64,000 nucleotides of DNA from an uncultured Bacteroidota bacterium (lineage in GTDB: Bacteria; Bacteroidota; Bacteroidia; Flavobacteriales; Flavobacteriaceae): assembly GCA_902598295.1 (NCBI GenBank), contig CACKBA010000001.1:1-64000 (forward strand). The letters run 5' to 3'. Numbering within the stretch: position 1 is the first letter of the stretch; each line of letters opens with the position of its first letter. The position numbers and the translations under genes were made by a program. The notes beneath the pieces were generated by a model, which was not told the origin of the DNA, ran no database searches, and was given only the letters and a program-made list of their open reading frames with translations. Below are positions 1 through 64,000 of the stretch, in pieces.

Positions 1-210
1 AAAGAGATTTTCTTATTAAAAAAACAATATTTGATGTATTTAGACTAAAAAAATACTTTTTTTTTAATTTTTTTTTATAATCTGTACAATATTTATGTTT
101 TTTTTATTTAAGTGTAACTTTTTATAAAAATTTTAATAAAAAAAACAGAATTGTGATTAAATTTTGCAAAGATTATGTAATTTTTAACTAAAATTTATCT
201 AAAAATTATA

Positions 211-681
211 ATGAAAATCTTTTTCTTAATTTTTTTTATTTCAATCTCTTCTTTTGGACAATTACATCATTCTTCTATTGGTATAAGTAGTTCAAACACC
301 AACACCAATGATTTCTTAGTTCTGCAGTCGATTGGACAATTAAGTCCAATTGGTAATTATAATTCTCAAAAACAAACTGTATTTCAAGGTTTTCAGCAAC
401 CTTTAAATCTGTTTGACGATGGACATAGGAGACATATTTTTGATATTCTAGCTTTTCCTAATCCTTTCCTAAATGATTTGAATTTTGAGTTTGAAAATAT
501 TAAACCAGGTGAAATTAGGGTTGATATATACGATATTGCTGGACGATATATTGATTCCTACTTTGCGAGTGATTTTGGTGAAATCCTTAGACTAAAACTA
601 GAAAACCTGATCAGCACTGAATATATATTTAGGTTAACTGGACCAGGTATAAATTATTCAACAAAAATTATCAAAAAATGA
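211..681 (+). CDS. Short secreted protein with T9SS type A sorting domain
   Basis: A 156-residue protein with a Sec signal peptide (residues 1-17, hydrophobic, ending SFGQ). A short mature part follows, with the SIGQ...QGFQQP pattern often seen in small Bacteroidota secreted proteins. The C-terminal ~75 residues look like a T9SS type A sorting domain: AFPNPF start, VDIYDIAGR middle, and a basic KIIKK end. There is no other recognisable domain, so the cargo is very small. It is the first gene of a three-gene operon; its stop overlaps the next start by 4 bp (ATGA). Upstream is only about 200 bp of very AT-rich DNA with no clear gene. The sorting signal is well supported; the role is unknown, perhaps a partner of the downstream collagen-like protein. 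Confidence 0.85.
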   Translation: MKIFFLIFFISISSFGQLHHSSIGISSSNTNTNDFLVLQSIGQLSPIGNYNSQKQTVFQGFQQPLNLFDDGHRRHIFDILAFPNPFLNDLNFEFENIKPGEIRVDIYDIAGRYIDSYFASDFGEILRLKLENLISTEYIFRLTGPGINYSTKIIKK

Positions 682-1319
682 AAAAAACTATAACTACAAT
701 ATTCGTATTTGTTAGCTTCTATCTTTCAGGGCAATATGCATATTTTAATACAGGTATTAATATGACAAATTATGACTATAAAAATAGTCAAGGAACAACT
801 AATGGGAATCTTGAATCATCAAGCGGATCTTACTTTGAGATTGGATATGGAATTCCGTTAGACAATCGTAGGTCTGGTGGTTCAAGAGGATATTCTAAAC
901 TTAAATTAAAAACTGGATTGTCTTTGAGTCAATATAACGCAACAGGTGGAAATACCTTTGACAACTATGATTGGGAAACTCAATATCTCGGACTAAGGGC
1001 TCATGTTGAGTATATAGTTTTTTCCAATGTTAATTTCACCGCTTCAGTAGATGGAGGATTTGGATTTGAAACACTTTTAAATGGAAATCAAAAAATAGGA
1101 GGCTCAACATATAATCTAACTGAGAATGATGAGTTCAAAGGATTATTTATTAGTCCCAAGTTTGGTGGAAATGTAATATTTAATGTTTCTGAAGCTGTAG
1201 GATTATCTGGAGGGTTCCATTTCATGAAGTCAGTTAGAATGAAAGGGGCTGTTAATGGTGAATCTTTATCCTTTAATACAACTCAATTAAATTTTGGTGT
1301 AATTGTACAACTATATTAA
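678..1319 (+). CDS. Outer-membrane beta-barrel family protein
   Basis: A 213-residue protein with an N-terminal signal peptide (about residues 1-18, ending LSGQ) followed by alternating hydrophobic/polar strands rich in Gly, Asn and aromatic residues. Its last residues (NFGVIVQLY) end in an aromatic residue, as is usual for outer-membrane barrels. Its size fits a small 8-strand OmpW/OMP_b-brl type barrel. It overlaps the upstream T9SS-sorted gene by 4 bp and is followed after 1 bp by the collagen-like gene, so all three are likely co-translated. The exact barrel family cannot be named by eye. Confidence 0.7.
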   Translation: MKKTITTIFVFVSFYLSGQYAYFNTGINMTNYDYKNSQGTTNGNLESSSGSYFEIGYGIPLDNRRSGGSRGYSKLKLKTGLSLSQYNATGGNTFDNYDWETQYLGLRAHVEYIVFSNVNFTASVDGGFGFETLLNGNQKIGGSTYNLTENDEFKGLFISPKFGGNVIFNVSEAVGLSGGFHFMKSVRMKGAVNGESLSFNTTQLNFGVIVQLY

Positions 1320-1320
1320 T

Positions 1321-3450
1321 ATGAAAAATCTATTAAAACTATTATTTATCTTTTTCTCCATTTCAATTTTTTCTCAAGAAAAAAGAAATGGAATCAGTTA
1401 TCAAGCACTTATTATTAATCCAAGTGGGGAGGAACTTCCAGGTTACAATAACCAAAACTCACCTTTGGTAAATACCAGTATTTGTCTTGAATTTATTATC
1501 AATGATGAGAATGGTGCAATTGAGTATTCTGAATACCAAACAGTAACGACAGACCAATATGGAATGGTTAATATTATAATAGGTAGTGGGGGTGTTTTTG
1601 CTGGTGGATATGCTGGAAATTGGAACGGAATTGTGTGGAGTGAAAAATCAAAATCACTAACAGTTAATTTGGATACTACTGCAGCATGTAGTGATTTCAG
1701 TGAAATAAGTAAACAAGAATTAACATCTGTTCCGTTTGCATTATTTGCACCTGGTCAGGAAGGTCGTGACGGTGAGGATGGGAAAAGCGCATATCAGATA
1801 TGGCTAGATGCTGGTAATTCAGGAAGTGAACAAGATTTTATTGATTCACTTAAGGGAGATAAAGGTGATGACGGAAATGATGGGGCTGATGGATCAAGCG
1901 GTCAGACTGGAAGTGCTGGTCTAAATTCATTGATATTGACAAGCATAGAAGCTGCTGGTTCTAACTGTGTTTCTGGTGGGATTAAAATTGAAAGTGGGCT
2001 TGATATTGACTCTAACGGAACACTGGATTCAGGAGAGGTAACACAAACCCAGTATATATGCAACGGGAATGATGGGGAAGATGGAGTTGACGGTCAGGAT
2101 GGAGATGATGGATCTGGTTTAGGATCAAATTGTTTTAGTTTTGATATTTTAGGTGTTGTGGAAACCACCATGGATGCGTCAGGGATAACACATGATCCTG
2201 ACTATCCAGCTTATCCTGGCGTAGCATCTGGATTGCTTTCATCAAATATTGAGGGAACAAACATGGTTTTTAACAGCTTGAATACAAATAAGTTTGTTAT
2301 TAGTTCAACAGGTCAAGAAAGGTTGCCTGAATACGAACTGGCTATCGTAGGATATGACAGTGGTGGAGCCTTACTAGATCTTAGTATCAAGTTAGAGCAG
2401 TACTGGTGGATGGGTAATTCAGGTTCCGGATACGACCCAAAAAGAAAGGGTGGAGGTTTTCCCTTATTGGGAGCCATAAGTGAACCAAGAACCACGACCT
2501 TTTATTATAAAGGCAATAGATTTGACAGTAACATTGGAGGTAAAATATATAATAGAGGTGGTGTGGAAGGTCCAAATGAATATGGAATGAACTTGGAGAT
2601 TTTATCAAATAAAACAATTGACAGAATTATTTTGACATACACGCCTGTTAACTGGACAACTGCTGGTGCAGGTTATACTAGATCTAAAATTATTAATTCA
2701 TTTATTAACTATAATTGTTCCACATCTTCATCCAATAGCGGTGGTGAAGATGGATCTTCAAGTTCTAGTAATATTAGTCCTAGCGGATCGGCAGTTCCAT
2801 ATGATGTTGTCATTATTGAAAAAGGTCAATCCTATACAATTCCAAGTGGATTTGTTGGTGAGATATCTGGATACGTGATGGAGTATAATCCCTTTATTGC
2901 TGAAAGCAACGGAAGTTTTATGATTAGTGATAATAATTATGGATTTGTAATTGATGGTGAAGAATATTTATTTGGAGAATGGTTTCAGCAGGGGGGTATA
3001 CAAACACAAACTGGAAGTTCTTTTAACTATAATATGATTAAAGGTTCTGTTTGGGTTGAAACTAATTCATCCATTTCAATAAATAGTTCTAAAAACCGTA
3101 ATATTGATAAACTTGTTGTAAAAATTCACAGACAGAATTTATTTACAGTGAAACTTATTACAGAACCTGCTGTTGTTCCACCAGGTAAAATATGGGAATT
3201 ATCAACTGTATTGATAAAAGAGCATGCGACTCTACAAGGATATGAGCGTTGGCGTTATAAAAACTACTATGTAAATATCAATGATAGAGACCATATATTC
3301 CTAGAGGTGGGGCATCAAACCAGTAACACTGAATCTCAAAAAGTTTCAACTATAGAAAATGAAATGTGGTTTCCTGCGGGCACAAAGTTAGCTCCTACAG
3401 GCTCAGTTAAAGCTTACTCTATAATAGAATTTGATGCAAATTCTTTATAG
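1321..3450 (+). CDS. Collagen-like surface protein with a DUF7151-like module
   Basis: A large exported protein of 709 residues. I take the ATG at 1321, 1 bp after the preceding stop, because it begins a clean signal peptide (MKNLLKLLFIFFSISIFSQ). Residues ~20-140 resemble the beta-rich N-terminal module that precedes fibre repeats in Bacteroidota proteins (ISYQALI start, GSGG end). Gly-X-Y collagen-like tracts lie at ~144-155, ~179-200 and ~250-266. Between the last two is a module with the pattern C..GG.KIE.G.D...NG.LD..E.....YICNG, which I believe is DUF7151. The remaining ~440 residues, with a Ser-rich linker near residue 475-490, match nothing I recognise. No T9SS signal is seen at the C-terminus. 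Confidence 0.75.
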   Translation: MKNLLKLLFIFFSISIFSQEKRNGISYQALIINPSGEELPGYNNQNSPLVNTSICLEFIINDENGAIEYSEYQTVTTDQYGMVNIIIGSGGVFAGGYAGNWNGIVWSEKSKSLTVNLDTTAACSDFSEISKQELTSVPFALFAPGQEGRDGEDGKSAYQIWLDAGNSGSEQDFIDSLKGDKGDDGNDGADGSSGQTGSAGLNSLILTSIEAAGSNCVSGGIKIESGLDIDSNGTLDSGEVTQTQYICNGNDGEDGVDGQDGDDGSGLGSNCFSFDILGVVETTMDASGITHDPDYPAYPGVASGLLSSNIEGTNMVFNSLNTNKFVISSTGQERLPEYELAIVGYDSGGALLDLSIKLEQYWWMGNSGSGYDPKRKGGGFPLLGAISEPRTTTFYYKGNRFDSNIGGKIYNRGGVEGPNEYGMNLEILSNKTIDRIILTYTPVNWTTAGAGYTRSKIINSFINYNCSTSSSNSGGEDGSSSSSNISPSGSAVPYDVVIIEKGQSYTIPSGFVGEISGYVMEYNPFIAESNGSFMISDNNYGFVIDGEEYLFGEWFQQGGIQTQTGSSFNYNMIKGSVWVETNSSISINSSKNRNIDKLVVKIHRQNLFTVKLITEPAVVPPGKIWELSTVLIKEHATLQGYERWRYKNYYVNINDRDHIFLEVGHQTSNTESQKVSTIENEMWFPAGTKLAPTGSVKAYSIIEFDANSL

Positions 3451-3468
3451 ATTATTTAATTAAATCTA

Positions 3469-4449
3469 ATGTGTTTTAAACAAAGAAGATTTTATTATAA
3501 AATCGTTTTAGTATTCATTTTTAATGTTTCTCTTTTAAAATCTCAAATCCAACAAGAGATTTATTTTGAAAGTGCCAACCCGTTTGCAATGAGCGACGTG
3601 ATTAATGATTTAAATAATCAAGAGAAACAAGAAGTTTATGGGATTCTTACATTACCAACTGACTCACTTTCAAATCGAAAATATCCACTAATCATTGGTG
3701 TTGCGGGAAGTTTGGCTTGGCGTGATCATCATTATGAGTATTTAGATATGTATCAACAATCGGGCTTTGCAACTTTTGAATTAAAAAGCTTTAAAAGCAG
3801 AGATGTTGAATCAACAGTGGGATCTCAGGTTGAGGTTACAACAGCAATGATGATCTTAGATGCATATCGAGCGTTAGAAAAGTTGTCACAACATCCAAAT
3901 ATTGATAAAGAAAGGGTTTCAATTACTGGTTGGAGCCTAGGTGGTGCTGTTTCATTATTTTCGGGATGGCTCCCAATTAAAAATGCGATAACAAAGGATG
4001 TCTCTTTTGCATCCCACCTACCCATTTATCCGCCTTGCTTTGTTGACCCTGAAAATACAGATTTTACTGATGCTCCAGTTCATATTTTGATCGGGGAAAT
4101 TGACAACTGGACACCCTCTAAACCCTGTGTTGAATTTGTAAAGAAAATAAATGAAAAGGGCAATGTTGGGTTGACAATTTATCCACGAGCGCACCATTCA
4201 TTTGACAGTAAATCACCACTTGAGCAAAATGAAGATGGTTTGAGTTTTAAGGACTGTTTATTTAAGTTGACTGAGGATGGCGATGTTTTAATGAATTACT
4301 TATCACTACCAATGTCCTCACCTTTTATGCAGAAAATCGGATTTCTTTTTTGCGTTGAAAAGGGTGTTACTTTGGGAGGGAACCCCGTGGCCAGGAAAAA
4401 AGCTTTTAAATTTGCGCTAGATTTTATGGAAGAGACTTTAAAAAAATAA
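3469..4449 (+). CDS. Secreted alpha/beta hydrolase (dienelactone hydrolase-like)
   Basis: A 326-residue protein with a basic and then hydrophobic N-terminus (signal peptide to about residue 26, LLKSQ). The alpha/beta-hydrolase nucleophile elbow GWSLGG places the catalytic Ser at residue ~156. A later Asp region (ILIGEIDNWTP) and His (YPRAHHSFD) complete a plausible triad of the dienelactone hydrolase / prolyl-peptidase-like type. The product is probably periplasmic; the substrate is unknown, with esters or peptides both possible. It lies 18 bp after the collagen-like gene and ends directly against rpmF on the other strand, so it closes this rightward operon. Confidence 0.75.
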   Translation: MCFKQRRFYYKIVLVFIFNVSLLKSQIQQEIYFESANPFAMSDVINDLNNQEKQEVYGILTLPTDSLSNRKYPLIIGVAGSLAWRDHHYEYLDMYQQSGFATFELKSFKSRDVESTVGSQVEVTTAMMILDAYRALEKLSQHPNIDKERVSITGWSLGGAVSLFSGWLPIKNAITKDVSFASHLPIYPPCFVDPENTDFTDAPVHILIGEIDNWTPSKPCVEFVKKINEKGNVGLTIYPRAHHSFDSKSPLEQNEDGLSFKDCLFKLTEDGDVLMNYLSLPMSSPFMQKIGFLFCVEKGVTLGGNPVARKKAFKFALDFMEETLKK

Positions 4450-4644
4450 CTACTCGGTTTCTTCTGTAGTATCAACTAAAACCTTACCTCTGTAATAAAG
4501 TTTACCTTCATGCCAATGAGCTCTGTGATACAAGTGATCTTGACCTGTAGTTTTGTCAGTAGCTATTTGAGATACAGAAGCTTTATAGTGTGTCCTTCTT
4601 TTATCTCTTCTAGTTTTTGATGTTTTTCTCTTTGGATGCGCCAT
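4450..4644 (-). CDS. rpmF: 50S ribosomal protein L32
   Basis: A 64-residue basic protein starting [17 protein letters not shown], the classic bL32 N-terminus. It is part of the large ribosomal subunit near the peptidyl-transferase centre. The C-terminal half lacks an obvious pair of CxxC zinc motifs, so this looks like the zinc-free (C-minus) form, as is common in Bacteroidota. It follows the DUF177 gene by 3 bp, the widely conserved yceD-rpmF arrangement. Length and context are normal. Confidence 0.97.
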
Positions 4645-4647
4645 GAT

Positions 4648-5169
4648 TTACTTTTTTAATTCTTTTAGTTTATCCCAACGAGCGTCGAAATTACTATTTT
4701 TTTCTTTATTAATGTCAAATTCTTTTAATCTATTTAATATTTCAGAGTCTAAGGTCCCATTTTCCACATCTGGGTGAACATTTCTTATGGGCATAGATAA
4801 AACAATCATTTCATAGAAATATTGGTCTAGATCAATTGAATGTGATCCGTGAGGCAAAACTAAAAGCTCATCATTGTCAGCATCATATATATCTCCAAAC
4901 TTTACAAGTAAGTTTAAATTTGAAGTAATTTGGTAATCAAAAGGTTCATTCGTGAGTGTACAGTTTATATTAACACTACCATTCCCCTTAAAATTTAATT
5001 CTAATATTGTAGGTTTTTTAACTAACTCTAAATCGATATTAATATCAACACTATTAAAATCAAAATAATTGAAAGTTTCAAAAAAAGATTTGGATAATGG
5101 ATACTGAAAATTATGAATCCCTTCCTTTAAACCAATAAACTTAACCGAAAAAGCCTTTGTTTTGCTCAT
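4648..5169 (-). CDS. DUF177 (YceD-like) protein
   Basis: A 173-residue soluble protein matching the DUF177/YceD family in length, composition and position directly upstream of rpmF. The family is linked to 23S rRNA accumulation and large-subunit biogenesis in other organisms and plants. Visible features are a central beta-rich part with a conserved-type Cys (INCTLT) and an acidic VLPHGSHSIDLDQYFYE stretch resembling the family's middle motif. It sits between pdxA (27 bp upstream) and rpmF (3 bp downstream), suggesting one transcript. The family call rests largely on context. Confidence 0.85.
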   Translation of the reverse strand: MSKTKAFSVKFIGLKEGIHNFQYPLSKSFFETFNYFDFNSVDINIDLELVKKPTILELNFKGNGSVNINCTLTNEPFDYQITSNLNLLVKFGDIYDADNDELLVLPHGSHSIDLDQYFYEMIVLSMPIRNVHPDVENGTLDSEILNRLKEFDINKEKNSNFDARWDKLKELKK

Positions 5170-5196
5170 TTTTTAGAAAATTGGAATGCGAATATA

Positions 5197-6198
5197 CTAA
5201 TTTTTTCCTCTGTTTTTTACAATTTCTATAGATGTAAATATTGCAGATTTAAATGAATCATAATTGGCAATATTTTTCCCAGAGATATCATACGCTGTTC
5301 CGTGATCAGGTGAGGTTCTAACTATATCTAAACCAGCAGTAAAATTTACACCCTTACCAAATGTTAATGTCTTAAACGGAATCAATCCCTGGTCGTGGTA
5401 TATGGCAACAATTGCATCAAAATTCTTGTATGAATGAGATCCAAAAAAACTATCACTTGCAAAGGGGCCTTTAATGTCATGGGATTCTGCCATAAGTTTA
5501 TTTAAAACTGGTTTTAAAAGTTTTTCATCATCATTTCCAATCACACCTTGATCACCAACATGTGGATCGATTGATAAGACAGCAACTTTAGGTCTTTTAA
5601 TTCCAAAATCACTCAATAAGGACTTAAAAACTTGTTTAATTCTAAATTCAATTAAATTTTCATTTAGATGATCTTTAACACTACTTAAAGGAATATGTTC
5701 TGTTAATAGAGCAACTTTTATATCCTTGGAAACCATGAACATTAAACTCTTACCTTTAAACTCGTTATCAAGAAAATCTGTATGCCCCTTAAACTGAAAA
5801 TCGTCAGATTGTATGTTTTTTTTATTAATTGGTCCTGTAACTAAAGCATCAATACTTTTATTTTTTAAAGCTTTAACAGCTTTGAATAAGGAATCTCTAG
5901 AATAATGTCCACCCTTATCAGTCAACTTACCATGTGAAACAGTTATTTCATTATTATTAATAGAATATATATTTACACAGCGTGAATCAAAACTATTAAA
6001 ATCATCAACCTCTTTCAAGGGCAAATGAATATTAAAAAAGCGCATCTGATTTTGAATCAATTCGAAATTTGAAAAAACTACAACAAAACATTTTTCTAGT
6101 ACTGATGGATCTTTTAAAGATTTCAGGATTACCTCAATACCAATACCGTTTGGATCGCCAACAGAAATTCCAACAATCGGTTTTAAATTTTTTAACAT
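5197..6198 (-). CDS. pdxA: 4-hydroxythreonine-4-phosphate dehydrogenase PdxA
   Basis: A 333-residue enzyme of the DXP-dependent pyridoxal 5'-phosphate pathway; it oxidises 4-phospho-hydroxy-threonine using NAD(P). Family motifs are present: VGDPNGIG near the N-terminus, GHTDFL in the middle, the metal-binding HDQGLIPFK, and the C-terminal RTSPDHGTAYDI substrate loop. Its length matches the family (~330). It leads the leftward pdxA-DUF177-rpmF operon and is divergent from ribE, so two cofactor genes share the 47-bp intergenic region. Confidence 0.96.
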   Translation of the reverse strand: MLKNLKPIVGISVGDPNGIGIEVILKSLKDPSVLEKCFVVVFSNFELIQNQMRFFNIHLPLKEVDDFNSFDSRCVNIYSINNNEITVSHGKLTDKGGHYSRDSLFKAVKALKNKSIDALVTGPINKKNIQSDDFQFKGHTDFLDNEFKGKSLMFMVSKDIKVALLTEHIPLSSVKDHLNENLIEFRIKQVFKSLLSDFGIKRPKVAVLSIDPHVGDQGVIGNDDEKLLKPVLNKLMAESHDIKGPFASDSFFGSHSYKNFDAIVAIYHDQGLIPFKTLTFGKGVNFTAGLDIVRTSPDHGTAYDISGKNIANYDSFKSAIFTSIEIVKNRGKN

Positions 6199-6216
6199 GC
6201 CTTTATTATTATTGTG

Positions 6217-6224
6217 TATTTTTG
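6217..6224 (+). promoter_or_regulatory. Putative Bacteroidota -7 promoter element for ribE
   Basis: TATTTTTG exactly matches the TAnnTTTG -7 consensus of the Bacteroidota primary sigma factor and lies 21 bp before the ribE ATG. A good TTTG -33 box at the right distance is not visible, so confidence is modest. Confidence 0.4.
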
Positions 6225-6245
6225 GGCCTGTAAATATACAATTAT

Positions 6246-6836
6246 ATGTTCACAGGCATAATAGAAACTATTGGTGAGGTTACGCAAATTAAAAAAGAAG
6301 GTAATAACATAATCTTTACCATAAAATCCAAAATATCCTCTGAACTAAAAATAGATCAAAGTTTATCACATGATGGAGTATGCCTTACAGTTGTTGAAGC
6401 AACTGAATCCACACACTCGGTTGTTGCAATAAAAGAAACCTCTCTAAAAAGTAACGTAAAAGAATGGAAAGTTGGGAGTTTAATTAACTTAGAAAGAGCC
6501 ATGAAACTTGGAGACAGGCTTGACGGTCATATTGTTCAAGGACATGTAGATCAAACGGCAAAATGTAGCAATATTACAGAGGAAAACGGAAGTTGGTATT
6601 TCAACTTTGATTATGATGAATCTGATAATATTACTGTTGGTAAAGGATCTATTTCTGTCAATGGTGTGAGTTTAACAGTTGTTGAATCAGGTCCGCATAA
6701 CTTTTCTGTTGCCATAATTCCCTACACTTATGAACACACCAATTTCAAATCTCTTAATGTTGGATCAACTGTGAATATTGAATTTGATATGATAGGGAAA
6801 TATATTGCTAAACTTATCAAAAACAATAAAGATTGA
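6246..6836 (+). CDS. ribE: Riboflavin synthase alpha chain
   Basis: A 196-residue protein beginning MFTGIIE, the hallmark start of riboflavin synthase. Two lumazine-binding repeats are visible: SHDGVCLTVVEA and GHIVQGHVD in the N-terminal barrel, and SVNGVSLTVVES in the second. It performs the dismutation of 6,7-dimethyl-8-ribityllumazine to riboflavin in the cytosol. It has a normal length. The downstream EamA exporter starts at a TTG that overlaps its stop (TTGA), so the pair is probably translationally coupled. Confidence 0.96.
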   Translation: MFTGIIETIGEVTQIKKEGNNIIFTIKSKISSELKIDQSLSHDGVCLTVVEATESTHSVVAIKETSLKSNVKEWKVGSLINLERAMKLGDRLDGHIVQGHVDQTAKCSNITEENGSWYFNFDYDESDNITVGKGSISVNGVSLTVVESGPHNFSVAIIPYTYEHTNFKSLNVGSTVNIEFDMIGKYIAKLIKNNKD

Positions 6837-7735
6837 ATCGCACCAAAGTTCTGGCATTATTGGCTGCTACAACGGCTACAACTATATATGGCCTAAATCA
6901 CACAATTGCAAAAATGATAATGCCTATTTACATTGGTTCATTAGGTCTTGTTCTTCTCCGGGTTTTGGGGGCTACTGTAATTTTCTGGACATTAAGCTTT
7001 TTTATAAAAGGCAAGCCAATTGAAAAAAAAGATCGATTTACAATCCTTAAGTGTGGTTTATTCGGCATGAGTATTAACATTGCTGCTTTCATAGCAGGAT
7101 TGGACTACTCAACGCCTGTAAATAGTTCAATATTAATCATAGTGTCTCCAATATTTGTTGTGATTTTATCTTTTTTAATGTTCAAACAAAGAATAAATTT
7201 TTTTAAAATATTTGGAATTTTTTTAGGATTTATTGGTGCTCTTATTTTAATTATAACTGCCGATACAAATAGTTCAGTTGGTAGAAATATTCCACTTGGA
7301 AATTTTTTATTTATTGTAAATAGTATTTCATATGCATACTACTTAATTATAGTTAAACCAATGGCAGAAAAATATGATTTAATTACCCTGCTAAAATGGC
7401 TTTTTCTAATTGGATTAATTTTTAATTTTCCTTTAGGAATTAATCAGTTCTTAAATGTTGAATGGACTAACCTGCCAGTCCAGGAAGCCATCCTACCAAT
7501 GATGTATGTAGTTATTTGTACCACATTTTTGACGTACCTATTTAATGCATTTGCATTAAGTAAATTGTCTTCAACTGAGGTTGCTGTATTTATGTATTTA
7601 CAACCTATAATTGGTGTATTATTTGCAATTTTCACAAAATCTGATACGATAACAATAACAATTTTTGTTGCCTCAATGCTAATTTTTTCTGGTGTATATC
7701 TAACAACTATATTAAAAGAAAAAAAGCCACTATAA
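6833..7735 (+). CDS. EamA/DMT-family transporter
   Basis: A 300-residue inner-membrane protein with about ten hydrophobic helices arranged as two EamA repeats (roughly residues 5-140 and 155-295). It belongs to the drug/metabolite transporter superfamily; the substrate cannot be read from sequence. The start is a TTG at 6833 overlapping the ribE TGA. This start is preferred because the first helix (ALLAATTATTIYGLNHTIAK) needs it, and the next in-frame ATG lies inside that helix region near residue 25. The 3' end overlaps the convergent PhzF gene by 6 bp. Coupling to ribE could suggest export of a flavin-related compound, but that is only inference. Confidence 0.85.
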   Translation: MNRTKVLALLAATTATTIYGLNHTIAKMIMPIYIGSLGLVLLRVLGATVIFWTLSFFIKGKPIEKKDRFTILKCGLFGMSINIAAFIAGLDYSTPVNSSILIIVSPIFVVILSFLMFKQRINFFKIFGIFLGFIGALILIITADTNSSVGRNIPLGNFLFIVNSISYAYYLIIVKPMAEKYDLITLLKWLFLIGLIFNFPLGINQFLNVEWTNLPVQEAILPMMYVVICTTFLTYLFNAFALSKLSSTEVAVFMYLQPIIGVLFAIFTKSDTITITIFVASMLIFSGVYLTTILKEKKPL

Positions 7736-8515
7736 AATAACTTTTCCTGTGAGGTAGGTTTTAGCTTTTCCGTTAATTACAACCCGATTGCCTAAATCTT
7801 CACAAAACATCTCCCCACCTCGCTCAGATAATTGAATGCTTTTAAGTTTATTTTTTTTGAGTATTTGACTCCAGTAAGGGACTAATGAACAGTGTGTAGA
7901 CCCTGTAACTGGATCCTCAAAAAAAGAACATTGAGGGATAAAATATCTTGAAACAAAATCCGATTCATTTCCCTCGGATGTAATCACAACACCCCCTGGA
8001 TCTAAATTTATTTTGTCAAATAAATCTTTATCAATTTCAATGTTTTTAATTTGCTCTTCGTCATCATAAATCAAAATGTAATCTCTTGATTTTAAAACTT
8101 TGTTTGGTTTTATACTTAAAGAATCCATAATGTTTCTTGGCAGCTCAGAATTTATTGGTTTTCTGTGTGGAAAATCCATTTGAATATAATCTCCATTAAA
8201 TTTAACAATTAGTTCTCCACTCATTGAATCAAAGGTGACCTGATTTTCTTTATAGTCTAGATGGTTTTTTAAACAGTGGGCAGTTGCTAGCGTTGCATGA
8301 CCACACAGATCCATTTCAATTTCTGGTGTAAACCAACGAAGATAAAAACCATTATTTTTTTTTACAAAAAAGGCTGTTTCTGACACATTGTTTTCTTTGG
8401 CAATATTTAATAATAATTCATCAGGCAACCAGTCATCTAATGGCATTACGCATGCTGGATTCCCTTTAAATAATTCAGACGTAAAGGCATCTATTTGAAA
8501 AATATCTATCTCCAT
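7730..8515 (-). CDS. PhzF family isomerase/epimerase
   Basis: A 261-residue protein of the PhzF phenazine-biosynthesis-like fold (diaminopimelate-epimerase-like). It carries the start IFQIDAFTSELFKGNPACV, the catalytic Glu region ENNVSETAFF (Glu ~46), DLCGHATLA, and the C-terminal EDPVTGSTHCSLVPYW loop. Family members are isomerases of mostly unknown substrate. No other phenazine genes are nearby, so a phenazine role is unlikely. It is transcribed divergently from the gene at 8579. Length and key residues are intact. Confidence 0.93.
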   Translation of the reverse strand: MEIDIFQIDAFTSELFKGNPACVMPLDDWLPDELLLNIAKENNVSETAFFVKKNNGFYLRWFTPEIEMDLCGHATLATAHCLKNHLDYKENQVTFDSMSGELIVKFNGDYIQMDFPHRKPINSELPRNIMDSLSIKPNKVLKSRDYILIYDDEEQIKNIEIDKDLFDKINLDPGGVVITSEGNESDFVSRYFIPQCSFFEDPVTGSTHCSLVPYWSQILKKNKLKSIQLSERGGEMFCEDLGNRVVINGKAKTYLTGKVIL

Positions 8516-8578
8516 AATTATTACAAATTTAAACCTTTACCTTTATTTAGTATCTTATATATAAAACATATTAATAAA

Positions 8579-9169
8579 ATGAAAAAATTTATTGTAATAC
8601 TTGCATTGCTTTTAAGTTATACCAATGTCTATACTCAGGACAGGGAAAAAATGAGACAAATGGTCTCCGAATACATGAAAAAGATTGGAATTGAAGATGA
8701 CCAGATTCAAAACTCAATGAATCTTGTTAGAAAAGTTATGATGGAATATGTTAATGAAATGGAAATTTCAGAAGAATCAATAGAAAAATTGGAAAACTAT
8801 AGTGAGAAGCAGAGGCAATCGCTAAAAGATCTAGCTAAAAAATTAATTAAATTAAGGTCCGAAAATCGAACCAAATCAAATTTTGACAAGTCAACTAAAC
8901 GTCAGGGACCTGCAAGACCAGATGTCGGCGATCCTATATTTCAAAAAATTATAGAATACTTAAGAGATCAAGGAATTAATAGAGAAAATTTCAGAGAGGT
9001 TTTTAGTACGGTTAGGGAAATTAGATTAGAGTTTTCAAACTCCAATGATAAATCAAAATTTAAACCAAGTAAAAAATATATTAAAAAGTTAAAGAATTCA
9101 GGATTATCTGATGAGTCAATTGATAGGATTCTTGACTTAATCAAAGCAATAGTTAGTCTAGAAAAATAA
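8579..9169 (+). CDS. Secreted helical-repeat protein
   Basis: I place the start at the ATG at 8579, which opens a clean signal peptide (MKKFIVILALLLSYTNVYTQ); a longer upstream reading frame lacks one. The mature protein of ~175 residues is highly charged (Lys, Glu, Arg, Ser) and predicted alpha-helical. Three related segments of ~28 residues can be aligned by eye, starting near residues 31, 126 and 166, with the pattern Y(M/L/I)K/R..G(I/L)...(Q/N/S)(I/F).......R/K. No known family was recognised. A strong terminator follows at 9193. Confidence 0.7.
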   Translation: MKKFIVILALLLSYTNVYTQDREKMRQMVSEYMKKIGIEDDQIQNSMNLVRKVMMEYVNEMEISEESIEKLENYSEKQRQSLKDLAKKLIKLRSENRTKSNFDKSTKRQGPARPDVGDPIFQKIIEYLRDQGINRENFREVFSTVREIRLEFSNSNDKSKFKPSKKYIKKLKNSGLSDESIDRILDLIKAIVSLEK

Positions 9170-9192
9170 AATTCAATAAATATTTATAATTT

Positions 9193-9222
9193 AATGGCTC
9201 ATTGATGGGCCATTTTTTTTTT
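9193..9222 (+). terminator. Intrinsic (Rho-independent) terminator
   Basis: A 9-bp stem (AATGGCTCA at 9193-9201 with TGGGCCATT at 9206-9214, one G-T pair) closes a TTGA loop and runs directly into a 10-T tract. It lies 24 bp after the stop of the helical-repeat gene. The hairpin contains the most likely ATG (9205) of the next gene, an unusual overlap. Confidence 0.8.
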
Positions 9223-9960
9223 AAAAATTTTGAGTTTTTGATTTTATGCTGGATAACCTTGGGGCTAATAACCTTTCTTTATTTAATATATTCAAAAACA
9301 AGGGCACCATATGGAAGACACGTTAAAAAAAAACGTGGGATTCTAATTGATAACTCGTTTGGTTGGTTTATTATGGAAATGCCTGCATTAATTATTATGC
9401 CGATCTTAAGTTTACAGAACCTCAATAATTCATTTGCAGTATTCATTGCCTGTCTTTGGTTATTACATTATTTCAATAGAACCATTGTGTTTCCCTTGAG
9501 GATAAACACTAAAAAAAAGAAAATTCCAATATCCATAGTTCTGAGCGCTTTTGCTTTTAATTCGATTAATGGTTTGTTTAATGGCTATCATGTTCAACTT
9601 AATGTTTCACAAACAAACTTTTTTGAATTTAATATTATCGTTGGTGTATTAATATTTTTTATTGGGATGTTAATTAATATAACATCCGACAACAAATTAA
9701 TTTCATTAAGGAGACAGAAAATGGGCTACAAAATTCCACAAGGTAAATTATTTAAATTGGTTTCTTGTCCAAATTATTTGGGTGAGATTATTGAATGGTT
9801 TGGCTTTTTTATAATTGTTCCTAGCATAGCTTCGTTAAGTTTTTTCCTTTGGACTTCATTCAACTTGATACCAAGGGCTCTAAATCATCATGAGTGGTAC
9901 AACGAAAAGTTTAAAAATTATCCAAAAAACAGAAAAGCCGTAATTCCGTATACTTTATAA
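9205..9960 (+). CDS. Steroid 5-alpha-reductase-like membrane protein (DUF1295 type)
   Basis: About 251 residues with six or so hydrophobic helices. The C-terminal third has the family motif region NYLGEIIEWFGFFI and ends NHHEWYNEKFKNYPKNRKAV, characteristic of the 3-oxo-5-alpha-steroid 4-dehydrogenase C-terminal domain. The upstream TRAPYGRH and GWFIMEMPAL patterns also fit. Family members reduce double bonds of lipids with NADPH; the substrate here is unknown. The ATG at 9205 lies within the terminator hairpin of the preceding gene; a TTG just before it (9202) and another about 35 bp downstream are alternatives. Confidence 0.8.
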   Translation: MGHFFFKNFEFLILCWITLGLITFLYLIYSKTRAPYGRHVKKKRGILIDNSFGWFIMEMPALIIMPILSLQNLNNSFAVFIACLWLLHYFNRTIVFPLRINTKKKKIPISIVLSAFAFNSINGLFNGYHVQLNVSQTNFFEFNIIVGVLIFFIGMLINITSDNKLISLRRQKMGYKIPQGKLFKLVSCPNYLGEIIEWFGFFIIVPSIASLSFFLWTSFNLIPRALNHHEWYNEKFKNYPKNRKAVIPYTL

Positions 9961-9984
9961 ATAAAGTTTTAAATTTGATGTATT

Positions 9985-10323
9985 ATGAATGCATACAAAG
10001 CAAATCTTATCAATTCCATTTCATTAATTGTTTTTGGCGTTTGGGGCTATATTGATGGATCATCAATTACAGCACTAATTCCAACTGCTTTTGGGGCTAT
10101 TCTTTTAGCCTGCACTGGTGGAGTTAAAAATCAAAATAAAATTATTGCACATATTGCCGTACTGTTAACACTATTGATCCTATTTGCACTTTTAGGAATG
10201 AGATTGCCAAAATCATTAGAGTCAGGTGGTATTGGTCTATTCCGAGTATTATTTATGTGTGGAACATCATTGTTAGCAATGATTTATTTTGTAAAAAGTT
10301 TTATAGCAGCAAGAAAAAAGTAG
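9985..10323 (+). CDS. Small four-helix membrane protein
   Basis: 112 residues with about four transmembrane segments (near residues 5-25, 28-45, 52-70 and 85-105) and a basic C-terminus (AARKK). No recognised domain; the Gly-rich first pair of helices loosely resembles TMEM14-like small membrane proteins, but this is not a firm match. It follows the 5-alpha-reductase-like gene by 24 bp and is probably co-transcribed. It converges with the microprotein gene at 10325. Confidence 0.6.
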   Translation: MNAYKANLINSISLIVFGVWGYIDGSSITALIPTAFGAILLACTGGVKNQNKIIAHIAVLLTLLILFALLGMRLPKSLESGGIGLFRVLFMCGTSLLAMIYFVKSFIAARKK

Positions 10324-10324
10324 A

Positions 10325-10492
10325 CTAATTTTTTTGTGGAAATCTACCATAGTTTCCCATTCCATCATAGTCCATTTCATTAGCTTGATCTGAATCCTTG
10401 TACTTATCTTTTTCCTCTTTGTTAACTAGAAATACACTTGCAATCACCAAACAACTAACCAAAAAACCAATTATAAATAAATACAATTCCAT
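10325..10492 (-). CDS. 55-residue single-helix membrane microprotein, cassette copy 1
   Basis: An ORF of 55 codons. One N-terminal transmembrane helix (IIGFLVSCLVIASVFLV) is followed by a charged tail containing DQANEMDYDGMGNYGRF. It starts 2 bp after the stop of the 57-residue gene at 10495. The same arrangement, a WVPSILA-type protein followed by a one-helix protein with an acidic tail, occurs again at 15575-15899, which supports both being real. Function unknown. Confidence 0.6.
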   Translation of the reverse strand: MELYLFIIGFLVSCLVIASVFLVNKEEKDKYKDSDQANEMDYDGMGNYGRFPQKN

Positions 10493-10494
10493 TA

Positions 10495-10668
10495 CTATTT
10501 ATATACGCTTTTAACGTATGAACCAAAAGCTAATATTGAGGGGACCCATAATCCTACATAAAAACCTTCTTCCTTAAAACCATTAAACCATAATCCAACA
10601 GATAAAGCAAATGAAATTAATACTGCAATTAAAAGCAATTTATCTGACTTTTTAAATTTGGAAAACAT
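10495..10668 (-). CDS. 57-residue WVPSILA-type membrane microprotein, copy 1
   Basis: 57 codons with two hydrophobic segments (~residues 11-28 and ~36-51). The second reads GFYVGLWVPSILAFGSYVKS, closely matching the protein at 15575 (GIFVGIWVPSILALSIAIRQ); a W-F-x-G turn is also shared. The two are clearly paralogues. It is divergent from the membrane-protein gene at 10750. Function unknown. Confidence 0.6.
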   Translation of the reverse strand: MFSKFKKSDKLLLIAVLISFALSVGLWFNGFKEEGFYVGLWVPSILAFGSYVKSVYK

Positions 10669-10698
10669 GTCTTTTAAATATTAGTTTAAATTAACTTA

Positions 10699-10741
10699 TA
10701 TATTTGTGATGTTAATATTAGTAAATATTTACAAAATATTA
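10699..10741 (+). promoter_or_regulatory. Putative -7 element and AT-rich dyad upstream of 10750
   Basis: TATATTTG (10699-10706) matches the Bacteroidota -7 consensus TAnnTTTG. Downstream lies a dyad: TAATATT (10713-10719), the perfect 12-bp palindrome GTAAATATTTAC (10721-10732), and AATATTA (10735-10741). It could be an operator or leader hairpin for the gene at 10750; no -33 box is evident. Confidence 0.3.
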
Positions 10742-10749
10742 GAGAATTT

Positions 10750-11622
10750 ATGACTGAAAAAATTAATAGTGTTTTTAAAAAAGTTTTTTCAGATAGGAAT
10801 TTAAAAACATTTGAAAAAATTATCTTATTTCTAGCTACGGCTGGATTTATAATTCACTTGGTTCTAATATTATTAAATAACAAGGGCTACGTAGATCTAT
10901 CATTTTTTCAGGGTAGCCTATTTGTAAATCCAATTTCAGCAATTTACACCCCTTTTTCTTTCATCTTAATATATGAGGCATTTCTATTAATCTATTATTT
11001 GCCTAGATCATTTACAACCTCCATAGCAAAGCAATTTGAGATTATGTCTCTCATTTTAATAAGAAAAATATTTAAAGATATCCCTGATGTTAATCTTTCT
11101 GATAATTGGATTTTAAATGAAAATAACCTTCAATTGATTTATGATTTGACAGGTGTATTAATTGTTTTTTATCTAATATATATGTTTAAAAAGTTGAAGG
11201 AAAATTTACCGAAACTGCCTGTTCATCAAAACTTGGAGCGTTTCCTAGGTTACAAAAGATTAATTAGTCTTTTATTAATTCCTACATTAATTATTCTTTG
11301 TGTATTTAGTTTTATAGATTGGTACGGTGCTATATTTATTGGTGGAGAGGGCTCTCCAAATATTGATTATTTATTTTTTGTGGAATTTTTTGGAATATTA
11401 ATTTTGGTTGATGTATTTATTTTATTGATTTCTTTTCAATACACAGAAAGATACTCACAACTGGTTAGAAATACCGGTTTTATCATATCAACCATACTTT
11501 TAAGATTGTCATTTAATGCAGTTGGGTTAACCAGTGTAATTCTATTGATAAGCGGAATAGTTTTCGGATTAATTATTCTTTACATTTATAACAAAATGGA
11601 AAGAACATCTTTAGTCACATGA
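10750..11622 (+). CDS. Polytopic membrane protein of unknown function
   Basis: 290 residues with about seven hydrophobic helices (near residues 20-45, 60-85, 125-147, 170-190, 205-235, 240-260 and 262-283). The loop after the second helix holds a conserved-looking segment (PRSFTTSIAKQFEIMSLILIRKIFKD). No transporter, kinase or enzyme motif was seen. Its 3' end overlaps the convergent lipoprotein gene by 12 bp. Probably a conserved flavobacterial protein, but I cannot name a family. Confidence 0.7.
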   Translation: MTEKINSVFKKVFSDRNLKTFEKIILFLATAGFIIHLVLILLNNKGYVDLSFFQGSLFVNPISAIYTPFSFILIYEAFLLIYYLPRSFTTSIAKQFEIMSLILIRKIFKDIPDVNLSDNWILNENNLQLIYDLTGVLIVFYLIYMFKKLKENLPKLPVHQNLERFLGYKRLISLLLIPTLIILCVFSFIDWYGAIFIGGEGSPNIDYLFFVEFFGILILVDVFILLISFQYTERYSQLVRNTGFIISTILLRLSFNAVGLTSVILLISGIVFGLIILYIYNKMERTSLVT

Positions 11623-12180
11623 TCCTAAGCTATAACTGATTAGTCCAGCACATCCAGCCAAGGTAGAGTTATTGTAAGTAAAACCATCGCAACCACAAAC
11701 AGGGTCTACAACAGTTGGTGCAATGCAATTTTTATTAATCTTTGTTAAATCTATACATCCATCAAAATATTTACTGATGAATTCCTCATTTTCTTGTGAT
11801 CCAAATGTCATATTACTAATTTCTGAGATGGCAGCTCTGATGAGTTCAACTGAATCAGATGTGTCTGGCATTGTAAATGTTGATCTATCCATACTAATTA
11901 ATTCGTTTTTGTCGGAATTTAGATCAATAGCTGTGTAAAAATAATATCTTAGTACGTAACCAATACTGATTTCTAGATTTCCATAATTTTTATCAAAAAC
12001 TGCTGAATCAGAAATTGTTGTTTTTAAAATTCGATAAGGCTGATTAAAACCTGAATTAGTTCGAAGAGCTGGCAACTCAATTATGTCAGATAGATTTTGG
12101 TCTCTATCATTATCATTAGGGTATTCTTCTGAACAAGAAATTGAGTTAAAAATAAGAAGCATAACAAAGAAGTTTTTCAT
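11611..12180 (-). CDS. Lipoprotein with Kazal-like C-terminal domain
   Basis: I choose the ATG at 12180 because it gives a lipoprotein signal peptide (MKNFFVMLLIFNSISC, lipobox Cys at residue 16), whereas the longer frame does not. The 189-residue product has an unrecognised middle part. Its C-terminal ~50 residues have the spacing C...C...VDPVCGCDGFTYNN...A.CAG......GSC, typical of Kazal-type protease-inhibitor-like domains. It is likely anchored in the outer or inner membrane facing the periplasm. It is last in the operon with pirin, FMN reductase and the CDGSH micro-ORF. Confidence 0.75.
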   Translation of the reverse strand: MKNFFVMLLIFNSISCSEEYPNDNDRDQNLSDIIELPALRTNSGFNQPYRILKTTISDSAVFDKNYGNLEISIGYVLRYYFYTAIDLNSDKNELISMDRSTFTMPDTSDSVELIRAAISEISNMTFGSQENEEFISKYFDGCIDLTKINKNCIAPTVVDPVCGCDGFTYNNSTLAGCAGLISYSLGSCD

Positions 12181-12219
12181 AATTGTATTGTTTTCAAGTA
12201 TTATGCCATACAATTTTGC

Positions 12220-12960
12220 TTAGGAATAAGTACTATAACTTGGATTAATAGGTGATATAATTTCAAAAACTTTTGCTTTTTCTAATACTTTAATTTGGAA
12301 ATAATTTTCTAATTGAACAGTAAAAAAAGTTCCCTCAGAGTATTCAGTTCCATTAAAAGACATTACTCCTTCAATCAAAAATATAGAATGAACACAACCT
12401 TCATTAATATCAATTAGATGATCTCCAATTTCAAAACAATATTCATTTACACTAACTCCTTCAGAATCAATTTGGACTGGTGAATCACCGCCTATTATAT
12501 TTTTCACGACTTTATTTTTTGTAGTGTTTACTGCAAATTCATTTGACTTGTAATCGCTATATGATGCTTCCTTAATTAAAGTTTTTGAAAGATCCGGATC
12601 AAACCAAATTTGAAAAATTTCAGAGTTATCACAAATTTCCTCGGAATGGGATATTCCACTTCCTGAACGTACTACTTGAACATCTCCCTCATCAAGTGGT
12701 ATCCATTTATTTTGCACAGTATCAAAGTGATTTATTTTGCCTTTCAAAACAAAACTACATATCTCAAAACCCCTGTGAGGATGAAGTCCAATTGTACTTT
12801 TTTCATAAGGTGTCCACGCATGAGCCCAATAAAATATATTCGAATAAGGTTTTAATTTGCCTCCATCTTGAGGAAAACCAATGGGTTTTTTTTCTAAAAT
12901 TTCGCCCTGATTAAAGCTTCCGCTTGCTTGATCACTTTTTTTATAAACACTAACACCCAT
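12220..12960 (-). CDS. Pirin family protein
   Basis: A 246-residue cupin-type protein. The N-terminal pirin motif HPHRGFEICSFVLKG supplies two of the metal-binding His residues, and GSGISHSEE supplies the next His/Glu, as in iron-binding pirins. A C-terminal pirin-type cupin half follows. Pirins bind a single Fe(II)/Fe(III) and include redox-sensing regulators and quercetin dioxygenases; which applies here is unknown. It starts 5 bp after the FMN reductase gene, linking an iron protein with a flavin reductase. Confidence 0.9.
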   Translation of the reverse strand: MGVSVYKKSDQASGSFNQGEILEKKPIGFPQDGGKLKPYSNIFYWAHAWTPYEKSTIGLHPHRGFEICSFVLKGKINHFDTVQNKWIPLDEGDVQVVRSGSGISHSEEICDNSEIFQIWFDPDLSKTLIKEASYSDYKSNEFAVNTTKNKVVKNIIGGDSPVQIDSEGVSVNEYCFEIGDHLIDINEGCVHSIFLIEGVMSFNGTEYSEGTFFTVQLENYFQIKVLEKAKVFEIISPINPSYSTYS

Positions 12961-12965
12961 CCTGC

Positions 12966-13499
12966 TTATATTTTAGAGATAAATTCATTGAGTTTGGATT
13001 CAAAAATAGATTTAAGTTTAGGGTCGGTTATTCCCAAGTTATCATTAAAGTTCTCATTAAAGTTTGGTAGAGAAAAAGTTGAAATATGGTTTGTATTACG
13101 CCTACTTATCCTAGAAAATGCTGCTTCAAGAACTATAACAGCTCCATTCCCGCCTGTTGATGTTGCTAATAAAAACATTGGTTTGTTATACCATACATTT
13201 TTATCAATTCTTGATATCCAGTCAAATATATTTTTGAAAGCACTGGTATAAGAGGCATTGTGTTCTGCAAAAGAAATTACAACAGCGTCTGAGTTTTTAA
13301 ATTGTTGTTTAAATCTGTGTGCTAGGTCTGGAATACCATCTTCATTTTCTCTGTCAATACTATAAATTGGCATTTCATAATCATTCAAGTCGAGGATGTT
13401 TACATCTGCATTAGGAATACAACTTGCCACATAGACAGCAAGTTTCTTATTTATGGATTTTTTCGAGGAGCTCGCTCCAAATGCTAAAATTTTACTCAT
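12966..13499 (-). CDS. NAD(P)H-dependent FMN reductase
   Basis: A 177-residue flavodoxin-like protein with an N-terminal FMN phosphate-binding loop (FGASSSKKSINKKLA), a middle SFAEHNASYTSAFKNIFDWISR segment typical of the NADPH-dependent FMN reductase family, and LLATSTGGNGA before the C-terminal helix. It reduces free or bound FMN with NAD(P)H. Its ATG overlaps the stop of the 28-codon CDGSH ORF by 1 bp (TAATG), so the two are coupled. Pirin follows after 5 bp. Confidence 0.9.
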   Translation of the reverse strand: MSKILAFGASSSKKSINKKLAVYVASCIPNADVNILDLNDYEMPIYSIDRENEDGIPDLAHRFKQQFKNSDAVVISFAEHNASYTSAFKNIFDWISRIDKNVWYNKPMFLLATSTGGNGAVIVLEAAFSRISRRNTNHISTFSLPNFNENFNDNLGITDPKLKSIFESKLNEFISKI

Positions 13500-13585
13500 T
13501 ATTTTTTACTGTGTGATCCATCACAATAACCATTGGGATTTGATGTATTTCCACATCCACACATTGGTTTGTCTATTGATTTCAT
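13499..13585 (-). CDS. 28-residue CDGSH-type iron-sulfur microprotein
   Basis: An ORF of 28 codons. It reads ...MCGCGNTSNPNGYCDGSH..., giving Cys9, Cys11, Cys21 and His25, that is CxC-x9-C-DGS-H. This is the three-Cys/one-His ligand set of CDGSH (mitoNEET-type) 2Fe-2S domains, where the usual spacing is CxC-x8-CDGxH, here with one extra residue. The stop overlaps the start of the FMN reductase gene (TAATG). A 28-residue protein is shorter than any standard CDGSH domain, so dimerisation, or a metal site other than 2Fe-2S, is possible. Confidence 0.7.
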   Translation of the reverse strand: MKSIDKPMCGCGNTSNPNGYCDGSHSKK

Positions 13586-13622
13586 ATTAAATTTTTTTAA
13601 TTTTTTTCAAATAATATGCCAT

Positions 13623-13961
13623 CTAATCATCGAATTCGAATAAATCCTTTGTTTCATCTGAATCAAAATCGACTGACTCATCAATTTTTTTTATTTCTGA
13701 AACTATGGATTTCATGATCTTTTTATTGCATCCTTCAAAATTTTTGAGTTGAACTAAATCTTCAACCAAAAGGCTTTTTCTTCTATTTTCTTTGAATGAT
13801 TTAAAAAGCTTCTCTAGATAATTATTGAAAAAATCTATTTGATCTAAGTAGCATTCTTTAATTAAGTCTAATGTTTCTAAACTTTTTGACCTTCGTTTAA
13901 AAGCTTTGAAGTAAAATACCTTGAGTTCTCTCTCAATAATATCTGATAGAAATTTATTCAA
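13623..13961 (-). CDS. Helical cytosolic protein of unknown function
   Basis: 112 residues, no signal peptide or membrane segment, largely predicted alpha-helical with many Lys, Glu, Phe and Leu residues and an acidic C-terminus (DFDSDETKDLFEFDD). No motif recognised. It lies 37 bp upstream of the CDGSH/FMN reductase operon on the same strand and may be its first gene. Divergent from the DUF4286 gene at 14037. Confidence 0.6.
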   Translation of the reverse strand: MNKFLSDIIERELKVFYFKAFKRRSKSLETLDLIKECYLDQIDFFNNYLEKLFKSFKENRRKSLLVEDLVQLKNFEGCNKKIMKSIVSEIKKIDESVDFDSDETKDLFEFDD

Positions 13962-14036
13962 TGATTCATTTTATTTGACGATAAAATTAATTTGAATTTA
14001 GTAAAATGGTTTAGGTTTTGATTAATTTAATTTGAA

Positions 14037-14354
14037 ATGCACATATATAATATAACTTTTATAGTTGAAAAAGAAATTGAAAAAAACTGGATTGAACATA
14101 TTGATATGGTTTTGCTTCCAGAAATTTCAGCTAATGTTCACCAAGTAGATTTACTCAAAGTTACATTTGAGGAAAACCCCACAAACATCCAAGGTTCTAC
14201 ATTTACCGTTCAATTTTATTGCTCTGACGAAAGTATGATTAGTTGGGTTAAAGAAATTGGACATCAAATGCTTTTACAAAAATTATACAGAAAATTTCCT
14301 AAATACTGGGTGGCATTTGCTTCAAGATTAGATTTCATCAAAACTTATAAATAA
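14037..14354 (+). CDS. DUF4286 family protein
   Basis: 105 residues beginning MHIYNITFIVEKEIEKNWIE, the typical start of DUF4286 proteins, which are small Bacteroidota proteins with a ferredoxin-like/ABM-type pattern. The middle SISW-like and C-terminal FPKYWVAFASRLDFI segments also agree with the family. Function unknown. It lies 34 bp before the flavodoxin-fold oxidoreductase and may share its transcript. Confidence 0.8.
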   Translation: MHIYNITFIVEKEIEKNWIEHIDMVLLPEISANVHQVDLLKVTFEENPTNIQGSTFTVQFYCSDESMISWVKEIGHQMLLQKLYRKFPKYWVAFASRLDFIKTYK

Positions 14355-14388
14355 TAATGGCACATGTTTTGAACACTGTGTTATTGAA

Positions 14389-15000
14389 ATGAAAAATTTA
14401 GTCGTTATAGGGCACCCTGACAAAAATTCTTTTTGCCATAACGGGATTTTTAAAACGATTTGTTCTGAAATTAGTAATAAAGGTGAAGAACTTGAGATAA
14501 TAGATCTATACAGGGATAGTTTTACCCGCCCAAGAACTAAGCTCATTGAAAAGTATAAAAAACTTGTTACTTGGTGTGAAAGAATATACATCGTTTCACC
14601 AGTTTGGTGGTTCAGATTGACTCCTAGAATGGAAGTTTTTTTTGACGAGGTATTTACCCCTGGATTTGCATATAAGTTTGTGAATGTCACGAAAACCTAC
14701 GCTTATCCTGTACCGTTTTTAAAAGATAAAAAAGTGCGAACCTATATCACTCATGGAGCACCCTCACTTCCTGTTAGAACCCTTTATGTAAATTCAGTAA
14801 AACTAAGACTTGTAATGGGTGTGTACACTTTTGTTTTTGGATGGAGATTATCCCTCTTTACAAAAACAAAGCAATTCTGGTCGGTACCCTTTGTTTCTGA
14901 AAAAAAGAGAAAGAAATATTTAAGAACTGTTCAAAAAGATATAAGAAGGGATTTGAGACACTCTGTTGTTTCTCAAAAAGAAGCACTATCTTCACTCTAA
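14389..15000 (+). CDS. NAD(P)H dehydrogenase, flavodoxin-like fold (MdaB/KefF type)
   Basis: A 203-residue protein with the FMN/FAD-binding start VIGHPDKNSFCHNGI and the quinone-reductase motif VSPVWWFRLTPRMEVFFDEV...PGFAYKF. These are hallmarks of the DT-diaphorase-like family that reduces quinones by two electrons, or that serves as an ancillary subunit of Kef potassium efflux. No kef gene is nearby. The C-terminus is Lys/Arg-rich. The following membrane protein starts 16 bp downstream. Confidence 0.88.
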   Translation: MKNLVVIGHPDKNSFCHNGIFKTICSEISNKGEELEIIDLYRDSFTRPRTKLIEKYKKLVTWCERIYIVSPVWWFRLTPRMEVFFDEVFTPGFAYKFVNVTKTYAYPVPFLKDKKVRTYITHGAPSLPVRTLYVNSVKLRLVMGVYTFVFGWRLSLFTKTKQFWSVPFVSEKKRKKYLRTVQKDIRRDLRHSVVSQKEALSSL

Positions 15001-15015
15001 ACTAACTGCTATTCA

Positions 15016-15453
15016 ATGTATAACTTTAACACCAATGACTACCTAGTCAGAATTCCTTTATTTATCATATTTTTTTGGTTTGGGTTTTTAAAAATTATTG
15101 ATTTATCTCCAGCACAAGAACTAGTTATGGACACGGTGTATTGGATGCCTTTTTTGGATGCTGCAACCTGGACAATAATTATTGGTGTTTGGGAAGTTTT
15201 CATTGCAATTTTCTTTTTGTTTAAAAGAACAACACTGATTGCTATGGTTCTACTTCTAATCCAGATGACAGGTACCTTTTTACCACTAGTAATTCTGCCT
15301 GAAGTTACATTTCAAAACTCAAATCCTTTTTTACCTACACTGGAAGGTCAGTATATAATTAAAAATATAATTATAATAACTGCTGCTATAATTATTGGTG
15401 GAACACAACTTAAAGTAGGATTATTCAATAAATTTTTTAAAGATGGGGTATAA
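15016..15453 (+). CDS. DUF417/DoxX-like membrane protein
   Basis: A 145-residue membrane protein with four helices. The first carries FWFGFLKIIDLSPAQELV, like the WxGFLKF(T) signature of DUF417 (YkgB) and DoxX-like proteins; the last hydrophobic part follows LEGQYIIKNIII, matching the family's G.(F/Y)(L/I)(I/L)K(D/N) pattern. Some DoxX relatives form complexes with oxidoreductases, and the flavodoxin-like enzyme immediately upstream fits such a pairing, but this is inference. Confidence 0.78.
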   Translation: MYNFNTNDYLVRIPLFIIFFWFGFLKIIDLSPAQELVMDTVYWMPFLDAATWTIIIGVWEVFIAIFFLFKRTTLIAMVLLLIQMTGTFLPLVILPEVTFQNSNPFLPTLEGQYIIKNIIIITAAIIIGGTQLKVGLFNKFFKDGV

Positions 15454-15538
15454 GAGTGAAATATTTGTTTACTTATGGATTATCTTAATCTTTATATTGG
15501 GAAGTTTAGAGATTTATAAAAAGTATAAAAAAAAATAA
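15443..15538 (+). CDS. 31-residue putative single-helix microprotein
   Basis: An ORF of 31 codons whose ATG lies 11 bp inside the end of the DUF417-like gene. It has one hydrophobic helix (residues ~7-22, VYLWIILIFILGSLEI) and a strongly basic tail (YKKYKKK), the layout of a small Nin-Cout membrane peptide. It fills the gap before the gene at 15575. With no homology search this could be chance. Confidence 0.4.
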   Translation: MGYKSEIFVYLWIILIFILGSLEIYKKYKKK

Positions 15539-15574
15539 TTAATAATATTCTGCATAATTTTTGCTTAAATTATT

Positions 15575-15769
15575 GTGATGATTAATTTCTTCTTAAAATA
15601 CTATCCAATCATACTAGCCTTTATATCTTTTTTGTTTTCTGTTTTTCTCTGGTTTAGCGGTGATAAACTGAGTGGAATTTTTGTTGGAATTTGGGTTCCA
15701 TCAATACTTGCTCTTTCAATTGCAATACGACAACGGAGAAATGATGATAAAGATTTAGGCAATGGATGA
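15575..15769 (+). CDS. 64-residue WVPSILA-type membrane microprotein, copy 2
   Basis: 64 residues with two transmembrane segments (~8-27 and ~34-52) and a charged tail (RQRRNDDKDLGNG). The segment GIFVGIWVPSILALS is nearly the same as in the 57-residue protein at 10495, and the first helix ends in a shared LWF(S/N)G turn. Its stop overlaps the start of the next micro-ORF by 8 bp. Function unknown; two copies in one window suggest a small conserved family. Confidence 0.7.
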   Translation: MMINFFLKYYPIILAFISFLFSVFLWFSGDKLSGIFVGIWVPSILALSIAIRQRRNDDKDLGNG

Positions 15770-15899
15770 TAAAATAATTTTTATTGTAGGCTTTGTAATA
15801 TTTTGCCTTTATTTAGTTGGATTCTTGGCTGTCATATATACTCAAAATAAAATACAAGACAAGGAGCTAGAAAACGATCCCGAAATTGAAGGCAACTAA
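15762..15899 (+). CDS. 45-residue single-helix membrane microprotein, cassette copy 2
   Basis: 45 codons, starting inside the last codons of the 64-residue gene (ATGGATGA overlap). One helix (IIFIVGFVIFCLYLVGFLAVIY) precedes an acidic tail (KELENDPEIEGN). This matches the layout of the 55-residue protein at 10325, which likewise follows a WVPSILA-type gene. It ends tail-to-tail with the gene at 15896, overlapping by 4 bp. Confidence 0.6.
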   Translation: MDDKIIFIVGFVIFCLYLVGFLAVIYTQNKIQDKELENDPEIEGN

Positions 15900-16381
15900 T
15901 TAATTGGTACAATTGTGTCGAAGATTGCTTCGGAAAAGTAGAACTTAAATTTTAATTCATCGTCTTTTTCAACAAGGTAAGTGCTTTCCAACCAATCAAA
16001 AATCAGTCTAACTTTTCCATCAGGCGTGTTTATATCAAATTCTCCGTGATGTTCTAAACTTACATGGGCTGAGTTAAAATCAGTATCTATTTCTATGTTT
16101 TTAAATTCTCTTTTAGATTCGATAATATCAAATGACTTTACAAAATCAATAAATTCTTCCGTGCTGTACCTTTTACTGTTTTCAAAAATGAAAAAATCAT
16201 CTGTCACAATTTCACCGAAAAGATCTACATCATTATCAACAATTTGGAAAATTTCATCTAGCTTTTCTTTTACATCAGATTCTGAAACTTTATTGGACTC
16301 TGAAATTAGGACATATAACATCCCTAATACAATCCCAACAAAAAAGAAAAAACCAAATTTAAAATTAAAAATATGTTTCAT
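15896..16381 (-). CDS. Membrane-anchored NTF2-like (SnoaL/DUF4440 type) protein
   Basis: 161 residues with one N-terminal helix (~residues 8-27) anchoring a soluble domain of ~125 residues. The order helix, DLFGEIVTDDFFIFENSKRYSTEEFIDFVKSF, then paired beta-strands (SAHVSLEHHGEF..., KVRLIFDWLESTYLV) resembles the cone-shaped NTF2/SnoaL-like fold. No catalytic residues can be assigned. It follows the gene at 16400 by 18 bp and is the last of the SDR-side operon. Confidence 0.6.
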   Translation of the reverse strand: MKHIFNFKFGFFFFVGIVLGMLYVLISESNKVSESDVKEKLDEIFQIVDNDVDLFGEIVTDDFFIFENSKRYSTEEFIDFVKSFDIIESKREFKNIEIDTDFNSAHVSLEHHGEFDINTPDGKVRLIFDWLESTYLVEKDDELKFKFYFSEAIFDTIVPIN

Positions 16382-16399
16382 GATTTAAATTTATAATAA

Positions 16400-16924
16400 T
16401 TATTTGGACTTCTCATCTTTTTTTGTGTCCTCTAATTTTTCTGTAGGATACTTTACCTTACTATATCCATATGCTGTAAAGTAGGGGTTTTTTACATCAA
16501 ATTTGATTTCATACTTATCCTCAAACTTATCAATGATTTCAAGAATTTTATCCAGATTTTTTCTAGTACTTTTTTGAATTCTTAAACAAACTTTGTCATT
16601 AAAATCTATAAACCACAATACTTCAATTTTTTGAGTCCCATATTGTCCACTCCATTTTTCTGTTACATGAGCGTAATGTTTAATTTCTCTCCAAGTCTTT
16701 TTTTTAAGTGTAATAGGGGCTAGGTATAATTCCTTTCTTATTCCCTCTCTGTTAACTTTAACGCTATTAATACAACATAGAGCATATAAAATTATACATG
16801 GAATAATAATATTTAGATTTTGGGTAAATAAATCCTGAATTGAATCTATATATAGGGGCAAGAAAAGAACCAATAGTCCAGCAAGCATATCACGATTTAT
16901 CCCAATAGACTTAAACTCTTTCAT
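16400..16924 (-). CDS. Membrane protein with two helices and PH-like soluble part
   Basis: 174 residues: two hydrophobic helices (about 14-30 and 37-53), then a soluble domain in which the strands (VNREGIRKELYL, KKKTWREIKHYAHV, KIEVLWFIDF, KVCLRIQKS) and final helix resemble bacterial PH-like domains; the tail is Lys/Glu-rich. The assignment is tentative. It starts 20 bp after the 35-codon ORF at 16945 and is probably in its operon. Confidence 0.55.
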   Translation of the reverse strand: MKEFKSIGINRDMLAGLLVLFLPLYIDSIQDLFTQNLNIIIPCIILYALCCINSVKVNREGIRKELYLAPITLKKKTWREIKHYAHVTEKWSGQYGTQKIEVLWFIDFNDKVCLRIQKSTRKNLDKILEIIDKFEDKYEIKFDVKNPYFTAYGYSKVKYPTEKLEDTKKDEKSK

Positions 16925-16944
16925 TCCTTTTAATTTAGAAAAAA

Positions 16945-17052
16945 TTAATCACCTCCCCAATTGTCTTGAAAAAAAATCCCCACCCCGAGCTCTGCCCAAA
17001 CGTATAAAACAAAAACAAAAAAGCATATTAACACGACTAACTTTTTACTCAT
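16945..17052 (-). CDS. 35-residue membrane microprotein overlapping the SDR gene
   Basis: An ORF of 35 codons whose ATG overlaps the SDR stop (ATGAGTAA, 8 bp). One helix (KLVVLICFFVFVLYVWAELGV) leads to a short tail rich in aromatic and acidic residues (GIFFQDNWGGD). Overlap with the upstream gene and the clean membrane-peptide layout argue that it is translated by coupling. No family known to me. Confidence 0.55.
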   Translation of the reverse strand: MSKKLVVLICFFVFVLYVWAELGVGIFFQDNWGGD

Positions 17053-17839
17053 AGCGACCTGGAGCCAAAAAGGAACTCAAAATATCGAATATTTTTTTTG
17101 GAACGATTTTTAAAAGAAAAACAATAAATTTCCAAGTTTTAGTTGGTACAACAACTTTTTTATTATTTAACATACCTTTGACTCCCTCCACAGCAATTCT
17201 TCTTGCTGATTTTTTTAAAAAAGATGGTACGTTATCCATCTCATTTTGAACACCACTTGCCGTATGAAAATTTGTGACAGTATATCCAGGACATAAAGCA
17301 GTTGAGTATATTTTATGCTTATTATAAACAGCATTTAAAGATTCACTGAATCTATTCATAAATGTTTTTACTGGACCATACAATGATTGAATTGATGATG
17401 GAGGAGCATACGCAGCTACTGATGAGACAATCATTATATTTCCACGACCATTTTTCATCATTTTAGGTATAAAAATCTTTGTTAAAGCTATCACAGATGT
17501 TGACAGTACCCTCAAAAACTTTTCTTCATCTTCCATAGTTGATATATGAAATAAATCTGGTAATGCATAACCTGCATTGTTAATGAGGTAATCAATTTGG
17601 TAATCATTTGATTCACAAAAATCATAAAGCATTTTGGGCGCATCCTTTTCGCTTAAATCACATTTAATATAATCTGATTTAACTCCATAATTTTGAGATA
17701 TTTCAGATGAAAATTGAATTAGTTTTTTTTCACTTCTTGCTGTCAGAATTACATTATGTTTTTTTTCCGCAAGACACTTTGCAATTTCCAATCCAATTCC
17801 AGAACTGGCTCCAGTTATGAGTGCATAATTATTTGACAT
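17045..17839 (-). CDS. Short-chain dehydrogenase/reductase
   Basis: A 264-residue classical SDR with the NAD(P)-binding TGASSGIG (residues 9-16), LINNAGYA, SSV before the active site, and YGPVK as the Tyr-x-x-x-Lys catalytic pair. The basic residue after TAR in beta-2 suggests NADPH. The substrate is unknown; the C-terminal part with KKIFDILSSFL resembles DltE-like SDRs. It begins 1 bp after the stop of the permease/M1 gene and is co-transcribed with it. Confidence 0.9.
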   Translation of the reverse strand: MSNNYALITGASSGIGLEIAKCLAEKKHNVILTARSEKKLIQFSSEISQNYGVKSDYIKCDLSEKDAPKMLYDFCESNDYQIDYLINNAGYALPDLFHISTMEDEEKFLRVLSTSVIALTKIFIPKMMKNGRGNIMIVSSVAAYAPPSSIQSLYGPVKTFMNRFSESLNAVYNKHKIYSTALCPGYTVTNFHTASGVQNEMDNVPSFLKKSARRIAVEGVKGMLNNKKVVVPTKTWKFIVFLLKIVPKKIFDILSSFLAPGRYE

Positions 17840-17840
17840 T

Positions 17841-20800
17841 TTAAAGTGATTCTACTTTCTTTCTATTATCATCCGAATTCGTATCAATCAATTTATTGTA
17901 GGGGTCGATACCAACTTCAACAGGCTTTTCATCCAAAATAATTGACAGCTTATTATTAATGGAAGTAATTTTATGTTTCTTTAAATAAAGTTCATTATTA
18001 TCCTCATCTCCAAAAATACCTACATCAATATAGTCTTCTAAGTACACTGAATACTCCGGCTTTATCATATCATCAGACTTGTAGAAAATAGAGTCTCTTT
18101 CTTCATCTCCATAAAACATTTTTCCTTTTTCATCATTTCTATACTTGCTGACTCTGAACTCCATATCAACTTGATATTTTCCGCTTTCTAATTCTTTAGA
18201 TTCTGCTTTTAAAACTCTATTTTCATATAAAGTGATTGTTTCAAACATATCTTTGATTACATAATTGAGAGAGTCCGGAATTACTTCTCTCAGATCATCA
18301 ACCAATTCAATTGAAGTTGTGTAGGGAGGTGATTGAAATGCAACTTTATCTACATATTTTGATAACGTTTGATTTAAAACTTTTTCTCCAATATAATCAC
18401 TGAGCGCATAAAAGATTAATGAACCCTTTTGATAGTGAATATAACCCTGTCCATCATTGTACATTAAAGCATTTTCTCTTTTAGTTTCAAAGGTTCTTTG
18501 TGTCAAATATGTATCTAAGGATCTTTTTAAAAACTTCCTCATTTTGTTTTTTCCATTTACTTGTTCTATGACTTTTAAAGCAACATATTCAGAAAGGCTT
18601 TCAGAGAGCATTGTAGCACCAAGGACATCAGCACCTATAACTTGATGTGCCCACCACTGATGTGCTATCTCATGTGCCGTAACAACAAATGCGAAGTCGT
18701 TACCTCCTTCATCAGAGTCGTCTACATCAGCAATAAAACCAAAGGTTTCTGAAAAAGGAATCGTGTTGGGAAAAGACTGGGCGAACGTTCCCGATGTTCT
18801 TGGAAATTCAATAATTCTAGCTTGTTTATGTTGATAAGGACTAAAATTTTCTGAACAATATTCTAAAGCTGCCTTCATGCCTTTCATCATCCTGTCTAAA
18901 TTGTACTCATGCCCTTTATGGTGATAAATTTCAAGATTGACATCGTTCCATTTGTCTCTTGCCACTTGATAGTCTGCAGAATTGAATGCATAAAAATTTA
19001 AGATTTTACTGTCCATTTTATAATGGAAATATCTTCTATCTTCCTCAATCCATTCTTTTTGTAAATAACCTGGAGCAATGGCAATTTGATCTTTTGACGT
19101 ACTCACAACTGCTTCAAAATCTATCCAATCGGAATCGTTTGAAATGTATGTATTCCCTAGTGCTGTTGAATCAGAGGGATGGGGTTTTAGTTTATTTGGC
19201 GGGAGGCCATACTTTTCTCTTGTTTTATCGTCTCTTAATTCTCCTCCACTGTAACCTAGTGATGGGAACAATGTGAAATTATTAACAAACGTTCCGTTGT
19301 ATATGACTGGTGAATTATTTCTTAAAAAAGTATTGGGTTGGTTTTTTACAGTAAAGTTTAAGTTTAATGAATCCCCAGGAATTAATGGTTCTTTCAACTT
19401 GTAGATATCAAAATGATAAATCGTATCTTCTAGAACCAGAGAATTTTCTTTACTGAACTCAAAAGTACTAATACCGCGATTATGGTTTAAAAATATGCTG
19501 TCAATTACATCCTTTGTTTTATTTACCATGACGTACTTTCCCGATGCACTAACATTTCTTGATTTTGGAAAAAGGTCAACATTGACGTTAACCGAAACAA
19601 TTCTTGGTTGACTGTAACTCTCAAATTTTTTATATTTTTTTTCCCACTCTACTGTTTCAATTTCTCGTTCCTTGGCTGATTTTCTGACATTTATGATATT
19701 GTTTACATAATAAATATATCCACCAATTGAAATAAACAACAATGTGAAAAGTGATAAGAAAAATGGATTTTTGCCATTAAATCTAGATTTAGCAATTTTA
19801 AACTTTTCTTTTATTCCTGTAGATATTCCACGATTGTAAAATAAAATAGTGAGTATGTAAAATACTATTCCAAGGCTCAACCAATAAATTTTATACACAA
19901 AATAGTTTTCCAATCCTGCTCCATAACCATTCATGTCTGAATAGGAAAAACCTGGACCTTGATTGTATTTAAATATTGATTGTTCTATGCCGGCTACACT
20001 CGTTAATGGTATGCCAATTAACAATACAATCATTACAAAAAGTCCCAAGTAAGGGTTTGGTATTAAAGTCTGTACAAAAAAGGAAAGCAGTGCCCAAATC
20101 ACATAATATATAAGGTTTAGGACAATTAACTCATAAAAGTAAAGTCCAATCTGGAAGTCATAATATCCTTTGTAAATTTGAAAAATAATGCCTGTAATCA
20201 TTATCAGAGATAATAAAACAAGTTGCATTTTTACAATGGCTAAAAACTTTGAACCCAACAAAATCCAATTTGGAGTTGGTGTGGTATCAATTAATTGGTT
20301 AATATTAGATATCCTGGAGCGATGAATTAATAAACCTGCGTATAAAAAAGTACAAATATTTATTGCTAATGTAAATGGAGCTCCTGCTTCTAGCATCCTC
20401 CATGTTCTAGGCAATGTTGCAGTACCAAAAATATTTCCTAATTCAAAAAGACCAACTAAGTTTAGAAGCAGTCCAACAATTACTATTGAGATAAAGGGCC
20501 AACTTTTTATAATGTATACAAAGTCAATATTTGAAAGACGCCATAATAAATTGAATTTAGTTTTATTTGAGAAACTTAATTGGATCTTTGGTAAGTTAAT
20601 TTTAGTAATTCCCCCGAAATTCGATTTTGTAAACCTGACTGAATCTTTCTTTCTAAATGAAAATGTAAATGCGTTTTGGCTAAAAGTGAAAAGCCTATAT
20701 ATAGAAATAAAAATAGCCAACCCAACAGACAGCCATATTAATCTATTATAAATAAATACTCCCTTAATTGGAATGTAAAGTTCATTTTGTTCTGCAACTG

Positions 20801-21482
20801 TCCAATATCTTGTATAGTAATCCAGAGCCATGTCTCCAAATGGGTCTAGAAGTGCTGCGACTAATCTATTTTCTTGTTCTTGCCCAAAACTTACAAGAAA
20901 ACCTTGTAATATTAAAATAATAATAACGAATATAAATCCAGCTGAAATGTTACGAGTGAATGTAACTATACCGAAAACAATCGCTCCGGTGAATAACATA
21001 TTGGGTAAAATGTATATTATATATGCATCAAAATATGGTTTAATATCAAACTCTGTTAGTAAATCTGGATTGGTCCCAGGCAGGTTAAATCCAAGTCCAA
21101 TTCCTAATGCAATCAACAATACAATTATGTGAACTATAAATATTCCGCTGAAAAATTTTGCAAGTAAATACTCCAACTTTGTAAAAGGATAAGAATATAA
21201 AATTGTATGCATTTCGCTTTTGAAGTCTCTGTAAACAGAAACTCCAATTATTGAGGGATATAAAAAGACAACCAAAGTACTTAGGCCAGCAAAAAGTCCA
21301 GAAAGTGCGAAAGGAGAGTTCACAATTCTTGATGAACCCACAGTAACTGTAACCGAATCAAATAAACCAGCTGCAGAGCCTGAGGTCATTACTGCAATGA
21401 ACAAAAAGATAAGTGAATAAACATAAAATGCTGGTCTATCCAACCAATAACTAATTTCATTTTTAAAAATATTAAGGAACAT
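17841..21482 (-). CDS. ABC transporter permease fused to M1-family metallopeptidase
   Basis: A 1213-residue fusion. Residues 1-~270 and ~300-~590 are two ABC-2-type membrane blocks of about six helices each. The remaining ~600 residues lie outside the membrane and form an M1 (gluzincin) domain with HEIAHQWWAHQ near residue 936 and a downstream Glu in SESLSEY for the HExxH-x18-E zinc site. The exopeptidase GxMEN motif is not recognisable; the equivalent region reads GTFAQSFPNTIPFSE. This domain combination is a known but poorly understood Bacteroidota family. The cognate ATPase lies 4 bp upstream, forming an exporter with a tethered peptidase. Confidence 0.92.
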   Translation of the reverse strand: MFLNIFKNEISYWLDRPAFYVYSLIFLFIAVMTSGSAAGLFDSVTVTVGSSRIVNSPFALSGLFAGLSTLVVFLYPSIIGVSVYRDFKSEMHTILYSYPFTKLEYLLAKFFSGIFIVHIIVLLIALGIGLGFNLPGTNPDLLTEFDIKPYFDAYIIYILPNMLFTGAIVFGIVTFTRNISAGFIFVIIILILQGFLVSFGQEQENRLVAALLDPFGDMALDYYTRYWTVAEQNELYIPIKGVFIYNRLIWLSVGLAIFISIYRLFTFSQNAFTFSFRKKDSVRFTKSNFGGITKINLPKIQLSFSNKTKFNLLWRLSNIDFVYIIKSWPFISIVIVGLLLNLVGLFELGNIFGTATLPRTWRMLEAGAPFTLAINICTFLYAGLLIHRSRISNINQLIDTTPTPNWILLGSKFLAIVKMQLVLLSLIMITGIIFQIYKGYYDFQIGLYFYELIVLNLIYYVIWALLSFFVQTLIPNPYLGLFVMIVLLIGIPLTSVAGIEQSIFKYNQGPGFSYSDMNGYGAGLENYFVYKIYWLSLGIVFYILTILFYNRGISTGIKEKFKIAKSRFNGKNPFFLSLFTLLFISIGGYIYYVNNIINVRKSAKEREIETVEWEKKYKKFESYSQPRIVSVNVNVDLFPKSRNVSASGKYVMVNKTKDVIDSIFLNHNRGISTFEFSKENSLVLEDTIYHFDIYKLKEPLIPGDSLNLNFTVKNQPNTFLRNNSPVIYNGTFVNNFTLFPSLGYSGGELRDDKTREKYGLPPNKLKPHPSDSTALGNTYISNDSDWIDFEAVVSTSKDQIAIAPGYLQKEWIEEDRRYFHYKMDSKILNFYAFNSADYQVARDKWNDVNLEIYHHKGHEYNLDRMMKGMKAALEYCSENFSPYQHKQARIIEFPRTSGTFAQSFPNTIPFSETFGFIADVDDSDEGGNDFAFVVTAHEIAHQWWAHQVIGADVLGATMLSESLSEYVALKVIEQVNGKNKMRKFLKRSLDTYLTQRTFETKRENALMYNDGQGYIHYQKGSLIFYALSDYIGEKVLNQTLSKYVDKVAFQSPPYTTSIELVDDLREVIPDSLNYVIKDMFETITLYENRVLKAESKELESGKYQVDMEFRVSKYRNDEKGKMFYGDEERDSIFYKSDDMIKPEYSVYLEDYIDVGIFGDEDNNELYLKKHKITSINNKLSIILDEKPVEVGIDPYNKLIDTNSDDNRKKVESL

Positions 21483-21486
21483 ATTA

Positions 21487-22368
21487 CTATTTTTTTTGAT
21501 CTTCTTTTAGGGCTATAAAATAAACATCATCAAGTTGCGGTTCAGTTTTTTTAAATCCAACCCCGGGTTTTTTGTCAGAGTATACCCTAATATTAATTGT
21601 ATTGTCTACATTGTAATTTGAAGATAAGACATTGTGCTCTTGTTCAGCTTTTTCAAGAGAGTCCCTCTTAACCGATTTTGTCCAAATCTTACCTGAAATT
21701 TCTTTAGTTGCTTTTGCAGGTTTAATATGTTTTAATATTTTACCTCCATTCATGATTGCCATATCATTACACAATTCTTTGACATCTTCAACAATATGAG
21801 TAGAAAATATAACTGCACAGTTTGTGCCTACTTCTCTAATTACATTTAGGAATCTTTGTCTCTCGGCTGGGTCCAATCCTGCAGTTGGCTCATCAACAAT
21901 AATAAGTTTTGGGTCATTAAGCAATAGTTGAGCAATCCCAAATCTTTGCTTCATTCCTCCAGAATATCCATCGACATTTTTTTTCTTAACATCTTGAAGG
22001 TTGGTAATCTCTAAAAGTTGATTAACTAATTCTTTACGCTCTTTTTTATCACTAACCCCTTTTAAAACAGCAAAATAATTTAGTAGTTGTTCCGCTGACA
22101 TTTTTGGGTATACGCCAAAGGATTGCGGAAGGTAACCTAAAATTTTTCTAAGTGATAACTGATCATCAAGTACATTAATATCATTAAAGTGAATTTCACC
22201 TGCATCTGGTGATTGAATTGTAGCGATCGTCCTCATCAACGTAGACTTACCTGCACCATTTGGTCCCAACAATCCAAACATACCAACTCCGATTTTTAAA
22301 CTTACATTATCAAGAGCCTTTACTTTGTTGCTGTAAGTTTTTGTTAAATTTTTGATTACTAATTCCAT
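21487..22368 (-). CDS. ABC transporter ATP-binding protein
   Basis: A 293-residue ATPase with Walker A GPNGAGKST, Q-loop PQSFGVYP, signature YSGGMKQR, Walker B LIIVDEPTAGLDP and H-loop STHIVED. Beyond the ~225-residue nucleotide-binding domain is a ~65-residue C-terminal extension of unknown role (TKEISGKIWTKS...). It is immediately upstream of, and surely partners, the permease/M1 fusion; the complex has no separate substrate-binding protein here, consistent with export. Confidence 0.95.
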   Translation of the reverse strand: MELVIKNLTKTYSNKVKALDNVSLKIGVGMFGLLGPNGAGKSTLMRTIATIQSPDAGEIHFNDINVLDDQLSLRKILGYLPQSFGVYPKMSAEQLLNYFAVLKGVSDKKERKELVNQLLEITNLQDVKKKNVDGYSGGMKQRFGIAQLLLNDPKLIIVDEPTAGLDPAERQRFLNVIREVGTNCAVIFSTHIVEDVKELCNDMAIMNGGKILKHIKPAKATKEISGKIWTKSVKRDSLEKAEQEHNVLSSNYNVDNTINIRVYSDKKPGVGFKKTEPQLDDVYFIALKEDQKK

Positions 22369-22425
22369 ATAATGTTTTTTAATACAAATTCATTTATTTA
22401 ATAGACAATTAAGAATTAAAAGAGT

Positions 22426-22536
22426 TTAATACCTTAATAAAAATCTACTTCCACACTTTGGACATTTTGCCAAAAAGGAAATGAACTCTGTCCATTTTGA
22501 TCTTTGCCAAGTGTGTTTACATTTTAAGCATTTCAT
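22426..22536 (-). CDS. 36-residue zinc-ribbon microprotein
   Basis: An ORF of 36 codons with two CxxC pairs (MKCLKCKHTW... and ...KCPKCGSRF), a textbook four-Cys zinc ribbon with an 18-residue spacer containing WTEFISFLA. It starts 2 bp after the stop of the beta-helix gene and lies upstream of the ABC operon on the same strand. The cysteine pattern makes chance unlikely. Possible roles are nucleic-acid or protein binding. Confidence 0.65.
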   Translation of the reverse strand: MKCLKCKHTWQRSKWTEFISFLAKCPKCGSRFLLRY

Positions 22537-22538
22537 AT

Positions 22539-24539
22539 TTACGAATCAATTTTTCTGTAAATAAATTTTTTTGAAATTTTCTTTTCAGCATTTTCAATAA
22601 TTATTGAATAAACTCCATTCTCTAAATTATTATCTAGTTTGATTTTTGCATTTGAACTGCTGATTTTTCCTCTTTGCTTTTCTTTCCCAGTAATATCCAT
22701 CAATTTAAACTTAAATTCCTTATTTACATTTTTAAATTCGATTTCTTGGCCATTAAACAAATCTCTAATTAATGGGTTTTCTAAATTATATAAACTTGTG
22801 ATTTCTCCATTTTTCGCATTGTTTGCTCCAATATTTGGTGTTGAGTTCACATTCAATGACCTGCCAAAAAACCCAACTGAAGGTATTGCTTCAACCTCAG
22901 AAAAAATCTCAGAATCCCCAACAGGTATTGGAGGGTGAGAATATTTTCCAGAATAAGGAATTCCTGAATTAATAGCGGGGCTGGTGGCGAGGAGTTGGTA
23001 ACCTTTTGCTTCTCCCAAACTTTCATCATAAAAACTTGGATTTTGAAAAACCCCTTGTTCATCATAATCTCTAAACCTGGAATCAACTTGTCCAAAAAAG
23101 AGATTATTAGTCATTGATAAGTTCTCATCAGTCACATAAACTTGCTTATTACCCATTTTTGATCCATTAATTGAATAAAAAATATTATTAAAAATTCTTG
23201 TATTGTTTGCTTGAATATCAATAGCTGTTCGATATGGATTAGAAGACCTATTTATCACTACTGTGTTATTATATATATAACTGTTTTGAGATTTGTATCC
23301 ATCCTGTCCCCCAATGTTATCACTAAGCCATATCGTGTGATTGCTATTGACCCAATTTGGATTACTTCTCCAACCATCATTTACACTGATATTAAATCTA
23401 TAAACTGAAGTCTCATTTCCTCCTAAAATTTCAACAAAACCACCTTCACAATCTTCCATGTAATTGTATTGGATAAATGTATCCACATTTCTGTGATCAA
23501 CATGAATTCCGTGTGAATCTAAAACACCTCTAATTTTCAATGCCTGATTGTTTTGAATTATTGTATTAATACTATACCAATTCCATACTGCACTCCCCCT
23601 TCCAATCATTCTTGAGTTTGTCTTTGCACCGGGCTCATCAAATATGTTGTTTTCTATCAAGCAATTTCTAACTCGAGATGGAAGTATACACGTACCTCCA
23701 ATTTGTTTAAATTCATTTCCTCGAAAAACAAAATTTGTATGTCTATTATCATTAGCATTATTACCAATGGCGTGCTTAGCATGAACTCCAAATCTTTGTA
23801 GATCGGTGAAATAGTTGTCTTCAACTAAAACATTATTAATAGGTGCTTTATTCCAATCCGAGAAAACCCTGATTCCAGCAACTTCAAACTGATTGAATGC
23901 TTGCTGATCTGAGGGGTCAACTTGGGCTATTGCATAAACATTTTTAAAAGTCATGTTCTTAAAAACAAAATTGTTTAAAGTCTCTTCACTAGTGTTGTGG
24001 ATATGAATACCAAAACTGTCAGAGTTATCTACATTTGTTCTAGGGGCTTGACGATTATTTTGAACCTCTAAATTTTCGAAAACCATATTGTCGTGATTTA
24101 ATACATAAATCGCCTGTTGATAATCACCTCCACCACTTGAGCCTACTTTTCCACTAATAATTGGTTTATCGCCTGAACCATAAGTAGTAAAAACTATTGG
24201 CTCTGATGCTGTACCTGAACCATTAACCACCAACTCGCCAAAAAAAGAATCTCCTCTGTTAAAGAAAATTGAATCACCTGGTGAAAGTTCACTATTACTT
24301 AGTTTTGACAATGATTTCCAAGGATTTTTTTGAGATCCAGAATTTGAATCATTCCCAGAGTTACTGAAATAGAAATTTGTTTCATCTTTAGTATCGTCAT
24401 TCCCACCATTATTTCCTCCATTATTATTTCCTCCGTTATTATTTCCATTATCCCCACTTGTGTCAGATGAATCATTGGAACTGCCACATGCCAGAAAAAT
24501 TAGAACTGTAAAATATAAAAATAGTCTCTTTGCGGTCAT
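22539..24539 (-). CDS. Lipoprotein-like parallel beta-helix protein with T9SS sorting domain
   Basis: The ATG at 24539 is chosen because it opens a lipoprotein-type signal (LIFLACGSS, Cys18), and a -7 promoter element lies across the alternative TTG start. The 666-residue product has an Asn/Gly-rich linker (residues ~30-55) and then a right-handed beta-helix (~60-570). Its repeats include FENLEVQNN, NVLVEDNYF, FVFRGNEF, CLIENNIF and RIFNNIFY, as in pectate-lyase or alginate-lyase-like folds. The C-terminal ~80 residues are a T9SS type A sorting domain (KFKLMDITGKEK...NGVYSIIIEN...KKFIYRK). Probably a surface polysaccharide lyase or hydrolase; substrate unknown. Confidence 0.85.
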   Translation of the reverse strand: MTAKRLFLYFTVLIFLACGSSNDSSDTSGDNGNNNGGNNNGGNNGGNDDTKDETNFYFSNSGNDSNSGSQKNPWKSLSKLSNSELSPGDSIFFNRGDSFFGELVVNGSGTASEPIVFTTYGSGDKPIISGKVGSSGGGDYQQAIYVLNHDNMVFENLEVQNNRQAPRTNVDNSDSFGIHIHNTSEETLNNFVFKNMTFKNVYAIAQVDPSDQQAFNQFEVAGIRVFSDWNKAPINNVLVEDNYFTDLQRFGVHAKHAIGNNANDNRHTNFVFRGNEFKQIGGTCILPSRVRNCLIENNIFDEPGAKTNSRMIGRGSAVWNWYSINTIIQNNQALKIRGVLDSHGIHVDHRNVDTFIQYNYMEDCEGGFVEILGGNETSVYRFNISVNDGWRSNPNWVNSNHTIWLSDNIGGQDGYKSQNSYIYNNTVVINRSSNPYRTAIDIQANNTRIFNNIFYSINGSKMGNKQVYVTDENLSMTNNLFFGQVDSRFRDYDEQGVFQNPSFYDESLGEAKGYQLLATSPAINSGIPYSGKYSHPPIPVGDSEIFSEVEAIPSVGFFGRSLNVNSTPNIGANNAKNGEITSLYNLENPLIRDLFNGQEIEFKNVNKEFKFKLMDITGKEKQRGKISSSNAKIKLDNNLENGVYSIIIENAEKKISKKFIYRKIDS

Positions 24540-24554
24540 GTTAGTTGTTTGCTG

Positions 24555-24562
24555 CAAAAATA
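24555..24562 (-). promoter_or_regulatory. Putative -7 promoter element for the beta-helix gene
   Basis: Read on the minus strand, this is TATTTTTG, an exact TAnnTTTG match, ending 15 bp before the ATG at 24539. It implies a very short leader and supports the 24539 start. A clear -33 TTTG is not visible. Confidence 0.4.
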
Positions 24563-24568
24563 CGAATT

Positions 24569-25180
24569 TTAAGCCTTAAGCTCTTTATAAAAAATTGCAA
24601 ATGACACATACATTTGAGGTGTTAACCATAACCACCAAATACCTAGAGTAAAAATTCCTAAAATAAAAAGAGCAAAATACCTCAAACATAAACCCAAGAA
24701 TTGAAACTTTTTATTTTTCATTAAACTTGCACTTTGCTTAAAGGTATCAATGATACCCGTTTGAGGATTTTCAGCTATTATGTAGAAGATTTGAGAAAAC
24801 ATAAGAAATATGATAATTCCAGGGATTATTAAAAGCATAAGACCAATAAAAAATAATATTGAAAACAGTAGAAATAAAAACAATGCTTTAAAAAAATATT
24901 TAAACCCTGAGGCAATTTGAGTATAACTAAAATGTACCTTATTCGCAATTGAGAGAGAATACGTTGCCAAACCAATACTTATTGGACCCTGGATAAATAA
25001 AGCCAATGAACCAACAGTGGCGACAAAAGTAAGTCCATAAATTTCATATCCAAAAGTGTAAAAATCCTTCGATTGACTTAATCCAACTAATATGCTCGTT
25101 AAAATATAAGGCAACATAACATGTTTATATTTTCCTTTTAGTGTTTCTTTAGTAACATTTCTGATTTCTGAATTATTCAT
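24569..25180 (-). CDS. DUF975-like integral membrane protein
   Basis: 203 residues with about five hydrophobic helices. An N-terminal helix (RNVTKETLKGKYK) precedes the first membrane segment. Further features are GPISIGLATYSL, a hydrophobic stretch with LLIIPGIIIF and the C-terminal GIFTLGIWWLWLTPQMYVSFAIFYKEL, all resembling DUF975 proteins. The function is unknown; family members are small polytopic inner-membrane proteins. It is followed by the beta-helix gene, which has its own promoter candidate. Confidence 0.72.
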   Translation of the reverse strand: MNNSEIRNVTKETLKGKYKHVMLPYILTSILVGLSQSKDFYTFGYEIYGLTFVATVGSLALFIQGPISIGLATYSLSIANKVHFSYTQIASGFKYFFKALFLFLLFSILFFIGLMLLIIPGIIIFLMFSQIFYIIAENPQTGIIDTFKQSASLMKNKKFQFLGLCLRYFALFILGIFTLGIWWLWLTPQMYVSFAIFYKELKA

Positions 25181-25230
25181 AATTAATTTTTTAAGAAGAA
25201 ACTGGGCAAAATACCCAGCTTCTTTTAAAG

Positions 25231-25989
25231 TTATAATTGAGTTGAAAGATCTGGTCGATACATCATTTTAATAACACTCGAACCCCACATTTCAATTGCC
25301 TCGCTTGCAGCAGTCCAATCCTCACTCCACGCATTTTCACCAAATTTTTCATTATAAGCGTCAGCAAAATTTGTTTCCTCAGGAAGGTTATTAGTAAATG
25401 AAGCAGCGTGTGAATCAAAACCGTTTATTACCATAAAAGTTTGATTATTCCCTCCACTATTTAATCTAAATACAGCTCGATTACCAGTATATTCTGTCTC
25501 AGACATCATTTGCTTGAGTCTTCTCTGAATATTCATAAAATCTTGATTTTTTCCTCTTTTTACAACTACGGTATTTTGGACGTAATATTTTAGGGGAGTT
25601 CTTGGTTCATCCCAACCATGACTTGCACCCTTGAGCATTTGCCAAATTTTTTGACCACTTTTATCTGCGATATAAGGGTCTACATTATCGTTCCAATATT
25701 TAAGCTCTTCGGCATTATCTTGATCAAAAAAAGACCTGTCTTTTCTTACGACCCATCTTTGGTATGCACCCTGACCCCCACCGGTCATTATTTGAAATGC
25801 AAAAATTGCATCCTCTTCGCTTGCGTTGTATTTTTTAGTTTTATCAGCAACTGCTTTTTCAAATTCTTCGACCATACCTTTTTTGGGAAGATAGGTGAAA
25901 CTGACCCAGTATTCAGCATTAGCATTTCTTTGGGAATTTAAAGAAATACAGAACAGAATACTTAAAGTTAATAATATAGATTTTTTCAT
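25231..25989 (-). CDS. Secreted protein, possible dimeric alpha/beta-barrel fold
   Basis: 252 residues with a signal peptide (residues 1-~19, ISLNSQ). The mature part has two similar halves: a strand (YWVSFTYLPKKG / YYVQNTVVVKRGKN), then a helix (MVEEFEKAVADKTKKY / FMNIQRRLKQMM) and further strands. This resembles tandem ferredoxin-like (NIPSNAP/ABM-type) domains, but the match is by pattern only. No catalytic residues known. It stands before a ~260-bp gene-poor stretch and probably has its own promoter there. Confidence 0.65.
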   Translation of the reverse strand: MKKSILLTLSILFCISLNSQRNANAEYWVSFTYLPKKGMVEEFEKAVADKTKKYNASEEDAIFAFQIMTGGGQGAYQRWVVRKDRSFFDQDNAEELKYWNDNVDPYIADKSGQKIWQMLKGASHGWDEPRTPLKYYVQNTVVVKRGKNQDFMNIQRRLKQMMSETEYTGNRAVFRLNSGGNNQTFMVINGFDSHAASFTNNLPEETNFADAYNEKFGENAWSEDWTAASEAIEMWGSSVIKMMYRPDLSTQL

Positions 25990-26247
25990 ATAATATAATT
26001 TTTGATTACTTAATAAGGTATTTATTTATGATGTAATGCACGAAAAAAAAGTATAGAATTTTTAATAATTATTAATCTTTCAATATTTGGGATCATTTAA
26101 TAGTAAATTGTTAGAAACCACTAGTTTTTTTTGATAATATATATTTCTTTTAATTAAAAGTTTGTATAAATAATAATAATGCTTCTACAGAGATAAAAAT
26201 ATTGTGAAATAGATACGAAATACATAATATTGCAGAAAAATATATTT
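25990..26247. other. AT-rich intergenic region with two perfect 14-bp palindromes
   Basis: No ORF is credible here. It holds the palindromes TTAATAATTATTAA (26062-26075) and CTTTTAATTAAAAG (26147-26160) and, at its right end, a good Bacteroidota promoter reading right. Palindromes made only of A/T-rich sequence are expected fairly often in such DNA. Confidence 0.4.
26201..26232 (+). promoter_or_regulatory. Putative Bacteroidota promoter for the 47-codon gene
   Basis: ATTG (26201-26204), a 20-bp spacer, then TAATATTG (26225-26232) fit TTTG-N19-21-TAnnTTTG with one mismatch in each box. It ends 15 bp before the ATG at 26248, supporting that small gene. Confidence 0.45.
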
Positions 26248-26391
26248 ATGAATTTGAAAGAACAAAAAAACGGAAATGATCAGTTAAATTCAATTAGAAA
26301 TGAATTTAATGATAGGTTAAAGAAAAAATTATTCTTAGGAAATTCTAACAGGGTTTATTGGACAAACTCTAGAAGATTTAGAGCTATCTAA
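26248..26391 (+). CDS. 47-residue basic small protein
   Basis: An ORF of 47 codons preceded by a good promoter candidate. The product is hydrophilic and basic, with a helical first half (EFNDRLKKKLFL) and a C-terminal half rich in Arg, Trp and Tyr (GNSNRVYWTNSRRFRAI). Its composition, with few Lys/Ile homopolymers and dense Arg/Trp, is unlike random AT-rich DNA, which supports real coding. No domain recognised. It is convergent with the MerC-like gene, with an 11-bp gap. Confidence 0.5.
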   Translation: MNLKEQKNGNDQLNSIRNEFNDRLKKKLFLGNSNRVYWTNSRRFRAI

Positions 26392-26402
26392 AAAACTACT
26401 TT

Positions 26403-26810
26403 TTATTTTTTTGGAGGACAACAATTCTCATCCTCACACTGGCAATATTTTAAATTGTAAACATGTAATGTAGCAAGGGAAATTCCAGCAAAATATGTCA
26501 ACAGTTCAGGCATGTGCATAATCTCAAATTCTTCATTTAAGATTAAAGCAGAAAGTAAGACCCATGATACCCACAAAAGTGATTTAACGAGTTCATTAGA
26601 TGAGTTTTTTACAGTCCTTTTGACTGCAAAAAATGAAACAATTATAAAAACGTAATTAAGCAATTGCCACCATAATGGCACCGATGATAACTCAACTAAA
26701 CTGGTTTGGGCTTGAGTTAGAAATAAAAATGGTGTGGCAAAGCAATGAGCAACACACAAAGAACTGTTTATCGCTCCAACTTTATCAGGGTGATTTAAAG
26801 TATATTTCAT
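26403..26810 (-). CDS. MerC-domain membrane protein
   Basis: 135 residues with four hydrophobic helices. The first helix has the MerC-type pair of cysteines and His (SSLCVAHCFATPFLF). The C-terminus ends in a Cys-rich tail (YCQCEDENCCPP) that could bind metal. MerC domains occur in mercury-resistance uptake proteins, but most Bacteroidota MerC-like proteins lie outside mer operons; no merA or merR is here, so a general metal-related role is more likely. Confidence 0.85.
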   Translation of the reverse strand: MKYTLNHPDKVGAINSSLCVAHCFATPFLFLTQAQTSLVELSSVPLWWQLLNYVFIIVSFFAVKRTVKNSSNELVKSLLWVSWVLLSALILNEEFEIMHMPELLTYFAGISLATLHVYNLKYCQCEDENCCPPKK

Positions 26811-26854
26811 AATTGTGGTAGCAAACTTAAATAATTTTCTTAATTATTTAAGGA

Positions 26855-29269
26855 TTATTTTTTATTCTTAACATATTTATCAAGCCATTGATCTTGTTCC
26901 CATAAGACATGATAAATGCTTTCTTTTGATCTATATCCATGACTTTCTTTTGGCAACATCACCAATCTTACAGTAGCACCCAAACCCTTTAAGGCATTAA
27001 AGTATCTTTCACTTTGCATTGGATAAGTCCCTGAGTTGTTATCATCTTCCCCATGAATTAACAGCAATGGGGTTTTCATTTTATCAGCATGCATAAATGG
27101 TGACATTGTATAGTAAACATTTGGAGCCTCCCAGTAACTTCTCTCTTCACTTTGAAATCCAAAAGGCGTGAGAGTCCTATTATAGGCACCACTTCTAGCT
27201 ATTCCTGCGGCAAAAAGATTACTGTGTGATAATAAATTTGCAACCATAAACGCACCATAGCTATGACCTCCAACAGCCACTCTATTTCTATCAATGTAAC
27301 CCATTTTATCAACAGCATCAATCGCAGCTTCTGCATTTGCTACCAATTGATTTCTAAAATTATCATTTGGTTCATTTTCATCCTCACCTATAATTGGGAA
27401 GGATGCATCATCCAAAACTACATATCCCTTAGTTACCCAATAAACCATTGAACCATAATAAGGGTATGTAAATTCGTTTGAATTTTTAGTATTCTGTGAT
27501 GCGCTTTGCCTGTCTTTAAATTCTCTTGGGTAAGCCCAAAGAATCATAGGCATTTTTTCTTTCTTTTCTTTATCATAATTAAGAGGTAGATATAATATTC
27601 CAGAAAGCTCAACTCCATCGTTTCTCAGATATGTTATTTTCTCTTTTTTAACGTTTTGTAATTCTAAAAAAGGGTTTTTTAGATTGGTTAATTTTTCAAG
27701 TTTTCCTGACTTTACTTTTTTTGTATAATAGTTGGGGTACTCACTTGGTGATTCAATACTTACGGTAAGCTGATTTTTTTTTGGATCATAGTCAATAATA
27801 CTTTCAATTTTATCAGTGTAGCTAGATTGATAAACCCTAGTTTTTTCAAAAGTCTTGGTATTAACCTTATCTATAAAAGGAAATTGACCATTTGGTGAAA
27901 AACCTTGTCCTCTTAGAAAAATATTTCCATAATGCATTTTTAGCACCGACCTGTTAAACTCGTTTCTAGATCTAAGAAAATTTCCTGGATCGCTGTATAT
28001 GTCCTGATAGTTTCTATCAGAGATTATTTTCGGTTTAATATTTGGGTTTGATGGGTTAAAAACATAAGATTTTCTATTTCTTGTATTCCACCAAGTATCA
28101 TAAGCGATTGCCATATCTTTAGTTCCCCAATCAATGCCAGAAAAACGATTTATTGTTTTGAGTATCAATTTACCTTTGCCCGAGAAAGGATAATTTAATT
28201 CATAAACCTCATCCCTAAAATCAACTTTTTTTGAGGGATCTCCGGAATCTAATGCTGTAACATAAGTTAGAGATGCTCCTTTATCAGGTCTCCAGCTAAA
28301 ACTTCTTTTACCTGTTCTAACCGACATAAAGCCTTTTGGCAGTTCTTCAATCAATGGAACTTTTTGAAGGTTTGAAACAAAATCTCCGTCTTTATTGTAA
28401 ATATTTGTTTCTGTTGGAAATCTGCTATATGTAACTAAATAGGAAAATGGTTTATTGATTTGAGAAATCATGACATATTCACCATTTGGTGAAAAAGATA
28501 TTGTTCTATACATTCCATCATCCATCCATTTTTTAACGGATCCATCAATAGAGACTTTATATATCGTTGATGTTGAGAGTTGTTCAAAATTGTGCTCATC
28601 AAACTTATTTTTTAGCAAGTCTTGATATGTTCTATTTTGTGCTTTTTCACCAAAATTTGTAGATATTGTTGGCCCGTCAGGGACAATTTTATTTGTATCG
28701 ATTAATGGTCTTCTGTTGTTTGATATCATTTTAACTAGCATGTTTTCACTGTCAGAAAACCAATTAATTACACTTCCAATATTTGAATTTAAATTTGGCT
28801 CTGTAAGTTTCGTGACCGACCCATTTTCCAATTCTAGAACCCAAAGTTCAACACCAGTTTCAGTTGTATTTGTTAGAGCAATTCTTTTTTGATCGGGAGA
28901 CCAAGATATATTACTCAATTTAGGATTTTTAGGCAGGCCTTTTACTTGAGTTATCTCAAGTTTTTGATTTTTAAGATTTCGAATTTTGACATTGTTGTAA
29001 TAAGTTACCCTACTTCCAATATTAGTTTTTGGATCAATTCTTAAACCACCAAGTCGTAATTCCTTTGCTGAAAGTTCAGCAATTGATTTGTAATTATCTC
29101 TAAATAAAAAAAGCATAAAATTCTTGTTTTCGTCATATAATATTGACGGGGGTCTTTCAAATTCAACAAGATCTAATATCTCTTTGGATGGTTTTTGATA
29201 CTTAATATTCTCTTGTGAACTAATTGATATGAAGAATAGAGAAAAGAAAAAAATTGATAGCTTTTTCAT
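26855..29269 (-). CDS. Secreted prolyl-oligopeptidase family (S9) peptidase
   Basis: An 804-residue protein with a signal peptide (residues 1-~19, FISISSQ). An N-terminal beta-propeller-like region carries WSPDQKRIAL, FSPNGEYVM and related blades. The C-terminal alpha/beta-hydrolase domain has GGHSYGAF (Ser ~670), HGEDDNNSGT (Asp) and ESHGYRS (His). It resembles the glutamyl endopeptidase / acylaminoacyl peptidase branch of S9 and probably cleaves oligopeptides in the periplasm. A plausible promoter lies 48 bp upstream. Confidence 0.93.
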   Translation of the reverse strand: MKKLSIFFFSLFFISISSQENIKYQKPSKEILDLVEFERPPSILYDENKNFMLFLFRDNYKSIAELSAKELRLGGLRIDPKTNIGSRVTYYNNVKIRNLKNQKLEITQVKGLPKNPKLSNISWSPDQKRIALTNTTETGVELWVLELENGSVTKLTEPNLNSNIGSVINWFSDSENMLVKMISNNRRPLIDTNKIVPDGPTISTNFGEKAQNRTYQDLLKNKFDEHNFEQLSTSTIYKVSIDGSVKKWMDDGMYRTISFSPNGEYVMISQINKPFSYLVTYSRFPTETNIYNKDGDFVSNLQKVPLIEELPKGFMSVRTGKRSFSWRPDKGASLTYVTALDSGDPSKKVDFRDEVYELNYPFSGKGKLILKTINRFSGIDWGTKDMAIAYDTWWNTRNRKSYVFNPSNPNIKPKIISDRNYQDIYSDPGNFLRSRNEFNRSVLKMHYGNIFLRGQGFSPNGQFPFIDKVNTKTFEKTRVYQSSYTDKIESIIDYDPKKNQLTVSIESPSEYPNYYTKKVKSGKLEKLTNLKNPFLELQNVKKEKITYLRNDGVELSGILYLPLNYDKEKKEKMPMILWAYPREFKDRQSASQNTKNSNEFTYPYYGSMVYWVTKGYVVLDDASFPIIGEDENEPNDNFRNQLVANAEAAIDAVDKMGYIDRNRVAVGGHSYGAFMVANLLSHSNLFAAGIARSGAYNRTLTPFGFQSEERSYWEAPNVYYTMSPFMHADKMKTPLLLIHGEDDNNSGTYPMQSERYFNALKGLGATVRLVMLPKESHGYRSKESIYHVLWEQDQWLDKYVKNKK

Positions 29270-29316
29270 ATTTTATTTTGATTAAATTTTAACACATAAA
29301 TCTAATCAATCTTTAT

Positions 29317-29349
29317 TAAATTTATCTTAAATAAAACCCTAAAATCAAA
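29317..29349 (-). promoter_or_regulatory. Putative promoter for the S9 peptidase gene
   Basis: On the minus strand: TTTG (29349-29346), a 21-bp spacer, then TAAATTTA (29324-29317), one mismatch from TAnnTTTG. It ends 47 bp before the ATG. Confidence 0.35.
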
Positions 29350-29361
29350 TAACAAAATAAA

Positions 29362-29781
29362 ATGAAAGAAGAGATTGAAAAATATTTAGCCTTTCATAAA
29401 AATAAGGGTGGATCAGGAAAAATTTTCAACTTTAAATTTATAGAATATCGTGAAGGGTTTTTAAAATTAAAAGGTTCTTTCCCTGCCAATACTTTAAACC
29501 CTGCAGGAACTGTTCAAGGTGGACAAATGAATTCCATGTTAGATGATGTAACAAGCCTTCTTTTAATTTATGAAGCTGACGGCACCATATATCCCAACTC
29601 AACGAATTTACACAGTATTCATCACAGACCTCTCTTTGAAGGAGATGCGATAGCAACTGCCGAAATAATTAAAAAGGGTAAAAACATTGTAACTATGAGA
29701 GGCGAACTTTACAATCTGGATGGAAAATTAGTTGCAACCCTGATTCACACAGCTTTGATCATGGAGTTTAAAACTGACTGA
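29362..29781 (+). CDS. PaaI-type hotdog-fold thioesterase
   Basis: A 139-residue hotdog-fold protein. The segment NPAGTVQGGQMNSMLDDVTSLL corresponds to the PaaI active-site loop and helix (G-x-HGG...D), with Gln in place of the usual His and the Asp pair retained; HSIHHRPLFEGDAIATAEI follows as in acyl-CoA thioesterases. It likely hydrolyses acyl-CoA esters in the cytosol. It is divergent from the S9 peptidase gene and stands alone. Confidence 0.87.
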   Translation: MKEEIEKYLAFHKNKGGSGKIFNFKFIEYREGFLKLKGSFPANTLNPAGTVQGGQMNSMLDDVTSLLLIYEADGTIYPNSTNLHSIHHRPLFEGDAIATAEIIKKGKNIVTMRGELYNLDGKLVATLIHTALIMEFKTD

Positions 29782-29859
29782 TTGATAGTTTCACCCATTT
29801 AAAATAAAATATACAACTTGGTTTCTGCAATTTCCCTCAAATAAATTTTATATTTAGCC

Positions 29860-30900
29860 ATGGGATTATTTGATTTTTTTAAGAAAAAGGAAACACCTCC
29901 TCCGCTCTCCAAAGGGGCTATGCTTAGAACTAATGGACCATCGAAAGCAGTCAAGTGGTTTAAGCCAGATGAGGTTGGGATTATAGCAAAACCTAAAATT
30001 CATAAAACTGGATATATCATGAACTCTTGGTATGATTTAAAGGGTAATAGAGTATCTCCAACAGCAGCAAAAAAGAGAACTGCTGAATATTATACTGGAG
30101 CATACCTTGGACTAAAGCAGTATAAAAATTCACAAAGATGGGAGTTAATAAAACCTGAAGATGTTGACCCTTACCTGAACGATGCAATTTTTTTGAACAA
30201 GCACGCTTTAAAAAGCAAAAAAGATATTGCTAATGAATTGAAATCAAAGAAAAAAGAAATAAAAAAAATCTTTGATAAAGACAATAATGGTGTGCCAGAT
30301 GTTGCGGAGGGGGATGTGTTTTCTAAAATCTTAAGGAAAAATCAAAAAGTAATCATTGAAATTGATAAATCTCACATAAAGGAATTTGTTAAACTTGGAA
30401 ACTTCCTTAAGAAAGAAAGAATAAAAATAAATGAGTTATTTAAGAAAATTTCTGTAAGTAAATCGATTGATGAGGTTGAAAATTTAAAAACTGTCATTGA
30501 GTTAAATATTAATTTTTTTCAAGTTTGTTTAGTACATTCTCTAAATATGGTGGCAAGTCTAACCGAGGAAGATTTAATTACATATCACCAGATATATGAA
30601 ACTTTTGATAAAATGAAAGTCTTTAATTCAAATTGGCAAAATGATTTTCTTGATGGTATTTCTGAGCTAGGTCTTGGAATATCAATGCTTAGAAGAGATA
30701 TGAACATGATGAATCAAGCAATTCTTGATGAAATAAATTATATTGGAAGTGAGATTCAATCACTTTCTTACAATATTGACTCGTTCAGCAATACAGTTTC
30801 ATCACAATTAGAATCAATTGACTCTGGAGTTCAGTTTAATAATCTACTCGGTATTGTTAATACGCTTCAATTTAGAAAAATGAATAAAAGATTACAATAA
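29860..30900 (+). CDS. Unknown cytosolic protein with EF-hand-like loop
   Basis: 346 residues without signal peptide. A short basic start (MGLFDFFKKKE) is followed by a ~100-residue part of unknown fold, then a Lys-rich helix leading into DKDNNGVPDVAE (residues 139-150). That segment matches a 12-residue EF-hand/dockerin-type Ca-binding loop (positions 1, 3, 5, 9 and 12 acidic or Asn, Gly at 6). The last ~190 residues are predicted helical with coiled-coil character. No family was recognised. A hairpin follows the gene. Confidence 0.6.
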   Translation: MGLFDFFKKKETPPPLSKGAMLRTNGPSKAVKWFKPDEVGIIAKPKIHKTGYIMNSWYDLKGNRVSPTAAKKRTAEYYTGAYLGLKQYKNSQRWELIKPEDVDPYLNDAIFLNKHALKSKKDIANELKSKKKEIKKIFDKDNNGVPDVAEGDVFSKILRKNQKVIIEIDKSHIKEFVKLGNFLKKERIKINELFKKISVSKSIDEVENLKTVIELNINFFQVCLVHSLNMVASLTEEDLITYHQIYETFDKMKVFNSNWQNDFLDGISELGLGISMLRRDMNMMNQAILDEINYIGSEIQSLSYNIDSFSNTVSSQLESIDSGVQFNNLLGIVNTLQFRKMNKRLQ

Positions 30901-30907
30901 GTTTTAA

Positions 30908-30954
30908 AAATGAATAAACTACTTGTACATATCCTTCTTTAGTTTATTTCATTT
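30908..30954. terminator. Possible bidirectional terminator hairpin
   Basis: AAATGAATAAACTA (30908-30921) and TAGTTTATTTCATTT (30940-30954) are inverted repeats with one base unpaired, around an 18-base loop, between two convergent genes. The loop is large and the stem is AT-rich, so support is moderate. Confidence 0.35.
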
Positions 30955-30968
30955 GGATGTAAAAATGA

Positions 30969-31403
30969 CTAATCTATAGTTTCTATTTTCCCCGTAAGTA
31001 AAAAATATGCAGGAAAGATTGGAAGCATACCTAAAATCACATGCCCATAAACTGCAGCTGATGGAATGTAATCTACCTGAGATGCATAAAAGGCCCAAAA
31101 AAAATTAATTATCGAAAGGCTTATCATTATTTTAGGAACGGCTGATTTTGCAACTACGCTTCCATCTTTTGTTAATGGTGGTAATCTATTTGGGATAACT
31201 AAAATTACTTGAATCGACCATAAACAAGCTAGTGCTAAATTTAGTGAATCTAAATTTTCAATATAAATACTTATTTGATCGATAATTATTAATAATCCTA
31301 TTATTAAATAACCATAATTGAAATAAATACGATTTTTTTTGGTTATTGAGTAGAACACCAGTAGAATACATAAAACAAATATTATAGTTTTTATTGTCTC
31401 CAT
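30969..31403 (-). CDS. Small polytopic membrane protein
   Basis: 144 residues with four or five hydrophobic helices (near 5-20, 27-46, 53-72, 92-108 and 115-135) and the soluble loop PNRLPPLTKDGSVVAKSAVPK. No recognisable family. It follows the lipoprotein gene at 31446 by 42 bp on the same strand. Confidence 0.6.
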   Translation of the reverse strand: METIKTIIFVLCILLVFYSITKKNRIYFNYGYLIIGLLIIIDQISIYIENLDSLNLALACLWSIQVILVIPNRLPPLTKDGSVVAKSAVPKIMISLSIINFFWAFYASQVDYIPSAAVYGHVILGMLPIFPAYFLLTGKIETID

Positions 31404-31445
31404 TAGTTAATGTTTTTACCTTCAAACAAAGCCCCAATAGATTAT

Positions 31446-31955
31446 CTATTCATCTATTACAGACTGATTAAATTGATTAACCCAGACTATTTTTCCATCA
31501 ACAATATAAAACCTCAATATTGAATTAAAACTGCTTTTATTTTCACCATCATCATATGTGACAACATAGTCAGCGCTTACGTGCTCACCACCTCGAGTTG
31601 GATCTAAATCTACAGAGAATGCATTAACTAAATTCCATTTATAATCAGCATTATTAGCCTCATATAATGAATCCCTCCTTTCTGTCATAGTTAGCATTTC
31701 AAGAGGGGTGACCTTTCTGCCACTGTAGTATGTTACGCTAGCAGTATCATTAAAAATCTGAAGCGCCTCATCATACATCTTGTTACTTATCAATTCATGA
31801 TAATTTAATACAACATCAACAGCCTCCTGTGTTCCTAGGAAAAATTTGTATTCTTTTCCATCATCGGACCATGTTGTCATGCCAATTGATTTCTGCTCGT
31901 TTGTACAAGAATAAAATAACCCTGCTACAATAAGAGTAAGTAAATATTTCTTCAT
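31446..31955 (-). CDS. Lipoprotein, NTF2/SnoaL-like
   Basis: 169 residues with a lipoprotein signal peptide (LIVAGLFYSC, Cys17). The mature domain shows a helix pair (EAVDVVLNYHELISNKMYDEALQIF), TASVTYYSGRKVTPLEML, and closing strands (ADYVVTYDDG, SILRFYIVDGKIVWVNQF) as in NTF2/SnoaL-like domains. No catalytic residues assigned. Divergent from the GH16 gene with only 33 bp between them. Confidence 0.65.
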   Translation of the reverse strand: MKKYLLTLIVAGLFYSCTNEQKSIGMTTWSDDGKEYKFFLGTQEAVDVVLNYHELISNKMYDEALQIFNDTASVTYYSGRKVTPLEMLTMTERRDSLYEANNADYKWNLVNAFSVDLDPTRGGEHVSADYVVTYDDGENKSSFNSILRFYIVDGKIVWVNQFNQSVIDE

Positions 31956-31988
31956 ATAACTTTTTTTTTATTAAGTTAGTTATTCTGT

Positions 31989-32909
31989 ATGATAAAAAGA
32001 CTGAAATTAATTGTTTTTTGTTTGATTGTTTTTGGGTGTTCGGATGGTGGAGATTCCACTTCAAATCATGATAATGATTCATCCAATAATTCCAATAGTC
32101 CGGACTCTCCCCATGTTCCTCCAGGTTTTGAATTGGTTGTCATTGATGACTTTAATTCTTTTGATAGAAAAAATTGGTCAAAGGGTTTAACACACGATAC
32201 CAATCCAGATATTAAAATGATTTGGAATAAACAGACTGGTGGAGAGAACCTTTTAAATGATAATTATGCAGGATACTTAAAGGACTCTAATGTTTATGCT
32301 AGTAACGGTTTACTTTATTTATCCAATAAAAAAGAATCAATTACCGGAACGGATCCTGCCCGCGATTTTGATTATTCAACAGGATGGATTAATTCACTCC
32401 AAAAAATAAACTTCAATGGAACGAGTAAAGATGTTTATATAGAAGTTCGAGCCAAATTTCCAAAGGGAGATAAAGTATGGCCGGCAATTTGGATTATTGA
32501 CGATTCAGAAAATAGACGTTGGCCACCGGAAATTGATGTCTGGGAATATTTTGGAAAATTTTTTAGGACCAATAGAAAAGATGAAATGTATTTTAGGTAT
32601 ATATATGGTGTATGGAATGATAAAAAAGATGATAGTTATGTCTTGCCCAACTTCCAAGCTACATACAATTCCTCGGCACAGCATCGCATATATGGATTCA
32701 AATGGACAAAAGATGATATGAAATGGTATATAGATGGAGTGCTGGTACACACTAAAACTAAGGGAGTAGAGGTCCCCGAAACAGACTGGCCCGATCAACC
32801 AATGTGTATGGTAATTAATAATGGGCTTATGAGGGTTGTAGAAGAAGGAAATACTGCGTTTCCAAACTATTTAATTCTTGACTATTTCAAAGTTTACGAA
32901 AAAAACTAA
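31989..32909 (+). CDS. Glycoside hydrolase family 16 lipoprotein
   Basis: 306 residues. A lipoprotein signal (LIVFGC, Cys17) is followed by an Asp/Ser/Asn-rich linker, then a ~260-residue GH16 domain. It has WPAIWIIDD and the catalytic signature EIDVWE (nucleophile Glu181, acid/base Glu186, Asp183 between them), then YGFKWTKDDMKWYIDGVLV near the C-terminus. GH16 enzymes cleave beta-1,3 or beta-1,4 glucans or galactans such as laminarin, agar and carrageenan; the subfamily cannot be told by eye. It overlaps the convergent membrane gene by 4 bp. No SusC/D pair is adjacent. Confidence 0.92.
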   Translation: MIKRLKLIVFCLIVFGCSDGGDSTSNHDNDSSNNSNSPDSPHVPPGFELVVIDDFNSFDRKNWSKGLTHDTNPDIKMIWNKQTGGENLLNDNYAGYLKDSNVYASNGLLYLSNKKESITGTDPARDFDYSTGWINSLQKINFNGTSKDVYIEVRAKFPKGDKVWPAIWIIDDSENRRWPPEIDVWEYFGKFFRTNRKDEMYFRYIYGVWNDKKDDSYVLPNFQATYNSSAQHRIYGFKWTKDDMKWYIDGVLVHTKTKGVEVPETDWPDQPMCMVINNGLMRVVEEGNTAFPNYLILDYFKVYEKN

Positions 32910-33556
32910 CTATAAATTTCTTGTTTATTTAGTGGATTGATTGTTGTTATTAGCATCGTAAATGCAAATAAACATTCCCATATTTCAGAAATCCTGTCAT
33001 GGTCAAAAATGTAAATAATAATTGTTGAACAAATAAAAATTATAGACTGACTATATTTTGGAATCACAATGGAAAATCTATTTATTATGGATTTTACATT
33101 GTTGAATTTGGCATATAAATATGGTAGTGCCAAAAAATAAAATAAGAAAATAAAAAACAAACCGTTGGTGAAAATCAGTTTATTCAATTTAACCCCACCA
33201 ATCATTAGGTTATGAATATTCGTCTCCGATTGTAGGTTATTTTCACTAAAAAAAGGAGGAGATTCAATGCTAAAAATTCTTTGTCCCCAAGAAATTTCCT
33301 CCCCAAATCCAAAAAAGAATATAATTGAGAACATTATAATTCCAATATTTTTTAATGAAATTTTTTCTATACTTTTTATAAGTTTACTCATCATATATAT
33401 TGAAACAGACAATAAAAAAATTGCTGTTAAGTACTCAATAATTCCATCCTCCATTACCAAATAATTATATACAGATTCTGAATAGTAAAACAGAAAAATT
33501 GTTGATACTATCAGTAGTGAAAAAATAGAGTGTAAAAAATTTATTTTACCATTCAA
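32906..33556 (-). CDS. Membrane protein with conserved GEEISWGQR motif
   Basis: 216 residues, about six helices. The loop after the third helix reads FGFGEEISWGQRIFSIESP and then ETNIHNL, a motif set I recognise from a widespread uncharacterised membrane-protein family; the charged Glu/Glu, Trp, Gln/Arg and His suggest an active site, but no activity is known. The only workable start is TTG at 33556, since the next Met falls after the first helix. Confidence 0.7.
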   Translation of the reverse strand: MNGKINFLHSIFSLLIVSTIFLFYYSESVYNYLVMEDGIIEYLTAIFLLSVSIYMMSKLIKSIEKISLKNIGIIMFSIIFFFGFGEEISWGQRIFSIESPPFFSENNLQSETNIHNLMIGGVKLNKLIFTNGLFFIFLFYFLALPYLYAKFNNVKSIINRFSIVIPKYSQSIIFICSTIIIYIFDHDRISEIWECLFAFTMLITTINPLNKQEIYS

Positions 33557-33569
33557 AATTGTTTCAATT

Positions 33570-33824
33570 TTAATTGTAAAAATAGTAAACTATGAATATC
33601 AATAAATAAATGAGTAAGTAAACCCTGTAAGTGTTGCGTGTTTTTAGATAATTCTTATTTTCAGGGTAAAGATTAAACAAAAGACCCTTTATTTCTTTAA
33701 TAAATATGGGTTTAATATTTATTTTCCAGTCATCTGTTTGATAAACAATCTTTCTAAACTTACTTCTTAAAAATGTGCTTGGTAAGCCCCATAAAATTAA
33801 AAGTATGAAAAGTACTGTTTTCAA
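33570..33824 (-). CDS. Small flavobacterial membrane protein
   Basis: 84 residues with a helix at each end (~3-14 and ~68-82) and a basic middle part containing RSKFRKIVYQTDDWKINIKP and NLYPENKNY. The pattern is familiar from small proteins in flavobacterial genomes, but I know no function. It starts with TTG (33824); no in-frame ATG exists. Confidence 0.6.
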   Translation of the reverse strand: MKTVLFILLILWGLPSTFLRSKFRKIVYQTDDWKINIKPIFIKEIKGLLFNLYPENKNYLKTRNTYRVYLLIYLLIFIVYYFYN

Positions 33825-33882
33825 GTTTTAAATTTACTAAATATCAATTTTAATTATATTATCTTAAATAAAAATTACTTCA

Positions 33883-33963
33883 ATGAAAGAGAAAATAATG
33901 AAATCCCTTGTAGTTGCTTTGTTGTTTCTATTTACTGTCCTACTTGTACAATACATAAAATAA
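33883..33963 (+). CDS. 26-residue putative single-helix microprotein
   Basis: An ORF of 26 codons with a charged start (MKEKIMKS) and one hydrophobic helix (LVVALLFLFTVLLVQYIK). It is isolated on the plus strand in a 155-bp gap between minus-strand genes. The arrangement is like a small membrane peptide or the A-part of a toxic peptide, but chance cannot be excluded. Confidence 0.35.
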   Translation: MKEKIMKSLVVALLFLFTVLLVQYIK

Positions 33964-33979
33964 GTTTTGTTGAAATTTT

Positions 33980-34240
33980 TTATATGGTTAGTTCTGAATT
34001 GAACCCTCCAAGATTTGTATGTATGACAATTAAGTATATAAGGTAGGTAACGATTACAATTGAAATTGAAAACAATAAACTTTTTAAAACAAAATTTAAA
34101 TTTTTATTAGAAATCAATAAGACAGAATTAAAGTATAATATGACACTTAGAATTATAATGTTATTAGAGATTCCAAATAAAAATAGACTTAGAAAAGCAA
34201 CAATTGAAAAAAAGAAAAATGAATAGTTTATGTATTTCAA
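33980..34240 (-). CDS. Small three-helix membrane protein
   Basis: 86 residues, almost wholly hydrophobic, with about three helices (5-25, 27-45, 50-72). No motif recognised. It uses a TTG start (34240) with no in-frame ATG. Lies next to the DoxX-like pair but in the opposite order of transcription distance (34 bp gap), so co-transcription is likely. Confidence 0.45.
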   Translation of the reverse strand: MKYINYSFFFFSIVAFLSLFLFGISNNIIILSVILYFNSVLLISNKNLNFVLKSLLFSISIVIVTYLIYLIVIHTNLGGFNSELTI

Positions 34241-34274
34241 TTTTTAAATATTAGTTAATACTAATTTAGATAAT

Positions 34275-34604
34275 CTATATTGAATGATTTAATATTAACG
34301 CACTCAACATTAGGTAAGTAATAGCTGGTAATATTGTCGCTACATTATCCTTTATTCTGACTCTCACAATTATTGCAAAAAACATCATTATTGATAAACA
34401 TAAGGAAGATGCGATCAGAATAATATTGATTTGTAAACCTATTACTAAGCCCAATCCTCCCAAAATTTGTAGCGATGATATTGTCTTTCTATGTTTTTTA
34501 TATCCCCATCTTTTAAACTCACTAATCATTCTTTTTGAATAGAAGGAATTAATCCCATAAATTATAAATGAAATTCCTGTGAATAGAATTATAGCTGTTT
34601 CCAT
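34275..34604 (-). CDS. DoxX-like membrane protein (second of tandem pair)
   Basis: 109 residues with four helices and the segment ISEFKRWGYKKHRKTISSLQILGGLGLVIGL, corresponding to the loop and third helix of DoxX-like (DoxX_2) proteins. It shares layout and the EF+..GY...R pattern with the adjacent gene at 34608, indicating tandem duplication. Function unknown. Confidence 0.65.
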   Translation of the reverse strand: METAIILFTGISFIIYGINSFYSKRMISEFKRWGYKKHRKTISSLQILGGLGLVIGLQINIILIASSLCLSIMMFFAIIVRVRIKDNVATILPAITYLMLSALILNHSI

Positions 34605-34607
34605 TAA

Positions 34608-34952
34608 TTACAACAAACCATAATTAAAAGCAGCCACAAATAAAGACATTAGAAGAAAAACAAAAGATGGAATAAATTTTACAATTGGGTTTTTAACTTT
34701 TAAATGAGAAACTTGTGCGCACAACATGAAAAAAGCCATTGATAATGATGCACAAACAAGAACTTCATTATACCAAATACCCATTAACATAATAGCAGAA
34801 ATCGAAATTTTCGAAGCTCCTACAAAATTCCTTAAAAGATTTGAGTAACCATAATGTTTGAACTCAACAACAATGTTGTCATATCTAAAAACCCATATAT
34901 ATAAAACTGAGACCGCTACTATGATTTGAGATGCAAAAGATAAATTTTCCAT
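34608..34952 (-). CDS. DoxX-like membrane protein (first of tandem pair)
   Basis: 114 residues with four helices; VEFKHYGYSNLLRNFVGASKISISAIMLMGI aligns with the corresponding part of the protein at 34275. Three bp separate the two genes, so they are co-translated. Members of this group are often annotated as DoxX family, with no proven activity. Confidence 0.65.
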   Translation of the reverse strand: MENLSFASQIIVAVSVLYIWVFRYDNIVVEFKHYGYSNLLRNFVGASKISISAIMLMGIWYNEVLVCASLSMAFFMLCAQVSHLKVKNPIVKFIPSFVFLLMSLFVAAFNYGLL

Positions 34953-35034
34953 GACTTTAATTTACATAATTTATTTTGTTTTGGAGATTTACCCTGTAGA
35001 GTAATGGTCTGAATAGTCAACCAAATTTTAGTTA

Positions 35035-35376
35035 TTATTTTCCAGCTGGACCTATGTATTTAGATGAGCCTAGTCCTAGAATAGGCAGGAAAATACCTGG
35101 TAAGAGTATTAAACCAATTGTGAATCCAACACCTTTACCAAAACTTTTAGATGTTAAATTAAGTGCCCATATTAAAAAGATTATATTAACATATGGAATT
35201 AGGAATAGCAACAACCAATACCAAGGTTTACCAATAACTTCAAGCCACACTATTGTAGCATAAATTGGTATAATTGCTGCCCAACCTGGTTTACCTGCTT
35301 TTTGATATAAGAACCAATTTCCAACTATTGGTAAAATTAAAATTAGTAAAAGAAGAATTATTTGGAATGGTCCCAT
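35035..35376 (-). CDS. DUF5684 membrane protein
   Basis: 113 residues: an N-terminal helix, then KAGKPGWAAIIPIYATIVWLEVIGKPWYW, LIPYVNIIF and GFTIGLILLPGIFLPILGLG, ending KYIGPAGK. These are the marks of DUF5684, which also occurs as an N-terminal membrane domain in flavobacterial signal peptidase I. Here it stands alone as a short protein. Function unknown. Confidence 0.8.
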   Translation of the reverse strand: MGPFQIILLLLILILPIVGNWFLYQKAGKPGWAAIIPIYATIVWLEVIGKPWYWLLLFLIPYVNIIFLIWALNLTSKSFGKGVGFTIGLILLPGIFLPILGLGSSKYIGPAGK

Positions 35377-35461
35377 ATTTAAAGTTTTGTTGTAAACCTA
35401 AATTATGGAATATTTATTATAATTCGACTGTTATTAAAAACATTTTTTATTGCTAATCCTG

Positions 35462-36163
35462 TTACTGATGAACCAGTTGTTTAGTTGCTACATAAATTGT
35501 TGAGGCTCCAAATAGTTTTATGTCCTGCGATATGTTTGTAAATTTTGAGTTTTTTAAAATATTTATAAAATCCTGACCATGAGGAAAATTTGATGCAGAT
35601 TTCTGCAAATAAGAATAAGCATTGAAGTCTTTGGAAAAAAGGAATCCAATTAATTTTACATAGAATTTTGTAAAAAAATTATAAAATAATTTAATAGCCC
35701 TGTTTTTTGGTACTGAAGTTTCTAAAATTATCAATGTCCCATTTTTCTTTAAAACTCTATAGATTTCATCCAAAGATTTTTTTAGGTTTTCAAAATTTCG
35801 AACACCATAACCTACTGTTACAACATCGAAATAATTATCATTATACTCTAAATTTTCAACATCTCCTAACTCGAGTTTAACATTTTTGTAAAGATGTAAT
35901 TCCTTGATTTTTTTTTTACCAATCTCTAACATATTAGATGATAAATCCATCCCAATAATTTCACAATTTTTGATTTTAGTCAGTGCTATAGCAATATCAG
36001 CAGTCCCGGTTGCTACATCTAATATTCTTTTTGGATTTAAAGATTTAGAAATATCTACAATTTGTTTTTTCCAATTTTTGTGTAGACCAAAAGTGATGAG
36101 GTTATTTATGAGATCATACTCTTCATAAATAGAGTTAAACATTATTCTTATTTGATTTTTCAT
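35462..36163 (-). CDS. ubiE: Demethylmenaquinone methyltransferase
   Basis: I use the ATG at 36163, one base after the upstream stop; the longer frame adds an odd hydrophobic stretch. The 233-residue class I methyltransferase has MFNSIYEEYDLIN (family start), the SAM-binding ILDVATGTADIA, GMDLSSNMLEIG and VGYGVRNFENLKKSL, the UbiE/MenG signatures. It methylates demethylmenaquinone to menaquinone, the expected quinone in Bacteroidota (also named menG). Confidence 0.95.
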   Translation of the reverse strand: MKNQIRIMFNSIYEEYDLINNLITFGLHKNWKKQIVDISKSLNPKRILDVATGTADIAIALTKIKNCEIIGMDLSSNMLEIGKKKIKELHLYKNVKLELGDVENLEYNDNYFDVVTVGYGVRNFENLKKSLDEIYRVLKKNGTLIILETSVPKNRAIKLFYNFFTKFYVKLIGFLFSKDFNAYSYLQKSASNFPHGQDFINILKNSKFTNISQDIKLFGASTIYVATKQLVHQ

Positions 36164-36164
36164 C

Positions 36165-36425
36165 CTAAAAATCAGGATTATAATGAAACCTGTTCCCTTT
36201 AACAATTTTTAAATTGACCATAATGCCATCGCAAGCTGAGAAAATGTTATTAATTTTCTCGGTGAGCATTAGCATAGTGGGTTCAAATTCACCAAATATT
36301 TGAGTACTCAATGGATTTTCAAGGATTTGAAAATTACTTTCTCGCAAAGAAATTATAAATTTTTTAATGATTGATTTGTAATCATCATTTAGTGGCATAA
36401 GGGTTATTTCAATCGAAGTTTTCAT
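36165..36425 (-). CDS. Thiamine-binding (YkoF/MTH1187-like) protein
   Basis: 86 residues with the pattern SIEITLMPLNDDYKSIIKKFI, NPLSTQIFGEFEPTMLML and a final strand (VNLKIVKG), matching the small ferredoxin-like thiamine-binding family related to YkoF and DUF77. Such proteins bind thiamine or its pyrimidine. It precedes ubiE by 1 bp. Upstream lies a cluster of TGTATTT repeats that may regulate it. Confidence 0.75.
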   Translation of the reverse strand: MKTSIEITLMPLNDDYKSIIKKFIISLRESNFQILENPLSTQIFGEFEPTMLMLTEKINNIFSACDGIMVNLKIVKGNRFHYNPDF

Positions 36426-36447
36426 GCGGATAAATTTATAAAGAATA

Positions 36448-36496
36448 AAATACAGAATATAATTCTATTGTATTTTAGTTTAAATACACTGTATTT
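36448..36496. promoter_or_regulatory. Four alternating TGTATTT/AAATACA elements
   Basis: AAATACA at 36448-36454 and 36482-36488, and TGTATTT at 36469-36475 and 36490-36496, alternate within 49 bp between the COG0523 gene and the thiamine-binding gene. The first pair also extends to AAAATACA...TGTATTTT with an inner GAAT/ATTC, giving a possible hairpin. Candidate operator or terminator; no factor can be named. Confidence 0.35.
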
Positions 36497-36512
36497 AATG
36501 TTAAATTAATTA

Positions 36513-37712
36513 TTAATGAGAAACTGGCCAACTATCAATTAAATGAAGATCTCCATTTTTCCATTCAACTATCTCTTGCTCGTTCAATAAACAATCATCT
36601 AGTTTTGTTGTTATAGCATTAACATCAAGTTGTTGGCCAATAAAAACCAATTCTATTTTCCTGTCTCCAAAATCCGAACACCAATCTGACTCAATCATTT
36701 GTTGGTTATTGACAAAATTTGCATAATTTATTCTTTCAGAAAATGGCATGGAGTCCCACCAAACACCAGCAGGATCTGTCTTTACTGATCCGCCTGCAGA
36801 ACTCCACACAAGAGCTTGATTAGCCCTAGATGCAATCCAAAATAAACCTTTACTTCTAATTATGTTTTTTGGAAACTGATATTGAATAAATTTAAGGAAT
36901 CTATTAGGATGAAAGGGCTTTTTTCTTCGGTAGACAAAAGAACCAATCCCATATTCTTCTGTTTCGGGGATGTGTTCGTTTTCTAATTCTTTAATCCAAC
37001 CTGCCGATGATTCTGCTTTTTCAAAGTCGAATAATCCTGTATTAATAACGTCACTTAGATTAACCTTAGAATGGATTGTTGGGATAATTTTAGCATCCGG
37101 ATTTAACTTGTGGATAATATCATATAAATTTCGGAGATCTGATTCTGAAACTAGGTCAGTTTTATTTAATAGAATAATGTTAGCAAACTCTACCTGATCC
37201 GTTAGTAAATTAACAATAGTCCTTTCATCTCCTTCAATATCTGTCAAGTTTCTATCTTTAAGGTATTGAGGACTTGAAAAGTCTTTAAGAAAATTAAGTG
37301 AATCCACAACTGTAACCATAGTATCCACATAACTAAATCTGCTTAAGTCAATACTTCCATCTTCACTTTCAAAACTAAAAGTTTGGGCAACTGGAACTGG
37401 TTCAGATATACCAGTACTTTCAATTATTAAGTAATCAAATTTTTGAGCTTTTGCCAATTTCTCGACCTCTACCATGAGATCCTCCCTTAGTGTACAACAA
37501 ATACATCCGTTACTCATTTCCACCAATTTTTCTTCGGTTCTGGATAATGTATTTTCATTTTTTACAAGATCAGCATCAACGTTAACTTCACTCATATCAT
37601 TGACAATAACTGCAGCCTTCAAACCTTGCTTATTATGCAAAATGTGATTTAGGAGAGTTGTTTTACCAGCCCCTAAAAAACCGCTTAACACGGTTACAGG
37701 AAGTTTTTTCAT
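36513..37712 (-). CDS. COG0523 metal-chaperone GTPase (ZigA/CobW-like)
   Basis: A 399-residue G3E GTPase with Walker A SGFLGAGKTT (residues 10-19), the metal-binding GCICC (CxCC at 70-73), STGISEP in switch II and NKTD for guanine recognition. A CobW C-terminal domain holds FHPNRF and a late GDRKIELVFIGQQ strand. It closely resembles the ZigA-type zinc chaperone group that is induced on zinc limitation. A near-perfect promoter carrying an inverted repeat lies immediately upstream. Confidence 0.92.
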   Translation of the reverse strand: MKKLPVTVLSGFLGAGKTTLLNHILHNKQGLKAAVIVNDMSEVNVDADLVKNENTLSRTEEKLVEMSNGCICCTLREDLMVEVEKLAKAQKFDYLIIESTGISEPVPVAQTFSFESEDGSIDLSRFSYVDTMVTVVDSLNFLKDFSSPQYLKDRNLTDIEGDERTIVNLLTDQVEFANIILLNKTDLVSESDLRNLYDIIHKLNPDAKIIPTIHSKVNLSDVINTGLFDFEKAESSAGWIKELENEHIPETEEYGIGSFVYRRKKPFHPNRFLKFIQYQFPKNIIRSKGLFWIASRANQALVWSSAGGSVKTDPAGVWWDSMPFSERINYANFVNNQQMIESDWCSDFGDRKIELVFIGQQLDVNAITTKLDDCLLNEQEIVEWKNGDLHLIDSWPVSH

Positions 37713-37722
37713 AGCTCGTTTG

Positions 37723-37753
37723 CAAAATTATAAATATAATTTCAAGGGGCAAA
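37723..37753 (-). promoter_or_regulatory. Promoter with embedded inverted repeat for the COG0523 gene
   Basis: On the minus strand TTTG (37753-37750), a 19-bp spacer and TAATTTTG (37730-37723) match the Bacteroidota consensus exactly. Across the spacer and -7 box lies an 18-bp inverted repeat, AAATTATA-AA-TATAATTT (37725-37742). A repressor bound there would block the promoter; Zur is the obvious candidate given the gene, and the half-site TTATA..TATAA resembles known Zur boxes. The leader would be only a few bases. Confidence 0.6.
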
Positions 37754-37778
37754 CTGAGTTTAATTAAAAATCATGTTA

Positions 37779-38849
37779 TTATTTTTTTTGTTGTTTTGCT
37801 AGTACTTGTAAATCTACAACAGTATCGGTTTCATCTACGATTTCAAACCCTAAGGCAGTCTCTATAATATCCTCTAGAGTTACTATACCTTTAATTTTTT
37901 TTTGTTTATCAATGACCAACGACAAATGCTCCCTATCCCTTAGAAGCTTGTCAAATAAAATTGGAACTTTTGAGTTGTGATCTGTCTTAATTATTTTTCG
38001 CTTTATATCATTAAGCCTTAGGTCCCCCTTTTTTTGAATTATTTTTTCTAAGATTGTATCCTTTAAAACATAACTGCTTATTCTGTTTGTAGTCTGGTTA
38101 TATATTGGTATTCTGGAGAATTCCAGACTCTTATTTTGATTATAAAAATCATGAATTGTAGAGTTTTGATCTGCAATTTTCATAACAGAAAAAGGTGTCA
38201 TAATATCTTTTACTTTAACATTTTGAAGTTTGACAATATTCTTTATAAACAGTGAATCTTTTTCTTCAATTACACCCTCTTCCTCAGCAATTTCAGCAAT
38301 TGTAGAAATGTCCTCTCTTTTAAAAATTGACTCCCTTTTTTCACCCAATCCAATTTTTGTAAAAAGTTGCAAAATCCAAAGCAAACCACTATACCTGAAA
38401 ACTGGTAATATAGAAGATAATAAAATAGTACTTGGTTGAGCCAATTTGTCCCAATAATTTGCCCCTATTGTTTTGGGAATTATTTCAGAAAGAACAAGAA
38501 TTAAAACAGTCATTATTGTTGAAATAATACCCACCAATAATTCTTCCGAAACAGATGCACCAAAAATCAAATAAGTATTGTCAATCTGTAAAGTTGAATA
38601 AGCAATTTTAGCTTGAACCCCTACCATTATTGAACCAACAGTATGAGCGATGGTGTTAAGTGTAAGAATTATTATCAAAGGCTCATCAATCGAACTTTTT
38701 AACCCTTGAAGTTTCTCGGCATATTTTTTTCCTTCCTTAATTTTAATCTTTATAAATGTTGGGTTTACACTCAAAAGGACAGCTTCCAGTATAGAACATA
38801 AAAAAGAAAGAGAAATTGTGAGAAAAGCGTAAAGGATTAAAAGCTCCAA
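37779..38849 (-). CDS. CNNM/DUF21 and CBS domain protein (CorC/hemolysin-C-like)
   Basis: 356 residues. The N-terminal ~180 are a CNNM (DUF21) membrane domain with about four helices (LSFLCSILEAVLLSVNP start, IIPKTIGANYWDKL near the end), followed by a CBS pair (~residues 205-340: VKDIMTPFSVMK ... IKGIVTLEDIIETALG). The usual C-terminal CorC_HlyC domain is missing; the protein ends soon after CBS2. Family members transport Mg, Co or Na. Confidence 0.9.
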   Translation of the reverse strand: MELLILYAFLTISLSFLCSILEAVLLSVNPTFIKIKIKEGKKYAEKLQGLKSSIDEPLIIILTLNTIAHTVGSIMVGVQAKIAYSTLQIDNTYLIFGASVSEELLVGIISTIMTVLILVLSEIIPKTIGANYWDKLAQPSTILLSSILPVFRYSGLLWILQLFTKIGLGEKRESIFKREDISTIAEIAEEEGVIEEKDSLFIKNIVKLQNVKVKDIMTPFSVMKIADQNSTIHDFYNQNKSLEFSRIPIYNQTTNRISSYVLKDTILEKIIQKKGDLRLNDIKRKIIKTDHNSKVPILFDKLLRDREHLSLVIDKQKKIKGIVTLEDIIETALGFEIVDETDTVVDLQVLAKQQKK

Positions 38850-38884
38850 ATAAAATTGTAATTAAATAAAGTTAAGCAATATTA

Positions 38885-39433
38885 TTAAAATATTGCTTTG
38901 ATATATTTTATCTCAAGCTTAAACTCTCCCTCTTGCTTATCTGAAATCTGTAACCCTAAGGACCCTATTCTTTCTGGCGTGATAGGGGGGTAATCAGTAT
39001 ATGTATATCCGCGCCATGTCGGAACAAAATCTTCGATGGGTATGTTTACCTCAACCCACTTATTGTCAACCGAGTTAAAATTAGCTGAATATGATGCTCG
39101 TCTATTGTCTTGACTAAGTCTCATCTTATATGAATTTCCATCTCCTTTAATTCTAATTGAAAAAGACTTGACACCTGCCAATATCTTTCTGCTTAATCGT
39201 AGACGAGATGATGCAAAACCTCCGTTATTTTCCAGAGACAAGTTCCCATAAAATATTAAAGTTTTTTCATCACTAACAGAGAGGTATGATGTTGATATTC
39301 CACCCATGACATCATCATTAACAATGCTCCAATTGTCCAAGCCTATATTTTTTTCAGGATTTAATAGATCCGTACTTTGACTACTCATAGAAATAGAAAC
39401 CAAAAGAATTGTATTTAAAATAAAGTTTTTCAT
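38885..39433 (-). CDS. CIA30-like secreted protein
   Basis: 182 residues with a signal peptide (residues 1-~19). The mature part has WSIVNDDVMGGIST, NNGGFASSRLRL, KGDGNSYKMRL and VPTWRGY, the set of motifs of the CIA30 family (complex I intermediate-associated protein 30; carbohydrate-binding-like jelly roll). In bacteria these are often exported; their ligand is unknown. Downstream of SMP-30 and a micro-ORF on the same strand, probably one operon. Confidence 0.85.
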   Translation of the reverse strand: MKNFILNTILLVSISMSSQSTDLLNPEKNIGLDNWSIVNDDVMGGISTSYLSVSDEKTLIFYGNLSLENNGGFASSRLRLSRKILAGVKSFSIRIKGDGNSYKMRLSQDNRRASYSANFNSVDNKWVEVNIPIEDFVPTWRGYTYTDYPPITPERIGSLGLQISDKQEGEFKLEIKYIKAIF

Positions 39434-39464
39434 TTAAGAATTACATTAAAATACTATAATTGAC

Positions 39465-39545
39465 TCAATTTGAAAAATACTTAATTAACCAAATGATTAA
39501 AACAATATCAATAGCTAACGCTAAAAAAATCAAATTTTTTTTCAT
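39465..39545 (-). CDS. 26-residue single-helix microprotein coupled to SMP-30 gene
   Basis: An ORF of 26 codons whose ATG overlaps the stop of the upstream gene (ATGA). Sequence layout: basic start (MKKN), one helix (LIFLALAIDIVLIIWLIKYF), end. It stands 31 bp before the CIA30 gene. The stop/start overlap suggests translational coupling. Confidence 0.4.
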   Translation of the reverse strand: MKKNLIFLALAIDIVLIIWLIKYFSN

Positions 39546-40519
39546 TTAAGTTTTATCCTTGAAATGTCTTCAAATCCAGTGACATACAAATACTCTTCTT
39601 TGTCATCAAAATTACAATTAGTAATTTTTTTGCCATAATTTATCATAGCCAATAATTTTCCATTTGGTGATATTACTAGAATGCCATTTGGACCCGTTGT
39701 AAAAATATTTCCACTACTATGCACCTTTAAACCGTCAAATCCCCCAGGATATTTTTTACTAAGTTCTTTTCCATCAAAAAAGATTTTTTCCTCAAAATTG
39801 ATAGTATTAAATCTCGATATTTTGGGGTCATTTTTAGGGTCAGAATTGTTAACATAAATATATTTTTCGTCTAATGACAAAGCAATCCCATTTGGTCTTG
39901 ACATGTCCACAGAAATTAAAGAGAGATTTCCGTCTTTAGAATATTTGTAAACTCCATTAAAGTCTATTTCCCTGTACCTATCACTAAAGTTTTTGAATCC
40001 ATAAGGTGGATCTGTAAAATATATATCTCCATTTTTACTAATCGCTAAATCGTTTGGGCTGTTAAATCTTTTTCCTTTGTAATTGTCTACTATGGTTATA
40101 AACTTTGGGTTTTTGCTGCTTAGATTTAATGTCAATGCCAATCTTCTATCCCCGTGTTGACATAAAATAATATTTCCATTTTCATCAAATGCTAATCCAT
40201 TTGCCCCTATGCCCCCCTCATTGAATGATGGGGCATATCCTGTTGAACCACTTGGCGAAATGTAATCTTTGATACCACTTTTTTCATCCCAGGTGAAGAT
40301 TTTATTTTGTCTTACATCCGTAAAAATTAATCTCCCTTTGTCCGAGTCCCACAAAGGTCCTTCTGCTACAATAAACGAGTCAGCTAATATTTCAATTTTC
40401 GCATTTTTATTAATAATTGATAAAACAGAGTCATCAAAAATGGTAATATCATCATTACCAAATTCCTGACTCAATAAAGTAAATGGAATCAGAAAAAGGA
40501 ATTTGATTAATTTTTTCAT
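39542..40519 (-). CDS. SMP-30/gluconolactonase family protein, secreted
   Basis: 325 residues with a signal peptide (residues 1-~18). The mature six-bladed propeller shows VAEGPLWDSDKGRLIFTDV, GANGLAFDENGNIILCQHGDRR, RFNSPNDLAISKNGDIYFTDPPYGF and SRPNGIALSLDEKYIYV, the SMP-30 metal-site motifs (Glu of AEGP, Asn of SPND, Asp of ALSLDE). It probably hydrolyses a sugar lactone in the periplasm. Confidence 0.9.
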   Translation of the reverse strand: MKKLIKFLFLIPFTLLSQEFGNDDITIFDDSVLSIINKNAKIEILADSFIVAEGPLWDSDKGRLIFTDVRQNKIFTWDEKSGIKDYISPSGSTGYAPSFNEGGIGANGLAFDENGNIILCQHGDRRLALTLNLSSKNPKFITIVDNYKGKRFNSPNDLAISKNGDIYFTDPPYGFKNFSDRYREIDFNGVYKYSKDGNLSLISVDMSRPNGIALSLDEKYIYVNNSDPKNDPKISRFNTINFEEKIFFDGKELSKKYPGGFDGLKVHSSGNIFTTGPNGILVISPNGKLLAMINYGKKITNCNFDDKEEYLYVTGFEDISRIKLK

Positions 40520-40564
40520 AAAAAATTTATGACCTTTTCGCTTTTAAGAACGAAATTCAAGATA

Positions 40565-40696
40565 TTAACCTCCTCTGCCAACTTTTCTTACTCCGGAGGA
40601 CTTAGACTTATTGTTCTTGTTGTTAAAATTTTGCTTGACTCCCTTTTTTTTGGGTTGGTGTTTAACAGTTCGATTTCCAAAAAATTTGCTTGACAT
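40565..40696 (-). CDS. 43-residue basic small protein
   Basis: An ORF of 43 codons. It starts MSSKFFGNRTVKHQPKKKG and continues Lys/Asn/Ser-rich to end GVRKVGRGG. The composition is strongly basic and disordered, like small ribosome- or RNA-associated proteins; I recall similar SKFFGN-type proteins in flavobacteria but cannot prove homology. It lies between SMP-30 and the broken gene at 40753, on the same strand. Confidence 0.55.
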   Translation of the reverse strand: MSSKFFGNRTVKHQPKKKGVKQNFNNKNNKSKSSGVRKVGRGG

Positions 40697-40752
40697 TTTT
40701 CAATTTAAAAGTTAAATATACCTAAACAATATGCAATAAGCTTTTAATTGTC

Positions 40753-41185
40753 TTATTTTTTACCACCGTATTCATTTTTTGATTTATAGTTTTTAATTGC
40801 TAAATGAGTAATATAAAGAAACCACAGGAAAAATATTTATCCAAAAGGAGAGTCCCATTCAAGCCCAAAAATTGTGACCGGATTGTCAAAATATATGTCA
40901 GAATAAATTGTATAGAGTACTAATGAAAGAGAAGAAAAGTACAGCAACTGAGGCAAATATTTGACAGAATAAATCAGTTTTTCTAATTTATCCATCTCAC
41001 TTGATTCACTTTTTTTATAATTTTTTATTGCCAAATACATCATGTATAAGAAAATAACAAATACAGGAATTATTGGTATGAATTCAATATCAAAAACTAT
41101 AATAAGGAGAATTAGAACTGATGATCCAAAGTATAATGCCTGGGGCAAAAACTTCACGGAATATAAGTTTTTCAATTTTTTTCAT
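40753..41185 (-). pseudogene. Broken, internally duplicated small membrane protein gene
   Basis: Two tandem units can be read. Unit 1 has an ATG at 41185 (MKKIEKLI...), but continuing its family pattern (YSVKFLPQALYF) needs a frame change; aligned with unit 2 (MDKLEKLIYSVKYLPQLLYF), two bases are missing near 41163. Unit 2 then runs into a TAA at 40839-40837. The same frame continues for 27 codons (FFLWFLYITHLAIKNYKS...) that match the end of unit 1 (FVIFLYMMYLAIKNYKKS). A shorter frame with a TTG start at 41175 and that TAA would give 112 residues. Two lesions point to a decaying gene. Confidence 0.6.
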
Positions 41186-41236
41186 CTTTTGTCTAAAATA
41201 ATTGAAATAAAGTAAACATTATTTAAAATTAAAACA

Positions 41237-41244
41237 TAGGTTTG
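41237..41244 (+). promoter_or_regulatory. Putative -7 element for the cold-shock gene
   Basis: TAGGTTTG is an exact TAnnTTTG match 15 bp before the ATG at 41260. No good TTTG -33 is seen at the right distance. Implies a short leader rather than the long structured leader of enterobacterial cspA. Confidence 0.4.
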
Positions 41245-41259
41245 AGTAAATTTATTTAA

Positions 41260-41451
41260 ATGACAGGAACAGTAAAATTTTTTAATGTATCTAAAGGTTT
41301 CGGTTTTATTACAAATGACGAAACCGGAGAGGACATGTTTGTACATTCTACGGCTTTAGACGGAATAACAATTAAAGAAGGAGATAAAGTGAATTATGAA
41401 GAGGGTGAAGGAAGAAAAGGACCCGCTGCCGTTAACGTTACATTAGCTTAA
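41260..41451 (+). CDS. Cold-shock domain protein
   Basis: A 63-residue single cold-shock domain: GTVKFFNVSKGFGFIT contains RNP1 (KGFGFI) and DMFVHSTAL contains RNP2. It binds single-stranded nucleic acid and melts RNA structure at low temperature. Typical length and intact aromatic residues. It is monocistronic, between the broken gene and the sulfatase. CspA-family, but which paralogue cannot be stated. Confidence 0.96.
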   Translation: MTGTVKFFNVSKGFGFITNDETGEDMFVHSTALDGITIKEGDKVNYEEGEGRKGPAAVNVTLA

Positions 41452-41548
41452 TCCACAAAAATATACTACTTAAATAATTAATAAGGTTTTAATCTGTTTT
41501 CAGATGTGTGCTGTTTAGTTTTAATTTTTTATTATTTCTAACAAAAAA

Positions 41549-42967
41549 ATGATGACATATAACTTTAACCATCTAATTATAATAATTGTAATTTTTATTT
41601 TTGGATGCGAAAAAAGTCATTATAAACCGCCCAATATTGTTTTTATTTTAACTGATGATTTGGCGTATGCTGACCTAAGTTCTTACGACTCTGAATTTAT
41701 AAATACACCTCATATTGATAAAATGGCTAGTGATGGTGTAAAATTGACATCATATTATGCAGCACAAGCAGTTTGTTCAGCTTCAAGAGCGGCAATACTA
41801 ACCGGGTGCTATCCAAACCGTATTGGGATAAGTGGAGCTTTTGGACCAAAGTCAAAAAAGGGAATAAATCCTGATGAACTATTGTTATCTGAGATGCTTA
41901 AAAATAATGATTACAAAACTGGAATTTTTGGCAAGTGGCATTTGGGAGATGCAGAAAAGTTTATGCCTACCAAACATGGATTTGATGAATTTTATGGAAT
42001 TCTTTTTTCTAATGATATGTGGCCTTATCATCCTGAGTTTCCAGATTCTTATCCTGAAGATCTTTTATTGTATAGAAATACGAAACCTGTCAAGGCTTTA
42101 ATTGACCAGTCTGATTTGACAAAAAATATAACGGACGAGAGTATTCGTTTCATCGATGAGAATAAAGACAACCCATTTTTCTTGTACATATCCCATCCAC
42201 AACCACACGTTCCATTATTTGCATCAAAAGAGTTTGATGGATCTACGGGCAAAGGATTATTTGCAGATGTCATTACTGAAATCGATTTTTCAGTTGGAAG
42301 AATTATTGATGCATTGGAAAAAAATGGTCTTTCTGAAGACACTATAGTTGTTTTTACATCTGATAATGGGCCGTGGCTTTCTTATGGAGATCATGCCGGA
42401 TCATCTGGCATCTATAGGGAAGGAAAGGGAACAGCCTGGGAAGGAGGGCAAAGAGTTCCGTGTATCATTAAGTATCCAAATGAAATTATGGCTGGAACTA
42501 TAATTGACGAGCCTGTAATGGGAATTGATTGGATGCCAACTTTTTCTAAACTAACTGGGTCTACTCTTTCAGAAAATAAGATTGATGGCAAAGATATTTG
42601 GCCACTTATAACTCAAAGAGTAAAAAAATCTCCACATGATGAGCTATATTTTTATTATAGAGAAAATGAGCTTCATGCAGTAAGGTCAGGTGATTGGAAG
42701 CTATATTTCCCAAGAACTTATAGATCATTAAATGGCAAACCTGGTGGTACTGGTGGAATGCCTGTTAAGTATGAGATGAATAAAGTGAGTGACAATGAAC
42801 TTTATAATCTCAAAAATGACCCAAGAGAACAATATAATCTCTACAATGAAAATATTGAAATTGTAAAGAAATTAGAAGATATAGGTGAAAGAGCTAGGGA
42901 AGAACTTGGAGATAAACTGACCTCACGAATTGGTAAGGGTGTTCGAAAAATCGGCATTATAGATTAG
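41549..42967 (+). CDS. Sulfatase lipoprotein (type I, FGly-dependent)
   Basis: 472 residues with a lipoprotein signal (FIFGC near residue 22). The sulfatase domain starts NIVFILTDDLAYADL with metal-binding Asp residues. The formylglycine signature is VCSASRAAILTG, Cys76 being the residue converted. IFGKWHLG, HPQPHVPLF and VFTSDNGPW follow. The extracellular or periplasmic enzyme would remove sulfate from glycans or aryl esters. With the GH16 and beta-helix proteins elsewhere in the window it hints at use of sulfated algal polysaccharides. It converges with mnmE, with a 3-bp gap. Confidence 0.94.
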   Translation: MMTYNFNHLIIIIVIFIFGCEKSHYKPPNIVFILTDDLAYADLSSYDSEFINTPHIDKMASDGVKLTSYYAAQAVCSASRAAILTGCYPNRIGISGAFGPKSKKGINPDELLLSEMLKNNDYKTGIFGKWHLGDAEKFMPTKHGFDEFYGILFSNDMWPYHPEFPDSYPEDLLLYRNTKPVKALIDQSDLTKNITDESIRFIDENKDNPFFLYISHPQPHVPLFASKEFDGSTGKGLFADVITEIDFSVGRIIDALEKNGLSEDTIVVFTSDNGPWLSYGDHAGSSGIYREGKGTAWEGGQRVPCIIKYPNEIMAGTIIDEPVMGIDWMPTFSKLTGSTLSENKIDGKDIWPLITQRVKKSPHDELYFYYRENELHAVRSGDWKLYFPRTYRSLNGKPGGTGGMPVKYEMNKVSDNELYNLKNDPREQYNLYNENIEIVKKLEDIGERAREELGDKLTSRIGKGVRKIGIID

Positions 42968-42970
42968 AAA

Positions 42971-44365
42971 TTACTTGCCGATACAAAAATTTGAAAATAT
43001 GTTTCCAAGCATCTCATCATTAGTTATTTGACCAGTGATTTCTCCAATTGAGTCAATAGCTTTTCTTAGATCTATTGACAACAAATCTCCTGAAATGTTA
43101 TTAACCAAACCTTTTTCAACTTCTACTAAAGATATTAAAGCCTGTGACAAAAATTCATAATGTCTCAAGTTTGTAACGACTGTACTTCCAGCTGTTTCTA
43201 TTAACTCAAAAGCGTTTGATAATTTTTTTACTAGAGTCTCAACAGATTTTTTTTCCAAAGCAGATATTTCAGCCATTTCAGTAATCCCAAATTCGCTAGA
43301 TTTTTTCAAAAGGTTTTCTAAATCAATTTTGGAATTATTCTCTAAGTCTGCTTTATTTCTAATTAGGAAAATTTTTAAATCTTGTCGAGCAAACTCATTT
43401 AAGTCATTTATAATTTCCTCCTCATTTACATCATTAATGTCAAAAAGATAAAGCAATACAGATGCCTCAGATATTTTTGATTTTGTTATTTCAATTCCTT
43501 TTGATTCAATAATATCTTTTGTTTTTCGAAGTCCCGCAGTATCAATAAATCTATACTTTATCCCATCAATAATTATTACATCTTCAATAGCATCTCTAGT
43601 TGTTCCGGGTATATCACTTACTATGGCTTTTTGTTCATTTAATAAAGTATTTAGTAGTGAAGATTTTCCAGAATTTGGTTTGCCAGCAATCGCAACTGGT
43701 ACGCCATTTTTAATCGCATTTCCATACTTAAATGATTCTTTTAAATTTTCCACTTTCTCCTTAACTTTTTTAATAAGTTTTTCTAATTCACTTTTATTTG
43801 CAAAGTCAACATCTTCCTCACCAAAATCTAGTTCTAACTCTATCATTGAAACAAAGTGTAGTAATTCCTCTCTTAGAGCTTTTAAGTCCTTTTGAAAACC
43901 TCCCCTCATTTGACTTAATGCGATTTTATGCATTGAAAATGAGTCCGAATAAATAAGGTCTGACACGGCCTCAGCTTGTGTCAAGTCCATTTTACCACTC
44001 AAAAATGATTTCATCGTAAACTCCCCAGGCTTAGCCAGTCTTATATTACTTTCTAATAATGTTTGAAGTATTTTCTTTTGAATAAATGTAGATCCATGAC
44101 AGGAAATTTCAACTGTCTGTTGACCTGTATAGGACTTGTCCTTATCAAAAAAAGAAACCACCACTTCATCAATTACATCCCCCTTATTTATGAACTCCCC
44201 AAACATCATAGAATGTGACTTTATATCCAAAAGACTTTTTCCACTTTTGGATTTAAAAAAAGGATTGACTTTTTCCAATGCTTTTTCTCCACTTACTCGA
44301 ATCAAGGAAATTGCCCCCATACCACTAGGTGAGGATATAGCAACAATATCATCTTTAAAATCCAT
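42971..44365 (-). CDS. mnmE: tRNA modification GTPase MnmE
   Basis: A 464-residue protein. The N-terminal folate-binding domain has AISSPSGMGAISLIRVSGE. A central helical part follows, then an inserted G domain with GKPNSGKSSLLN, DIPGTTRD, DTAGLR and NKAD, and the C-terminal FCIGK box with the catalytic Cys. With MnmG it makes the cmnm5 modification of wobble U34 in tRNA. The gene starts directly after the acetyltransferase-like gene stop (no gap), and is the last gene of the operon 46737-42971. Confidence 0.97.
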   Translation of the reverse strand: MDFKDDIVAISSPSGMGAISLIRVSGEKALEKVNPFFKSKSGKSLLDIKSHSMMFGEFINKGDVIDEVVVSFFDKDKSYTGQQTVEISCHGSTFIQKKILQTLLESNIRLAKPGEFTMKSFLSGKMDLTQAEAVSDLIYSDSFSMHKIALSQMRGGFQKDLKALREELLHFVSMIELELDFGEEDVDFANKSELEKLIKKVKEKVENLKESFKYGNAIKNGVPVAIAGKPNSGKSSLLNTLLNEQKAIVSDIPGTTRDAIEDVIIIDGIKYRFIDTAGLRKTKDIIESKGIEITKSKISEASVLLYLFDINDVNEEEIINDLNEFARQDLKIFLIRNKADLENNSKIDLENLLKKSSEFGITEMAEISALEKKSVETLVKKLSNAFELIETAGSTVVTNLRHYEFLSQALISLVEVEKGLVNNISGDLLSIDLRKAIDSIGEITGQITNDEMLGNIFSNFCIGK

Positions 44366-45493
44366 TTATTTAAGCTTTTTAGTAAATGTTGCTCTTCTTT
44401 TATGCAGTGTGCTTTGATAGTTTTTCCAAAATGCCTGAATAGCTTTGTTTTCAACAAGTTCAGGATTTGTTTCAACTTCGACTATTCCTCTTTTATTAAA
44501 AGTATTTTGTAACTCATTAAAAATAACAGCTGTTACACCTTTACTCTGGTATTTAGGGTCAACCCCAATTAAATAAAGCGATACCCTGTCATTAAAGTGT
44601 TGTGCTTTAAATAAATGCAAGTATCCCATTAACCCCATTTTACCATTAATTTTTTTTAATGCTCTGGAGAATGAAGGCATTGTAATTAAGAAAGCTATTA
44701 AATTATTGTCCTTATCCAAACAACATTTGATAAAGTCTGGGTGGATATATTTAATGAATTTTTCTTTGTAGAAATCGATTTGATATTGCTTAATGGTAAC
44801 ATATGTCTGTAGATTTGAATAAGTAATATTCAATAACTCAAACATCTTGTCGACATAAGGAATAATCTCCTTTCTTGATTTAAAATTTAGAACCTTAAGC
44901 TCATACCTTTGCTGAATTATTTTGGAGAATTTTTTTACTTTTTCAGGCGCATCCTCAGCAGAAAAAATTTTGATTTTATACTCCACCCATTCTGCAAGCT
45001 TACTAAATCCAAGTTTTTTTAAATGCTCTTTTTGATATGGATAATGATACCAAGTAATCATCGTATTTAGCTCTTCATATCCCTCAATCAATAGTCCTGC
45101 TTTATCCATATTTGAAAATCCAACAGGTCCATCAACAAATTCAAGCTTTCTTTTTTTGCCAAATTCTATAACGGATTCAAGAAGCTTTTTACTAACCTCC
45201 AAGTCATCAATGGTATCGTACCAACCAAACCTTAATTTATTTTTCTTTTGCTCTTCAATTTCGACCCAATTGACCATTGCCGCAATTCTTCCGACCGTAA
45301 CACCATCTTTTTTAGCGATATAAAATTCCGCTTCGGCATTTTCAAAGACAGGGTTTTTTTCTTTATCCATGGATTCTAATTCTTCCGAAATGATTGGTGG
45401 AACCCAATAATCACAACCCTTGTATAAAGAAAAAGGGAACATCACAAACTCTCTTTCCTGATCTTTATTTTCAACCTTAATAATTTCTATCAT
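44366..45493 (-). CDS. GNAT-related acyltransferase-like protein
   Basis: 375 residues. The N-terminal part (FVMFPFSLYKGCDYWVPP...) and C-terminal part (LYLIGVDPKYQSKGVTAVIFNEL, VETNPELVENKAIQAFWKNY) belong to a conserved group with a GNAT-like fold at the C-terminus, sometimes misannotated as GTP cyclohydrolase. The Q-S-K-G-V segment is a GNAT P-loop-like acetyl-CoA site. Substrate unknown. It overlaps the upstream gene by 4 bp. Confidence 0.75.
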   Translation of the reverse strand: MIEIIKVENKDQEREFVMFPFSLYKGCDYWVPPIISEELESMDKEKNPVFENAEAEFYIAKKDGVTVGRIAAMVNWVEIEEQKKNKLRFGWYDTIDDLEVSKKLLESVIEFGKKRKLEFVDGPVGFSNMDKAGLLIEGYEELNTMITWYHYPYQKEHLKKLGFSKLAEWVEYKIKIFSAEDAPEKVKKFSKIIQQRYELKVLNFKSRKEIIPYVDKMFELLNITYSNLQTYVTIKQYQIDFYKEKFIKYIHPDFIKCCLDKDNNLIAFLITMPSFSRALKKINGKMGLMGYLHLFKAQHFNDRVSLYLIGVDPKYQSKGVTAVIFNELQNTFNKRGIVEVETNPELVENKAIQAFWKNYQSTLHKRRATFTKKLK

Positions 45494-46737
45494 TTATTTT
45501 TCTTTCTATCAACTCTATTTTGCCGTTTGGCTTCTTTATCTAGTTTCTTTGATTCCTTCTTTAGATCCTTCAACTCTTTCCTGACTTTTTTCTTTTCTGA
45601 AACCTCTCCTTTTTTAAAAAAATCTAAAATGGTTTTTCCTTTTCTTTCACTTTTTCTTGCTTCTTTCTCAGAATCTTTTTCTGCTTTTCGCTGAGCTTTT
45701 TGATTTTTCTTAAACTCTTTCATCTGTTTTAACTCGACATCTGTAATGTCAATGTGCCAGTCAAACCTTTTTGAAAAACCGAGGTTTAAATAAAATAAAC
45801 TTGGGGTCTTTTTTAAACTACCACCAATATTTAAATCCGCTTGTACATCTTTCGATATGAGATGGGCTGCTCCAAACTTGAAAAGCTGATCGGAGTAAAC
45901 TCCATTTTTAAAAGTCTGGAACTCACCAAATACACTCCAGTTAGGATTTTGTAAGTTGTGAGTTATTGTAAATAGATAATTTAATGTATTGTAGTTGGTT
46001 GATTTTGGGACAAAACTTGGAAATGTAGGATTTTTGAAAGCGAATTTGTAAAAGATATTATTTACAACCACCCACCTTCCTTTGAAATGATTTTGCGTGG
46101 CAATCCCGACAAATGGAGAAATATTTTGAATTGGATGATTAAAATTTCTAATCCTCGTAATATTCTGATTAAATAAATCGGGGTGAACCGTCTTTTTCAT
46201 TTCAAAAAATTGATCATTATAATTTATCTTATCATCAAAGTTAAATCCTGAACCTAACATAACTGAAATGGCAGGAATAAAATCTGTCAATTTTATAACT
46301 CTACCCGCCTTCCAACTGTATAGGTTTTCACCATGCCATTTTTTGTTTTTAAAAGGGTCGAAAACAAGGTATTTAAACCCTAAAACTTGGTCTCCGATTA
46401 AGGTTTCGGTGATTTCTGTGGAGTAATTATTTTGATAATTATTGTCCAAAACATTTCGGGATAAAATTGATCCCTCAAGAAACATTTCTAACTTATCATT
46501 TAATAAACCGTATCTGAATAAATAATTAAAATTAAATCCATCAATTTTAGAGTTGTTTAAATTTTTATGCTCCATACTATAGCTTGAAACTCCAGTCTCA
46601 ACCTGAAGAACATTCCATCCAATTGCAAAAGCCCCATGTGATGTTCCTGGTCTATTTGAGTTTATTGTTTCTGTATACTGAGCAATTACAGAAAAGGACA
46701 TTAAAAAGAAAAACACAAAACATCTAGCTGTTAGCAT
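45490..46737 (-). CDS. Outer-membrane protein with lysine-rich tail (phenol-degradation MetA-like)
   Basis: The ATG at 46737 gives 415 residues with a signal peptide (CFVFFFLMSFSVIAQ). SNRPGTSHGAFAIGWNVLQVETGVSSYS opens a series of beta-strands up to about residue 340, similar to the MetA-pathway-of-phenol-degradation/transporter-like barrel group. The last ~80 residues are a highly charged Lys/Glu/Arg tail, probably disordered or coiled-coil, unusual for a barrel; it could contact peptidoglycan. A promoter candidate lies 18 bp upstream. Confidence 0.75.
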   Translation of the reverse strand: MLTARCFVFFFLMSFSVIAQYTETINSNRPGTSHGAFAIGWNVLQVETGVSSYSMEHKNLNNSKIDGFNFNYLFRYGLLNDKLEMFLEGSILSRNVLDNNYQNNYSTEITETLIGDQVLGFKYLVFDPFKNKKWHGENLYSWKAGRVIKLTDFIPAISVMLGSGFNFDDKINYNDQFFEMKKTVHPDLFNQNITRIRNFNHPIQNISPFVGIATQNHFKGRWVVVNNIFYKFAFKNPTFPSFVPKSTNYNTLNYLFTITHNLQNPNWSVFGEFQTFKNGVYSDQLFKFGAAHLISKDVQADLNIGGSLKKTPSLFYLNLGFSKRFDWHIDITDVELKQMKEFKKNQKAQRKAEKDSEKEARKSERKGKTILDFFKKGEVSEKKKVRKELKDLKKESKKLDKEAKRQNRVDRKKNK

Positions 46738-46755
46738 AATACAATAAATATAATT

Positions 46756-46786
46756 CAAAGATAAATTGAAATATGCAATTAACTAA
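46756..46786 (-). promoter_or_regulatory. Putative promoter for the 45490-46737 gene
   Basis: On the minus strand TTAG (46786-46783), 19-bp spacer, TATCTTTG (46763-46756): an exact -7 box and a one-mismatch -33 box at correct spacing. Confidence 0.5.
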
Positions 46787-46802
46787 TTCATTTGATTAAT
46801 TG

Positions 46803-46810
46803 TATTTTTG
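46803..46810 (+). promoter_or_regulatory. Putative -7 element for the surface-glycan operon
   Basis: TATTTTTG, an exact TAnnTTTG match, ends 11 bp before the ATG at 46822. A -33 box is not evident. Confidence 0.35.
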
Positions 46811-46821
46811 AAAAAAAGGGT

Positions 46822-47019
46822 ATGCTTTTTATTTATATTTTTTTATTTATTGTAATCTCTAGTTATATATTGAAAAGACTGGCTCCGTACATTTTGAGAT
46901 ATATGATAAAAAAACAATTTGAAAAATTTCAAAGAAAACAACCGCAAAAAAAAGATGATTTTAAGAGGAAATCAAATGAAAAGGTGGGTGAATATATAGA
47001 TTATGAAGAGATTGATTAA
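46822..47019 (+). CDS. DUF4834 small membrane protein
   Basis: I take the ATG at 46822 (65 residues); a longer TTG frame adds nothing helix-like. One N-terminal helix (LFIYIFLFIVISSYIL) is followed by APYILRYMIKKQFEKFQ, a basic region, and the C-terminal KVGEYIDYEEID, the diagnostic end of DUF4834. Members typically precede YfhO-type genes in flavobacteria. Overlaps the next gene by 17 bp. Confidence 0.85.
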   Translation: MLFIYIFLFIVISSYILKRLAPYILRYMIKKQFEKFQRKQPQKKDDFKRKSNEKVGEYIDYEEID

Positions 47020-49408
47020 AGGTTATTTAAATAGAAATCTCGTTATTGATGTTTTAATCATTTGCTCTTTTTGCATAATCTCTCTTATTTATTTTAATCC
47101 GCTTCTTTCAGGAAAAAAAATAAAACAATCGGATATTGATCAGTTTTCGGGAATGTCTCGTCAAATTGTTGAACATAGAGATAATTTTGATGAGGAACCT
47201 TACTGGCTTGATAATGCTTTTCTAGGAATGCCCACTTATCAAGTAGCAGTAAAGTATCCATTTGATCTTTTGGATAAGGTTGATAAATTAATTCGTTTTC
47301 TTCCAAGACCCGCTGATTATCTTTTTGTTTACCTGCTGTCTTTTTTTCTTTTACTTAAAAGTATGAAGGTTAGAAGTGATTACGCTTTTTTTGGGTCCGT
47401 TGCTTTTGCCTTTTCCACGTACCTTATAATAATTCTTGGAGTTGGTCACAATACAAAAGCATTAGCAATTGGTTATACTCCTTTGGCTCTGGCTGGATTT
47501 TTCAAAATTTTAAATAATCGGATTCTGAGCGGTATTATTATTTGCTCTATTGGGATTGGACTTCAAATAAATGCCAATCATTATCAAATGACCTACTACT
47601 TTATGATGCTGATGGGGCTTATTTTGATCATGTCAACTGTATTTGAAAAAGGTGATAATTTAAAAAACAAGTTTGTAAAAACAGGAGCGTTCTCATCATC
47701 TGTATTAATTGCAATTCTTTTAAACTCTTCATCAATCATGGCTACAAAAGAATACACAGAATTTAGCACGAGGGGGAGTTCTGAAATTACAATTAATCCC
47801 GATGGAAGCGAAAAAGATGATCTCGATGGTCTGAGTAAAGACTACATAACAGAATACAGTTATGGAAAAATTGAAAGCCTAAATCTCATTATTCCAAGAT
47901 TTATGGGGGGAGGAAGTTCTGATCTTATTGGAAAGGACACAGATTTTTTCAAAAACTTATCCAATTACGATCCTCAATCAGCAAGCTTAATCTATCAAAA
48001 TGCTAGGTTATACTGGGGAGATCAACCCATTGTGGCTGCACCTGCATATATCGGTATAAGTGTATTTTATTTATTCATTATATCTCTTTTTTATTTAGAC
48101 AAGAAAACTTTGAGGTGGGTTTTTCCGTCTTTGATTTTCGCATTATTATTATCATGGGGCAAAAACTTTTCTGTTTTAACAGACCTTATGATTGACTATT
48201 TCCCTTTTTATAATAAGTTTAGGGCTGTATCCTCAATTCAGGTAATCATCGAACTTGTAATTCCCTTGATTGCTTCGCTTGGATTATACAAAATATTTGA
48301 AGGGCAACGTCAAAAGACATTGAACCACAAAAAGATTATTTATCCATCATTGGTTTTTTTGACAACCCTATTTTTACTTTTAATATTTGGCGAATCAATT
48401 TTTAAATTTCAATCCGAAAGAGAAGTTTTTGGAGCATATCCTGAAATTCTTGACATGATTATAAATGAAAGAAAATCGATATTCAGGGTAGATGTAATGC
48501 GTTCGATATTTATTGTTTCTCTTCTTTTTGTTTCAATTCTTGCAGTCAAAAAAAACTACTTATCAAGGAAATACATAATCCCTGTTCTAACAATAATTGT
48601 TTTGGCTGATTTATGGTCTTTTAATAAAAATTATGTCAATGAGAATAACTTTACCAATGCCTCTAAAATTAAAACTCCATTTGCTCTGAATGATATAGAT
48701 AAAGAAATTATAAATGATAAATCTGACTTTAGAGTGTATGAAAGTTTTCGTGGGTTTGTTAATGGAAGGACCTCTTTTTTTCATAATTCAATCTCGGGTT
48801 ATCACGCCGCAAAACCCAAAAGGATGCAGGACATCTATGACTTCTATCTTTTAAAAAATGAACTACGGATATTGGATATGCTAAATGTAAAATACATAAT
48901 CAATTTAAATGAAAATGGAAATATAGAATTAAACAAGAATCAAAATGTCCTAGGCAGTGCTTGGTTTGTTGATGAAATACAAAAAGTTAAAGACGCCAAC
49001 GAGGAACTAATTGGGTTGTCTAGTCTAAACTTTAAAACAAAGTGTTTAAGTACAAACTTGAACAACAAATCATACAATGATACTTCAAAAAACTACATCA
49101 AAGTTGTAGAAAAGATGCCAAATAAAATTACCTATGATGTGTTTTCAAATGATACCGGTTTTATTGTCTTTTCTGAGGCATTTTATAAAAAAGGTTGGGT
49201 AGCAAAAATTAATGGCAAGATTAAGGAACATCATAAAGTAAACTATCTGCTTCGTGGTCTAGAAGTTGAAAAGGGAGAACATGAAATTGTATTTACTTTC
49301 GATCCACCCGTAATAAAGACAGGTACATTCTTAATGGCAGGATCGAATATTCTGTTGTTGATTTTATTCTTTTTTTATTTTAGAAATCTAGTCAACCATG
49401 TACAATAA
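47003..49408 (+). CDS. YfhO-family membrane protein
   Basis: An 801-residue protein with about 12-14 helices in the first ~560 residues (GMPTYQVAVKYPFDLL loop, GVGHNTKALAIGYTPLAL, RAVSSIQVIIELVIPL) and a final helix at ~775-795. Between them is a soluble domain (DFRVYESF...GYHAAKPKRMQDIY...LDMLNVKYII). These are YfhO/DUF2142-like features of GT-C-type glycosyltransferases involved in decorating surface polymers with lipid-linked sugars. Overlaps both neighbours. Confidence 0.88.
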   Translation: MKRLIKGYLNRNLVIDVLIICSFCIISLIYFNPLLSGKKIKQSDIDQFSGMSRQIVEHRDNFDEEPYWLDNAFLGMPTYQVAVKYPFDLLDKVDKLIRFLPRPADYLFVYLLSFFLLLKSMKVRSDYAFFGSVAFAFSTYLIIILGVGHNTKALAIGYTPLALAGFFKILNNRILSGIIICSIGIGLQINANHYQMTYYFMMLMGLILIMSTVFEKGDNLKNKFVKTGAFSSSVLIAILLNSSSIMATKEYTEFSTRGSSEITINPDGSEKDDLDGLSKDYITEYSYGKIESLNLIIPRFMGGGSSDLIGKDTDFFKNLSNYDPQSASLIYQNARLYWGDQPIVAAPAYIGISVFYLFIISLFYLDKKTLRWVFPSLIFALLLSWGKNFSVLTDLMIDYFPFYNKFRAVSSIQVIIELVIPLIASLGLYKIFEGQRQKTLNHKKIIYPSLVFLTTLFLLLIFGESIFKFQSEREVFGAYPEILDMIINERKSIFRVDVMRSIFIVSLLFVSILAVKKNYLSRKYIIPVLTIIVLADLWSFNKNYVNENNFTNASKIKTPFALNDIDKEIINDKSDFRVYESFRGFVNGRTSFFHNSISGYHAAKPKRMQDIYDFYLLKNELRILDMLNVKYIINLNENGNIELNKNQNVLGSAWFVDEIQKVKDANEELIGLSSLNFKTKCLSTNLNNKSYNDTSKNYIKVVEKMPNKITYDVFSNDTGFIVFSEAFYKKGWVAKINGKIKEHHKVNYLLRGLEVEKGEHEIVFTFDPPVIKTGTFLMAGSNILLLILFFFYFRNLVNHVQ

Positions 49409-49958
49409 AATTCCCGTCAACAGATACAATAAAACTTTAAAAATGTTGAAGGAGATATGTCCTTCACCTTCGGTTATTTTTGATTTAGGTGTGAGAAATC
49501 CCTTTTCTGAAATTATGGAAAAAAACAATTATAAAGTATACAATACAGTTGGGCAAGATTTTGATTTAGAACCTCAAATTAAGATGCCCGATGATGTTGA
49601 TTTGGTGACGGGGTTTGAAATTATAGAACACTTGGTTTCACCATATTCATTACTAAGAAATATAAAGGCAAAAAAGATTTTTTTAACGGTACCTTTAAAA
49701 CTTTGGTTTGCAAAAGCATACAGAAATAAAGTTGATGAAAGAGATCGTCATTATCATGAGTTCGAAGCCTGGCAGTTCGATTGGCTTTTAGAGAAATCCG
49801 GATGGAAGATAATCAAGAAAGAATTTTGGAAAAGCCCAACGAACAAAATTGGATTTAGACCTTTTTTAAGACTGTTTACAAACAGATACTATGCCGTCTA
49901 TGCGGAGAGAATAGAGGAAGAGTTTGACAATTATTATAAAGGAGTTTTGAATTTGTAA
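49398..49958 (+). CDS. Methyltransferase-like protein with degenerate SAM loop
   Basis: 186 residues with a class I methyltransferase layout: VIFDLGVRNPFSEIM takes the place of motif I, DVDLVTGFEIIEHLVSPYSLLRN matches the motif II/III region, and KKIFLTVPLKLWF the next strand. The Gly-rich loop is reduced (DLGVRNP instead of DxGxGxG), so SAM binding is uncertain. Overlaps YfhO by 11 bp; GT4 follows after 3 bp. Likely modifies a glycan or its carrier. Confidence 0.7.
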   Translation: MYNKIPVNRYNKTLKMLKEICPSPSVIFDLGVRNPFSEIMEKNNYKVYNTVGQDFDLEPQIKMPDDVDLVTGFEIIEHLVSPYSLLRNIKAKKIFLTVPLKLWFAKAYRNKVDERDRHYHEFEAWQFDWLLEKSGWKIIKKEFWKSPTNKIGFRPFLRLFTNRYYAVYAERIEEEFDNYYKGVLNL

Positions 49959-49961
49959 ACC

Positions 49962-51140
49962 ATGAAGATAGGAATGATTTTAGATGCCCCATTCCCTGAT
50001 GATGCCAGGGTCTCAAACGAATGTGATGAATTAATCAAACGTGGGCACGAAATTTTTTTATTTTGTCTTTCTTACAGACAAAAATTCAAGAAAAAAGAGG
50101 TTCATAATGGGATAAATATCAGACGATATTTCTGCTCGAAACTGCTTTATAAAAGTTCAGCTCTTGCAAATGATTTGCCTTTTTATAATATGAAAATGAA
50201 ACAGAAAATTAAACATTTTGTAAAAATTCATAATCTTAAATATTTACATATTCATGATATTCAAATCGCTTCGGCAGCAATTCAAATAAGTGAAGACCTA
50301 GACTTAAAGTTTACATTAGATTTGCATGAAAATAGACCTGAAATCATGAAATACTATAAGCATGTGAATTCTTTTTTTGGAAAGCTCTTGATTAATCCGA
50401 GACGATGGAAAGCTGCAGAGGAAAATTTTATTAAAAAAGCGGGTAAAGTAATAACTGTTACCAAAGAGGCCAAAAAAGAACTATTGAAAAGGACTAAAAT
50501 AAATGAAGAGAAAATAGTTGTTTACCCCAATACTGTAAAAAAAAGCTTTTACTTAAATAAAGAGATTGACAAAAGGTTAAGTGATATTTATTTAAATAAA
50601 TTTGTTTTGGTTTATATTGGGAATACATCCAAAAGAAGAGGCCTAGATACCGTAATAGATTCATTATCATCGCTTAGGAATAAAATCTCAAATATTAAAT
50701 TGATAGTAATTGGAAAAAGCTCTTTTGATAAAGAGTTAAGGTCTAAAGTTGAAAAACTTAAGTTGTCTAGTTATGTTGATTTTACTGGATGGGTAAATGA
50801 AAATCAGCTTTACAAATACCTGATGGTTTCTAATTTAGGTGTTTCACCATTACACAGAAATATACACCACGACACAACTTATGCGAATAAACTTTTTCAA
50901 TATATTTCATTTGGTATCCCAGTTATCTGTAGTAACTCTACAGCTCAAGCTAACCTAATAAATGCTTTTGAGTGTGGTAAAGTTTTCGAAGAAAAAAACT
51001 CAAATGATTTTGAAAAAAAAGTTCTCTCGCTTTTCAATAACAAAAAAGAATATGAATTATTAAAAACTAACTGTTTGAATGCTATTAAAAAATTGAATAA
51101 TAGTGTTGTCTCAAAAGAACTTATCTCAATTTATGAATAG
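49962..51140 (+). CDS. Glycosyltransferase family 4 (GT-B)
   Basis: 392 residues of GT-B fold: start GMILDAPFPDDARVSNECDELIKRGHEI, linker VVYPNTV, second Rossmann domain FVLVYIGNTSKRRGLDTVIDSL, and a nucleotide-sugar site region VSPLHRNIHHDTTYANKLFQYISFGIPVI that takes the place of the E-x7-E motif. Probably transfers a hexose to a surface polysaccharide intermediate on the cytosolic side. Its stop overlaps the next start by 8 bp. Confidence 0.9.
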   Translation: MKIGMILDAPFPDDARVSNECDELIKRGHEIFLFCLSYRQKFKKKEVHNGINIRRYFCSKLLYKSSALANDLPFYNMKMKQKIKHFVKIHNLKYLHIHDIQIASAAIQISEDLDLKFTLDLHENRPEIMKYYKHVNSFFGKLLINPRRWKAAEENFIKKAGKVITVTKEAKKELLKRTKINEEKIVVYPNTVKKSFYLNKEIDKRLSDIYLNKFVLVYIGNTSKRRGLDTVIDSLSSLRNKISNIKLIVIGKSSFDKELRSKVEKLKLSSYVDFTGWVNENQLYKYLMVSNLGVSPLHRNIHHDTTYANKLFQYISFGIPVICSNSTAQANLINAFECGKVFEEKNSNDFEKKVLSLFNNKKEYELLKTNCLNAIKKLNNSVVSKELISIYE

Positions 51141-52362
51141 AAAATCTATTGGCATTTTAACCTATTATTGGCCGCCGTCTGGCGGTTCGGGCGTACAAAG
51201 ATGGTTAAGGTTTTCTGATCATCTAGTTGAATTGGGTTGGGAAGTTCACGTATTTACGTTCAAAAACCCAAAGTATGATGTAATTGATAAAAAAAGTGAA
51301 GATATAATAAATCCAGAAATAGTTGTAAATAAAATAAAAGGTTTTGAACCATCGAAGTTCTTAAAGAGCATGTTCGGCAATAAATCTAACAAGAACCTTA
51401 AACCCTCTATAATTCGTGAATTGTTTTTCTTCCCAGATTCAAGACGGTTTTTAATTGGTCCAGCTTACAGATTTATAAAAAAATACTTTTTAGAAAACAA
51501 CTTAAATCATCTTATTACAACTGGTCCACCCCACTCAATGCACCAGGTTGGATTGAAACTAAAAATAGATATTAAAATTAAATGGATTTCAGACTTTAGA
51601 GATCCTTGGTCAAATTTTTTTCAAAACAAATTATTAAATCAACTAGGATCAACACATAAAAAACATGAAAAAGAGGAAAAAAGAATTTTAAAAAATGCCG
51701 ACGCAATTTTTACCACCTCTAAAAACCTGAAAGATAAGTTTGATAAGATAAATAATCGATGTCATTACGTGCCAAGTGGATTTGGTAATATTATATCCAG
51801 TAAGCCTTATAAGAAATTTAGAATTCTTTATTCGGGCACAATGAAACCCATACAAAACCCCACTAATCTTTGGTGTGTATTGGCTGATTTAATTGACTCG
51901 CATGAAGATTTTGAAAAAAGGGTTGAAATAGTTTTAATTGGAAATATTGACGATTATATATTGAACTCTGAAGAGTTTAAAAGGATTAAAAAAAGAGAAA
52001 TTAAAAGTCCTGTCTCTAAAGATGAAATTGATAACGAAATTGAAATTTCAGAACTTTTGGTTGTTTGTTCAGTGAATCTGAATGACTCCAATGATATAGT
52101 TCCTGGAAAGTTTTTTCATTATCTGTCATCTGGTAAAAAAATTCTAGGAATTAGTAATAATGGAAGTGATCTAGAAAAAATCATAATTGAAACACAATCC
52201 GGCAGGTCATTTGGTTATGACAATTATGATGATTTAAAAAATTATATTTACGAAAGTTTTAAAAATTATTTAGATAAAAAATCAATAAATAAAAATCCTC
52301 CCTCTAAATATATGTCCCTTAATATTGCAAAGAAAATTGAACAAATAATTATAAGCTTATAG
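51133..52362 (+). CDS. Glycosyltransferase (GT-B, group 1-like)
   Basis: I use the ATG at 51133 (409 residues), overlapping the upstream stop; it opens at the conserved ILTYYWPPSGGSGVQRWL. Further features are SDFRDPW, FTTSKNL, RILYSGTMKPIQNP and VVCSVNLNDSNDIVPGKFFHYLSSGKKI, as in group 1-like glycosyltransferases of Bacteroidota capsule clusters. Acceptor and sugar unknown. Confidence 0.9.
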   Translation: MNRKSIGILTYYWPPSGGSGVQRWLRFSDHLVELGWEVHVFTFKNPKYDVIDKKSEDIINPEIVVNKIKGFEPSKFLKSMFGNKSNKNLKPSIIRELFFFPDSRRFLIGPAYRFIKKYFLENNLNHLITTGPPHSMHQVGLKLKIDIKIKWISDFRDPWSNFFQNKLLNQLGSTHKKHEKEEKRILKNADAIFTTSKNLKDKFDKINNRCHYVPSGFGNIISSKPYKKFRILYSGTMKPIQNPTNLWCVLADLIDSHEDFEKRVEIVLIGNIDDYILNSEEFKRIKKREIKSPVSKDEIDNEIEISELLVVCSVNLNDSNDIVPGKFFHYLSSGKKILGISNNGSDLEKIIIETQSGRSFGYDNYDDLKNYIYESFKNYLDKKSINKNPPSKYMSLNIAKKIEQIIISL

Positions 52363-52363
52363 T

Positions 52364-53842
52364 ATGGGAATTGTATTCAACCAGTCTTATAAAAATATTA
52401 TCATAATTATAATTGCTATAATCATTGGTGGTTTTAATACCTTGTTTTTTTACCCAACTTTTCTTCAAGCTCAGTATTATGGTCTCGTTGTTTTTTTATT
52501 AGCAACTTCAAACCTATTAATGCCTTTGGTTTCGTTTGGTAGTCAACATACTATAATTAAGTATTTTTCATCATATAAAAGCAAAGAAGAAAAAGACATT
52601 TTTATGTCATCTGTAATTTTTATTCCTATGCTTACTATAATCCCCATTTCGTTACTGGTGGTAGGGTTTCATGATACAATTGGAAATATCTTGTCGATTC
52701 AAAATCCAATAATTGACTCTTATGTGTGGGTTATATTTTTGGTTGCTTTTGCAACTTCATATTTTGAGGTTTTTTATTCTTGGGCCAGGGTTCAATTAAA
52801 GTCTGTATTTGGTAATTTTTTGAAAGAAATATTTCCAAGGCTATCAATATTAATTTTGCTGACCTTGGTTTATCTTGGATATATTTCAAGAGAAAATTTT
52901 ATTTGGTGGTTAACAGGATTTTATTACTTAAGGCTTATAATCATGATGTTGTACTCTTTTTATCTGTATCTACCTAAATTCTCTTTTTCAGTTCCCAAAA
53001 ATATAAGTGACATTTTAACCTATTCCGTCTATATTTTCTTGGCAGGGTCTGCTGCAAGCGTCCTAATAGATATTGATAAATTTATGATTCCTCAAAAGGA
53101 AATAATATCTCAAACAGCATTCTACGCCGTGGCTGTCTTTATTGCTACTGTTGTTGAAATTCCAGGCAGAGCGATGTTTCAAATTGTAAATCCCCTTGTT
53201 GCAAAAGCATTAAATGAGAATGACCAAAAAGGGCTTGATAACCTTTATAAAAAGAGTTCACTTAACCTCTTAATAATTTCAGGTTTGTTTTTCTTACTGA
53301 TAAATCTAAATATTGATCCATTTTATAATTTAATTCTAGATTCATCATATTCTACAGCTGTATTAGTTGTTTTAATTATATCCATAAGTAAATTAATTTT
53401 AATGAGTTTTGGTTGTGGACCTGCAATTCTTGCAACTGCGAAGTTTTATAAAATAACTTTACCTTTTTCTATAATGATGGCTGTCTCAGTTTATTTTCTT
53501 AATGATAAATTGATTGATTTGTACAGCTTAAATGGAGCAGCTATATCTACCTTAATTGTAATATCTTTTTTTACTTTGGCTAAGATTCTTTATTTAAAAT
53601 ATAAGCTGAAAATTCAGCCCTACTCTTATAATACTTTTAAGGTTTTTGTTCTAATTGTATTTCTATTTTTCTTAATTAACCCTATAAATTTTGGTGAAAA
53701 TTACATGCTTGAAATAATTGGTAAATCAATACCCGTTTCTATAACCTATATATTATTGGTTTATCAAATGAAGGTTTCTAATGAAATAAACACATTGATA
53801 AAAAAGACATTATCAAAGTTTGGGCTTCAAAAATTTAGCTAG
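52364..53842 (+). CDS. Polysaccharide flippase (Wzx-like, MOP superfamily)
   Basis: 492 residues with about 14 hydrophobic helices and the pattern GFNTLFFYPTFLQAQYYGLVVFLLATSNLLMPLVSFG, typical of Wzx/lipopolysaccharide-biosynthesis flippases. It would move a lipid-linked oligosaccharide across the inner membrane, completing the operon that starts at 46822. The 3' end overlaps uvrA (opposite strand) by 30 bp. Confidence 0.9.
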   Translation: MGIVFNQSYKNIIIIIIAIIIGGFNTLFFYPTFLQAQYYGLVVFLLATSNLLMPLVSFGSQHTIIKYFSSYKSKEEKDIFMSSVIFIPMLTIIPISLLVVGFHDTIGNILSIQNPIIDSYVWVIFLVAFATSYFEVFYSWARVQLKSVFGNFLKEIFPRLSILILLTLVYLGYISRENFIWWLTGFYYLRLIIMMLYSFYLYLPKFSFSVPKNISDILTYSVYIFLAGSAASVLIDIDKFMIPQKEIISQTAFYAVAVFIATVVEIPGRAMFQIVNPLVAKALNENDQKGLDNLYKKSSLNLLIISGLFFLLINLNIDPFYNLILDSSYSTAVLVVLIISISKLILMSFGCGPAILATAKFYKITLPFSIMMAVSVYFLNDKLIDLYSLNGAAISTLIVISFFTLAKILYLKYKLKIQPYSYNTFKVFVLIVFLFFLINPINFGENYMLEIIGKSIPVSITYILLVYQMKVSNEINTLIKKTLSKFGLQKFS

Positions 53843-56587
53843 TAAAGACTTTTTATTTTTAACTAGTTTTTCAGGAGAACCTGCAAATATTAATTCACCC
53901 CCCTTATCTCCACCATAGGGCCCTAAATCTACGATATAATCTGATGATTTGATTAATTCTATGTTATGCTCTACTACAATAATTGAGTGACCGTAATTGA
54001 TTAAATGATTGAATGAGTTTAGGAGTTTTTTAATGTCGTGAAAATGAAGGCCTGTAGTTGGTTCATCAAAAATAAATAGTGTTTTTTCTGCTGTTTGACC
54101 TTTTAAAATAAAAGATGCTAGCTTAATTCTTTGTGCCTCACCCCCACTTAAGGTTGATGAAGATTGACCAAGATTAACATACCCCATGCCTACATCTAAC
54201 AGTGCTTTTAGTTTATTTGCAATTTTGATCTGACCATTTTCAAGGAAAAAATTATAACCTTTATCAATTGTCATATTTAAAATATCATCAATGTTCTTGT
54301 TTTGATAAGTTACTTGCAAAATATTTTTTTTAAATCTTTTCCCTTTACAACTTTCACAGATTAAATTAATGTCTGCCATAAACTGCATTTCAACTTTAAT
54401 TGTACCCTCACCCTTGCATTCGTCACATCTCCCTCCATCAACATTGAATGAAAAATGTTTTGGTTTAAAGGAGAATTGTTTGGATGCAGGTTGTTTTGAA
54501 AAAAGATTTCTGATATCATCATATGCTTTTATATATGTTACTGGATTTGATCTTGATGATTTACCAATTGGGTTTTGATCAATGAATTCAATTGAAGATA
54601 TAGACTCTAAATTTCCATCAATTGAAGAAAATTGACCCGGTTTTGTTGTGTATATTCCTTTTGCTTGCAATAGGGCTGGGTACAATATTTTTTTTACCAA
54701 AGTAGTTTTGCCACTCCCTGATATCCCAGTAACGGCCACTAAAGAGTTGAGTGGAAAATTTACACTTAAATTTTTTAAATTATTTTCCCTACAACCTTTA
54801 AGTGTTATGATTTTATTACTAACTCTTCTTTTTAATGGTACAGCTATTTCATTTTGGTTATTAAGGTATTTTGAGGTTATTGTTTTTGAATTTAAAATTT
54901 GTTTTAAGGAGCCCTGCGCAGCAATTTCCCCGCCTTTGCTTCCTGCGCCTGGACCAAGGTCTATAATTTGATCTGCAGACCTTATAATATCTTCATCATG
55001 CTCTACAATAATAACAGTATTCCCTATGGATCTTAAGTTCTTAAGAATAGAAATTAACTTGCTTGTGTCTTCAGGGTGAAGACCAACACTAGGCTCATCC
55101 AAAACATATATTGAACCAACTAATGCGCTTCCAATTGAAGTCGCAATATTAATTCTTTGAGTTTCACCTCCCGAGAGTGTATTTGATTTTCTATTTAATG
55201 TTAAATAAGGCAATCCTACTTTGCATAAAAATGACAATCTGTTTTTAATTTCTATTATAACTCTATTACATTTTTTTAATTCACTCTCGGAAAACTTGAT
55301 TTTATTAAAAAATTCCAATACAGTTTCAATTGGTAAATTGACCAATTCAGAAATCGACAAACCATTTATTCGAACATAATTTGCTTCTTTTCTTAGTCTC
55401 GTACCATTACACTGACTACATTGAGTTCTTCCTCGATATCGGGAAAGCATCACTCTGTTTTGAATTTTATACATTTTTTTTTCAAGTTTTGAAAAAAAGA
55501 AATTAATACCCTTAAAGTACTCATTGCCCTCCCAAAGCAATTTTTTTTCAGATTCATTTAACTTAAAATAGGGTCTGTGTATTGGAAAATTGAATTTTTG
55601 TGAATTATTTACAAGTAAGTCTTTATACTTACTAAGTTTTTGCCCTCTCCACGGAGCTATGCATTCTTCATAAACTGAAAGACCAGTATTAGGAATTACT
55701 AGTTCAGGGTCAATTCCCATTATATCGCCATATCCATTACAATTACTACAAGCTCCATATGGATTATTAAAACTGAATAAATGTTCAGTTGGTTTCATAA
55801 ACTTTATACCATCTTGTTCAAATTTTTTTGAAAATACTTTATAATGATTATCCTTTAAACTTTTAATGTACATTTCATCATTACCTTGATAAAATGCATT
55901 TTCAATTGAGTCCGTTATTCGGTCTGAATAATCTTTGTCAGTTTTATAAATTGACCTATCAACAACTAGAAAGAGGTTTTCTTTTTTCTCTGAAATAAAA
56001 TCTTCAATCTGATAGATTTTTCCGTCTGATTCAATACGAGCATAACCCTCATCTGAAAATAATTTAAGATATTTTTGTAAACCAATACTTTCAGGACAAA
56101 AGAGTTTTGCCATTATTAAAAACTTATCTCCTTCACAAAAAGTATTTATATAGTTGACAACTGTGCTGACATTATCTTTAACAACTTCTTGGTTTGTAAT
56201 TGGGCTATATGTTTTACCAACTCTTGAATATAACAACTTTATGTAATCATAAATTTCTGAGCTTGTACCAACTGTAGACCTCGGGTTTGAATTATTTACT
56301 TTTTGCTCAATAGCAATTGCAGGAGATAATCCTTGTATTTTTTTAACTTTCGGCTTTTTAATTTTTCCAAGAAATTGTCTTGCATAAGATGATAAGCTTT
56401 CGATGAATCTTCTTTGACCTTCTGCAAATATTGTGTCGAAAGCTAAACTTGATTTACCAGACCCCGAAAGACCTGTAATAACTATTAATTTTTTCTTTGG
56501 AATATTAACATTTATATTTTTAAGATTATGCATCTCTGCACCTTCAATTGTTATTTGCTCTTTTATTTTTTTTTCTTTAACAGACAT
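53813..56587 (-). CDS. uvrA: Excinuclease ABC subunit A
   Basis: 924 residues from the ATG at 56587. Two ABC-type ATPase halves: Walker A TGLSGSGKSS and TGISGSGKTT, signatures LSGGETQRI and LSGGEAQRI, zinc-binding modules (CSNCNGYGD, CSQCNGTR; CDECKGEG, CESCKGKR). It detects bulky DNA lesions with UvrB in nucleotide-excision repair. Length and motifs complete. Overlaps the flippase end by 30 bp. A possible TTG start four codons earlier is less likely. Confidence 0.97.
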   Translation of the reverse strand: MSVKEKKIKEQITIEGAEMHNLKNINVNIPKKKLIVITGLSGSGKSSLAFDTIFAEGQRRFIESLSSYARQFLGKIKKPKVKKIQGLSPAIAIEQKVNNSNPRSTVGTSSEIYDYIKLLYSRVGKTYSPITNQEVVKDNVSTVVNYINTFCEGDKFLIMAKLFCPESIGLQKYLKLFSDEGYARIESDGKIYQIEDFISEKKENLFLVVDRSIYKTDKDYSDRITDSIENAFYQGNDEMYIKSLKDNHYKVFSKKFEQDGIKFMKPTEHLFSFNNPYGACSNCNGYGDIMGIDPELVIPNTGLSVYEECIAPWRGQKLSKYKDLLVNNSQKFNFPIHRPYFKLNESEKKLLWEGNEYFKGINFFFSKLEKKMYKIQNRVMLSRYRGRTQCSQCNGTRLRKEANYVRINGLSISELVNLPIETVLEFFNKIKFSESELKKCNRVIIEIKNRLSFLCKVGLPYLTLNRKSNTLSGGETQRINIATSIGSALVGSIYVLDEPSVGLHPEDTSKLISILKNLRSIGNTVIIVEHDEDIIRSADQIIDLGPGAGSKGGEIAAQGSLKQILNSKTITSKYLNNQNEIAVPLKRRVSNKIITLKGCRENNLKNLSVNFPLNSLVAVTGISGSGKTTLVKKILYPALLQAKGIYTTKPGQFSSIDGNLESISSIEFIDQNPIGKSSRSNPVTYIKAYDDIRNLFSKQPASKQFSFKPKHFSFNVDGGRCDECKGEGTIKVEMQFMADINLICESCKGKRFKKNILQVTYQNKNIDDILNMTIDKGYNFFLENGQIKIANKLKALLDVGMGYVNLGQSSSTLSGGEAQRIKLASFILKGQTAEKTLFIFDEPTTGLHFHDIKKLLNSFNHLINYGHSIIVVEHNIELIKSSDYIVDLGPYGGDKGGELIFAGSPEKLVKNKKSLLAKFLKPKL

Positions 56588-56588
56588 T

Positions 56589-57791
56589 TTATTTAACAAT
56601 CCAAATATATGGGTCTATGGCTTTTGTGTTATTGAAAATACTAAACTGTAATGTTGATTTAGAACCGTCTTTTGGATTAAATACTTTTCCTATTTTTTGC
56701 AAAGCAGTAACATTTTCTCCCTTTTCAACATAAACTTCAGCAATATTTTTGTAGGCTGTAATATAACTTCCGTGTTGAATCAATACAGTAATATTGCTAC
56801 CCTTAAACTTTAGTATTGATAATACTACTCCATTAAACACTGTTCTTATTTCAGCGTCTTTTGTAGTAGCAATAACCAATCCGTTGCTTTGAATTTTGGT
56901 TGTTCTGACAACAGGGTGGGGTTGTAATCCGAATTTTTGGATAATCGCGCCTCTCTCTACGGGCCAAGGCAAATTACCCTGGTTTGCGCTAAACTTTTCA
57001 GAAAGAGCCCTTGCTTCAGGTGTTAATTTAAATATGTTATTATTCGGTTCATTATTAGATTTTCTGATAGCTTCTTTTATTAGGCGATCGATTTCTTTAT
57101 CAAGGTTTTTTGATATTTTTTGCTTTTCGTCTATTTGATTTTTATATGATATTTCTTTTCGTTTGAGACCAGTAATCATTAGTTCTTTTGAGTTTTCTTC
57201 GACTTTGAGTTTTTTTCTGCTTTGCTGGTTTTGTTTTAATAATTTGTTTTTTTGGGTCTTCAATGAATTTAAATCTTCCACTTTTTTAGCCAGTAACTTA
57301 ACGGAGTTTGTAATTTTAAGAGCAACACTTTTTCTGTCTTTAGAAAACTGATTTATGTATCTGGAACGTTTTAATGCCTGTAAAAAATCCTCTGACGAAA
57401 GTAAAAACATTAACCTGGACTCTTTGAGCTTGCTTTTATAAGAATTATTAATCATTAATGCGTATTGTTCTCTAACTTTTTTTATCTCTTTATTAAGAAA
57501 GTCAATTGAGTCATTTTTTTTATCAATTTCCGTTGTAACCATATTAATTTGCTGATTAGTTAATTTGATTAACTCCTCATTTTTTGAGATTTTGATTGCT
57601 AAGTTTTCTAAATCGTTGTATGCAATTTTAGTTGTCCTGGAATTGTTAAACAACAAGGAGTTTATATTCTCTATTTCTTTTTTAATTATTAACCTTTGAT
57701 TTTCAAGTTGTTTAATTTTAGGGGTTTGTGAAAAGGTTGTGCTGCAAAAGAAAACTATAGATATTAGACAATATGATTTGAGTTTTGACAA
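56589..57791 (-). CDS. EnvC-like murein hydrolase activator (degenerate LytM)
   Basis: A 400-residue exported protein. Signal peptide to residue ~22, then long coiled coils (residues ~25-250, heptads rich in Lys/Glu/Leu), then a C-terminal LytM/M23-like domain (PVERGAIIQKFGLQPHP..., TKDAEIRTVFNGVVLSI, HGSYITAYKNIAEVYVEKGENV). The zinc ligands are replaced: SNGLVI stands where HxGxD is expected and LQFSIF where the final HxE/I is. So it likely activates amidases rather than cutting peptidoglycan itself. The start is TTG at 57791; no in-frame ATG exists after the preceding stop. Confidence 0.85.
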   Translation of the reverse strand: MSKLKSYCLISIVFFCSTTFSQTPKIKQLENQRLIIKKEIENINSLLFNNSRTTKIAYNDLENLAIKISKNEELIKLTNQQINMVTTEIDKKNDSIDFLNKEIKKVREQYALMINNSYKSKLKESRLMFLLSSEDFLQALKRSRYINQFSKDRKSVALKITNSVKLLAKKVEDLNSLKTQKNKLLKQNQQSRKKLKVEENSKELMITGLKRKEISYKNQIDEKQKISKNLDKEIDRLIKEAIRKSNNEPNNNIFKLTPEARALSEKFSANQGNLPWPVERGAIIQKFGLQPHPVVRTTKIQSNGLVIATTKDAEIRTVFNGVVLSILKFKGSNITVLIQHGSYITAYKNIAEVYVEKGENVTALQKIGKVFNPKDGSKSTLQFSIFNNTKAIDPYIWIVK

Positions 57792-57818
57792 TTTTAGAAA
57801 TTCGAATCTATCAATATA

Positions 57819-58256
57819 TCAATTAGTACCGGTACTACCAAACCCGCCTGAAGATCTTTTTGTTGTTTTTAACTCTACAGAATTTTCCCAATTAGCTTTA
57901 ATTATCGATGTAAAAACAAGCTGAGCAATTCTATCAGATGGATTTATTTGAAATGGAGTTTTTGATGAGTTAAATAATATTACCCCTATTTCTCCTCTGT
58001 AATCTGCATCTATTGTGCCTGGTGAATTTAAAACTGTGATGCCTTTTTTTAATGCAAGTCCACTTCGAGATCTAATCTGGGCTTCATATTGCTCCGGAAT
58101 TTCTAAAAATATTCCTGTAGGAACCAACAATCTATCGCCAGGGTGCAAGGTGATTTGAGAAGGAATGAAAGCTCTAAGGTCCATACCTGATGACCCGCTT
58201 GTTTGGTAAGATGGATTTTGATTATTAGACTTGTTGATTATCTTAATTTTCATCAA
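57819..58256 (-). CDS. dut: dUTP diphosphatase
   Basis: A 145-residue trimeric-type dUTPase with its five motifs: SGMDLRA (1), RSGLALKKG (2), VLNSPGTIDADYRGEI (3, catalytic Asp), RIAQLVF (4) and the C-terminal RSSGGFGSTG arm (5). It hydrolyses dUTP to dUMP. Its start overlaps the stop of atpG by 4 bp (ATGA), so it is tied to the ATP synthase transcript. Confidence 0.97.
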   Translation of the reverse strand: MMKIKIINKSNNQNPSYQTSGSSGMDLRAFIPSQITLHPGDRLLVPTGIFLEIPEQYEAQIRSRSGLALKKGITVLNSPGTIDADYRGEIGVILFNSSKTPFQINPSDRIAQLVFTSIIKANWENSVELKTTKRSSGGFGSTGTN

Positions 58257-59113
58257 CCATTCAGCGCTTCAGCTCCGGAAACAATTTCAAGAATTTCATT
58301 TGTAATAGCCGCTTGCCTTGCTTTATTGTATGTCAAAACCAGTTCACTTTTCAACTCACTTGCATTATCTGTAGCTTTGTGCATTGCTGTCATTCTTGCA
58401 CCATGCTCTCCCGCAAATGAATCCCTTATTGCTTTAAATAGTTGGATTTTTAATGACTTAGGCACCAAATCTGAAACGATTTGTTCCATAGAAGGTTCAA
58501 AAATATAATCAGATAAAGCTTCGGAATTAGTTGGTGCAGAGATCGGTAGAAATTGCTCGGAAATCGTTGTTTGATTAGCGGCATTCTTAAAAGTATTATA
58601 AATAAGTTCTACGTGGTCGTACTCCCCGTTTGAAAATAATTCTATTACAGTATCAACAATTTCTGACGTCTCATCATAATTAATATTCTCAAAAATATTA
58701 CTGTGATTTGAGATTACCTTTTCTGTTTTAGATATTATATCGTTTGCTTTTTTTCCAATGATTAAGAAACTGAAATTTGACTTTGAAAAACGTGGTTCAT
58801 TTTTCATTTTGACAGCTTTCTTAATAACATTAGAATTGAATGCACCACAAAGTCCTTTGTTTGAACAAATTGGAATTAAAAGAACATTTTTAATGGTTCT
58901 GTTTTCTGACAACTGAGACACACTGGAGGATGAGATTATTTCATGGAAACTTGACATTAATTCACCTAGTTTTTCAGAATAAGGCCTCATCGCAGTAACT
59001 GCATCTTGTGCTTTTTTTAACTTAGCTGCCGAAACCATTTTCATTGCACTAGTAATCTTCATTGTTGAGGTTACTGATGAAATTCGGTTTCTTATCTCTT
59101 TTAAATTAGGCAT
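58253..59113 (-). CDS. atpG: ATP synthase gamma subunit
   Basis: 286 residues beginning PNLKEIRNRISSV...KITSAMKMVSAAKL, the coiled-coil N-terminal shaft of F1 gamma; C-terminal partner helix MTAMHKATDNASEL...NKARQAAITNEILEIVSGAEAL. It forms the rotor stalk. In Bacteroidota the beta and epsilon genes (atpD, atpC) are elsewhere, and indeed they do not follow here; dut comes next. Confidence 0.97.
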   Translation of the reverse strand: MPNLKEIRNRISSVTSTMKITSAMKMVSAAKLKKAQDAVTAMRPYSEKLGELMSSFHEIISSSSVSQLSENRTIKNVLLIPICSNKGLCGAFNSNVIKKAVKMKNEPRFSKSNFSFLIIGKKANDIISKTEKVISNHSNIFENINYDETSEIVDTVIELFSNGEYDHVELIYNTFKNAANQTTISEQFLPISAPTNSEALSDYIFEPSMEQIVSDLVPKSLKIQLFKAIRDSFAGEHGARMTAMHKATDNASELKSELVLTYNKARQAAITNEILEIVSGAEALNG

Positions 59114-59118
59114 GAAAA

Positions 59119-60696
59119 TTATTCATAAGATGATGTTAGGTCTGCTGCTACGCTTTCCAGGGTTGATAAAACATTGTCCGTAAGTTTACCTTGTTTAATC
59201 GTATCTAAAGTTTTTCTATGTTTTAAGTTCATAAGCTCTAAAAAATTCTTTTCAAACTCTTTGATTTTATCTACGGGCACAGATTTTAAAAGATTTTTTG
59301 ACCCTAAGTATATAATTGCTACTTGATTTTCGACAGTAAATGGGTCATTTTGCGCTTGCTTTAAAATTTCAACATTTCTTTTCCCTTTTTCGATTACACT
59401 TAGTGTTACAGGATCTAAATCAGATCCAAATTTTGCAAATGCTTGTAATTCCCTAAATTGAGCTTGATCAAGTTTTAAAGTACCTGCAACTTTTTTCATT
59501 GATTTAATCTGAGCTGAACCTCCAACTCTTGAAACAGAGATACCAACATTAATTGCAGGTCTTACTCCTGAGTTAAATAGATCTGATTCAAGAAAAATTT
59601 GTCCATCTGTAATAGAAATAACATTTGTGGGTATATATGCAGAAACATCTCCTGCCTGTGTCTCTATAACTGGTAATGCAGTCAATGAACCGCCTCCTTT
59701 TACGACTGGTCTCAAACTTTCGGGGAGGTCATTCATTTTTTTTGCAATGCCATCATCATTGATAACTTTAGCTGATCTCTCCAGTAGTCTTGAGTGTAAA
59801 TAAAAAACATCCCCAGGATATGCTTCACGACCCGGCGGCCTTCTCAAAAGAAGTGAAACTTCTCTATATGCAACAGCTTGCTTTGATAAATCATCGTAAA
59901 TAATTAGTGCAGGTCTTCCGGTATCTCTAAAATACTCCCCAATTGCAGCACCTGCGAAAGGGGCGTAAACTTGCATGGGAGCTGGATCGGAGGCGTTTGC
60001 AGCTACTATGGTTGTATAAGAGAGTGCTCCTTTTTCTTCAAGGGTTTTTGCTATTCCTGCAACTGTAGATGCTTTTTGACCAATTGCAACATAAATACAA
60101 TACACAGGCTCTCCAGCATCATAAAATTCTTTTTGATTGATTATTGTATCAATACATACAGTTGTTTTTCCAGTTTGTCTATCTCCAATCACCAACTCTC
60201 TTTGGCCTCTTCCAACAGGTATCATTGCATCAATCGATTTTATTCCTGTCTGTAGAGGTTCATTAACGGGTTGTCTGTATATCACACCTGGCGCTTTTCT
60301 TTCAAGAGGCATCTCATACATTTTACCTTTAATTTTTCCCTTACCATCAATTGGTTCTCCAAGTGTATTAACAACCCTGCCCACAACACCATCACCAACA
60401 TTAATCGAGGCGATTCGTTCAGTTCTTTTTACAGTATCCCCTTCTTTTACATCCTTAGATGGACCTAAAAGTACTACACCTACATTGTCCTCTTCAAGAT
60501 TTAGTACAATACCTTCCATGCCATTTTCAAACTTCACCAATTCTCCATATTGTACATTTGAAAGACCGTAAACCCTGGCTATTCCATCTCCTACTTGAAG
60601 AACGGTTCCGACCTCTGCTAGTGATGGTCCAATATCGGATCCTGTTAATTGTTTTTTTATAATTGCTGATATTTCAGCTGGTTTTATATCTGCCAT
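59119..60696 (-). CDS. atpA: ATP synthase alpha subunit
   Basis: 525 residues. Non-catalytic F1 subunit with P-loop GDRQTGKT (~residue 170), [18 protein letters not shown] and [14 protein letters not shown], all highly conserved in AtpA; the Arg finger region [14 protein letters not shown] is intact. Three bp separate it from atpH upstream and 5 bp from atpG. Confidence 0.98.
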
Positions 60697-60699
60697 AAT

Positions 60700-61245
60700 T
60701 TATTGTGTTGATGTGTTTAAAAACTCTTGCTCTAAATTTTTCAATTGTTGTTTAAAGCTAGCATCATATTGCTTATCGCCCACTTTTAGTATAAAGCCTC
60801 CAATTAGGTTTTTATCTACTTTATTCGTGAGATGTACATTTTTAGATGTTAAAGATTCTACCTTAGATTTGATTTCCGCCAGCAGTTCATCTGAGAGTTT
60901 AGCAACTGAAACTAAAATAACATTTTGGTTGCCCATTTTTTCATTGTAAAGATGAACAAAGCACTTAGCGACATCGTCAAACAAATCGATACGCCCACTA
61001 TTCATAAGATGATAAAGCAGATTTGTTGAGTTGGTTGACAAATGAGGAAACACCATTTTCAGAGTTTCTGCTTTGTCCGTGTCTTTTATAACTTTTGAGT
61101 CGATAAACAGTTTTAGCTCCTGTGATTGTTCAAAGGCTCTTTTGACGGAGTTCATGTCTTTAAACATTATCCCTAAATCATTTTCTGATTCTGTAATGCT
61201 CAAAAAAGCTTTTGCATATCTATTTGCAGCTCGAGTGTTTATCAT
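60700..61245 (-). CDS. atpH: ATP synthase delta subunit
   Basis: 181 residues starting NTRAANRYAKAFLSI, the typical OSCP/delta N-terminus, and with the C-terminal motif LIGGFILKVGDKQYDASFKQQL. It links F1 to the peripheral stalk. Overlaps atpF by 4 bp (ATGA). Confidence 0.96.
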   Translation of the reverse strand: MINTRAANRYAKAFLSITESENDLGIMFKDMNSVKRAFEQSQELKLFIDSKVIKDTDKAETLKMVFPHLSTNSTNLLYHLMNSGRIDLFDDVAKCFVHLYNEKMGNQNVILVSVAKLSDELLAEIKSKVESLTSKNVHLTNKVDKNLIGGFILKVGDKQYDASFKQQLKNLEQEFLNTSTQ

Positions 61246-61742
61246 TTAAGTTTAACGTCTTTTATTAATTCTTTTACAATTTTCATTTGTTTATCGTCAT
61301 CTGAAAGCTTTTCTTTAATAAGCTTTTCAGCAATTTCAATTGATAGTGTAGCTACTTGTTTTTTAATTTCTGAAACAGCAGCTTCTTTTTCAGACTTTAT
61401 AGAGTCATTGGCATTGTCAATGATTTTCTGAGCTTCAGTTTTTGCCTCAGACTTAGCCTCTTCCAAAATTGACTTCTTAAGGTTACTCGCTTCTTTTAAG
61501 ATATTATCGCGTTCAATTTTTGCTTCTTTAAGAACCTTGTCATTACTGGCTTTTAGGGTCTTTATTTCTTCTCTTGCTTTTTCAGCAGACTCTAAAGCGT
61601 TTTTTATACCTTCCTCTCTATCATTAATTGTATTAAGTATAGGAGTCCATGCATATTTTTTCAACAACCAGATTAGTAACAAGAATATCACGGTTTGCCA
61701 AAAAAACAAACCAATTGAAAACTCTTCAATTAATTTTTCCAT
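61242..61742 (-). CDS. atpF: ATP synthase b subunit
   Basis: 166 residues: one N-terminal helix (FFWQTVIFLLLIWLLKKYAW, then PILNTINDREEGI) followed by a long charged helix forming the peripheral stalk. Normal length. Lies between atpE and atpH in the usual order. Confidence 0.96.
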   Translation of the reverse strand: MEKLIEEFSIGLFFWQTVIFLLLIWLLKKYAWTPILNTINDREEGIKNALESAEKAREEIKTLKASNDKVLKEAKIERDNILKEASNLKKSILEEAKSEAKTEAQKIIDNANDSIKSEKEAAVSEIKKQVATLSIEIAEKLIKEKLSDDDKQMKIVKELIKDVKLK

Positions 61743-61757
61743 ATGAGTTAAAAATTA

Positions 61758-61964
<207 letters not shown>

Positions 61965-61979
61965 TTAAATTTATTCATC

Positions 61980-63065
61980 TTAATGTTCAGTTTCACCATG
62001 CTCCTCTACAGCAAATCCAAAATACAAAGCAGATAGCATAGTAAAAATGTACGCTTGTAATAACGCTACTAAAATTTCAATAATTGAAATGAAAAAAGCA
62101 AGCACAAAAGACAAGCTACTCCCAATCCAATTTTGAAAAACAAACATCAACCCTATTAGGCTGTACAGCACGATATGTCCAGCCTGAATGTTTGCATATA
62201 AACGTATTAGTAGTGAAAAAGGCTTTATAAATAAGCCTAAAAATTCGATTGGTGCCAATATTATTTTTAGTGGAATTGGCACACCCGGCATCCAGAAAAT
62301 ATGACCCCAATAATTTTTATTTGCTGTTAGGTTTGTAAGTAAAAACGTCAATAAGGCCAACGAAAATGTTACCGCTATGTTTCCCGTTACATTAACACCT
62401 AATGGAGTTAATCCCAACATGTTCAAAAACCAAATGAAGAAAAAAACAGTTAGCAAATAACTCATGTAGTTTTTATACTTTTTTTCTCCAATTCCAGGTA
62501 TTGCAATTTCATCCCTGACATATAAAATTATGGGTTCTAAGAACCTACCTATCCCAGCAGCAATGCCGTTATTTGTTGAGTATGATCTCGCAAGTGAGTT
62601 AAATAAAAATAACATCAAAAAAGAAACGAGAAGGATAGTAACAATATTTTTTGTAATTGAAAAGTCCAAAGGTTTTTCGTTTGTGATTTTACCATTTTCG
62701 TCTTTCAAAATATCACCATTAGCATTTGTTTTGTAGATTTTATTATTGTCATAATTCATTCTATAAAAACTTTCATTGTCGGCCACTACCTCTTTGCCAT
62801 GTTTAAAATCAGAAGACATAAAAATCTTAAGACCATTATCGTACAGAATCACAGGCAAAGGGAGCTCTATATAAACTTTTTTACCATCAGCTTTTGTGTA
62901 TGATGTTAAATAAAAACTGTGAGAGTCTTTTAGGTGATGGGTTATGTATTTTTTTATCTCTGTTTTTTTGTCTTTCTTTTCAACCGAAGATTCTGCGGAA
63001 AAAGCAGTACAAAAAGCAAGTGTTGAAAATAGAGTTACAAAGAGAAATTTTTTTGAAAAAAACAT
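61980..63065 (-). CDS. atpB: ATP synthase a subunit
   Basis: 361 residues. As usual in Bacteroidota, it has an N-terminal signal-like helix and a ~120-residue extracytoplasmic extension (HHLKDSHSFYLTS, YDNNKIYKTN) before the five-helix core. The essential Arg lies in FSLLIRLYANIQAGH. It forms the half-channels against the c-ring. First gene of the Fo part; 59 bp separate it from atpZ. Confidence 0.96.
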   Translation of the reverse strand: MFFSKKFLFVTLFSTLAFCTAFSAESSVEKKDKKTEIKKYITHHLKDSHSFYLTSYTKADGKKVYIELPLPVILYDNGLKIFMSSDFKHGKEVVADNESFYRMNYDNNKIYKTNANGDILKDENGKITNEKPLDFSITKNIVTILLVSFLMLFLFNSLARSYSTNNGIAAGIGRFLEPIILYVRDEIAIPGIGEKKYKNYMSYLLTVFFFIWFLNMLGLTPLGVNVTGNIAVTFSLALLTFLLTNLTANKNYWGHIFWMPGVPIPLKIILAPIEFLGLFIKPFSLLIRLYANIQAGHIVLYSLIGLMFVFQNWIGSSLSFVLAFFISIIEILVALLQAYIFTMLSALYFGFAVEEHGETEH

Positions 63066-63124
63066 TCCAGATTTTCTGTAAAATATATGCCTGCAAAGTT
63101 AGAACAATTAGTTAGAAAATAAAG

Positions 63125-63358
63125 CTATTTGTGAAGTTTATTTACTTGCTTATAAACAATATAAAACGCTAGAATAAACCCTAAAAAAGTTAATGAAAAC
63201 GTGAATAGTTTGTCAAAATTATAGTATGCATCCAACCATTTTCCAAGTCTGGAAAACAGGAACATAATAATCCCCATTTCAAAACTAATTACAACAAAAA
63301 CCAATAAAGGATTAGGCTGTTTTTTCAGACTGTGGTTTGTTTTCAGTTTTGCCTTCAA
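63125..63358 (-). CDS. AtpZ/AtpI family protein
   Basis: About 77 residues with two helices (VFVVISFEMGIIMFLFSRLGKWLDAYY and a second at ~50-70), the AtpZ/AtpI layout; such proteins help c-ring assembly or bind Mg/Ca for the synthase. The reading frame has no ATG before the first helix; it opens with TTG at 63358, 47 bp inside the bactofilin gene, or another non-ATG codon a little downstream such as the CTG near 63336. Start position uncertain. Confidence 0.8.
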   Translation of the reverse strand: MKAKLKTNHSLKKQPNPLLVFVVISFEMGIIMFLFSRLGKWLDAYYNFDKLFTFSLTFLGFILAFYIVYKQVNKLHK

Positions 63359-63716
63359 CAGCCTTTAACTGTTTTCCTGATTTCATTGATATTGAAGCGT
63401 CTACCTGAGCGCCTTCCTCAACTGAGAGTTTTCCAGTAATGATATCCCCTTGAATTAATGATTCTGACATTAATGAAAGAACTTCAATAACTTCAATTTT
63501 TCCTGATATTGATCCAGAAATATCTGCGTTAGAACAATTGATTTTGCCATTAATTTTACCCGATTTTCCGACAACAACTTTTCCTGTGGTTGTGATATTT
63601 CCCTCAACAACACCATCAATCCTAAAGTCTGCCTCCGAGAAAATGTCTCCTATAATTTTTGTTGATGATTCAATAATATCAACAGAGGGTGATGAAAAAA
63701 ACTTATTATCTGCCAT
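63312..63716 (-). CDS. Bactofilin (polymer-forming cytoskeletal protein)
   Basis: 134 residues with the right-handed beta-helical core of bactofilins: STKIIGDIFSEADFRIDGVVEGNI, GKVVVGKSGKINGKI, SGSISGKIEVIEVLSLMSESLIQGDII, GKLSVEEGAQVDASISM; disordered Lys/Glu tail. It self-assembles into filaments at the inner membrane. Position ahead of atpZ and atpB is usual in flavobacteria. Overlaps atpZ by 47 bp. Confidence 0.93.
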   Translation of the reverse strand: MADNKFFSSPSVDIIESSTKIIGDIFSEADFRIDGVVEGNITTTGKVVVGKSGKINGKINCSNADISGSISGKIEVIEVLSLMSESLIQGDIITGKLSVEEGAQVDASISMKSGKQLKAVEGKTENKPQSEKTA

Positions 63717-63719
63717 AAT

Positions 63720-64000
63720 CTAATTTTTGGTTATATCTAATGTTTTAAATATCAGCATATTAATGTACTGGGGCGTCGAAAATACAAAATATTTATTGTT
63801 TGACAATATTTTTTTGTTTTGGGTAATTGAATTGGCAAACTTTTCAGCATCTACCCTATCAGCGAAACCATATTTCACCATTATATATGAATTGTTTTGA
63901 TATGGTTCTTGAACGAAACCATACTTGTTTGATAGTTCTAATACACGGTCCCTGTTGTCAGCAAAAACCAAAACATACTGATTGTCATCATACAAAACTT
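63720..64000 (-). CDS. C-terminal fragment, probable PorW/SprE gliding/T9SS lipoprotein
   Basis: An open frame that runs off the right edge, so only the last ~94 residues are seen. YVLVFAD..., a helix (RVLELSNKYGF), then YIMVKYGFADRVDAEKFANSI and NNKYFVFSTPQYINMLIF resemble the alternating strand/helix end of PorW/SprE TPR lipoproteins, which are commonly placed just upstream of bactofilin in flavobacteria. The assignment depends mainly on that gene order. Confidence 0.5.
   Translation of the reverse strand, partial: VLYDDNQYVLVFADNRDRVLELSNKYGFVQEPYQNNSYIMVKYGFADRVDAEKFANSITQNKKILSNNKYFVFSTPQYINMLIFKTLDITKN

Follow-up and report, generated by a model that had tools for sequence, protein, structure and literature searches.

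Two membrane microproteins, which we call A and B, form a two-gene cassette that is present twice in a 64,000-nucleotide stretch of DNA (the window) from an uncultured member of the Flavobacteriaceae, and that recurs in the same order across families of the Bacteroidota as circumscribed by GTDB. The two genes are very probably real, co-expressed and acting together, and it is likely that their products touch each other. As judged from sequence comparison and gene placement, A and B may constitute a small, co-translated and mutually binding module with an accessory or assembly function for energy-converting membrane complexes, a proposal to which we give a little less than an even chance. Proteins as short as these are easily missed in annotation, and the pair is conserved and under selection across families of Bacteroidota (sensu GTDB) despite having no entry in the libraries that were searched.

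Table 1. Genes of the two A-B cassettes and genes upstream of the second cassette (positions in the window)
Feature	Position	Strand	Description
A1	10495..10668	(-)	57 aa; two-helix membrane protein with GLWVPSILA segment; ORF
B1	10325..10492	(-)	55 aa; one helix, charged tail ending MDYDGMGNYGRFPQKN; ORF 2 nt after A1
Flavodoxin_2-fold oxidoreductase	14389..15000	(+)	PF02525, E=2e-19; 15 nt before the DoxX-like gene
DoxX-like membrane protein	15016..15453	(+)	145 aa; weak DoxX_2/DUF417 Pfam matches
C	15443..15538	(+)	31 aa; one-helix microprotein, MGYKSEIFVYLWIILIFILGSLEIYKKYKKK; between the DoxX-like gene and A2
A2	15578..15769	(+)	63 aa; two-helix paralogue of A1; ORF
B2	15762..15899	(+)	45 aa; one helix, acidic tail; ORF with 8-nt overlap with A2

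The four reading frames described in an earlier, sequence-only reading of the window (57 and 55 codons with a 2-nt gap; 64 and 45 codons with an 8-nt overlap) were confirmed. The start of A2 was set at the ATG at 15578 by comparison with two related loci (L003 and L004), and the alternative start, a GTG at 15575, gives the longer form of 64 codons. The cassettes lie in inverted orientation with about 5 kb between them, a point that the sequence-only reading did not mention, and the genome of origin (1.24 Mb, 75% complete) holds exactly two copies of A, both of them in the window. AlphaFold2 predicts two helices for A1 (residues 8-28 and 32-56; mean pLDDT 81.8) and a helix spanning residues 2-39 for B1, in which residues 1-20 reach a pLDDT of about 93 and the tail is of low confidence. 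The segment [VIST][GAS].W[VAI]P[ST] is present in the two-helix protein A, as seen in the alignments of both A1 and A2 and in the two-helix model. Because both ends of A, and the stretch that follows the helix of B, carry positive charges, A is probably a helical hairpin with both ends in the cytoplasm, and the same pattern suggests that the charged tail of B faces the cytoplasm as well.

It is the membrane helix of B, not its tail, that is conserved. The acidic tail attributed to B in the sequence-only reading is found in B1 and B2 but is not a general property, as B in other Flavobacteriaceae is 30-37 aa long and nearly tail-less. The tail was rejected as the functional core of the protein: the sequence YDGxGNxGRxP, shared by B1 and Formosa-type B, is absent from B of cultured-type Flavobacteriaceae and of family f24. 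The EF-hand-like look of the B1-type tail is faint, with calmodulin matches only at E>0.5.

Purifying selection on all four genes is strong. Comparison of the window with L004 gives 21.0 synonymous and 6.0 nonsynonymous changes for A1 (dN/dS 0.04), and 19.0 and 1.0 for B1; comparison with L003 gives 11.0 and 3.0 for A2, and 15.0 and 6.0 for B2. Against L003-L005 the dN/dS ratio is 0.06-0.08 for A2 and 0.05-0.08 for B2, and over A1, B1, A2 and B2 the close-pair values range from 0.01 to 0.08, which shows that A and B are genuine coding genes. An A+T-rich genome such as this one yields many short hydrophobic frames by chance, but the probability that A and B are spurious open reading frames of this kind is negligible: motif and gene order are kept across families and close-pair dN/dS does not exceed 0.08, so that this explanation is already refuted.

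Relatives of A were collected from 23 named contigs, from 24 of 101 Flavobacteriaceae genomes and from a 396-genome sample of the phylum, and B was scored as a one-helix ORF (hydropathy test) starting between -35 and +30 nt from the stop of A. Such an ORF is found at 94 of 109 non-redundant A loci (five of these being CrcB genes that adjoin the longer, Chlorobi-type A and are counted by the hydropathy test), versus 32 of 628 control genes from the same loci, an excess far above what chance would give. In the core loci of Bacteroidota sensu GTDB (families f1, f5, f6, f23, f24, f25, f29, f30, f36 and f50), which leave aside the longer Chlorobi-type A, the 'FVGQWAAP' type and the single Halobaculum and Rubrobacter plasmid relatives, B accompanies A at 89 of 93 loci, versus the same control frequency. 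Of the four exceptions, one lacks B, two are fusion genes that stand last in their cassette, and at the fourth B starts 152 nt away. The co-occurrence of the two genes, raised for checking on the strength of two copies, therefore extends well beyond the window, and since B is not absent or disrupted at most A homologues, the earlier claim of a functional pair is supported. We infer that A and B together would form the 'small membrane complex' that had been suggested for them.

Further relatives of A occur without B. A third type with the sequence FVGQWAAPxLL and a soluble N-terminal extension has no B beside it (L143, L145, L146), and distant single relatives of A, also without B, are carried by plasmids of a halophile (Halobaculum) and an actinobacterium (Rubrobacter). 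In the Chlorobi class a CrcB/FluC-type gene often comes next after the gene for a longer A-like protein (IFIGLWAPTI), as in L107-L110 and L142.

A tree was built from 82 A proteins; it has only 63 columns, so that its deep forks are unsure. A2 falls in a 25-row clade (support 100/100) that excludes A1, and A1 groups with A1-like genes of other Flavobacteriaceae (80/95), among them the copies that L011 and L013 carry on the minus strand. Both versions of A are held by L004, L011 and L013, where they are likewise divergently oriented. A recent tandem duplication was rejected, since the cassettes are inverted and A1 and A2 belong to separate old clades. Judging from their sequences, marine Flavobacteriaceae like the source organism keep two anciently diverged versions of the A-B cassette.

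Independent evidence that A and B are a physical pair comes from natural gene fusions. In eight genomes (G236, G225, G370, G487, G179, G335, G378 and G105) of a class that looks like Chlorobia, A is followed by a B-A fusion of 93-103 aa, whose B-like helix continues into an A-like hairpin. In six of them (G225, G370, G487, G236, G179 and G335) the operon for alternative complex III (ACIII) holds a tightly spaced A-BA-B series, which has the orientation of the operon, fills the interval from actB to actC and lies about 11 nt after actB in G225 and G236. G378 carries unfused A and B genes in the actB-actC slot and an A-BA copy on another contig, and in G105, which is without ActC, A-BA is placed two genes ahead of ctaA, the gene for heme A synthase. 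Here the assignment of ActA-F and CyoE rests on their similarity to each other together with recognised sequence features. The A proteins in the slot belong clearly to the family (E 1e-9 to 6e-16) and form one clade (96/81); the placement in the ACIII operon is that of one lineage and probably goes back to a single insertion event. A genome of the same family, G386, has no A-B between actB and actC (gap 71 nt), and in the genome of the window the actB-actC gap is 52 nt, the A-B copies sitting outside the act operon as they do in most other holders.

ACIII (detected as ActC) is found in 290 of the 396 phylum genomes and in nearly all of those outside family f18. Among the core A-B holders of the phylum sample, G105 alone is without ActC. 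With ACIII so widespread outside f18, its co-occurrence with A-B is uninformative and was dropped as evidence. Nor can A be essential to ACIII, since A is absent from 77 of the 101 sampled Flavobacteriaceae genomes. The structure of ACIII from R. marinus was reported without an A/B-like subunit, and ActG is an optional one-helix subunit encoded in only some act clusters (PMC5928083). In a search for homology of A and B to ActA-G, the profiles of A and B matched none of the chains of a solved ACIII. The identification of B as ActG was rejected, as the operons that contain B also have a distinct gene resembling the ActG candidate of R. marinus (E ~1e-7); the best match between B and this candidate has an E of 0.07.

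Other genomic contexts of A-B are varied. The cassette lies directly 3' of ccsBA (cytochrome c maturation) on the same strand in G092 (51 nt) and G009 (65 nt), and ccsBA is within a few genes of it in three further genomes. Rhodopsin and blh-type genes adjoin A-B in four f24 genomes (L114, L081, L087, L088), MscL is a neighbour in five Flavobacteriaceae loci, and at many other loci the neighbours are unrelated. In the window, a 290-aa membrane protein without a Pfam match (10750-11622, plus strand) is divergent from A1 and has relatives near A in L003, L004 and L063, and a lipoprotein-like ORF (11611-12177, minus strand) whose C-terminus is weakly Kazal-type (E=0.003, below cut-off) has relatives near A in L003, L004, L011, L013 and L059. 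Also on the minus strand, a 28-aa ORF (MKSIDKPMCGCGNTSNPNGYCDGSHSKK, 13499-13585) that resembles a minimal CDGSH iron-sulfur motif protein is located directly upstream of a 177-aa ORF at 12966-13499.

At the second cassette the DoxX-like gene is upstream of C-A2-B2 in the same direction of transcription, and in the window's close relatives A-B is likewise found downstream of a flavodoxin-fold oxidoreductase gene and a DoxX-like gene. The frame of C, which the sequence-only reading had missed, is conserved in L003-L010 (GYKS/GFKS...YxW...K(K), with a basic end), starting at ATG or GTG or a few codons upstream; as its dN/dS of 0.32 against L003 is less extreme than the values for A and B, its coding status rests mainly on the conservation of frame and motif. 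A2, B2 and C could accordingly be pictured as helper helices that anchor or regulate the upstream oxidoreductase and DoxX-like protein, given that flavodoxin-fold relatives are near A in 12 loci, that DoxX-like relatives precede A in 9 (with a 4-nt overlap with A in L063), and that C is conserved at this position. These neighbours are missing, however, from cassette 1 and from nearly all other relatives, so that such a role cannot be the general role of the family, and we regard it as improbable.

The phylum-wide pairing in fixed order, together with the placement in a respiratory gene cluster in one lineage, suggests that A and B may be small components or helpers of the cell's energy machinery that have been overlooked. 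We propose that they would be co-translated as subunits of one small membrane module and would bind each other, the natural fusion joining the end of B to the start of A; most likely they would serve energy-converting membrane complexes in an accessory or assembly function, the best candidate being ACIII/cytochrome oxidase or the supply of cytochrome to it. That the role of the family lies in the electron-transport chain has close to, but not quite, an even probability; a function of the window's copies in ACIII itself is unlikely. The respiratory role, and its transfer to the window copies, is what we infer from genes elsewhere. A wider reading, which we hold as tentative and rather doubtful, would make A-B an unrecognised phylum-wide accessory module of electron transport in Bacteroidota/Chlorobi (for ACIII, oxidase, cytochrome maturation and perhaps light-driven pumps), with two specialised versions in marine Flavobacteriaceae and, in one Chlorobi lineage, an ACIII that includes a two-fold A/BA/B helix bundle absent from solved structures.

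A physically paired module of general use, in ion, lipid or osmotic homeostasis and with no specific respiratory tie, is a possibility to be reckoned with, though a minority one; the ACIII-operon placement would then be an opportunistic recruitment in one lineage. The range of neighbours (MscL, CrcB beside the longer Chlorobi-type A, the f24 rhodopsins and many unrelated genes) agrees with it, as do the B-less single relatives on halophile and actinobacterial plasmids and a patchy distribution that often involves marine or halophile-type genomes, but cytochrome-linked contexts recur in three settings (the ACIII operon, ctaA and ccsBA) and the ACIII placement is kept across several genera. It is very improbable that A-B is a small toxin pair, such as a toxin-antitoxin or holin-like membrane system: the proteins are short and hydrophobic, occur in two or three copies in some genomes and have weak holin- or bacteriocin-like profile matches, but those matches are far below cut-off, a tblastn search with A2 against 50,697 phage records gave no match, and strong purifying selection, long-term vertical retention, a fixed two-gene order with fusion and a place inside a respiratory operon are all at odds with such a system. 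Phage or plasmid cargo was also rejected, there being no phage match and plasmids carrying only distant single-A relatives.

Neither A nor B matches a Pfam, NCBIfam, PHROG or PDB family above threshold; the best PHROG match was unconvincing (E 0.0016 over 23 residues) and a PDB profile search with A and B gave nothing usable. In Pfam and NCBIfam, the catalogued small subunits, among them CcoQ/FixQ, CydX and KdpF, did not match above the curated cut-off. A full-text search of the literature found no paper with the WVPSILA string and nothing relevant on conserved small-protein pairs of flavobacteria. Should A-B belong to ACIII-oxidase supercomplexes, or assemble them, it would add subunits absent from solved ACIII structures and make the assembly of ACIII directly accessible to genetics; even if it has no such role, the B-A fusion points to a clear, testable two-component membrane microprotein complex.

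Small accessory membrane subunits are known as a kind, and the A-B pair is new to the libraries searched. The likeness of A and B to DUF3953, SE1626, Ycf66_N and 7TMR-DISM is one of hydrophobic helix composition only, and the weak matches to these families are all below curated cut-offs. CydX and CcoQ/FixQ are one- or two-helix microproteins encoded beside genes for large membrane complexes, and A and B resemble them in being tiny membrane proteins that, in one lineage, are encoded beside genes of such a complex; they differ in their obligate two-gene architecture with fusions and in matching no profile above threshold. With respect to ACIII (ActA-F, ActG/ActH), the sequences of A and B bear no relation to those of ActA-F and the window copies lie outside the act operon, but the Chlorobi-class A-BA-B series lies within it, and ActG sets a precedent for an optional subunit.
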